Position numbers and translations under genes: made by a program. Below, piece by piece: positions 1-36,555 of a stretch of 36,555 nt of DNA (positions are counted from its first letter, which is position 1; each line of letters opens with the position of its first letter). Source of the stretch: a bacterium (GTDB taxonomy: Bacteria; Patescibacteriota; Doudnabacteria; UBA920); assembly GCA_021847435.1 (NCBI GenBank), contig JAJZRC010000005.1, positions 1 to 36,555 on the forward strand, read 5' to 3'. Under the pieces are notes generated by a model that saw only the letters and a list, made by a program, of their open reading frames with translations, was not told the origin of the DNA and made no database searches.

Positions 1-114
1 CGGCTCCGGCCAATTTCTTCGTTATTTTCCTGCGGTTTTTATCGGCGTAGCCCGGCTACGCCTCCAAAAATCCTCGGAAAATGCCTCGAACTTGGCTCAA
101 TGCGTAAGTCCTAA
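1..114. mobile_element. Right-hand part of a palindromic MITE-like element (copy 1, truncated by the window edge)
   Basis: 1-114 aligns without gaps to 22180-22293 with 5 mismatches by eye (109/114); ends in TGCGTAAGTCCTAA, the right terminus of copy 2. Confidence 0.85.
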
Positions 115-230
115 TATGGGCTAATTGGGGTATATAGTACACATGGAGTTATTATTAAAAGAGTTGCAAATTAAATTTTGATGCGCAATCTGTGAATTTG
201 TGTTATTTGTGCATCTGTGGATAATATAAT

Positions 231-1349
231 ATGATCATCACCATACTTATTTTTATAGTTGTTTTGGGAATTTTAGTCTTCGTTCACGAATTCGGGCATT
301 TTATTGCGGCCAAAAAAAGCGGTATGACCGTGGAGGAATTCGGTTTTGGCTTTCCTCCCAGGCTTGCCGGCATCCAGAAAAGCGGGGGCCGGTGGAAGTG
401 GATTTGGGGCCACAGGCAGCCTGCCGACAAGGACCAGACGGTGTATTCGCTTAACTGGATCCCTTTGGGGGGCTTTGTCCGCATCTTAGGCGAAAACAAC
501 GAGTACGCGGAAGATCCGGGAAGTTTTATCAATAAGGGTTTCTGGCCCAGGCTGCTGACTTTGGCGGCCGGCGTTATTATGAACGTAATTTTTGCCTGGG
601 CTTTGCTTTCCGTGGGCTTTGGCCTGGGTTTGCCCGCTGCCGTAAATGATTTAAGCGAAGTTCCCAAGGGCGCGACATTCAGCGAAAGCCGCGTGGCCAT
701 ATTGGAAACAGCTAAAGATTTGCCCGCTGACCGCGCCGGAGTTAAAGCCGGCGACATTCTGCTGGGCGTTGACGGACAAAAGTTCGCCGGAATCGATGAG
801 GTGCAAAATTACATCAAAAACCGCGCAGGACAGACTATTACGTTTGAAATAGAGCGCTCCGGGGAGAAATTGTCCTTGCCGGTTGAATCAAATTTAAACC
901 CGCCTCCGGGAGAAGGTCCGACCGGTATTGTGCTGGCCGTAATCGGCAGGTTAAAATACCCATGGCATTTAGCCGGCATAGAAGGAGCCAAGACGACCTG
1001 GAACGGGCTAAGCGGAATTGTTCAGGGCCTTTATCGTCTGATTGTGTCCGGAGCCGGGTTCGCCAGTCTGGGCGGGCCGGTGAAAATTGCCAAATTGACC
1101 GGCGAGGTGGCCGGACTCGGGCTGATTTATTTGATGCAGTTTACCGCATTTTTGTCATTGAACCTGGCTGTCCTGAATATTCTGCCGTTTCCGGCTTTGG
1201 ATGGCGGACGGGTGCTGTTCTTGATGATTGAAAAAGTCCGCGGCAGGCGCAATAATCAAAGAATTGAACAAATGGTAAACGCAATAGGATTTATACTGCT
1301 GTTGGGGCTGATGGTGCTGATCACCATTAAAGATGTGAGAGGTTTGTAG
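231..1349 (+). CDS. rseP: RIP metalloprotease RseP / site-2 protease (M50) with PDZ domain
   Basis: HEFGH motif near N-terminus, PDZ-like region, NxxPxPxLDGG motif (NILPFPALDGGRV). Confidence 0.95.
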   Translation: MIITILIFIVVLGILVFVHEFGHFIAAKKSGMTVEEFGFGFPPRLAGIQKSGGRWKWIWGHRQPADKDQTVYSLNWIPLGGFVRILGENNEYAEDPGSFINKGFWPRLLTLAAGVIMNVIFAWALLSVGFGLGLPAAVNDLSEVPKGATFSESRVAILETAKDLPADRAGVKAGDILLGVDGQKFAGIDEVQNYIKNRAGQTITFEIERSGEKLSLPVESNLNPPPGEGPTGIVLAVIGRLKYPWHLAGIEGAKTTWNGLSGIVQGLYRLIVSGAGFASLGGPVKIAKLTGEVAGLGLIYLMQFTAFLSLNLAVLNILPFPALDGGRVLFLMIEKVRGRRNNQRIEQMVNAIGFILLLGLMVLITIKDVRGL

Positions 1350-1387
1350 TTGTATAAATCACTCAGGAATATAATTAAAAGCAAGTT

Positions 1388-2611
1388 ATGCGACAATCCA
1401 AGTATTTTTTAAAAACCTCAAAGACCGTTTCGGCCGATGATGTCAGTATTAATGCCCGGCTTTTGGAGCAGGGCGGTTTTGTGCAAAAAGTAATGGCCGG
1501 GGTGTACGATTTTATGCCTTTGGGCCTCAGGGTTTTGCAAAAGATTGAAAATATCGTGCGCGAGGAAATGGACAAAATTGGCAGCGAGATGTTCATGCCC
1601 GTGCTGCACCCCAAGGAAAACTGGGAAAAAACCGGACGGTGGCAGGGCCTGGACGTGCTGTTCAAGCTCAAATCCCGGCATGGCAGCGAGTATGCTTTGG
1701 GGCCGACCCATGAAGAAATAATTACCCCCGCGGCGCAGAGCGTGATCGGCAGCTATAAAGACCTGCCTTTGGCCGTGTACCAGATCCAGACCAAGTTTCG
1801 CGACGAGCCGCGGGCAAAGTCGGGACTGCTGCGCGGACGGGAGTTCAGGATGAAGGACTTGTACAGCTTTCACGCCACAGCCGAAGATTTGGAAGAATAC
1901 TACAACAAGCAGGCTATTCCTGCTTACGAGAAAGTTTATCAGCGCTTGGGTTTGAAGGCACTGTTAACCGAAGCTTCCGGCGGGACTTTTTCCAAATATT
2001 CGCATGAGTACCAGGTGGAAATCGAAAGCGGCGAGGACATCATTTACGTTTGCGGCAAATGCGGTACGGCAAAGAATAAGGAAATTTTTGAGGAAGGGGC
2101 GCTGTGCACCAATTGCGGAAAAACCGAGTGGCGGGAAACCAAGGCGTGCGAAGTGGGCAATATATTCAAGCTGCAGGATAAATATTCTTCGGCATTCAAT
2201 TTGCAGTATACTGACCAGGACGGGGGCAAAAAACCCGTGCTGATGGGTTGCTATGGAATCGGCACTTCAAGGCTTATGGGGGTCCTGGTGGAGAGATTCC
2301 ATGACGATAAAGGAATAATTTGGCCCGATGCGTCCGCGCCTTTTAAAGCCCATCTGCTGGCTCTCAAAGGCGCTGAAAAGCAAGCCGGTGAAATATACGA
2401 GTCTTTATTAAAATCCGGAATTGAGGTACTATATGATGACAGGGAGGCAAGCGCCGGGGTTAAGTTTGCGGATGCGGATTTGATCGGCATACCGTACCGC
2501 GTTGTGGTATCGCCGAAAACTCTGGCCGATAAAGCAGTTGAAGTAAAAAAGAGGAGCGCGGAAAAAGCAGAGTTTGTTCAAATAGAAAATTTGGCGGATT
2601 TTATAAAATAA
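1388..2611 (+). CDS. proS: Proline--tRNA ligase, short form without INS editing domain
   Basis: Class II motifs (LGPTHEE, FRDEPRAKSGLLRGREFRMKD, GCYGIGTSRLMG); INS replaced by a CxxC..CxxC segment. Confidence 0.95.
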   Translation: MRQSKYFLKTSKTVSADDVSINARLLEQGGFVQKVMAGVYDFMPLGLRVLQKIENIVREEMDKIGSEMFMPVLHPKENWEKTGRWQGLDVLFKLKSRHGSEYALGPTHEEIITPAAQSVIGSYKDLPLAVYQIQTKFRDEPRAKSGLLRGREFRMKDLYSFHATAEDLEEYYNKQAIPAYEKVYQRLGLKALLTEASGGTFSKYSHEYQVEIESGEDIIYVCGKCGTAKNKEIFEEGALCTNCGKTEWRETKACEVGNIFKLQDKYSSAFNLQYTDQDGGKKPVLMGCYGIGTSRLMGVLVERFHDDKGIIWPDASAPFKAHLLALKGAEKQAGEIYESLLKSGIEVLYDDREASAGVKFADADLIGIPYRVVVSPKTLADKAVEVKKRSAEKAEFVQIENLADFIK

Positions 2612-2758
2612 AATTTCAAATATCAAATACCATACCGCATGAATGCCAGCCGCAATGGCAGGTGCGGGCATATGCCAAATGAATTCCTAATTTTCAAATT
2701 TTAAATCCGGGCACATTTGGCATAAATTTGAAATTTGAGATAGAAAATTTGGCATTTT

Positions 2759-3814
2759 GTGATTTTAGACCGTTTTTACCAAAAATTTTCCAAAGATATT
2801 GGTATTGACTTAGGCACGGCCAATACTTTGGTTTACGTAAAAGGCAAGGGGATAGTGATTAATGAGCCGAGCGTCGTCGCTATAAATACCAGGACGAAGC
2901 AGATTTTGGCTATTGGCAATGAGGCCAGAGTCATGGTGGGCCGCACTCCCCAGCACATCGTGGCAACCCGGCCGCTCGTCGACGGGGTGATTTCGGATTT
3001 TGAAGTTACCGAAGCCATGCTGCGGTATTTTTTCGACAAGGTACATTCCCAAACGTACAGTTTTTTGCGCCGGCCGCGGGTGGTTATTGGGATTCCTTCG
3101 GGTGTTACCGAAGTTGAAAAGCGCGCCGTGCAGGATGCGGCTATTAATGCCGGCGCTTCCGCCGCCTATCTTATAGAAGAGCCGATGGCCGCAGCCATTG
3201 GCAGCCGCCTCAACGTTCAGGATGCCTCCGGGAGCATGGTTGTTGACATTGGCGGCGGTACCACGGAGATTGCGGTAATTTCCCTGGGCGGAATCGTGAT
3301 TTCCAAGAGCGTCCGGATAGCCGGTGATGAAATGAACGAGAACATTATCCAATACGCGCGGGAGAATTTCAATTTGCTTCTTGGCGAACGTTCAGCGGAA
3401 GAAGTTAAAATCAGAATTGGCAGCGCTTATCCGCTGGAACAGCCTTTGTACGCCCAAATGCGCGGGCGGGATCTGGTTTCCGGATTGCCCAAAGAGGTCA
3501 GCATATCGGACGCGCAGGTGCGGGAAGCATTAATGCACAGCCTGCGGGTAATAGTAAACAGCATAAAAAGCGTAATTGAAGAAATTCCGCCCGAACTGAT
3601 TTCTGACATTATGCATAAAGGGATCGTACTCGCCGGAGGCGGCGCGCTCTTAAAGGGGCTGGACAAGCTGGTTAAGGAAGCTACGGCCATGCCGATTGCC
3701 GTTGCTGAGGATCCTTTGACCTGCGTGGCCCGCGGCGCCGGCGTGGTGGTAGAGGATCTGGAACAGCTGAAGGATGTTTTGGTTCCGACCGAATTTGTCA
3801 AAATTCCGCGTTAA
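2759..3814 (+). CDS. mreB: Rod shape-determining protein MreB (GTG start)
   Basis: DIGIDLGTANTLVYVKGKGIVINEPSVVA, VVDIGGGTTEIAVISLGGIV. Confidence 0.97.
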   Translation: MILDRFYQKFSKDIGIDLGTANTLVYVKGKGIVINEPSVVAINTRTKQILAIGNEARVMVGRTPQHIVATRPLVDGVISDFEVTEAMLRYFFDKVHSQTYSFLRRPRVVIGIPSGVTEVEKRAVQDAAINAGASAAYLIEEPMAAAIGSRLNVQDASGSMVVDIGGGTTEIAVISLGGIVISKSVRIAGDEMNENIIQYARENFNLLLGERSAEEVKIRIGSAYPLEQPLYAQMRGRDLVSGLPKEVSISDAQVREALMHSLRVIVNSIKSVIEEIPPELISDIMHKGIVLAGGGALLKGLDKLVKEATAMPIAVAEDPLTCVARGAGVVVEDLEQLKDVLVPTEFVKIPR

Positions 3815-3851
3815 ATTTTAACAAAATTTCCCTTCCCCCCGGGGTTTTACC

Positions 3852-4652
3852 ATGCGTTTTATATATACAAAATTTTTTGCGTTTTTTTTCGCCGGCCTGG
3901 TGTTTGTTACCGTTTTGGCTTTTTTTCAGCAGAAGGGATGGCTGGATCCGGTGCGGGCAATGGTGCTGCAAGCTCCCAGGCCGGTCATAGCATTGGCCAA
4001 GGGCGTAGTGCTGCCGGTAAAAAATTTCTTTGGGACAGTTTATCAGCTGAAAAAAATTTCCGAAGAAAACTCGGAACTTAACGCTAAAGTCGCGGAATTA
4101 CAGCAGGGCTTGATACAGTACGAAGAAACATCCAAAGAGAATGAAGCTTTAAAAAAGGAATTGGGTTTTGTTAAAACCAGCAAGCAGAAATTGATTGCCT
4201 GTACCGCTCTCTCAGGCAATCCTTTTGGCGGCGGCGACTCTCTGGTTTTAAACTGCGGCAGGGAAGCCGGGGTTGAAGAAGGCCAGGCCGTGGTTTCCCA
4301 GGGGCATTTGGTCGGCAAAGTGATTTACTCGGGACAAAATTCAAGCAACGTCCTGCTGGCCAACAGTTCGCAGTTTTCCACTGACGCCAAAGTTTCCCAG
4401 GTCGGGGTTTCCGCAATTGTGAAGGGGTCGTTTAATTCCGGCTTGTTGCTTGACCAAGTGCCTCAAACATCAGACCTGCAAAAAGGCTGGCTGGTTTCCA
4501 CTGCCGGCATCAATAACAAGATTCCCAAAAACATAATGATCGGCGAAGTGGGCGATCTGCTTTCCGGCAATAATGATCTGTTTAAAAAGGCTTCGGTTAT
4601 AAGCCCTGTTGACTTTAAAAATTTGGAATTCGTTTTCGTGGTAAAAAACTAG
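3852..4652 (+). CDS. mreC: Rod shape-determining protein MreC
   Basis: Follows mreB; N-terminal TM, coiled coil, MreC beta-domain pattern. Confidence 0.93.
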   Translation: MRFIYTKFFAFFFAGLVFVTVLAFFQQKGWLDPVRAMVLQAPRPVIALAKGVVLPVKNFFGTVYQLKKISEENSELNAKVAELQQGLIQYEETSKENEALKKELGFVKTSKQKLIACTALSGNPFGGGDSLVLNCGREAGVEEGQAVVSQGHLVGKVIYSGQNSSNVLLANSSQFSTDAKVSQVGVSAIVKGSFNSGLLLDQVPQTSDLQKGWLVSTAGINNKIPKNIMIGEVGDLLSGNNDLFKKASVISPVDFKNLEFVFVVKN

Positions 4653-4658
4653 CCAGTT

Positions 4659-5195
4659 ATGAAATATTTTATTTACTTGCTCGCCGTGGTGGCGCTTTTG
4701 GGGCTGAATGTCGGCCTGTTCGGCAGCATGAGGATTTATAATCAAATTCCCAATCTGCTGCTGTTGTTTGTGATTTTTGCTTCCCTCGAAAAAAAATCCG
4801 CGGAGCTCCTGTACATTATGCTGCTTTGCGGCGCGGCGCTGGACTTTTATTCTACAAATTTTTTCGGCGGGTATGCTTTGGGGTTTTTGCTCGTCGGCCT
4901 CATAATCAGCGTGTTTAGCGAGAACTTTTTATTATTGGATTTCAGCTGGAAGACTTTAAGCGGCTTGCTGCTTGGGGCCCTGTTTTTGTTGAAGCTTGTT
5001 CTCTGGCTTTATGGGCTTCTGGCGCTTAAGTTTAATTGGGTTAAAGTTGCTTATTCGGTTGATTTGAATTTTTATCATTTGGCGGCGGAGTATCTTTATA
5101 ATTGGGTGCTGTTATATCCGATTTTTTTGATCCATGATTTTTTGAAAAAAAACATTGATAATTATTATGCGCACAAGAGGGGGGTCGTTCGTTGA
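4659..5195 (+). CDS. mreD: Rod shape-determining protein MreD
   Basis: Multi-TM protein between mreC and PBP2. Confidence 0.8.
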   Translation: MKYFIYLLAVVALLGLNVGLFGSMRIYNQIPNLLLLFVIFASLEKKSAELLYIMLLCGAALDFYSTNFFGGYALGFLLVGLIISVFSENFLLLDFSWKTLSGLLLGALFLLKLVLWLYGLLALKFNWVKVAYSVDLNFYHLAAEYLYNWVLLYPIFLIHDFLKKNIDNYYAHKRGVVR

Positions 5196-7156
5196 GATTT
5201 TCTGCCAAAAATCCCTTTGAGGTAAAAACAAGTTTCCAGGCGCGTCCCGAAAGGAAAAGCCTTGATTGGGAAGAGTCCGCTGTGGATTCCCAAAGCTCAA
5301 TTAATGAGCTGTATGATGAGGACCGTCGCGCGCCGGCGTTCGCCTGGCTTCGGGCCGGGCTGTTTTTAGTGTTTGCGGTATTTATTTCCCGAATTTTTTA
5401 TTTGCAAATTATCCACGGGCAAACTTTCCGGGCGCTGTCTGAAAGCAACCGTATCCGCAGCCAAAGTTTGCTTGCGCCCCGGGGTTTGATTTTTTCGCGG
5501 GATGGGCAGATTCTTGCCCAGAATACCGCCAGCTTTAATCTGGTGGCCGTTCCTTTCGATTTGCCCAAAAACGCAGGGCAGCTGAGCGAAGAGCTGGACA
5601 GGGCCGCCGCAACTTTCGGTTTTGACAAGAATGCCCTGCTGGCAAAAATAAAAAGCGCGGGACAAAATCAGCTGGAGCCGATTATGGTAATTCAGGATAT
5701 GAGCCAGGAGCAGGCAATTTTGTTTGAAACCAGGGCCACGGAATTTTTAGGGTTATCGGTAAGGCAGATTCCGATCCGGCAGTATGCGGACGCGCCGGTT
5801 TTTTCCCATGTTTTGGGGTATACCGGTTTGGTTTCTGCCGAAGATCTGCAGCGGCTTGATAAAGACAAGTATGACGCCGTGGATTATATAGGAAAGCTTG
5901 GCATAGAAGCGGTTTACGAAGGCTATCTTCACGGCGGCAACGGCCAGGATCTGGTAGAGGTGGATGCTTCGGGCAAGCTGCTGGATGTTTTGGGGCAAAA
6001 ATTGCCCCAGGCGGGCAACGCTTTGAAACTTAATATTGATAAAGGACTTCAGGAAAAACTTTATAACGATTTAAAAAAAGGCGGCAATTCCAAAGCGGCT
6101 GCCGTTGCTCTTGACCCCAAAACCGGGGCGATTTTGGCGCTGGTCAGTCTGCCGGGATTTGACAATAATTTGTTTGCCCACGGCATCAAGCAGCGGGATT
6201 ATTCCCAGCTGCTCGGCGACAAAAATTTACCCTTGTTTAATAGGGCAATCGCGGGAACTTACCCGCCCGGCAGCACCGTTAAGCTCATGGTAGCCTTGGC
6301 TGCTCTGCAGGAAGGCTTGGTGACGCCCAGCACGGTAATTAATGACCGGGGAGTTTTGGTCATACCGAACCAATTTAATCCGGCAGTCAGCTATAATTTT
6401 TACGGATGGAAAAGGGACGGACTTGGCCCGATGAATATATACTCGGCCATAGCCGAAAGCAGCGATATTTATTTTTACGTTGTCGCCGGCGGCCATCCCA
6501 GCAGCCCGGTCAAAGGCCTTGGCGCGGAAAAGCTCGCGGAGTACTATAAAAAATTTAATTTGGGCAGCGCCACGGGAATTGACTTGCCGGGGGAAAAAAC
6601 CGGAGTGGTCGCCGATCCCGGCTGGAAGGCGCGATATTTTAAAAACGACCCGATTCTGAGCAAGTGGTATTTGGGCGACACTTACCATATCGGCATCGGC
6701 CAGGGCGATATGCTGGTCACGCCCCTGCAGGTCGCAATGTGGACTTCGATTATCGCAAATAACGGCGTGGGCATGGTGCCAAGAGTGCTTGACTCGGTTG
6801 TGGGCGACTCGGGAAAGGAAATTTTTAAAAATCAGCCGAAAGTTTTGGTAAACAATTTTTTGAAAGAAGAGAATTTAAAAATCGTCCAAAACGGCATGCG
6901 GCAGACGATTTTTGCAGGGAGCGGCCGGCAGCTCTCGACATTGCCGGTTTCTTCAGCCGGGAAAACCGGCACTTCCCAATTCGACGGTTCCGATCCGAAG
7001 CGCACCCACGCGTGGTTTACGGCTTACGCGCCCTTTGAAGACCCGCAAATTGTAATAACCGTGCTTGTGGAAGCAGGGGGCGAAGGCCATGTGGCGGCGG
7101 TGCCTGTGGTAAGGGACGCTTTGGCCTGGTGGGCCGATAATAGATATAAAAAATAG
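5192..7156 (+). CDS. mrdA: Penicillin-binding protein 2 (TTG start overlapping the mreD stop)
   Basis: Transpeptidase motifs: GTYPPGSTVKL (SxxK), SSD (SxN-type), SAGKTGTSQF (KTG). Confidence 0.95.
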   Translation: MRFSAKNPFEVKTSFQARPERKSLDWEESAVDSQSSINELYDEDRRAPAFAWLRAGLFLVFAVFISRIFYLQIIHGQTFRALSESNRIRSQSLLAPRGLIFSRDGQILAQNTASFNLVAVPFDLPKNAGQLSEELDRAAATFGFDKNALLAKIKSAGQNQLEPIMVIQDMSQEQAILFETRATEFLGLSVRQIPIRQYADAPVFSHVLGYTGLVSAEDLQRLDKDKYDAVDYIGKLGIEAVYEGYLHGGNGQDLVEVDASGKLLDVLGQKLPQAGNALKLNIDKGLQEKLYNDLKKGGNSKAAAVALDPKTGAILALVSLPGFDNNLFAHGIKQRDYSQLLGDKNLPLFNRAIAGTYPPGSTVKLMVALAALQEGLVTPSTVINDRGVLVIPNQFNPAVSYNFYGWKRDGLGPMNIYSAIAESSDIYFYVVAGGHPSSPVKGLGAEKLAEYYKKFNLGSATGIDLPGEKTGVVADPGWKARYFKNDPILSKWYLGDTYHIGIGQGDMLVTPLQVAMWTSIIANNGVGMVPRVLDSVVGDSGKEIFKNQPKVLVNNFLKEENLKIVQNGMRQTIFAGSGRQLSTLPVSSAGKTGTSQFDGSDPKRTHAWFTAYAPFEDPQIVITVLVEAGGEGHVAAVPVVRDALAWWADNRYKK

Positions 7157-7213
7157 TTTTTAGTATAATGTATTTAGCATAACGTGTATGGAAAGGGCGA
7201 TTGGATTTTGTGC

Positions 7214-8044
7214 ATGGTCATAGACGGGAGAAAAATAGCTGAGGAAATTTTATTTGATATCCGGCGTCAGGCGGAAGGCTTGCCTTTCACGCCTGTGTTT
7301 TGCGATGTCCTGGTTGGCGATGATCCGGCTTCCGCCCAGTATGTTCGGATGAAAAACCAGACTGCCCAAAGAGCCGGGATTAACTTTTTAAAAGCGGAAT
7401 TTCCCGGAAACATTTCTACCGCAGAGCTGGTTAAAGAAATCAAACGGCTGAGCCGCGAGCCGGATCTTTGCGGCCTGATTGTCCAGCTGCCTTTGCCTGG
7501 CGGGTTGGATAAGCAGAGGGTTCTGAATGCCATTGACCCCCGCGTGGATGTGGACTGCATAGGTTCGGTTAACGAAAAGCGCTTTTACGGCGCGGGAGAC
7601 TTTTTGGACTACCCGACTGCCGCGGCGATATTAAAAATTTTGGACAGTCTTGGCCGGAATTTTGCAGAAAAAAATTTTTTAGTGCTCGGCCAGGGCCAGC
7701 TGGTAGGCAGGCCGGTCAGCCGGCTGCTTAAAAGGCGCGGGTATTTTGTTGATACCGCCACCAGGGCTACTGAAAACATCGCGGCCCTGCTGGAGAAAGC
7801 GGACGTGGTGATTACTGCGGCAGGAAGCCCGGGTTTTATTACCGGCGGCATGATTAAGCCGGGAGCGGTGGTGATAGACGCCGGGACTTCGGAAGCCCAA
7901 GCCGGCGGGATCGTAGGAGATGTGGATTTTGCTTCAGTCAGCCGGGTCGCCGGCGCGGTCTCGCCGGTTCCCGGCGGCGTGGGGCCGGTAACCGTGGCCT
8001 GCCTGCTGGCCAATGTTTTAAAAGTGGCAAAAAATAAAATATAA
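7214..8044 (+). CDS. folD: Methylenetetrahydrofolate dehydrogenase / cyclohydrolase FolD
   Basis: VGDDPASAQYVRMKNQTAQRAGI, QLPLPGGLDKQ, PVPGGVGPVTVACLLAN; start at MVIDGRKIAEE preferred. Confidence 0.95.
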   Translation: MVIDGRKIAEEILFDIRRQAEGLPFTPVFCDVLVGDDPASAQYVRMKNQTAQRAGINFLKAEFPGNISTAELVKEIKRLSREPDLCGLIVQLPLPGGLDKQRVLNAIDPRVDVDCIGSVNEKRFYGAGDFLDYPTAAAILKILDSLGRNFAEKNFLVLGQGQLVGRPVSRLLKRRGYFVDTATRATENIAALLEKADVVITAAGSPGFITGGMIKPGAVVIDAGTSEAQAGGIVGDVDFASVSRVAGAVSPVPGGVGPVTVACLLANVLKVAKNKI

Positions 8045-8046
8045 AC

Positions 8047-8967
8047 ATGGAAAAAACGCAAAACCCCGCGAAATATAAATTGTCGTGCAAATATCTGCTT
8101 GGGGGCTGGCTTTCCGCTTTGTGGGGCGTCCAGAAGCTTTTGGAGTTTTTCAGCCTAAGGGAAGGGGAAAAATATTGGGGTGTGGTGTACGACAGCGTGA
8201 CCAAGCAGCCCCTGGATCCCGCAATAATCAAACTGCTGTATGTGGACGGCAGTGAAGTTGAAACTTGCGTGACCGACATGGCGGGACGGTACGGTTTTTT
8301 GGCCAAACCGGGAAAGTTTAAAATTTTTGCCAAAAAAACCAACTATTCTTTTCCTTCCAGGTATGCGGCCGGGGACAGTGACGGAATTTTTGAAAATCTC
8401 TACCATGGAGAGTTTTTTGAACTTTTTGGCGACTACGAGGTAGTGGCGCCGAATATTCCCATGGATCCCGAGCAGGTTGACTGGAATCAGCAGGCGAAAA
8501 CCGCGATCGTCAACACGCACCCGTATTTAAAGAAATTTTTTAAAAGCCTGGCCGCTTCGTTTTTTTGGTTCGGCTTGATATGGGTTGGTTTCCGGCTTTG
8601 GCAGAGCCGGCCGGAACCGGACCAGGCGGCCGCAGTCATGGCCGGAGCGTATTTGGCTGTGTTGTTGCTGGGTTTTTTTGCGCCTTCCGCACGGCTCTGG
8701 GGCAGGCTGAAAATAAGAGGGAAGCAGGAATTTGCAGGAAGATTGCGGCTTGAGCTGAGGCATCCAAAATTGCAGACCACTTTTGGGCGCGCTATGGTGA
8801 TGGATACGGGCAAATTTTTGCTGCGGGCCAATAAAGGGAAATATCTTCTCAGTTTGTTCGAAGTATCCCCGGACGGGAGCAGTAAAAATTTATTGGCTGA
8901 AAAAATGGTGAGGGTCGGAGGCAGCGGGGTTTATAACGGAACGCTGACTCTCATGGCAAGGCGCTAA
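8047..8967 (+). CDS. Membrane protein with carboxypeptidase-regulatory-like beta domain
   Basis: GVVYDSVTKQPLDPAIIKLLYVDG...TDMAGRYGFLAKPGKFKIFAKK pattern followed by TM segments. Confidence 0.6.
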   Translation: MEKTQNPAKYKLSCKYLLGGWLSALWGVQKLLEFFSLREGEKYWGVVYDSVTKQPLDPAIIKLLYVDGSEVETCVTDMAGRYGFLAKPGKFKIFAKKTNYSFPSRYAAGDSDGIFENLYHGEFFELFGDYEVVAPNIPMDPEQVDWNQQAKTAIVNTHPYLKKFFKSLAASFFWFGLIWVGFRLWQSRPEPDQAAAVMAGAYLAVLLLGFFAPSARLWGRLKIRGKQEFAGRLRLELRHPKLQTTFGRAMVMDTGKFLLRANKGKYLLSLFEVSPDGSSKNLLAEKMVRVGGSGVYNGTLTLMARR

Positions 8968-8970
8968 GTA

Positions 8971-8979
8971 TGCTATAAT
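8971..8979 (+). promoter_or_regulatory. Extended -10 promoter (TGC-TATAAT), near-leaderless
   Basis: TGCTATAAT ends 9 nt before ATG 8989; the listed ORF start at 8980 abuts the -10 and is unlikely to be used. Confidence 0.75.
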
Positions 8980-8988
8980 ATGGTTGTT

Positions 8989-9399
8989 ATGCAAAATTCT
9001 GACAAAAAAATTCTTATTGTCGAGGATGACGATTATTTAAGGCAAACTTTAGTTGACGGCCTTATTATCAATAATTATAATATTTTTCAGGCTGTAGACG
9101 GGGAAGATGCGGTAAGAAAGCTGGTAGACCACAGGCCTCACCTGGTATTGCTTGACCTGATGCTGCCCAAACTGGACGGTTTTAAGGTTTTGGAACGCAT
9201 TCGCCACTTTCCGGACCAGCAGATAGCCGACACCAAAGTCATTGTTTTGAGCAATTTATGGAGCAATAAGGATATTTTGCGCGCCCAGGCCCTGAAAGTT
9301 GAAGAATATTTCGTGAAGGCCAATACTAATTTGCAGGACGTTTTCGCCAAGATCAAAGCCCATTTGGATGAGCTGAAACAGGCCGGTTTTAAGGGTTGA
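8989..9399 (+). CDS. Stand-alone response regulator receiver (REC) protein
   Basis: KKILIVEDDDYLRQTL, LVLLDLMLPKLDG, VIVLSNL, EEYFVKA; no output domain. Confidence 0.9.
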   Translation: MQNSDKKILIVEDDDYLRQTLVDGLIINNYNIFQAVDGEDAVRKLVDHRPHLVLLDLMLPKLDGFKVLERIRHFPDQQIADTKVIVLSNLWSNKDILRAQALKVEEYFVKANTNLQDVFAKIKAHLDELKQAGFKG

Positions 9400-9424
9400 C
9401 AAAAAAAGCCGAGTTTAGTATTAT
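9396..9424 (+). promoter_or_regulatory. Sigma70-type promoter for the secE operon
   Basis: TTGACA-N17-TATTAT; the -35 overlaps the stop codon of the upstream receiver gene. Confidence 0.85.
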
Positions 9425-9433
9425 GTGTATATA

Positions 9434-9457
9434 AAAAGGCCCGGAAAAAGGCCTTTT
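9434..9457 (+). promoter_or_regulatory. 5'-end hairpin of the secE operon transcript
   Basis: AAAAGGCC-N8-GGCCTTTT directly after the predicted TSS (~9431). Confidence 0.55.
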
Positions 9458-9482
9458 AAAAAAGACTAAAATTATAAAAGCC

Positions 9483-9659
9483 ATGTTTCAGTTTTTAAGC
9501 GAGGTGAAAAGCGAGCTGGCGAAAGTAGTCTGGCCGACTAAGGCAGAAACTTTCCGCTACAGCCTGACGGTAATCTTATTCAGTTTGGGAATTGCTTTTG
9601 TTTTGGGGGCGTTTGATTACGGATTGTTGAAGGTTTTTGAAGCAATTATTAACAGGTAA
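9483..9659 (+). CDS. secE: Preprotein translocase subunit SecE (58 aa, below the ORF-track cutoff)
   Basis: Manual translation MFQFLSEVKSELAKVVWPTKAETFRYSLTVILFSLGIAFVLGAFDYGLLKVFEAIINR; ExxKVxWPTxxE signature; upstream of nusG. Confidence 0.95.
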   Translation: MFQFLSEVKSELAKVVWPTKAETFRYSLTVILFSLGIAFVLGAFDYGLLKVFEAIINR

Positions 9660-9661
9660 GC

Positions 9662-10210
9662 ATGCTTCCGCCAGGCCATGTGGCTGCGGGTTTTCTTTCC
9701 GCTCAGGCCCTTTTACAAATCATCAAGCCGGATTTAAGCGTTACCCAGGATCATAGCCTGCTCTGGTGGGGAGCGTTTTGGTCTTTTGCTCCGGATTTGG
9801 ACACTTTTTGGGCGTTTATCAAAGTCAAGGCGCTTTATTACAACCAAAAAGACAATTCAATCCACCGGCAATTCCTTACCCATATCCCGCTGCTTTGGCT
9901 GATCCCCGCGCTTTTGATCCATTTCCTTGCCCAAAGCCAGTATTGGCGGATGTTCGGGCTGGTGATGTTGGCCGGAAGCTGGAGCCATTTTTTACTGGAT
10001 AGTCTGGAGTACGGGGTAATGTGGCTATGGCCGTTTAACAGGCATGTATGGGCTTTTAAAAACAGCGGCATAAAACATCAGCTTTCCGGCGATACTTTCT
10101 GGGCCTATTGGAAAAACTTTTTAAAATATTATCTCAAGAGGCTGACTTTTTATTGCGAAGCGGCAGCGATTTTAACCGCCGCGGCGGTATTAATACAACT
10201 AATCAAATAA
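9662..10210 (+). CDS. YdjM/DUF457-like membrane-bound metal-dependent hydrolase
   Basis: PPGHVAAGF, APDLDTFW, HRQFLTH, SHFLLDSLE metal-ligand-like motifs plus TM helices. Confidence 0.65.
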   Translation: MLPPGHVAAGFLSAQALLQIIKPDLSVTQDHSLLWWGAFWSFAPDLDTFWAFIKVKALYYNQKDNSIHRQFLTHIPLLWLIPALLIHFLAQSQYWRMFGLVMLAGSWSHFLLDSLEYGVMWLWPFNRHVWAFKNSGIKHQLSGDTFWAYWKNFLKYYLKRLTFYCEAAAILTAAAVLIQLIK

Positions 10211-10228
10211 TTCTATAAGCAAGCGTTT

Positions 10229-10774
10229 ATGAGCAGGCAACAAGTAACCGGAGAAAGACATTGGTACGTGCTGCATACCTATAGCGGGTATGAAGACAGC
10301 GTTGCGTTCAACCTCAAGCAGAGGATTGAAAGCATGGGCATGCAGGATAAAATTTTTGACGCCATTGTCCCCAAAGAAAAGAAGATAAAAATCAAAGACG
10401 GCCGCCGTACGACGGTTGAGGAAAAGATTTTCCCCGGCTATGTGCTTGTGGATATGATCGTAACCGACGACTCCTGGTATGTGGTAAGAAACACGCCTAA
10501 CGTTACCGGCTTCGTTGGCAGCGGCACCATTCCGACGCCGATCAGCCCCGATGAGCTGGCTTATTTGAAAAAGCGCATGGGCGAAGAAGAGCCGAAATTC
10601 AAAGTGGAATTCGCGATTGGCGATTTAGTGAAAATTTCCGACGGCCCGTTTAAAGATTACGAGGGCAAGGTAGGGGAACTGGACGAGGCGAAGGGCAAAG
10701 TGAAGGTAATGGTTACCATCTTCGGCCGCGAGACTCCGGTGGAATTGGACTTTTTGCAGGTTAAGAAGATTTAG
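10229..10774 (+). CDS. nusG: Transcription termination/antitermination protein NusG
   Basis: WYVLHTYSGYEDSV, FPGYVLVDM, VRNTPNVTGFVG, C-terminal KOW motif. Confidence 0.97.
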   Translation: MSRQQVTGERHWYVLHTYSGYEDSVAFNLKQRIESMGMQDKIFDAIVPKEKKIKIKDGRRTTVEEKIFPGYVLVDMIVTDDSWYVVRNTPNVTGFVGSGTIPTPISPDELAYLKKRMGEEEPKFKVEFAIGDLVKISDGPFKDYEGKVGELDEAKGKVKVMVTIFGRETPVELDFLQVKKI

Positions 10775-10811
10775 TTCGCGAATCCTCAAATAGCATAAAT
10801 TACAGAAATTT

Positions 10812-11072
10812 ATGAAAGAAACCGAAAACAGGCCAAATGAGTCGGTGGAATTATATGGAGGCTTTAAACAGCATGACAGGGTGGAAGGTGTTTTTAATGG
10901 ACGTGTTTTTGAAGGCGAGATTAAATCTTTCACTAAATTTTTGGACACAGGAGAAGCGGCCGCTAATATTGCAAGTATGCCAGCGGATGTGCATGTGCCA
11001 GGTGAGGTTTTAAAATTTAAGATGCGCCCGGGGCAAGTGGAGAATCCCAAGTTTAAACCCGGGAGGATTTAA
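10812..11072 (+). CDS. Hypothetical protein (86 aa)
   Basis: Intact ORF in operon context between nusG and rplK. Confidence 0.55.
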   Translation: MKETENRPNESVELYGGFKQHDRVEGVFNGRVFEGEIKSFTKFLDTGEAAANIASMPADVHVPGEVLKFKMRPGQVENPKFKPGRI

Positions 11073-11130
11073 TAAATTTTTATCCCTGATTCAGGATTCA
11101 TGCTTCTTGATTCATGAATTTAGAATAAAA

Positions 11131-11215
11131 GGAATGGTTGGCCCTGATTTTTATCGGGGTCCCGGCTGCGCTAAAAAGCCAGAGCAAGCAATTGCGAAGG
11201 CAGCAGCCTACCATT
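11131..11215 (+). promoter_or_regulatory. Candidate structured leader upstream of rplK
   Basis: Closing stem AATGGTTGG(11133-11141)/CCTACCATT(11207-11215), inner hairpin CCCTGAT-TTTT-ATCGGGG, second stem GCTGC/GCAGC; ends 8 nt before the ATG. Confidence 0.45.
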
Positions 11216-11222
11216 AAAATAT

Positions 11223-11645
11223 ATGGCTAAGAAAGTAAAGACAACTATAAAGCTGCAGCTGCCGGCTGGCAAAGCCACCCCGGCTCCTCCCGTAGGCACC
11301 GCCCTTGGGCCCCACGGCGTAAACATCGCCCAGTTCGTCAAGGAGTTCAATGACCGGACCGCTGGCGGCGATATGATTATCCCGGTCTTGCTGACCGTGT
11401 TTGAGGACCGCTCTTTCAGCTTTATTTTAAAGACTCCTCCGGCATCAAACCTGATTATGAAGGCAATTGGGCTGCAGAAAGGCTCGGCTAACCCGCTGAT
11501 GAATAAAGTCGGCAAAATTACCGCCAAGCAAATAACAGAAATTGCGGAAAAGAAGATGGCGGATTTGAACGCCAACACTTTGGAAGCTGCGGAAAAGATC
11601 ATACGCGGCACTTGCCGCAGCATGGGGGTAGAAATCGTTGATTAA
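11223..11645 (+). CDS. rplK: 50S ribosomal protein L11
   Basis: [34 protein letters not shown]. Confidence 0.98.
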
Positions 11646-11708
11646 GCCGGATTTTCCGGATTATTCAAGGGACAGCACGCTGCAGGCGAGTGGAAGTAAT
11701 AGATTAAC

Positions 11709-11797
11709 TGACAAAAATTAAAAAATAATAAAAATGACAAAAATATGCCAGTCCCATAGTTTTTGTCATTTATGTCAATTTTGTCAATTTTAGTCAT
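11709..11797. repeat. AT-rich TGACAAAAAT-type intergenic inverted repeat
   Basis: TGACAAAAATTAAAAAATAATAAAAATGACAAAAAT followed by TTTTTGTCATTTATGTCAATTTTGTCAATTTTAGTCA. Confidence 0.6.
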
Positions 11798-11809
11798 TTA
11801 CAAAAATCT

Positions 11810-12559
11810 ATGTGGTACATCATATTTTTAGTTGTTATCTTTGTGATTCTGCCCGGGTTTCGGGTAGTGCAGCAATACGAAAAGGGCGTGGTATTTTTCC
11901 TGGGAAAAATTACCGGCATTAAAGAGCCGGGTCTTACCTGGATTATTCCTTATTTTTCCTGGCTGAAAAAAGTTGGTTTAAGAACCATTACCTTGCCCAT
12001 CCCGGCCCAGAAAATCATTACCAAAGACAATGTTTCCGTGGATGTTTCCGCGGTGGCTTACTACCAGGTAGTGGATGTGGTAAAAAGCATTGTGGCGATT
12101 GAAAATGTCATGGCTGCCATAAATCAAATTGCCCAGACTACCATACGCAACATTGTTGGCAAATTCCAGCTGGATGAAATTCTTTCGGAAAGAACCACGA
12201 TTAACCAGGAAATCCGAGCGGTCCTGGACCAGCATACCGAACCTTGGGGAGTAGTGGCTTCTTTGGTGGAAATCAAAGATATTGAATTGCCGGAGAACAT
12301 GCAGCGGGCGATGGCCAAGCAGGCCGAAGCCGAACGCGAGAAAAGGGCCAAAATTATTGCGGCAGAAGGTGAATTTATGTCTTCGCAGAAGCTGGCTGAA
12401 GCCGCTGACGTTATAGCTCAGCATCCCATCGCCCTGCAGCTGAGGAACCTCCAGACCATGGCTGAAATTTCCATTGAGAAGAATTCTACCATAATCTTCC
12501 CGGCGCAGTTTATGAGCACGGTGCAGGAAATAAGAAAATTTATTGAGAACGAAAAATAA
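11810..12559 (+). CDS. SPFH/band-7 (stomatin-like) membrane protein
   Basis: RVVQQYEKGVVFFLGKITGIKEPGLTWIIPYF, VDVSAVAYYQV, MQRAMAKQAEAEREKRAKIIAAEGE. Confidence 0.93.
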   Translation: MWYIIFLVVIFVILPGFRVVQQYEKGVVFFLGKITGIKEPGLTWIIPYFSWLKKVGLRTITLPIPAQKIITKDNVSVDVSAVAYYQVVDVVKSIVAIENVMAAINQIAQTTIRNIVGKFQLDEILSERTTINQEIRAVLDQHTEPWGVVASLVEIKDIELPENMQRAMAKQAEAEREKRAKIIAAEGEFMSSQKLAEAADVIAQHPIALQLRNLQTMAEISIEKNSTIIFPAQFMSTVQEIRKFIENEK

Positions 12560-12570
12560 TTCATTAATTT

Positions 12571-12605
12571 GTGGGAGGCTTGTTAAGATGAGCCGGTAAC
12601 ACCAC
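12571..12605 (+). promoter_or_regulatory. Ribosomal protein L1 binding leader (23S rRNA H76-78 mimic)
   Basis: GTGGGAGGCTTGTTAAGATGAGCCGGTAACACCAC: stems GTGG/CCAC and GGCT/AGCC with the GA internal-loop side; resembles 23S GGUGGGAGGCUU...GAGCCG...ACCACC; 13 nt before rplA ATG. Confidence 0.8.
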
Positions 12606-12618
12606 GAAAGGAAAATAT

Positions 12619-13302
12619 ATGGCAAAGATTGCCAAAAGAGTTAAAGCAAACAGCGAGTTAGTTGATGCGGCCAAAATATACACGCCCCAGGAGGCGATAG
12701 AGCTGGCCAAAAAGACCGCGAATACCAAATTCGTAGGCAGCATTGAAGTGCACATCCGCACCAATATTGACCCGAAAAAGAGCGACCAGTCCGTGCGCGG
12801 CACGGTCAGCCTGCCACATGGCACCGGAAAGACCAAGCGCGTGGCCGCCTTCGTGACCGAAGCCAAAGAAAAAGAAGCTAAAGAGGCCGGCGCGAGCGTG
12901 GTAGGCGGAGAAGAATTGATAAAGAAAATTAAGGAAACAGAAAAGACCGATTTTGACGTGGCCGTGGCCGAACCGGCGCTGATGCCCAAATTGGCCCAAA
13001 TTGCCAAAATTCTGGGTACGCGCGGACTTATGCCGAACCCAAAAACCGGCACAGTCGGCCCCAATGTCGGACAGATGATAAAAGAGATCGCCGGCGGCAA
13101 GGTGAACTTCAAGAATGACGATTCCGCAAACATCCACCAAACAATCGGCAAAAGCGACTTTGAAGCCAAAGCATTGCTGGAAAATTTAAAGGCTTTGTAT
13201 GAATCAGTGCTGCAAAGCAAGCCCGCGGCCGTAAAGGGGCAGTTTGTTACCGGCATGAGCATAAATGCCACCATGGGCCCCGGAATCAGAGTAAAAATGT
13301 AG
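12619..13302 (+). CDS. rplA: 50S ribosomal protein L1
   Basis: GTRGLMPNPKTGTVGPNVGQMIKEIAGGKVNFK signature. Confidence 0.98.
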   Translation: MAKIAKRVKANSELVDAAKIYTPQEAIELAKKTANTKFVGSIEVHIRTNIDPKKSDQSVRGTVSLPHGTGKTKRVAAFVTEAKEKEAKEAGASVVGGEELIKKIKETEKTDFDVAVAEPALMPKLAQIAKILGTRGLMPNPKTGTVGPNVGQMIKEIAGGKVNFKNDDSANIHQTIGKSDFEAKALLENLKALYESVLQSKPAAVKGQFVTGMSINATMGPGIRVKM

Positions 13303-13310
13303 CTGTGTAA

Positions 13311-13340
13311 AACAGCCCTTGAATCTAAGGGCTGTTTTTT
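13311..13340 (+). terminator. Intrinsic terminator after rplA
   Basis: AACAGCCCTT-GAATCT-AAGGGCTGTT TTTT. Confidence 0.9.
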
Positions 13341-13423
13341 GTTATAGTAAAATAAAGGTTTCTTTTGGGCGGAGCTCGGTATTTTTAGGAAGCGCCATGC
13401 ATCGCTAATCAAGCAATATAGCC

Positions 13424-13870
13424 ATGTCAGCTGACGAATATTTTAAAAAAGTTTTGATAGTGGAAGATGATTACGCGTTTCGCGACCCTTTGCGCGATTT
13501 TTTATCAGTGCGATCCCTTACCATCATCACGGCTGACAATGGCGAACAGGCTATGGAAAAACTGCTTTTCCACAAACCTCATTTGATTATTTTGGATATG
13601 CTGATGCCTAAAGTGGATGGTTTTGAGTTTTTGCGCAGAATCAGGTCGTTTCCCGAGCCGGAAGTGGCTAATATCCCGGTAATCGTTCTAAGCAATTTAT
13701 CCGGCCCAAGAGACATTGAACAGGCCCAAGAGTTAAAGGTAGACGCGTATTTTATCAAATCGGAAACCACCAACGATGAGGTGTTCCGAAAGGTCCAGGA
13801 AGTGCTGTATAAGGGAGTGCCGCCGCCCAAGGAAGAGGTGATTGATTTTAGGAAATTTATAGGAGAGTAA
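13424..13870 (+). CDS. Stand-alone response regulator receiver (REC) protein
   Basis: KKVLIVEDDYAFRDPL, LIILDMLMPKVDGFEFLRRI, VIVLSNL, DAYFIKS; paralogous to the 8989-9399 product. Confidence 0.9.
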   Translation: MSADEYFKKVLIVEDDYAFRDPLRDFLSVRSLTIITADNGEQAMEKLLFHKPHLIILDMLMPKVDGFEFLRRIRSFPEPEVANIPVIVLSNLSGPRDIEQAQELKVDAYFIKSETTNDEVFRKVQEVLYKGVPPPKEEVIDFRKFIGE

Positions 13871-13871
13871 A

Positions 13872-13900
13872 AAGCCCCGGATTGGTTGTCCCGGGGCTTT
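13872..13900 (+). terminator. Intrinsic terminator
   Basis: AAAGCCCCGG..CCGGGGCTTTT after the receiver gene stop. Confidence 0.85.
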
Positions 13901-13938
13901 TGTTTTGGCGCCGCTTTTTTGGCCTTTGGTTAAGGCCC

Positions 13939-14160
13939 TTAAACGGCCCAAGCTTCGCTGTTCAGCAGCCGGTCCCGCAGCAGTTCCAAAAGTAGGCCTT
14001 GGCGCCAGGGAGCCATAATCCCGACGCCATCTTCGCGCATGAGCGCGTGCCAGGTATCGGCGCCGACCTGCTGGGTAAACAGGTAAACGCCATTCCAGTT
14101 TCGGCCAGCGGCTTTGGCAGCCTGCACGGCTTTTTCCGACTTGACGAAGAAGCGAACCAT
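13939..14160 (-). CDS. Small hypothetical protein (73 aa) with strong SD
   Basis: Minus strand AAATAAGGAGGATTTTTATG; MVRFFVKSEKAVQAAKAAGRNWNGVYLF... Confidence 0.7.
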   Translation of the reverse strand: MVRFFVKSEKAVQAAKAAGRNWNGVYLFTQQVGADTWHALMREDGVGIMAPWRQGLLLELLRDRLLNSEAWAV

Positions 14161-14222
14161 AAAAATCCTCCTTATTTTGTGGGCTGAGGCAAAGTTCGCC
14201 TTGCCTTAAACCGCAAAAATTT

Positions 14223-14253
14223 AAAAACCGCCTTTGTGGGCGGTGTTTTTAAA
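14223..14253 (-). terminator. Intrinsic terminator / attenuator-like hairpin
   Basis: Minus strand AAAAACACCGCCCACAAAGGCGGTTTTT, ~60 nt upstream of the 73-aa ORF start. Confidence 0.55.
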
Positions 14254-14428
14254 AATGCAGAGATTATGCATTTTCAACACGCCCCGCGGGGTAACAAGAG
14301 AAGGAGAGCGTTGTTGTTTTTGGAATAAGTCATAAGTATGATTGGTGTTGGGCGGAGCGGAAAGATTGGTTGTCTTTCCGCTCCTCTGGATTTGCGGCCG
14401 GTAGGCCTTGCTGTGGTCGTCGGTATGG

Positions 14429-14656
14429 CTAGGTGTGAACCTGGACCGGATTATTGAGAGGAGTCAGGACAAGCGTCCGTTCTCCTTCTTTGATATGCCC
14501 GTGAAGGGGTGCTCCGCCGTTATGCGGCCTGACGACCACGTACCGGTTTCTGGGCGCAGGTTTTGGCGGGGTAGATTCCGCCATGACTGTGATGGTTCCG
14601 ACTCCGGGGATTGGCTTCCCGTGGCCGAGTTCCGTAAAACCGATTACGATTTCCAT
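14429..14656 (-). CDS. Small hypothetical protein (75 aa) with strong SD
   Basis: Minus strand ACAAGGAGGACAAATGGAAATCG; MEIVIGFTELGHGKPIPGVGTITVMAE...; internal start chosen because of the SD. Confidence 0.7.
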   Translation of the reverse strand: MEIVIGFTELGHGKPIPGVGTITVMAESTPPKPAPRNRYVVVRPHNGGAPLHGHIKEGERTLVLTPLNNPVQVHT

Positions 14657-14672
14657 TTGTCCTCCTTGTCGG

Positions 14673-14801
14673 CTAGACCCCGAATGCAAAGCGCATCAGG
14701 AAGTCAGGTTCCTGGTAGGGGTCATAATGTTTGTGGTTTTGCTCCGGCGCCGCTTTGGCGGTATCCGGGACAGGGGTGTTGTCAAAAGGCCGTTTTCCCA
14801 T
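14673..14801 (-). CDS. Micro-protein ORF (42 aa), not in the ORF track
   Basis: MGKRPFDNTPVPDTAKAAPEQNHKHYDPYQEPDFLMRFAFGV*, preceded by AAAAAGGAACTT; followed at 16 nt by the 75-aa ORF. Confidence 0.55.
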   Translation of the reverse strand: MGKRPFDNTPVPDTAKAAPEQNHKHYDPYQEPDFLMRFAFGV

Positions 14802-14860
14802 AAGTTCCTTTTTACAAGCACAAGCCAATGCTGTTGCCGCTGGCTTCTGCCTATAAAAAC

Positions 14861-14884
14861 AAAAAACCTCCCGCTTGGGGGAGG
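14861..14884 (-). terminator. Attenuator-like intrinsic terminator in the leader of the micro-ORF operon
   Basis: Minus strand CCTCCC-CCAAGC-GGGAGG-TTTTTT between the 14996-15023 promoter and ATG 14801. Confidence 0.65.
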
Positions 14885-14995
14885 AAATAAGATTTTAAAG
14901 GTTTATTTAACCAAAATCTCTCCGCACCCAAGCCGATTGGGAATAATAAGGCTAATAAAGCTAATGAGAGAAAAATTAGAATTCATATTAAATAT

Positions 14996-15023
14996 ATTGT
15001 AGCAGAGAATTGAGGCCTGTCAA
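14996..15023 (-). promoter_or_regulatory. Sigma70-type promoter
   Basis: Minus strand TTGACA-N16-TACAAT. Confidence 0.7.
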
Positions 15024-15046
15024 GACAGACTTTAGTTTAAGGGTTT

Positions 15047-15085
15047 TGGCGGGACCTAAAAGCATGGTAAACTTTTGGTCCCGCA
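15047..15085 (-). terminator. Hairpin/terminator downstream of the 64-aa ORF
   Basis: GCGGGACCTAAAAG..CTTTTGGTCCCGC stem with one bulge; no long T-tract. Confidence 0.5.
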
Positions 15086-15092
15086 CAATTGG

Positions 15093-15287
15093 TTAGTCGC
15101 CATCGCCAGCCGCTGGTTGGGGCTGGGGCGGAAGAATCGCAACCTGGCTGAGGCCGATGACGACTCCGTGAGGGCCATCGACCGGGACAAACTGCGGAAT
15201 GTTGCCGCAGTTGGAAATAGCCAGCTTTCTCCAGCTGCCGTCAGCAAGTTGAAAAAATACGCCGACTTGAGTAACCGTTGCCTGCAT
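15093..15287 (-). CDS. Small hypothetical protein (64 aa) with strong SD
   Basis: Minus strand GAAAGGAGGGGGCATGCAGGC; MQATVTQVGVFFQLADGSWRKLAISNCGNIPQF... Confidence 0.7.
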   Translation of the reverse strand: MQATVTQVGVFFQLADGSWRKLAISNCGNIPQFVPVDGPHGVVIGLSQVAILPPQPQPAAGDGD

Positions 15288-15317
15288 GCCCCCTCCTTTC
15301 TTCATAGATTTTGGGTA

Positions 15318-15346
15318 ATTTTAGGGTTTTTGGACGATTTTGTCAA
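15318..15346 (-). promoter_or_regulatory. Sigma70-type promoter for the 64-aa ORF
   Basis: Minus strand TTGACA-N17-TAAAAT. Confidence 0.75.
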
Positions 15347-15396
15347 TTGCCGGGTTATGTAGTAAAATGCAAGTATCATTGAATTTTTAACAAAAT

Positions 15397-15873
15397 ATGC
15401 AAAAATCAAGGGACAATTATATTTCTTGGGATGAGTGCCTTATGCGCATGGCCAGGCTGATTGCCCAGCGCTCCAAGGACCCTTCGACCCAGGCAGGCGC
15501 AGTCATAGTAGATGAGCACAATGTCATTTACGGCCTGGGCTATAACGGTTTTCCCAGGGGAATCGAAGCCGGCAGTCTGCCCTGGGAGCGCGACGGGGAA
15601 TTCCTGGACAGCAAGTATGCCTATGTCTGCCACGCAGAGGAAAATGCGGTGTACAACGCCAACCGCGCGGTAAAAAATTGTAAAATTTACTGCACGCTGT
15701 TTCCCTGCAACGAGTGCGCCAAGACCCTGATTCAAAACGGAATTAAGGAAGTAATTTTTGAAAGCGACAAGTATCATGAGGTGCCGGCCTTTGTCGCCTC
15801 CAGGAAATTACTGGATCTGGCAGGGGTAAAGTACCGGCAGTATGAGTCTGAAGAAAGCGAAAACCACAAGTAA
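15397..15873 (+). CDS. dCMP deaminase (ComEB-like)
   Basis: Zn-deaminase motifs CHAEENAVYNAN and PCNECAK. Confidence 0.92.
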   Translation: MQKSRDNYISWDECLMRMARLIAQRSKDPSTQAGAVIVDEHNVIYGLGYNGFPRGIEAGSLPWERDGEFLDSKYAYVCHAEENAVYNANRAVKNCKIYCTLFPCNECAKTLIQNGIKEVIFESDKYHEVPAFVASRKLLDLAGVKYRQYESEESENHK

Positions 15874-15884
15874 CCACAAATGCC

Positions 15885-16433
15885 ATGATTTTAGCCATTG
15901 TCGGCTTAGCCGGCGCGGGAAAAACCGAAGCTACGGAATACGTGTTTAAAAAAACCAACTGGCCAAAGGTGTATTTTGGGCAGATTGTTTTAGACGAAGT
16001 GAAAAACAGGGGAATGGAAATAAATGAGGCGAACGAGCGGACGGTCAGGGAAGATTTAAGGAAAAATCACGGCATGGCTGCCATGGCAATCTTAAGCGCC
16101 CCAAAAATTAAAGAGCTTGCGGCTGTTTCCCCGCATGTGCTTGTGGAGAGCATGTACTCCTGGGAGGAGTATGCTGTGTTAAAGCGGGAGTTTGGGGAGA
16201 ATTTCAAGGTCCTGGCGATTTTTGCTTCCCCCCAAACGCGGACCGCGCGCATGGCTGTGCGGCCGGTTAGGCCTTTAACGTCCCAGGAGCTGGAATCCAG
16301 GGATTATTCCCAGATTGAAAATCTCCACCAGGCCGGGCCGATTGCCCGGGCGGACTGGATGGTTGTCAATGAAGGCAGCAAGGAAGAGCTTTACCAAAAA
16401 ATTGATGCTGTTATTGAAGCGCTGAATAAATAA
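15885..16433 (+). CDS. P-loop nucleotide kinase-like protein (dephospho-CoA kinase/UPF0200-like)
   Basis: Walker A GLAGAGKTEATEYV; kinase-like C-terminus; located in the dTTP cluster. Confidence 0.7.
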   Translation: MILAIVGLAGAGKTEATEYVFKKTNWPKVYFGQIVLDEVKNRGMEINEANERTVREDLRKNHGMAAMAILSAPKIKELAAVSPHVLVESMYSWEEYAVLKREFGENFKVLAIFASPQTRTARMAVRPVRPLTSQELESRDYSQIENLHQAGPIARADWMVVNEGSKEELYQKIDAVIEALNK

Positions 16434-16442
16434 AACTTCTAA

Positions 16443-16892
16443 ATGAAAGTTAAAATTAAACGCTTAGACAAATCCATACCTTTGCCCCGATATCATACCG
16501 GCGAATCAGCCGGCTTTGATATTGCGTCAGCCGAAGATGTGATGATTCCGCCGGGCCAGGTGGCAAAAATTCCTACCGGTTTGGTTATTGCTTCCCCCAG
16601 CGGGCATTTTTTGCTTATTTCTTCCCGCAGCAGCCTGGCTTTAAAAAAAGGCCTGAATATGGCCAACGGGGTAGGCATAATTGACCCGGACTATGCGGGT
16701 CCGACTGACCAGGTGCATATTATCGTGCATAATTTTACTGACAAGCCGGTCAGCGTGGCCAAGGGCGAGCGTTTGGCCCAGGGAATTTTTTTGCCTATTG
16801 AGCAAGCCGAGTGGGAAGAGGTGGAAATGATCCGGGAAAACGACCGCGGCGGCATTGGCAGCACTGGCGGCTACGATTTTGGCAAGTCTTGA
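16443..16892 (+). CDS. dut: dUTP diphosphatase (trimeric dUTPase)
   Basis: SAGFDIASAED, SSRSSLALKKGL, NGVGIIDPDYAG, RGGIGSTGGYDFG. Confidence 0.95.
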   Translation: MKVKIKRLDKSIPLPRYHTGESAGFDIASAEDVMIPPGQVAKIPTGLVIASPSGHFLLISSRSSLALKKGLNMANGVGIIDPDYAGPTDQVHIIVHNFTDKPVSVAKGERLAQGIFLPIEQAEWEEVEMIRENDRGGIGSTGGYDFGKS

Positions 16893-16908
16893 GCTAAGTT
16901 ATTTTTGT

Positions 16909-17457
16909 ATGATTATAGGAATTGTGGGAGAAAAATTGGCAGGGAAAGATACGGCGGCCGACTATCTGGCGGAAAAGTATGGAGCAGTGAAATTCCGTTT
17001 CAGCCTGCTTTTGGATGAAATTTTATCCGTGCTGGATTTGCCTATTTCCCGCGAAAATGAAATAAAGCTCGGGTTGGGACTGAGGGAAATTTTCGGACCC
17101 CATGCTTTAGTGGATGCTTTGGGAAGCAGGGTGAGAAAAACCAGCAGCGGATTGATTGTCGTAAACGGCATTCGCATGGATGAAATGGAAGTGGTCCGCA
17201 GCTGGGGCGCCAAAATCATTTACGTTACTGCTCCTGTGGAAATGCGGTTTGAGCGCGATTTAAAACGCCGGGAGAAAATTGACGACGGTCAAAATGATCT
17301 GGAAAGCTTCAGGCAGGGCGACCTGCTTCCCACCGAAATAGACATTCCTGTCCTGGGCGCGCGGGCGGATATAAAAATTGAAAATACCGGCACGCTGCAA
17401 GAATTTTATGCAAAGATAGGCGAGGCGTATAAAAGTTTTGCCGTTTCCCATATTTAA
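16909..17457 (+). CDS. Deoxynucleoside monophosphate kinase-like P-loop protein
   Basis: MIIGIVGEKLAGKDTAADYL Walker A; phage-type dNMP kinase-like; ATG 16909 preferred. Confidence 0.7.
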   Translation: MIIGIVGEKLAGKDTAADYLAEKYGAVKFRFSLLLDEILSVLDLPISRENEIKLGLGLREIFGPHALVDALGSRVRKTSSGLIVVNGIRMDEMEVVRSWGAKIIYVTAPVEMRFERDLKRREKIDDGQNDLESFRQGDLLPTEIDIPVLGARADIKIENTGTLQEFYAKIGEAYKSFAVSHI

Positions 17458-17477
17458 ACATTTTAAAGCCCATTTTT

Positions 17478-18215
17478 ATGCTGAAGTTCGGCAAAAGCAA
17501 AAAAAATATTCTTGTTCCCCAGCGCGGCAGGTTTATTGTAATTGACGGCACGGACGGCAGCGGCAAGGCCACGCAGACCAATTTACTGGTGGAGGAGCTG
17601 AAGCTTTCCGGCTACCGCGTGGAAATGACGGATTTTCCCCAATACGGAACAAAATCCGCGGGGCTCATTGAAGAATATTTAAACGGCAAATACGGCCAGG
17701 TCGGCCCGGAAGCAGCCTCTATTTTTTATGCCATAGACAGGTTTGACGCTTCGTTTAAGATCCGCCGGTGGCTGGAAGAGGGGAAGGTGGTTATTTCCAA
17801 CCGCTACGTCACAGCCAATGCCGGGCACCAGGGCGGAAAAATCAAAGACGACTTGGAACGCCTTAAATTTTTTAAATGGCTGGATAATTTGGAATACGGA
17901 ATTTTTAACATTCCCAAGCCGGACATGAACATAATTCTTCACGTGCCGGCCAAGGTGGCGCAAGAGCTGGTGGACAAAAAGACCGCTGACCAGCGGGTGT
18001 ACGCAAACGGAAAAAAGAGGGATCTTCATGAGGCCGACCTGCAGCATCTGCTGAATGCGGAAAAAGTCTATTTGCAGATAGCCAGGCTGTTTCCCAACAC
18101 CAAGCTGGTAGAATGCGTAGAGCATGGAAAATTGCTGCCTCCGTCAGAAGTTCATAATAAAGTCTGGGAACTGGCGCGCCGCGTCGCTTTAAAAGATTTA
18201 AAAGCTAATTTTTAA
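17478..18215 (+). CDS. tmk: Thymidylate kinase
   Basis: FIVIDGTDGSGKATQTNLL, FPQYGTKSAGLIEEYLNG, SNRYVTANAGHQ. Confidence 0.93.
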   Translation: MLKFGKSKKNILVPQRGRFIVIDGTDGSGKATQTNLLVEELKLSGYRVEMTDFPQYGTKSAGLIEEYLNGKYGQVGPEAASIFYAIDRFDASFKIRRWLEEGKVVISNRYVTANAGHQGGKIKDDLERLKFFKWLDNLEYGIFNIPKPDMNIILHVPAKVAQELVDKKTADQRVYANGKKRDLHEADLQHLLNAEKVYLQIARLFPNTKLVECVEHGKLLPPSEVHNKVWELARRVALKDLKANF

Positions 18216-18224
18216 AACAAACTT

Positions 18225-19154
18225 ATGAAAGCATATTTGGACCTTTTACAGAAAGTTTTAGATGCAGGCGTGCAGAAAGACGACCGCACGGGCGTAGGCA
18301 CGCGCAGCCTTTTCGGCTACCAGATGCGGGTGGATTTAAGCAAGGGTTTTCCGCTGCTTACCACAAAAAAAGTGAATTTGAAGGCAGTGATTATTGAGCT
18401 GCTGTGGTTTATAAAAGGGGAGACTAATATCCGTTTTTTGGTGCAGAATGACGTAAAAATCTGGAATGAATGGGCTTACCAGATTTACCTGGAAAAAAAC
18501 CAGCTCCTGGAAAAATATCCGCGCTATTCGGATGAATGGAAAGAACACATGAAAGTGTTCGTGGAAAAAATCAAATCCGATGAAAGTTTTGCCAAGGAGT
18601 ACGGGGAGCTGGGTCCGATTTACGGCAAGCAATGGCGCCGCTGGGCCGGCCCGAACGGGGAAGAGATCGACCAGGTTCAGAATATCATCGACCTGCTGAA
18701 AAATGACCCGACTTCCCGGCGGATTATCATCAGCGGCTGGAATGTGGGGGAAATCCAGGAACTGATCCGCAACCACCACCACGCGCCGCCTCCCTGCCAC
18801 ACCCTGTTCCAGTTTATGGTAATTGACGGTACATTATCCTGCCAGCTTTACCAGCGCAGCGCTGACGTGTTTTTGGGCGTGCCGTTTAATATTGCTTCCT
18901 ATGCCCTTTTTACCATGATGCTGGCCCAGGCGGTCGGTCTAAAACCCGGCGAATTTATTCACACTTTCGGCGATGTGCATATTTATAATAACCATAAAGA
19001 TCAGGTCAACGAGCAGTTGTCCCGCACCCCCCGCCCGCTGCCAATTATGAAAATTAACCCGGAGGTAAAAAATATTTTTGATTTTAAGTACGAAGATTTT
19101 ACCCTGGAAGGCTACGACCCGCATCCGCCCATTAAAGCGCCGATTGCGGTTTAA
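18225..19154 (+). CDS. thyA: Thymidylate synthase
   Basis: [59 protein letters not shown]. Confidence 0.98.
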
Positions 19155-19161
19155 GAAAACC

Positions 19162-19635
19162 ATGCTTGCATTAATCGCCGCTGTTGCGGAAAACAACGTA
19201 ATCGGAGTAAAAAACGGGCTGCCCTGGCATATCCCCGAGGACTTAAAGCATTTTAAACATCTGACTATGGGCAAAACCGTTCTCATGGGCCGGAATACTT
19301 TTTTTTCCATTATGGAAATTTTAAAAAAGCCGTTTCCGGGCAGGACTAATGTCGTCATCAGCAACAACCCTGAAGACAAAATGCCCCAAGGCGCGGTGCT
19401 TTATGGAGATTTGGAGGCGGCACTTAAAGACCTTGCCGGCAAGGATGTGTTTGTGGCCGGCGGCGCCATGGTTTTTGCCCAAATGATCAACCGGGTGGAC
19501 AGGCTGTATATTACCCACATTCATAAATCCTACGAAGGGGACGTATATTTTCCCAAAATCGACCCGGCGATTTGGCGCAAAGTTAAAGATGAGCCGCATG
19601 AAGGATTTAATTTTGCCGAATACGAAAAAATATAA
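19162..19635 (+). CDS. folA: Dihydrofolate reductase
   Basis: LIAAVAENNVIGVKNGLPWHIPEDLKHFKHLTMGKTVLMGRNTF. Confidence 0.96.
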   Translation: MLALIAAVAENNVIGVKNGLPWHIPEDLKHFKHLTMGKTVLMGRNTFFSIMEILKKPFPGRTNVVISNNPEDKMPQGAVLYGDLEAALKDLAGKDVFVAGGAMVFAQMINRVDRLYITHIHKSYEGDVYFPKIDPAIWRKVKDEPHEGFNFAEYEKI

Positions 19636-19637
19636 AG

Positions 19638-19673
19638 ACAAAAAATCCCCTTGTTTAAGGGGATTTTTTGTCT
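19638..19673 (+). terminator. Intrinsic (bidirectional) terminator
   Basis: CAAAAAATCCCCTT-GTTT-AAGGGGATTTTTTG. Confidence 0.92.
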
Positions 19674-19743
19674 AGAAAACATTATGTTTTTTTGTTAAAA
19701 TTAAAGTAGCTCTGGCGTTTTTTTCCGCTTGGCGAAAGTCAGG

Positions 19744-20142
19744 ATGGAAAAACGCAAAACTCAATGTATTGGCGACCGGCTCTGCAAGTCCCTGCGGGAA
19801 CTTGCAAAGTTGAAAGGCCGACATGTCCAAGATCAGGCGCTTTACCTGGTTGAGGTTATGGCGGCTGTCGCAGACAAACAACCTGACTTCAGGCTCGAGC
19901 CTGAAGTCGTAGAAAGAGTCAATCCCAACGTAGGGCTTAAGCTGGAATTTTCGGAATGGCTTGACGACAAACTATTCCACATGGCAGGTTCTTACGGGCT
20001 GTCCAAACAGCAGCTTGTCAGAGCGCTCTTGTGGATGGGTATCCGCTTTTACCGGGAACTGGCGCCCAGGGGTAAGATTCTCAGGAAGGAGGAATTTGTG
20101 GAGTTGGTGCTTGAAAAGTACCGGCCCACACTAATCAATTGA
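19744..20142 (+). CDS. Hypothetical protein
   Basis: Intact ORF MEKRKTQCIGDRLCKSLRELAKLKGRHVQDQ..., start ATG 19744 (track uses TTG 19729). Confidence 0.6.
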   Translation: MEKRKTQCIGDRLCKSLRELAKLKGRHVQDQALYLVEVMAAVADKQPDFRLEPEVVERVNPNVGLKLEFSEWLDDKLFHMAGSYGLSKQQLVRALLWMGIRFYRELAPRGKILRKEEFVELVLEKYRPTLIN

Positions 20143-20155
20143 TTCAGAGCAAGAG

Positions 20156-20199
20156 GGGGCGCCAGACGGAACACGCGGAATATTCTGGCGCCCCTAAAC
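20156..20199 (+). terminator. Terminator-like hairpin
   Basis: GGGGCGCCAGA ... TCTGGCGCCCC perfect 11-bp stem. Confidence 0.7.
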
Positions 20200-20207
20200 A
20201 TTTTTAA

Positions 20208-20216
20208 TGCTATAAT
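20208..20216 (+). promoter_or_regulatory. Extended -10 promoter (TGC-TATAAT), apparently leaderless prfB
   Basis: TATAAT 20211-20216, ATG 20224. Confidence 0.75.
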
Positions 20217-20223
20217 ATTGTTG

Positions 20224-21315
20224 ATGAACGAATTGGTAAAACGGTTCGAGAATTTACTTGCCGAGATTCAAGGCTTGAAACAGCATCTCAATTTGCCCCA
20301 AAAGGAGCAGAAGATTTTGGAATTGGAAGAAGCCATGCAGCGGAAGGATTTTTGGAGCGACAACCAGCGCGCCCAAAAAATAACCCAGGAGCACAGCCAA
20401 CTCAAGAATTTTTATGATTTTTGGCAAAATTTGGAAAAATCAGTGCAAGAAATTTTAGATATCGCAAAATCAAATACCGACGAGTCTGACGAAACGGTTC
20501 AATTTTTGCAAAAGCAGGCTGAAGATTTGGAAAATAAATACCGTAAAAACCGCTTTGTGGCCCTGTTGTCCAAAAAATACGACGACCATAACGCGATTTT
20601 TTCGCTGCACAGCGGCGCGGGCGGGGTAGATGCCCAGGATTGGGCGGAAATGCTGCTTAGAATGTTTTTGCGCTACTGCGAGAAGAAAGGTTTTGCTACA
20701 GAGATTTTGGAAATGAGCCGGGGCGAACAAGGGGGAGTGAAATCCGCAGTTGTGGAAGCTCGCGGCCCTCATGCATACGGCCTTTTAAAAAGCGAAGCAG
20801 GGGTTCATAGGCTCGTCAGGCTCTCACCGTTTAACCCCGCCCACACCCGGGAAACTTCTTTTGCCTTAATGGAACTGCTGCCGCTGCTGGAAAGCCAGGA
20901 GGAGCTGAAAATAGATCCTAAGGATTTAAAAATCGAGGCCAATACTTCCTCCGGCCATGGGGGGCAGTCGGTCAATACCACCTATTCGGCAATCCGCATA
21001 ACCCACATTCCGACAGGGATTAAGGTATCCATCCAGAACGAGCGAAGCCAGCACCAGAACCGGGAAATAGCAATGAAGATTTTGATGGCCAAGCTCAAAA
21101 CTTTGGGAGAAGAAAAGCTGCAAAAACAGAAACAGGAAATTCGGGGAGAATTCAAATCCGCGGAGTGGGGGAACCAGATCCGCTCTTACGTGCTGCATCC
21201 CTACAAAATGGTTAAAGACCACCGGACTAATTTTGAAACATCCGACCCGGAGAGCGTGCTGAACGGCGATTTGGATGAGTTTGTGGAGAAATATTTGGAA
21301 AAAAAAGCCGCTTAA
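20224..21315 (+). CDS. prfB: Peptide chain release factor 2 (no frameshift)
   Basis: SGHGGQSVNTTYSAIRITHIPTGI (GGQ), HAYGLLKSEAGVHRLVRLSPF; single continuous frame. Confidence 0.95.
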   Translation: MNELVKRFENLLAEIQGLKQHLNLPQKEQKILELEEAMQRKDFWSDNQRAQKITQEHSQLKNFYDFWQNLEKSVQEILDIAKSNTDESDETVQFLQKQAEDLENKYRKNRFVALLSKKYDDHNAIFSLHSGAGGVDAQDWAEMLLRMFLRYCEKKGFATEILEMSRGEQGGVKSAVVEARGPHAYGLLKSEAGVHRLVRLSPFNPAHTRETSFALMELLPLLESQEELKIDPKDLKIEANTSSGHGGQSVNTTYSAIRITHIPTGIKVSIQNERSQHQNREIAMKILMAKLKTLGEEKLQKQKQEIRGEFKSAEWGNQIRSYVLHPYKMVKDHRTNFETSDPESVLNGDLDEFVEKYLEKKAA

Positions 21316-21327
21316 CCGGCGGCTTTT
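21303..21327 (+). terminator. Terminator overlapping the prfB stop codon
   Basis: AAAAGCCGC-TTAACCG-GCGGCTTTT. Confidence 0.8.
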
Positions 21328-21424
21328 AAAAATATCGGTATGGTTATTTGGATATGCCAGAGAATATCTGGTATAATGAATTTATTGTGATCTTCTGAAA
21401 CAAAAAGGAGTGCGTCTAAAGTCT

Positions 21425-22102
21425 ATGATTAAGTTTGAAAATGTAATAAAAAAATATAATCACCAAAACGCTCTTGACGGGGTGAATTTATTGGTGCACC
21501 GCGGAGAATTTATTTCTCTGGTGGGACTTTCGGGCGCGGGAAAATCCACCTTAATGAAGCTGATTATAGGCGAAGAGCAAATAGACGGCGGCCGCATTTT
21601 GATTGACGATGTGGATATTTCCCGCGTAAAGAAGCGCGATTTGCCTTATTTGCGAAGAAAGATCGGAATGGTGTTCCAGGACATTAAGCTGCTGCCAAAA
21701 CGCACGGCGTTTGAAAACGTGGCGTTTGCCATGGAAGTTTGCGGACACCGCATGGAAAAAATCGTCAAAGAGGTGCCAAAAATTCTGGATTTGGTAGGTT
21801 TAATTCATAAAAAAGACAGTTTTCCCCATGAGATGTCCGGCGGGGAAAGGCAGCGCGTGGCTATTGCCCGCGCCCTTTCGCACCGCCCGGTGCTGTTGCT
21901 TGCCGATGAGCCTACCGGTAATTTGGATGAGGTGAATGCTTCTGAAGTTATAGACTTGCTTTTGAAAATCAACCAGCTGGGCACTACCGTGATTCTTGCG
22001 ACCCATGCCTCCGATCTGGTGAATAAAATTAAAAAGCGCGTTATTACCATTGAAGGCGGCAAAATCACCATGGAACAGGAAAAAGGGAAGTACAAACTGT
22101 AA
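21425..22102 (+). CDS. ftsE: Cell division ATP-binding protein FtsE
   Basis: GLSGAGKSTLMKLI, SGGERQRVAIARAL, LLADEPTGNLD. Confidence 0.95.
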   Translation: MIKFENVIKKYNHQNALDGVNLLVHRGEFISLVGLSGAGKSTLMKLIIGEEQIDGGRILIDDVDISRVKKRDLPYLRRKIGMVFQDIKLLPKRTAFENVAFAMEVCGHRMEKIVKEVPKILDLVGLIHKKDSFPHEMSGGERQRVAIARALSHRPVLLLADEPTGNLDEVNASEVIDLLLKINQLGTTVILATHASDLVNKIKKRVITIEGGKITMEQEKGKYKL

Positions 22103-22125
22103 TAAAAATGACAAAAATAATAAAT

Positions 22126-22293
22126 TTAGGACTTACGCACCGCCGCTTTTTGGGCGGGCAGAGCCCGTCCCATAAAAAGCGGCTTTGGCCAATTTCTTCG
22201 TTATTTTCCTGCGGTTTTTATCAGCGTAACCCGGCTACGCCTCCAAAAATCCTCGGAAAATGCCTCGAACTTGGCTCAGTGCGTAAGTCCTAA
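22126..22293. mobile_element. Palindromic MITE-like element (copy 2, complete, 168 bp)
   Basis: TIRs TTAGGACTTACGCAC / GTGCGTAAGTCCTAA (perfect 15 bp); interior also imperfectly palindromic; second copy at 1-114. Confidence 0.88.
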
Positions 22294-22365
22294 AAATTTA
22301 AAAAAATTATATGCAGCTCTGTTCTTGTCATTTTTGCTCATCCTTGTCATTTTTAGTATTGTTTT

Positions 22366-23286
22366 ATGTTTGATTCGATTTCATTTTTGCGGGTGATTAA
22401 GACCGGCCTGACCAATTTTGTCAGGAACTCTTGGCTGTCTATGGCTGCCACCATGGTTATGACTATAACCCTGGTTATTTTTTCCACCCTGTTTTTGCTG
22501 TTTGTGATGACAAATTATTCCATCAAAACCATTAAAAATACGGTGGACATAAGCGTGTATTTTAAAATAGGCCTTGCGGAGGAACAAATTCGCAATATTC
22601 AGGACAGCTTAGCGGCGGATGCGCGCATTAAATCGCTTGAATATGTTTCAGCGGTGCAGGCATTTGAGGATTTTAAGGCTAAACACGCCAATGACCAGCT
22701 AATTACCCAATCCTTGAATGAGTTAAGCGAAAATCCTTTGCCGGCAACATTGCACATTAAAGCCGCCCGCCTTGAAGATTATCCCCAAATCGCCGAAAGC
22801 TTGAAGCAGGACCAGTATGCGAACTTCGTGGACAAGGTTAATTTTGAAGATAACCGCTTGGTGATTGAAAGACTGAATAAAATTCTCCAATTCATCATAA
22901 CTTTCGGCCTGGCCCTGGCCGTAATATTCGCTCTTATAGCCATTCTGGTCATTTATAATACTATTACCCTGACAATCTATAACCGCAAAGAGGAGGTTGA
23001 AATTATGCGCCTGGTAGGGGCGACTAATTGGTACATTCGGGCGCCGTTTCTGACCGAAAGCTTTTTGTACAGCATTCTTTCCACTTTTATTACGGCCGGC
23101 TTGTTTTTGCCGGTATTTACCAAAGTGGTTCCGGCAGTAATCGGGTACGTCAGCCCTCAGGCCGGGGAAGTGTTTGCCGGAAGCTTAACCAGCTATATAT
23201 GGATGTTTTTGGCTTTGTTCGCAATAGCGGTGGTTTTGTCTTTGTCCTCAACTTTATTGGCAATAAGAAAGTATCTAAAAATTTAG
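22366..23286 (+). CDS. ftsX: Cell division protein FtsX
   Basis: ABC-permease topology; VEIMRLVGATNWYIRAPFLTESFLYS. Confidence 0.93.
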   Translation: MFDSISFLRVIKTGLTNFVRNSWLSMAATMVMTITLVIFSTLFLLFVMTNYSIKTIKNTVDISVYFKIGLAEEQIRNIQDSLAADARIKSLEYVSAVQAFEDFKAKHANDQLITQSLNELSENPLPATLHIKAARLEDYPQIAESLKQDQYANFVDKVNFEDNRLVIERLNKILQFIITFGLALAVIFALIAILVIYNTITLTIYNRKEEVEIMRLVGATNWYIRAPFLTESFLYSILSTFITAGLFLPVFTKVVPAVIGYVSPQAGEVFAGSLTSYIWMFLALFAIAVVLSLSSTLLAIRKYLKI

Positions 23287-23333
23287 CTTAAATAAAGGGG
23301 ATTTTAAGTTATTTTTTTGTAAATTCTAACCGC

Positions 23334-23361
23334 TTGCAATATAAAAAATATTTAGTATACT
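23334..23361 (+). promoter_or_regulatory. Promoter upstream of rplI leader
   Basis: TTGCAA-N16-TATACT. Confidence 0.6.
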
Positions 23362-23367
23362 AAGAAA

Positions 23368-23450
23368 GAGCCCTAATTAGCGGTTGGCCCATGTTGGCCC
23401 GGCCTGAGGGAAAAGGAAGCAGGACTCTCTGAGGATTCGGGGAGTTTTTT
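23368..23450 (+). ncRNA. Candidate attenuator leader or short RNA upstream of rplI
   Basis: Predicted TSS ~23368; terminator ACTCTCTG-N6-CGGGGAGT-TTTTT (23424-23450) before rplI ATG 23477. Confidence 0.5.
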
Positions 23451-23476
23451 ATTTTGAGAAATTAAATTTTATATTC

Positions 23477-23926
23477 ATGAAAGTCGTATTTATAAAAGAT
23501 CTTTCGGGAGTCGCCAAAAAAGGGGAGTTGAAAGACGTAAACGACGGTTACGCAAAAAATTTCTTGATTGCCAAAGGTTTTGCCAAGACCGCGACTCCGG
23601 AAATCCAGGCGAAAATTGCCAAGGAGTCAAAGGAGGCTGAGGCAAAAAAACAAAAAGAAGCAGGCAGGCTAAGAACGCTGAAAACGGAACTGGAAAAGCA
23701 GATTTTTACAATCAAGGTCAAAGTCGGGGACAAGGGGCAGATTTTTTCCGGGGTTCATGAAAAAGATGTAGCGGCGGCAATTCAGTCCGAGATGCAGCTA
23801 TTATTGGAAAAAAAACAGATAAAACTAACCGGCATTATTAAATTGCTGGGCGAACATAAGGCGAATATAAAATTAGGACAAAATATTGAGGCCGGCATCC
23901 GGCTGAGCGTGGAAGCTGAAAATTAA
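23477..23926 (+). CDS. rplI: 50S ribosomal protein bL9
   Basis: [36 protein letters not shown]. Confidence 0.96.
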
Positions 23927-23944
23927 ACCATTAATTTAAAAAAC

Positions 23945-25639
23945 ATGGCACCCGAAAAACGCAGTAATGCGGTAAAACCGAAAAGCAAAACTCAAACCAA
24001 ATTCATTTTCGTTTCCGGCGGCGTAATTTCCGGCATCGGCAAAGGGATCACTTCGGCCTCCATTGGCGCGATACTGCGGGCAAAGGGGTATTCCGTGAGC
24101 CCCGTGAAAGTGGATATGTACTTAAACCAGGACGCGGGGACGATCCGGCCTCAGGAGCACGGAGAAGTTTGGGTTACCAAAGACGGCATAGAAACCGACC
24201 AGGATCTGGGGCATTATGAACGCTTTACCGGGGAAAACATTCTGCGCGCCAATTACGTGACCACGGGACAGATTTATGCCGAGGTGCTGCGAAAAGAGCG
24301 CGCTTTTGAATATGACGGCGAGGACGTGGAAGCCATTCCCCATGTGACTGATGAAATTATCCGCCGCTGGCAGGCGGCCGGAAAGGGCTACGATTTCTGC
24401 CTTATAGAACTGGGCGGGACGGTGGGCGAATACCAGAATGCCATTTTTTTCGAGGCCACCAGAATTATGAAGCTGAGGGATACGCAAAGCGTTCTGCATA
24501 TCCACGTGGCGTATTTGCCTATTCCGAGCTATTTGGGAGAGATGAAATCAAAGCCTGTGCAGCAGTCAGTCAGGGTTCTAAACAGCATGGGGATTGAGCC
24601 GGATCTGATCGTTGGCCGCAGCGAGGTGCCTTTGGATGAACGCCGCAAGGAGCGCGTGGCTTTATTCTGCAATGTGGCGAAAAATTATGTGTTGTCCAAC
24701 CCGGATGTTTCCAGTATTTATGAAGTGCCGGTGATTTTGGAGAATCAGCATGCGGGAGAATTGATTTTGAACAAGTTCGGACTCAAGCCAAAGCAGCATG
24801 ACTTGCGCGCGTGGAAAAAATTAGTAAATACCATTAAGAACGTTAAAAAAGAGATCCATATAGCAGTGGTCGGAAAATATTTCGGCGTAGGCAAGTTCCA
24901 GCTTTCTGACTCGTATGTTTCGGTCATTGAATCCATAAAGCACGCTTCTTGGGCGCATAAGGTCAAGCCCGTGCTTCACTGGATTTCAAGCTTGGAAGTG
25001 GAAAAGAAGGGCGCCAAAACAATATTGGGAAAGTATGACGGCATTGTGGTACCGGGGGGATTTGGCAGCCGCGGCACAGAAGGAATGATTGAGACGATCG
25101 AGTATGCGAGAAAAAATAAAGTTCCGTATTTAGGCTTGTGCTATGGCATGCAGATGGCGACCATTGAGTTTGCGCGAAACGCTGCCGGCCTGAAAGGGGC
25201 GAATACCACGGAAGTGGACGGCAAGACTCCGCATCCGGTAATCCACATTATGCCCGACCAGGAGAAAAAGCTGCTTAATCGCGATTACGGAGCCAGTATG
25301 CGCTTGGGCGGCTGGGATTGCGTTGTCGCCCGCGGCACAAAAACAGAAGCGGCTTATTTAGCTTTGGGCCTTATTGGAAAAACCGGAAAAGCCAAAATCA
25401 ACGAACGCCACCGCCATCGCTACGAGTTCAACAATCAATACCGCGAGCGTTTGCAAAAGGCCGGTTTGGTTATTTCCGGAACTTCGCCCGATGGCAAGCT
25501 GGTGGAAATTATTGAACTTAAAGACCATCCTTTTTTCGTGGGCAGCCAATTCCATCCGGAATTTCAATCCCAGCCATTGGCCCCGCATCCTTTATTCAGC
25601 GCGTTCATCAAAGCAGCTGTAAAGCTAAAAAACCAGTAA
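23945..25639 (+). CDS. pyrG: CTP synthase
   Basis: FIFVSGGVISGIGKGITSASIGAILRAKGY, GTVGEYQNAIFFEA, GLCYGMQMATIEFARN. Confidence 0.98.
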   Translation: MAPEKRSNAVKPKSKTQTKFIFVSGGVISGIGKGITSASIGAILRAKGYSVSPVKVDMYLNQDAGTIRPQEHGEVWVTKDGIETDQDLGHYERFTGENILRANYVTTGQIYAEVLRKERAFEYDGEDVEAIPHVTDEIIRRWQAAGKGYDFCLIELGGTVGEYQNAIFFEATRIMKLRDTQSVLHIHVAYLPIPSYLGEMKSKPVQQSVRVLNSMGIEPDLIVGRSEVPLDERRKERVALFCNVAKNYVLSNPDVSSIYEVPVILENQHAGELILNKFGLKPKQHDLRAWKKLVNTIKNVKKEIHIAVVGKYFGVGKFQLSDSYVSVIESIKHASWAHKVKPVLHWISSLEVEKKGAKTILGKYDGIVVPGGFGSRGTEGMIETIEYARKNKVPYLGLCYGMQMATIEFARNAAGLKGANTTEVDGKTPHPVIHIMPDQEKKLLNRDYGASMRLGGWDCVVARGTKTEAAYLALGLIGKTGKAKINERHRHRYEFNNQYRERLQKAGLVISGTSPDGKLVEIIELKDHPFFVGSQFHPEFQSQPLAPHPLFSAFIKAAVKLKNQ

Positions 25640-25656
25640 ATCGATAAATACATAAA

Positions 25657-25681
25657 AACCCCGCACAAAGCGGGGTTTTTA
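25657..25681. terminator. Bidirectional terminator between pyrG and rpmA
   Basis: AAACCCCGC-ACAAA-GCGGGGTTTTT. Confidence 0.88.
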
Positions 25682-25700
25682 ATATTTTGACAGGATGGCG

Positions 25701-25982
25701 CTATTTTGCCGAAACTACGTTGACAATCCTGGTGGTTCTCAGATTTCCGTGGAATTTCTTAACCTGCTTTTTTTGGAATTTGACAACGCCGTCAGCAAGG
25801 GCATACAGAGTGGAGTCGCCGCCCATTTTGACATTTTTGCCCGCATGGAACTTGCTGCCATGCTGGCGGACAATGATTTGGCCCTTTTTAATGGCCTGAT
25901 TGCCGAAAATTTTTACGCCCAAGCGTTTTGATACGGAATCGCGGCCAAGACTAGTACTGCCGCCTGCTTTTTTATGTGCCAT
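25701..25982 (-). CDS. rpmA: 50S ribosomal protein bL27
   Basis: [47 protein letters not shown]. Confidence 0.97.
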
Positions 25983-26008
25983 ATATGAAAATTAACAGGT
26001 TAATTCTT

Positions 26009-26096
26009 AAATTCCAAATATCAAATTACCAATTCCAAATACTGCAGACCGCAATTTTTGACATTTGAAATTTGTAATTTGACATTTATCTTTGAA
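26009..26096. repeat. AT-rich intergenic inverted repeat
   Basis: AAATTCCAAATATCAAATTACCAATTCCAAAT ... ATTTGAAATTTGTAATTTGACATTT; similar words occur at 2612-2756. Confidence 0.55.
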
Positions 26097-26102
26097 AAGG
26101 TC

Positions 26103-27443
26103 TCAGGCCTTTTCAAAGATAACTATTTCTCTGGCCACGATTTGATCCTTGCGGTCGTATATGGCGGTTTTGCGGTCAGTAAGCCTTAAAAATTTCATTT
26201 TCTTGGCCAAAACCGGAGAAATAATATCCACTAAATTATATCCCAAAGGGGCCATAAAGTCAAGACTTGGGAACATTTCGTATGAGTTTGGGCCTTTTTT
26301 ATAAGCGGGGACGCACATAACCACCCTGCCCTTTGGAGGTAAAATTTTGGCAAATTCGGCAAAACAAGCCTTATATAATTCGGTTAGGTCGTTAAAATTT
26401 TGCTCTATTTCCGCGTTTTTAGGGTATTGGCTGTAAATAGGCCCCAGAGTCCCTTCGCTTACAATAGCGCTAATTTTTTGGCTGGAAAGCAGTCCCGCTA
26501 CGCTTCGCGCGTCAGCCGCCTCCACGTGGTATTTCCCCGGGGATATTTTGTAGCGGTTTCGGAACCATTCCAAATTTTGCTCGCTGCCTTTTATGGCTTT
26601 TTTGTTAATATCGCTGCCTAAAACTTTGTAACCCAATAGAATGCCTTCCTGCAGGACTGTGCCGATGCCGCAAAAAGGGTCCAGCAGCGTTTCGCCGGAC
26701 TTGGCGTTTGCCAGGTTGACCATAATTTGCGCAACCTTGGGAGGAATCATGCCTTGTTTTTCATCGCGCACAGGGCGCTGGTAATCGCGGCGCCCATAGT
26801 CTTCGAAATCCTGAACCGCCAGAGTTTTTGCCGTGTATACGCGGTCGGTTCCGGCCAAAATGCAGATTTCCGCGCCTTTCTGGAGAAGCAGGTTTTTGGT
26901 CACCACTACAGAAGCCAAGGCAAGGGCGTTGAATTCCGGCAGGACCAGCCGCACGCTCGCTCCGGTTTCGGTCAGCCCTTTTTTAATTATCATGCCTAAG
27001 CGCCTAGTTTCTGAAAAAATACTGTTGTTAAAGGGTTTGTGTCCTTCGCGCGCCGGGGCAGGGGATGGCCTTTTTAAAAGCTCCAAATCCAAAAGATAAA
27101 TGCTCAGTCCGAACTGCATTTTACCTTTATATTCTTTGAAAAATTGTTTTTTTAATACGCTTGGCTTGAAGTAATGTTTTAAAGCGAAGTTGATGGAATC
27201 AGCTTCTCGTTTCTTTACCACATCAACCACCTCTAATATTTTTATGACTCCGCCCAGCTTTTTTTGCATCGCATCAACACGCAAAGGCCGGGTAGCCTCA
27301 ATAACCAGGATTTCCGGGGAACTTTCCAGAATCTTTATGGGTTCCCCTGACAAGTTGAATGCCGGGTCCGGCTTTTCCAAAACAGCGGCCAGTTCCGCAA
27401 CAGATAAGGTATAAACCCTCCCTAATACGAATGCGTATTTCAT
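26103..27443 (-). CDS. Trm11-like SAM-dependent RNA methyltransferase
   Basis: LLDPFCGIGTVLQEGILLGYKVLGSDINKKAIKGSEQNL Rossmann motif with N-terminal THUMP-like region. Confidence 0.8.
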   Translation of the reverse strand: MKYAFVLGRVYTLSVAELAAVLEKPDPAFNLSGEPIKILESSPEILVIEATRPLRVDAMQKKLGGVIKILEVVDVVKKREADSINFALKHYFKPSVLKKQFFKEYKGKMQFGLSIYLLDLELLKRPSPAPAREGHKPFNNSIFSETRRLGMIIKKGLTETGASVRLVLPEFNALALASVVVTKNLLLQKGAEICILAGTDRVYTAKTLAVQDFEDYGRRDYQRPVRDEKQGMIPPKVAQIMVNLANAKSGETLLDPFCGIGTVLQEGILLGYKVLGSDINKKAIKGSEQNLEWFRNRYKISPGKYHVEAADARSVAGLLSSQKISAIVSEGTLGPIYSQYPKNAEIEQNFNDLTELYKACFAEFAKILPPKGRVVMCVPAYKKGPNSYEMFPSLDFMAPLGYNLVDIISPVLAKKMKFLRLTDRKTAIYDRKDQIVAREIVIFEKA

Positions 27444-27471
27444 TGGATATTGTGTTATAATTATCCTAGTA

Positions 27472-27885
27472 ATGAAAAGTTACGAGCAAATCGTTTCCTG
27501 GATAAAAGAAAATAAGCAACATTTAGTGCTTGCGGTTTGTTTTGTGTTGATATTTTTGGCCGGTTTCGGCAGCGGCAGGTATGAAAAAGAGTGGCGCCGC
27601 GACCGGTTTAAATCACAAGCTAATTATAACACAAAATCCGCTGCTGTTACAAAAACTTCCGAAGCTGCGGTTGGGGCGGCGGTATTGGGAGAACAGCAGG
27701 TTACGCAGCCCGCAGCGGCTTCCAGCACGCCAGCCAATTGCGCTATAAAAGGCAATATATCATCCACTAAGAAAAAAATTTATCATATCCCGGGAGGAGC
27801 ATTTTATAAAATCGTTAAACCAGAGCAATGTTTTGCCACAGAGAGTGAAGCGGCTGCCGCGGGTTACGTTAAATCTTCCAGATAA
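27472..27885 (+). CDS. TM-anchored protein with C-terminal sunset-like domain
   Basis: N-terminal TM; CAIKGNISSTKKKIYHIPGGAFYKIVKPEQCFATESEAAAAGYVKSSR. Confidence 0.8.
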   Translation: MKSYEQIVSWIKENKQHLVLAVCFVLIFLAGFGSGRYEKEWRRDRFKSQANYNTKSAAVTKTSEAAVGAAVLGEQQVTQPAAASSTPANCAIKGNISSTKKKIYHIPGGAFYKIVKPEQCFATESEAAAAGYVKSSR

Positions 27886-27906
27886 AAGAATGAATTCATA
27901 AAAATC

Positions 27907-27932
27907 GACCGCCCAATTTAGGGCATTTTTTT
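27907..27932 (+). terminator. Terminator abutting the ncRNA promoter
   Basis: GCCC-AATTTA-GGGCATTTTTTTG; T-tract runs into TTGACA. Confidence 0.65.
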
Positions 27933-27959
27933 GACAAAATTAACGATTATATGTATAAT
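27931..27959 (+). promoter_or_regulatory. Consensus sigma70 promoter for the structured RNA
   Basis: TTGACA-N17-TATAAT. Confidence 0.88.
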
Positions 27960-27965
27960 ATTAAA

Positions 27966-28392
27966 CAATCAACCGCGCGCAGGTCCTAGTGACATCAGGC
28001 CTGCCAGCAACGCAATCGGCATGTTTAGCTTCCAAAAGCCTTTGCGGCCGCGGTTTGCAGCGATAGCAGAAGGAGGACATAACCGTGAACGGTTCCGCGT
28101 TCCCGTTCTTACATGCGGCCGCGGCTTAAGGCTTGTTCCCGCCTTGGCCTAACTCCTTCTGCTTGAGTATTTATCCTGGCAATGTTTGCGGAAGCATTGC
28201 CGCACAAGCCTGCAAAGTATTGCCTTTTTAGACCCGTATGGGTCGACGGCCGCCCTTTTGTAAAGATAAGGGCTTTGAGGGTTTGGGATCGCCAGGCGGC
28301 GGAAGGAGAGCGGTGGCGCGCCGCTGCGCCAACGGCGGCTGTAGCGCGCGCCTGCTCCTTCCGCCGCAAGAAATTTCTTGCGGCGTCTTTTT
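27966..28392 (+). ncRNA. Large GC-rich candidate structured RNA (~430 nt), unclassified
   Basis: Promoter to terminator (CGCCGCAAGAAA/TTTCTTGCGGCG-TCTTTTT) with no convincing ORF; 11-bp stem AGCAGAAGGAG/CTCCTTCTGCT enclosing several hairpins and 11-13-bp stem GGCGGAAGGAG/CTCCTTCCGCC. Confidence 0.7.
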
Positions 28393-28409
28393 ATACAACA
28401 TTAAATATA

Positions 28410-29644
28410 TGGCAAAAAAAATTTCAGCCAGCAAAAAAAATATATATTTGGATTTTGCCGCGGCCGCTCCTCTGCGGCCGGAAGCGCAGAAAGCCATGGC
28501 GCCTTTTTGGGCTGCCAGGTTCGGCAACCCTTCTTCTTTGCACGGACAGGGGAGGGAAGCCGATGCTGCCGTAAAAACGGCAAGGCAGCAGATTGCCGAA
28601 CGGATCAGCGCCAAAAGCAGCGAAATTATTTTTACAGGGGGCGGCACGGAGAGCGTCAACCTTGCAATTTTGGGCGCTGTCAGAAAAGCGGCAGCCTTAC
28701 AAAAAAACAAGTTTCATTTGCTGTCCACTTTGGTGGAGCATGAATGCGTGAATAGGGTTTTCGGCGCTTTGGCGGGGGAAGGGCACAATACAGAATTTAT
28801 TTCCGCGGATAAAAACGGGCTAATAGATTTTGAGCGGTTAAAAAAATCCATCCGGCCGGACACCTTTCTTATTTCTATAATCTATGCCAACAACGAAATC
28901 GGCACCATCCAGCCTTTGGCGGAAATAGGGCAGTGGCTTAAAAAAGAAAACCAGCAGCGCAGGCAGCAAGGCCTGCCGCGCATATTGCTGCATACCGATG
29001 CCTGCCAGGCAGCAGGCTTTTTGGATTTGGACGTTAACCGGCTTGGGATGGATTTAATGTCCGTTAACGGCAGTAAAATTTACGGGCCCAAGGGGACCGG
29101 ATTTTTATATGTCCGCCAGGGAGTGGAATTGGAACCTGTTATATTCGGCGGGGGCCAGGAGAAGGGTTTGCGCGGCGGAACCGAAAACGTCCCCGGGATC
29201 GTCGGCCTAGCCAAAGCTTTTGTTTTGGCCCGGGATGAAAAGGATAAAGAAAATCTGAGGCTAGCCAGACTGCAAAGCTATTTCATTGGCCGGATTGGCA
29301 AGAGGATTCCTGGTGTACTTTTAAACGGTCCTTACAATGACGATTTAAAAGTAAATAGGCGATTACCGAATAATATAAACTTCGTATTTAAGGGCGTTGA
29401 AGGCGAGGCTTTAATGCTTTATTTGGATTCTTACAATATTGCAGTATCCACTTCAAGCGCCTGCAGTTCAAATTCAAACGAGGTTTCTCATGTTTTACTG
29501 GCAATCGGAAGAAGCAAAAAAGACGCTTCAAGCAGCATAAGGTTTAGCATGGGCAGAACTACAACCAAGGCCGATTTGGATTATGTGCTGAGGGTGCTAA
29601 ACGTAGTTGTCGCACAGCAGAGGCAGGTTGAGGGCTTAAATTAA
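28410..29644 (+). CDS. Cysteine desulfurase (NifS/IscS-like)
   Basis: HTDACQAAG, SVNGSKIYGPKGTGFLYVR, STSSACSS; ATG 28410 preferred because the listed 28238 start reads through the RNA locus. Confidence 0.93.
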
Positions 29645-29790
29645 GTTTATCCGGGGGATAGTAAGTTAATTTTAAAATTTGATTATATGAAATTTTTTTA
29701 AGAAAAATCCGTTAATCGCTGCGCGTGCTTAAAAAGAAATATATAACCAAATTAAATGCAAGTTCAAGTTTTAAAATGCATCTAAGAGTC

Positions 29791-29912
29791 CCAGGGGAGG
29801 TGTGGAAAACTGAATACGTATAGTGTCGCACAATGTACCTTGTGCGACATAGTATGCTGCAAAAAGCCTGCTTATGAGGTTTTTTAACTCCGGGCCTCCC
29901 CTGGTGTTTTTT
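29791..29912 (+). ncRNA. Candidate small RNA with terminal stem forming an intrinsic terminator
   Basis: CCAGGGGAGG(29791-29800)/CCTCCCCTGG(29895-29904)+TGTTTTTT; apical hairpin TGTCGCACA/TGTGCGACA; no ORF. Confidence 0.6.
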
Positions 29913-30145
29913 ATTAATTTTCTAAAATAATTTTACAAAAATATATTCAAACACGCTTCTTCCGATTAAATACTTGTCATGTCTCCTGCTTTAAGCAATC
30001 GCTTTTTGTTTATTATAAAGAATTCGGTAAAACCACATCAAATATTTATTAGTTACGGTCATTTAAAATAAAAAGTATAAGCATTCAAATTCCGAGTGTT
30101 TTGATGACCTCTCCCCTGTTTAGATAAATTCAGCCGGAGGATATA

Positions 30146-30186
30146 AAAAACTGCACCTTAATATTTCATGGAGCAGTTTTTTATTA
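30146..30186. terminator. Bidirectional terminator
   Basis: AAAAAACTGC ... GCAGTTTTTT. Confidence 0.75.
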
Positions 30187-30329
30187 GGCCATCGCTTCTA
30201 TTTGCCACCAGGCATATTAAGATACGATAGTAATTGGTAATAAAAGATCACTTTTTACAAAATGAGAATAGAAATGTAAATCGAAGCTAATATACAAAAA
30301 GTTTTAACATGTTCTTGCATGACAGAAAA

Positions 30330-31313
30330 TTAATTAGGACAATTGCTGCCAAGATCAATGTGCAGCATGTAGCTTTTTGAAGCGTCTCTATCAGTTCCGG
30401 GGTCAATGCGGTCTATACTGATTCCATTTGCCAAGGCTTCTTTGTAGATTGCTACGCCTACAGGCCTTCCGGTTTTGTCGCTAAAGTTGAAAAATCCAAC
30501 CCCGCCGCCGTCTGCGAAATCCAGCGCGCAGCCTTTATAGTGGTATGAGTTTTCTGCATGTTGGTCCATGCCGATGACAGAAGAGATTGTTGCCGGGCGG
30601 GCATTTGTATTTGGGTAATTATGGGCGACGTTATAGCATATATTTTTTGCTATAGATACCAGCTGGGGTGCCATTTGGGAAGCCTCGATTTTTTGTTTAT
30701 CAGTTTGGAAAGCGCACCCAGACCCAATCAGGTCAGCGGCTACGCTATTGCTAACTGTGCCTGCTCCGGTTACAGGCATTGTAGCTTTGGGTAAAACCAC
30801 GCTGGGCGGCTGGATGGATTTAAACTGCACCAGGTCCGGGTTGATTGCTTTAAGCAGAATGTAGCCGGCAAACAAAATTACCAGGCTGGTAAGGGTGGAA
30901 GTAAAAATGCTTTTGGCTTTGTCCACGGATTCCTGGTTGCCGTCCGCAGACATGTAGACATAACCGGCAATCACAATAAAAAATACGCCCAAAACGGCGG
31001 CAATAATAATGGCGAATTTGTAAAGTTTATTTATGCAGTTAAATAAGTCTTGGCTGTTTTTGTTTTTAGCCGCAACCAAGTTTTGGTTAAAGGTAAACTG
31101 GTTGCTTTGGGAATCTAAATGCAGTTCGGTTTGGGATTTATCTACAGGGCTTGGTGCACATAAGTACTTTTCGATTTGGCTAGATATGCTGGAACTAGCA
31201 TAATTAAAATCCGCAGTTTGCGCATAAGCCGCTGGCGTATAGCTGAAAACCAGCTCCAAAAGCAGCAAAGCGTAAATGAGCTGTTTAAACCGTGCCCGCG
31301 AGAATTTATTCAT
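30330..31313 (-). CDS. T4SS-pilin-like membrane region fused to an M15-like peptidase domain
   Basis: Signal peptide; CINKLYKFAIIIAAVLGVFFIVIAGYVYMSADGNQESVDKAKSIFTSTLTSLVILFAGYILL; then SYHYKGCALDFAD and MLHIDLG metal-ligand motifs. Confidence 0.7.
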   Translation of the reverse strand: MNKFSRARFKQLIYALLLLELVFSYTPAAYAQTADFNYASSSISSQIEKYLCAPSPVDKSQTELHLDSQSNQFTFNQNLVAAKNKNSQDLFNCINKLYKFAIIIAAVLGVFFIVIAGYVYMSADGNQESVDKAKSIFTSTLTSLVILFAGYILLKAINPDLVQFKSIQPPSVVLPKATMPVTGAGTVSNSVAADLIGSGCAFQTDKQKIEASQMAPQLVSIAKNICYNVAHNYPNTNARPATISSVIGMDQHAENSYHYKGCALDFADGGGVGFFNFSDKTGRPVGVAIYKEALANGISIDRIDPGTDRDASKSYMLHIDLGSNCPN

Positions 31314-31324
31314 TGTTTTTTATT

Positions 31325-32632
31325 TTAATTGCTGCCCAAAAAGTCTTTTGGATTATAAGTATAGCCGTAAGGCACCCTATAAGCCCCGTATATTTTTTGG
31401 TAGGCTCCGGGGGCGACGCCAAACCCTTCCGCGTCATAAACGCCAAAGTGAATATGGTAGCCGCGCTCCGGGCCGTAAAGTTTTTTGGTGGTATTGCCGG
31501 TGTTGCCCTCGTAGCCGAGCAGGTCGCCTTGCTTCACCTTTTGGCCCGGGACGACCTTAAAGCTCCTAAAATGGGCATAGAGGGTAATTACCTGGCTGGA
31601 TCCTGATTTGGTGGAGATGTTATGTTTAATGGCAACCCAGTTGCCATAGGAAGCGTCGCTGGAGTCGGTGTAAATGACTTCGCCGTCCGCGGCCGCGTAA
31701 ATCGGCTGGGCTGCCGGCGCGGCAATATCAATGCCGTTGTGGAAATTGTAACCGAGCGCAGTAAAACCGGTTTTGCCGTACCCCTGGGTTAAAATTCCAT
31801 CCATTGGCCACGCCAATACGCCTTTGCTGGCGGGTATGCTTTTTTGTCCCAGCTTGGCGCGGATTTTGGCGTCCAGGTCCTGCACTTCCTTAAGCAAATT
31901 AGATTCGTCTTCTTTGCTGGCCGCCAGAAGTTTTTGGTAGTTTTTTTCCAAACCGCGGGTCTGGTTAAGCAGCTGCTGCTTTTGGCCGCGCATGGCGCTT
32001 AGCGAGCTTTCGGTCAATTCCAGCTGGTGTTTTAATTCTTCCAGCTGTTTTACCTGGGCCTCCAGTTCTTTTTGCTGGGTTTCCAGCTTGGCTTTTAATT
32101 CCTTGATTCTCTGGACCAGCTGGTAAATTTTGTCCTGCAGGTTTTGGGTAAACTGAATATTGTCCAGAAAGTCGGAAAGCTTGCTGCTGCCAATGCCGGT
32201 TTTTAAAGCGTATTGGTCATCGTACTGGTTTAGTTCGACAATCAGCTGGCTGAGCACTTTTTTGTTGTCTTCGATTTCCTTGTTCTTTTGTTCAATCAGC
32301 AATGTTAATTGGGCAATCTGCAAGTTGGCGTCTTCAATTTGGGTTTCCTTGGCCTGGATCTGCAATTCCGTGGAAGCTATTTGCTTGTCATAAATATAAA
32401 CCTCGTTTTTTAAGGTGTTGGATTTGGCCTGGGTCGTGGCGATTTGCTGCTGGTAGCTCTTGATTTGCCGGTTGATGGCTTCCAGCTTTTTTTCCGTAGC
32501 GGTTTTGGCGGCTCGGAGCTCGTCCGTGGTTTGTTCGGCCATTATTCCGCTTATATTTACAGCAAAAAACACCCCCGATGCCAGGAAAATGGCTATAAAT
32601 CTTTTTGTTTTGGTTTCAAACGGATTTTTCAT
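31325..32632 (-). CDS. M23 peptidase with N-terminal coiled coil (EnvC-like murein hydrolase)
   Basis: Long coiled coil; FHNGIDIAAPAAQPIYAAADGEV, HFRSFKVVPGQKVKQGDLLGYEGNTG, YHIHFGVY. Confidence 0.92.
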   Translation of the reverse strand: MKNPFETKTKRFIAIFLASGVFFAVNISGIMAEQTTDELRAAKTATEKKLEAINRQIKSYQQQIATTQAKSNTLKNEVYIYDKQIASTELQIQAKETQIEDANLQIAQLTLLIEQKNKEIEDNKKVLSQLIVELNQYDDQYALKTGIGSSKLSDFLDNIQFTQNLQDKIYQLVQRIKELKAKLETQQKELEAQVKQLEELKHQLELTESSLSAMRGQKQQLLNQTRGLEKNYQKLLAASKEDESNLLKEVQDLDAKIRAKLGQKSIPASKGVLAWPMDGILTQGYGKTGFTALGYNFHNGIDIAAPAAQPIYAAADGEVIYTDSSDASYGNWVAIKHNISTKSGSSQVITLYAHFRSFKVVPGQKVKQGDLLGYEGNTGNTTKKLYGPERGYHIHFGVYDAEGFGVAPGAYQKIYGAYRVPYGYTYNPKDFLGSN

Positions 32633-32639
32633 TGATCAC

Positions 32640-32648
32640 ATTATACCA
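32640..32648 (-). promoter_or_regulatory. Extended -10 promoter (TGG-TATAAT), apparently leaderless
   Basis: TATAAT (minus) 7 nt upstream of ATG 32632. Confidence 0.7.
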
Positions 32649-32672
32649 AAAATTTGGCCCAAAGGCCAAATT

Positions 32673-34172
32673 TTAGGAAAGTTTTGAAATTGCGGCATTA
32701 ATCCGCTCTAAAATGCCGTTTCTTCTGTGGCCCAAATAGAGCGCTGCTGCCAGGTCAAAGGGGCCGGGGCTTTTTTCCAGGCCCGAGAGCGCTACCCGAA
32801 GCGGCCAAAGTACCGAACCGTTGTCAAAGCCGTTTTCCGAAATGAATTTTTTTAACTTGGTTTCCAGGATATCCCTGGAAAATTCTTTGTCGTCCAGCCG
32901 CTCAAAAAACTCCTGCAGCTTCTGAAGTTTGGCCTTGGCATCTGCCGCGTCGCTTTTTTTCCAAATCAGCAGGCCGTTTTCGTATTCGGGCTGGTTAAAG
33001 TAGTAGCCTGTCCCCTCCCCCAGCTGAGAAAGTTTTTTAAGGCGCTCTTTTTCCAAATTGAGAATCGAATTCAAAAATTCCACGGGGTAATTTTCTACCG
33101 CGATGTTTTTTTCGGACCAGATAGGTTTGGCGGCCGCAAGCAAGACCTCCGGCTGCAATCCGCGGATGTAATGGCTGTTTAGCCAGTCAAGCTTATTGGT
33201 GTCGAATATCGGGGCGGCTTTGTTGATTTTGCCCAAGTCAAATTGTTCTATGAGTTCGGGCATGCTGAAAATTTCCTGCTCTGTTTTGGGGTTCCAGCCC
33301 AAAAACGCGACAAAATTCACCAGAGCTTCGGGCAGGTAGCCGTTTTTCAAAAAGTCTTCCACGGCAACGTCGCCCTGGCGCTTGGACAGTTTGGATTTGT
33401 CAGGGTTCAAAGTTAAAGGCAAATGGGCAAATTTAGGAGGCTGCCAGCAGAAAGCCTGGTATAAAAGCAGGTGTTTGGGCGTTGACGGTATCCATTCTTC
33501 TCCCCGGATGACGTGGCTGATTTGCATGAAGTGGTCATCGACTACCACAGCCAAATGGTAAGTGGGAAAACCGTCAGACTTGAGCAGCACCTGGTCGTCT
33601 AAAATTTTATTTTCGTAAACTATCCGGCCGTATATCAAATCTTCAATTACGGTTTGCCCTTCCAGGGGCGTGGCAAAGCGCACCACGGGCTTTTTGCCGG
33701 AAGCCGAAAACTCGTCAAAATTTTTTTTGACATCGGCAGCAGACAGACTGCGGCAATGCCGGTCGTACATGGGCGGCTTTTTCAGCGCAGTCTGCTCCTT
33801 GCGCAGTTCGTCCAGCCTGGCTTCGCTGCAAAAGCAGTAGTAAGCTTTGCCCTCTGCAATCAGCTGCTCGGTGTGCTTATGGTAGATGTCCAGGCGTTTG
33901 GATTGCAGATATGGGCCGAACTCTCCCCGCTCGCCTACGCTTCCGTCTTCTTTCAAATAAAAACCTTCGTCAAAATTGATTCCCACTGCGCGCATGACCT
34001 GGATCAGGTTTTCCACGGCGCCTTCTACCTTGCGGTTTTGGTCGGTATCCTCAATGCGCAAAACCAGCTTGCCGTTATTGTGGCGCGCAAAAAGAAACGC
34101 AAAAAGCGCGGTGCGCAAAGAACCGATGTGTACATAGCCGGTTGGTGATGGGGCGAAACGGGTGCGGATCAT
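32673..34172 (-). CDS. gltX: Glutamate--tRNA ligase
   Basis: [36 protein letters not shown]; start at MIRTRF preferred. Confidence 0.96.
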
Positions 34173-34177
34173 AGAAA

Positions 34178-34216
34178 GTGACAAAAGTTAAAAAATAAAA
34201 ACGACAAAAATAAAAA
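34178..34216. repeat. TGACAAAA-type AT-rich repeat
   Basis: TGACAAAAGTTAAAAAATAAAAACGACAAAAATAAAAA; similar to 11709-11745. Confidence 0.55.
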
Positions 34217-34226
34217 CTGAATTTTT

Positions 34227-34288
34227 ATTAGCGACGTAGAGCGAGCAAAAGAGTCCTTAAGGACTCTTTTACGAGCCTAAGGAGCTAA
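34227..34288. repeat. Palindromic intergenic element with terminator-like core
   Basis: TTATTAGCGACGTAGAGCGAGCAAAAGAGTCC-TTAA-GGACTCTTTTACGAGCCTAAGGAGCTAATA; perfect 10-bp core, outer ATTAGC/GCTAAT. Confidence 0.7.
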
Positions 34289-35742
34289 TACAGGTTCAAT
34301 ACCTCGGAGCTCTGCTCCGAAATGACAGATGTCTCTTGCGGTAATACCTCGTCAGCTTGCTGCGGGGAACCTTTATTTTTGTCATTTATGGCATTCTTAT
34401 CATCGGTTATTATACCTTTTTCCCGCATTTCTTTCAAATCTTCCAGTACGATTTTGCCTATGGTTTGCCGTTCGTCGGTCAGCCTGCCAAGCAGGCTGGC
34501 CGCTTTTATCCAGGCGTGCTCCATAAGTTCTTCGTGGTTGGGAAATTTAATCCCATCCTCGCGCCCCGTAAAGCGCAAATATACGATCCTTTGCTTCTGC
34601 CCGCTGTAGGCAAAGCGGCGGTTGGGCCAGAAATGGCGGCCCGCGTTGTTCCAGCGGTAAGTATGCGTATGGGCTGATGTGTGCAGGTGCTCAACTTCGG
34701 TTATTCCGGTTTCTTCCCATAGTTCGCGCTTGGCCGCCTCAAGCAGTTCCTCGTGAGGGTCAATCCCCCCTTGGGGAAACTGCCAGTAGTCGTTGTGTTC
34801 GTTGGAGCGTTCAGCGCCGCTAAGGTCAATGCGGAAATCTTTGGGGTTGCGGCGGCAGACCATGATTTGGTTTTGCTCATTTAGCACCACCACGGCCGCG
34901 TTAGGTCTCAGTCCGTAAGTGCTGAATACCTTATACCTTAAAAGCGCCACGCATAGGCCAAAAGTGGCTCTATAAATGCGCCTTATGCGCCAGGGCTGGG
35001 TAAGTAGCCTAAAAAGCCATTCCAGGCCCATGGAACGTAAAAAACCAGGCGGATTTACGCGCTTTTTTGCCAAGTAGTCAAAGGTGCCGCCCAGGCCGAT
35101 AAAGAGTTTTGAGGGCAGTTTTGGGAGGTTGGCGGCTATCCACAGCTCCTGCTTAATGGGCCCGTAGGCGACCAAAAGCAGGTTGGGCCGGGCTGATGCT
35201 ATAAGCTTGCCCAATTCGGGGTCGTGGGGATTTAAGCTGGACGCTCCGGCAATTTTTAAGTTAGGGAATTTTGCAAGCAGCGCTTCGGCCGCGAGCCTGG
35301 GCGTATTGCCGAATCCTCCAAGCAAAAACACGGACCAGTTGTTGGCCCGGGCCATGCCCGCCAGGTCCCAGACCAAATCCGAGCCGGGGATTTTTTCCGG
35401 CAGCGCGGATTTTATCCAGGACGGATAAAACACGGCCGCGGCAAGAGCGCGGGCCAGCTGCCAAACCGCGCGGAATATTTTTAGCCAGTAATTTTTCGTT
35501 GGAAGCGGAATCTCCAAGTATTTTTTTGCAACAAACAGGCTGATGCCGTCAGGCACGGCAAAATCCGCCCGATTGAGCACTTGCATCAGGCGCGGGTCTT
35601 TAAGCGCATGCAGCAAAAATTCGGAATACGGGGTGATGATCCAGGTTTTTTTGCCCGCGGCCAGGCGTTTTTCAAGCGCGGTTAGGAATTCAGCTTTGCC
35701 GGTGGAATCGATTTTAAGTCCGGCAATGTCTACTTTTTTCAT
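34285..35742 (-). CDS. WecG/TagA/CpsF (GT26) glycosyltransferase fused to a Nudix hydrolase
   Basis: GT26: TPYSEFLLHALKDPRLMQVLNRADFAVPDGISLF, ARPNLLLVAYGPIKQELWI, GLGGTFDYLAKKRVNPPGFLRSMGLEWLFRLLTQPWR; Nudix box GGIDPHEELLEAAKRELWEETGI. Confidence 0.9.
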   Translation of the reverse strand: MKKVDIAGLKIDSTGKAEFLTALEKRLAAGKKTWIITPYSEFLLHALKDPRLMQVLNRADFAVPDGISLFVAKKYLEIPLPTKNYWLKIFRAVWQLARALAAAVFYPSWIKSALPEKIPGSDLVWDLAGMARANNWSVFLLGGFGNTPRLAAEALLAKFPNLKIAGASSLNPHDPELGKLIASARPNLLLVAYGPIKQELWIAANLPKLPSKLFIGLGGTFDYLAKKRVNPPGFLRSMGLEWLFRLLTQPWRIRRIYRATFGLCVALLRYKVFSTYGLRPNAAVVVLNEQNQIMVCRRNPKDFRIDLSGAERSNEHNDYWQFPQGGIDPHEELLEAAKRELWEETGITEVEHLHTSAHTHTYRWNNAGRHFWPNRRFAYSGQKQRIVYLRFTGREDGIKFPNHEELMEHAWIKAASLLGRLTDERQTIGKIVLEDLKEMREKGIITDDKNAINDKNKGSPQQADEVLPQETSVISEQSSEVLNLY

Positions 35743-35770
35743 AAGTGCTTTTAAGTATAGCCTTTTTTCA

Positions 35771-35799
35771 TTGACAAATCAACAGTTTTAGTGTAAAAT
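35771..35799 (+). promoter_or_regulatory. Sigma70-type promoter
   Basis: TTGACA-N17-TAAAAT upstream of an AGGAGGAACAAATG start. Confidence 0.85.
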
Positions 35800-35834
35800 A
35801 ATTGCTTCGTAAGTGAAAAAAGCAGGAGGAACAA

Positions 35835-36365
35835 ATGAAGGACCTAACGTCTCTTCAAACAAGGATTCTTAAGTATTTGCTTGAACACCGGGCAGCTGAT
35901 GTCAATGAGATTGCCCGGAGCCTGAGTGTGAGCGAAAAGCAGGTGGCCAAGGAGATCAGGAAAGTGATCGCCGGCGGCTGGCTGGAGCCCAGGTTGCGGG
36001 TGATGGAAGACAAACTTCCCGTCCTCGGTTACCCTGTGAAAATCAGGGTTGACCTGATCCTGGACACCGCAGCAGACGGGCGCAAGGAAAAATTCCCCAA
36101 GGCGCACTCCCCGCAGGCTCTTGCCAAGGCAGTGGCGGAAGAGTTCCAGGAAAGGTACCGCAACTACGTGCTGCTCGGCCAGGCCTACGCTACATTGGGT
36201 GACAGGGTGGATGCCACATTCAGCTGTCGTTCCAAAAACGAGGCCGCGGAGCCCAAGAAAGACGAAGCCAGGAAAACCCTGGAGGAGGAGTTCAGAGGGT
36301 TCCTGGAGTCCCTTCCCGGCGTGCATCGGGTTGTAGTCCGCCGGCAGCTCCTTATCGAGGAGTAA
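35835..36365 (+). CDS. N-terminal winged-HTH protein
   Basis: AGGAGG SD; LQTRILKYLLEHRAADVNEIARSLSVSEKQVAKEIRKVIAGGWL. Confidence 0.75.
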   Translation: MKDLTSLQTRILKYLLEHRAADVNEIARSLSVSEKQVAKEIRKVIAGGWLEPRLRVMEDKLPVLGYPVKIRVDLILDTAADGRKEKFPKAHSPQALAKAVAEEFQERYRNYVLLGQAYATLGDRVDATFSCRSKNEAAEPKKDEARKTLEEEFRGFLESLPGVHRVVVRRQLLIEE

Positions 36366-36384
36366 CGGGATCATCAGCCACGGC

Positions 36385-36424
36385 AGAGGGCCGGCAACGC
36401 GCCAAGCGCGCTGCCGGCTCTTTT
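36385..36424 (+). terminator. Intrinsic terminator
   Basis: GGCCGGCAACGCG-CCAA-GCGCGCTGCCGGCTCTTTT. Confidence 0.75.
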
Positions 36425-36457
36425 ACAACCATTATGAAAATAAGTTATAATCAGATT

Positions 36458-36555
36458 ATGGAAGCAATTGGAAATATAGCTAAGTTTAAGCAAAAAAATA
36501 TCCAAAAACCCCAAGCAGACAGCCATTTGCACTCTCCTGCCCACTTGCTCGCGGA
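36458..36555 (+). CDS. 5' end of an ORF running off the window
   Basis: ATG 7 nt after TATAAT (36446-36451); MEAIGNIAKFKQKNIQKPQADSHLHSPAHLLA... Confidence 0.5.
   Translation, partial: MEAIGNIAKFKQKNIQKPQADSHLHSPAHLLA

What the first reader, a model, noticed from the sequence alone, without database searches (positions are those of the whole stretch)
27931..28392. Unclassified ~430-nt structured RNA upstream of a cysteine desulfurase gene
A consensus promoter (TTGACA-N17-TATAAT) and a perfect intrinsic terminator bracket a GC-rich stretch with no plausible ORF. Exact stems include GCAGGTC/GGCCTGC-type near the 5' end, the 11-bp AGCAGAAGGAG/CTCCTTCTGCT enclosing AACCG-TGAA-CGGTT, CCGCG/CGCGG and AAGGC/GCCTT, then GGCAATG/CATTGCC, GACCC-GTAT-GGGTC, GCCCTT/AAGGGC and GGCGGAAGGAG/CTCCTTCCGCC. 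I do not see RNase P (GAGGAAAGUCC, ACAGAA), tmRNA (tRNA-like T-arm end), SRP or group I/II intron core signatures. This is the best candidate here for a new structured RNA class.
Basis: partly seen in the sequence, partly recalled or inferred. Interest (0 to 1): 0.85.

Follow-up and report, generated by a model that had tools for sequence, protein, structure and literature searches.

The report
New structured RNA hiding ribosome-binding motif
A group of tiny uncultured bacteria (Doudnabacteria) carries a previously unclassified structured RNA gene of roughly 200-500 letters whose one unchanging sequence is a perfect ribosome-docking signal locked inside an RNA hairpin; what it does has not been tested.

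Summary
A consensus promoter (27931-27959), a GC-rich, strongly folding stretch (about 27966-28392, z = -4.1) and a perfect terminator sit just before a cysteine desulfurase gene. No Rfam family matches; the genome's RNase P RNA and tmRNA lie elsewhere. Twelve of the 22 family genomes have a long gap at this locus without a clear gene, nearly all with a TTGACA-17-TATAAT-like promoter, and 11 of them hold AAGGAGGA exactly once, on the sense strand. That word occurs only 21 times in 777 kb of the genome, both strands. It is the 5' strand of a helix whose flanking pairs covary (score 0.531 against 0.186 shuffled, 0/500), while its partner strand drifts through G-U pairs. The desulfurase usually has its own -10 box, so this is an independent RNA gene, not its leader. 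No peptide is conserved. I conclude: a real, fast-evolving, lineage-restricted RNA class whose invariant element is a masked Shine-Dalgarno sequence. Likeliest mechanism: conditional docking to the 16S anti-Shine-Dalgarno (inferred, about 0.35). Only this helix has comparative support; the other stems do not. No expression data were available.

The parts
27931..27959 (+). sigma-70 promoter TTGACA-17-TATAAT of the RNA
   Evidence: 12/12 consensus; a promoter of at least 9/12 with a 17-bp spacer at this place in 11 of the 12 RNA loci, 10/12 or better in 10
27966..28392 (+). structured RNA gene, about 427 nt
   Evidence: z = -4.1; same-locus homologues in 11 relatives
27979..28004 (+). 5' hairpin GCAGGTCC...AGGCCTGC with TGACATC(A) in the loop; ACATCA also in an apical loop in L032, L049, L050, L053
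   Evidence: folds and motif list; suggestive only
28070..28077 (+). AAGGAGGA, invariant Shine-Dalgarno-like core
   Evidence: exactly one sense copy in 11 of 12 RNA loci; rare in the genome
28065..28075 (+). 5' arm of helix P3 (AGCAGAAGGAG)
   Evidence: covariation
28153..28163 (+). 3' arm of helix P3 (CTCCTTCTGCT)
   Evidence: covariation, with G-U drift on this strand only
28298..28308 (+). second, degenerate copy of the purine strand (GGCGGAAGGAG), 5' arm; also in L032 and L041
   Evidence: sequence
28355..28365 (+). 3' arm of the second hairpin (CTCCTTCCGCC), overlapping the terminator stem by 4 nt
   Evidence: sequence
28362..28392 (+). intrinsic terminator
   Evidence: terminators close the homologues too
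27472..27885 (+). conserved upstream gene (137 aa, one N-terminal hydrophobic segment, no Pfam match), left border of the locus
28409..29644 (+). cysteine desulfurase gene (PF00266), right border; not part of the RNA unit

Best explanation
SHOWN BY COMPUTATION: an independently transcribed non-coding RNA (own promoter and terminator) that was probably present in the ancestor of this Doudnabacteria family. It evolves so fast that only one sequence is invariant, AAGGAGGA, held on the 5' strand of a covarying helix (P3). INFERRED: AAGGAGGA is the working element and acts by pairing with the anti-Shine-Dalgarno end of 16S rRNA (...CACCUCCUUUCUA in this genome). P3 masks it, so docking is conditional, and when P3 opens the RNA captures or holds 30S subunits or otherwise reports on free ribosomes. 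Confidence that it is a real RNA class: about 0.85. Confidence in the docking mechanism: about 0.35; the number below is for the two together.
For: AAGGAGGA exactly once, sense strand, in 11 of 12 synteny-defined gaps; chance about 0.7% per 500-nt strand from its rate in the own genome (21 in 777 kb, both strands); P about 2e-21 for 10 of 11 if independent. Promoters at the same place with 17-bp spacers. P3: 91.8% of cells paired, covariation 0.531 against 0.186 +/- 0.039, 0/500, and lost when slid. The motif strand never changes while its partner goes C to U (G-U) in 1-3 sequences per pair, so the constraint is on the SD strand, not only on the helix; the eighth A is invariant though mostly unpaired. 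Comparable upstream-extending helices: 7 of 10 RNAs against 2 of 80 other AAGGAGGA sites, Fisher P = 5e-7. 16S rRNA ends GGATCACCTCCTTTCTA. The desulfurase has its own -10 (perfect TATAAT in 11 of 29 loci, 4.6% in shuffles). RNA-bearing genera are scattered on the desulfurase tree, so the RNA is old with losses.
Against: No expression data. In the folded state the motif is almost fully paired (pairing probability about 1), so docking needs an unmasking step nobody has seen. The fold outside P3 is not supported by the substitutions between the closest pair (P = 0.35). The RNA is absent from many family genomes, so it is not essential. One genus member (L033) has promoter and terminator but no motif.
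Confidence: 0.4

Rival explanations
1. A structured RNA scaffold or ribonucleoprotein in which the AAGGAGG/CCUCCUU helix is bound by a protein; the likeness to a Shine-Dalgarno sequence is incidental.
For: The motif is nearly always in a helix; long, GC-rich folds with low z in most homologues.
Against: One-sided conservation with G-U drift of the partner and an invariant unpaired eighth A point to single-strand recognition.
Confidence: 0.25
2. A short mRNA with a masked start site (type I toxin-like or leader peptide): AAGGAGGA is the RBS of a tiny ORF.
For: Masked strong SDs are usual in such mRNAs (general knowledge); 6 of 10 have ATG/GTG/TTG 5-11 nt after GGAGG.
Against: 3.6 of 10 expected by chance, P = 0.11; peptides of 14 to 84 aa without similarity; a 1-nt insertion between close relatives L049 and L050 changes the frame after about 10 codons; 4 of 10 have no start there.
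Confidence: 0.15
3. A cis-acting leader or attenuator of the cysteine desulfurase gene (riboswitch-like).
For: The terminator lies 17 nt before the start codon; in L034 the P3 3' arm is also the 5' arm of the terminator stem, an antiterminator-like overlap (4 nt overlap in the window).
Against: The desulfurase has its own -10 6-13 nt before its ATG in most relatives, with or without the RNA; overlap with the terminator is 0-2 nt in several homologues; the gene keeps its place after losing the RNA. In the window itself the -10 is weak, so read-through there is not excluded.
Confidence: 0.15
4. A divergent housekeeping RNA (RNase P, tmRNA, SRP, 6S) or intron beyond Rfam's reach.
For: Size and position only.
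Against: RNase P RNA at G000:C56 and tmRNA at G000:C28 are elsewhere; the lineage has neither SRP RNA nor the Ffh M domain; no Rfam match; absent from many family genomes.
Confidence: 0.03

Closest known systems
Large orphan bacterial ncRNAs (OLE, GOLLD, ROOL, raiA)
   Same: Own transcription unit, 200-600 nt, elaborate fold, unknown or partly known function (general knowledge)
   Different: No Rfam match; sequence conservation reduced to one 8-nt word; confined so far to one Doudnabacteria family
Type I toxin mRNAs with sequestered Shine-Dalgarno sequences
   Same: Strong SD masked in a stable helix
   Different: No conserved or hydrophobic peptide, frame not kept
Attenuators and riboswitches before biosynthetic genes
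   Same: Structured RNA ending in a terminator just before a gene
   Different: Downstream gene has its own promoter in most relatives; the RNA has a full promoter right after the upstream gene
CsrB/RsmZ-type sponges
   Same: GGA-containing RNA that could titrate a factor
   Different: One invariant motif in a helix instead of many GGA loops

Membership tests
RNase P RNA (RF00010/RF00011) | match to the covariance model | tested here: not met
   no window match; the genome's own copy is at G000:C56:15394-15799, 104.8 bits
tmRNA (RF00023) | tRNA-like domain with tag ORF; model match | tested here: not met
   ARAGORN 0 in the window; the genome's copy is at G000:C28:26708-27105, 114.8 bits
SRP RNA (RF00169/RF01854) | helix 8 core; model match | tested here: not met
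   no match in window or in 25 genomes; partner protein domain absent too
Any other Rfam 15 family, including 6S, introns, riboswitches and large orphan RNAs | score above gathering threshold | tested here: not met
   0 matches in the window and in 15 homologous loci; best lax match E = 0.09 at a generic terminator
Type I toxin mRNA | Shine-Dalgarno sequence masked in a helix | tested here: met
Type I toxin mRNA | conserved short (usually hydrophobic) ORF behind it | tested here: not met
   frame shift between L049 and L050
Type I toxin mRNA | antisense RNA regulator | not testable with these tools
   needs RNA-seq
Cis-regulatory leader of the desulfurase | downstream gene transcribed from the RNA's promoter | tested here: inconclusive
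   own -10 box in most relatives but only a weak one in the window
Conserved structured RNA class | covariation in at least one helix | tested here: met
   helix P3
Conserved structured RNA class | covariation across the whole fold | tested here: inconclusive
   substitutions of L049/L050 do not favour the single-sequence fold
SD/anti-SD ribosome-docking RNA | binding to 16S rRNA 3' end | not testable with these tools
   complementarity AAGGAGG to CCUCCUU only

The most novel reading that the evidence does not exclude
A non-coding RNA that regulates or stores ribosomes by offering a masked, perfect Shine-Dalgarno sequence to the 16S anti-SD, in a genome where strong Shine-Dalgarno words are otherwise not enriched. 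I know of no RNA class of this kind; the two literature searches made for it brought up none.
Probability: 0.3. Interest if true: 0.85.

Novelty: new variant of a known kind. Interest (0 to 1): 0.62.

Why it matters
It adds an unclassified structured RNA class from a bacterial lineage with hardly any RNA biology on record, with a single invariant element that makes a direct, testable prediction (30S binding through the anti-SD, switched by helix P3). If true, it would be RNA-level control of ribosome availability in ultra-small bacteria.

Tried and rejected
DNA similarity search of 99 genomes: no homologue by sequence. Rfam at gathering and lax thresholds. Desulfurase-anchored GTDB scan gave only two Doudnabacteria records, both already held. 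MAFFT full-domain alignment for a covariance model: the 3' arms did not fall in register, so no model was built. RNAalifold on L049/L050 looked perfect (9 of 9 kept pairs) but the minus strand did equally well and an independent single-sequence structure gave no support: discarded. Copies elsewhere: of the AAGGAGGA sites in 77% of the own genome and the GAAGGAGGA sites of 11 family genomes, none qualified; L163 looked similar but lies in a coding gene. Conserved hairpin loop ACATCA: only 5 of 11, left as suggestive. Overlap of P3 with the terminator as a general switch: complete only in L034, 0-5 nt in the others examined.

Full report
WHAT IS THERE. The promoter (27931-27959, TTGACA-17-TATAAT, 12/12) and the terminator (28362-28385 plus T run) are as described. 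Between them lie about 427 nt at 57.6% GC that fold to -188.1 kcal/mol against -163.2 +/- 6.0 for shuffles. ARAGORN finds nothing, Rfam nothing at gathering score in the whole window, and only chance-level matches with the lax filter. The downstream gene is a cysteine desulfurase, 28409-29644.

WHOSE IT IS. The genome is a Candidatus Doudnabacteria member: its nearest held relatives carry that name in GTDB. It has its own RNase P RNA and tmRNA elsewhere, so the stretch is neither of these.

HOMOLOGUES BY PLACE, NOT BY SEQUENCE. BLAST finds no relative, but the desulfurase does. In 12 of the 22 family genomes a gap of 284-777 nt without a clear gene separates a conserved small gene from the desulfurase: all eight of the window's genus (g1), one g3 and three g6. 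Eleven of these 12 gaps contain AAGGAGGA, exactly once, on the sense strand; the exception is L033. Promoters of at least 9/12 with a 17-bp spacer stand at the start of 11 of the 12, and terminators close them. Two further long gaps (L039, L055) hold reverse-strand ORFs and no motif. On the desulfurase tree the carriers are not one clade (g6 apart from g1 and g3; g5, g8 and g10 without it nested among carriers), so the RNA looks ancestral with repeated loss (several forks are weak).

HOW UNLIKELY THE MOTIF IS. In 777 kb of the own genome AAGGAGGA occurs 21 times on both strands, no more than its reversed control (27), and AAGGAGGT is rarer than its control (10 against 33). A chance hit in a 500-nt strand is about 0.7%; P for 10 of 11 independent RNAs is about 2e-21 (L050 left out as a near copy of L049; independence is approximate, since the loci are related).

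THE HELIX. AAGGAGG is the 5' strand of a helix P3 (28065-28075 with 28153-28163 in the window). Across homologues the pairs before the motif change in a compensated way, for example A-U, G-C, C-G and U-A at position -2, while the motif itself never changes and its partners go from C to U at three positions. Counted on seven homologues without bulges: 91.8% of cells paired against 75.3% shuffled, covariation 0.531 against 0.186 +/- 0.039 (0/500), lost on sliding by 1-3. The 3' arms were located through each sequence's fold, which leans towards pairing; the control for this is that 7 of 10 RNAs, but only 2 of 80 other AAGGAGGA sites from this and related genomes, have an upstream-extending helix of 11 pairs or more (Fisher 5e-7). 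L040, L041 and L056 form the helix with a bulge or mismatch.

WHAT IS NOT SUPPORTED. The rest of the fold. Between L049 and L050 (28 substitutions) a consensus fold seems perfectly kept, but the minus strand gives the same and a fold from one sequence does not (15 of 28 substitutions in pairs, P = 0.35). Low z-scores hold for most homologues but not all (L040 -1.2).

NOT CODING, NOT A LEADER. Start codons 5-11 nt after GGAGG are found in 6 of 10 (3.6 expected, P = 0.11), with unrelated peptides of 14-84 aa; the L049/L050 insertion breaks the frame. The desulfurase has its own -10 close to its ATG: perfect TATAAT in 11 of 29 loci against 4.6% in shuffles, with or without the RNA. In the window itself that box is weak, so some read-through there is not excluded.

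MECHANISM. The pattern (invariant purine strand identical to the complement of the 16S tail, drifting partner, invariant eighth A outside most helices) is what a single-stranded recognition site that is normally masked would leave. The 16S tail of this genome is GGATCACCTCCTTTCTA. My best inference is conditional docking to the anti-Shine-Dalgarno, with helix P3 as the latch. The unmasking trigger, the effect on ribosomes and expression itself are unknown. Rivals: a protein-bound helix, a masked tiny mRNA, and a leader with P3 as antiterminator (clear only in L034).

KNOWN OR NEW. No Rfam family, and the papers found name no such RNA in Doudnabacteria or other Patescibacteria, as far as titles and abstracts show (the library is open-access only, and these papers were not read through). 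I file it as a new class within the known kind 'large orphan structured RNAs'.

Noticed in passing
whole genome G000 and relatives: The signal recognition particle seems absent: no SRP RNA (RF00169, RF01854) in 25 genomes, no Ffh M domain (PF02978) in 25 relatives or in 118 genomes of the phylum, no FtsY over cut-off in 25, with all 14 controls positive for both protein families.
   Followed up: partly
L048, L051, L052 (upstream of the desulfurase, other family, genus g20): A different conserved structured stretch of about 300 nt lies between the divergent methyltransferase and desulfurase genes; a TTGACC-16-TAAAAT promoter in all three points to the minus strand. No Rfam match.
   Followed up: partly
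L138, L146, L147, L153, L157, L160, L171, L177, L186, L190: A dispersed phrase CCGAAGCTTTAGCGAAGGAGGA (with small variations; able to form a hairpin CCTCCGnAGC...GCGAAGGAGG) recurs in several family genomes.
   Followed up: no
whole genome G000: Strong Shine-Dalgarno words are not enriched and partly depleted (AAGGAGG 82 against 113 reversed; AAGGAGGT 10 against 33), although the 16S tail is normal.
   Followed up: partly
28390-28408 and relatives L032-L056: The desulfurase probably has a leaderless mRNA: TATAAT 6-13 nt before its ATG in many relatives.
   Followed up: partly
27472-27885: A 137-aa protein with one hydrophobic segment and a conserved C-terminal motif (C.IKGNIS...IYH.PGGAFY...KPEQCF) is kept before the desulfurase across the family; no Pfam match.
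   Followed up: no
L034 upstream region: Here the P3 3' arm (CTGCCGCC) is also the 5' arm of the terminator stem, so the two helices exclude each other.
   Followed up: no
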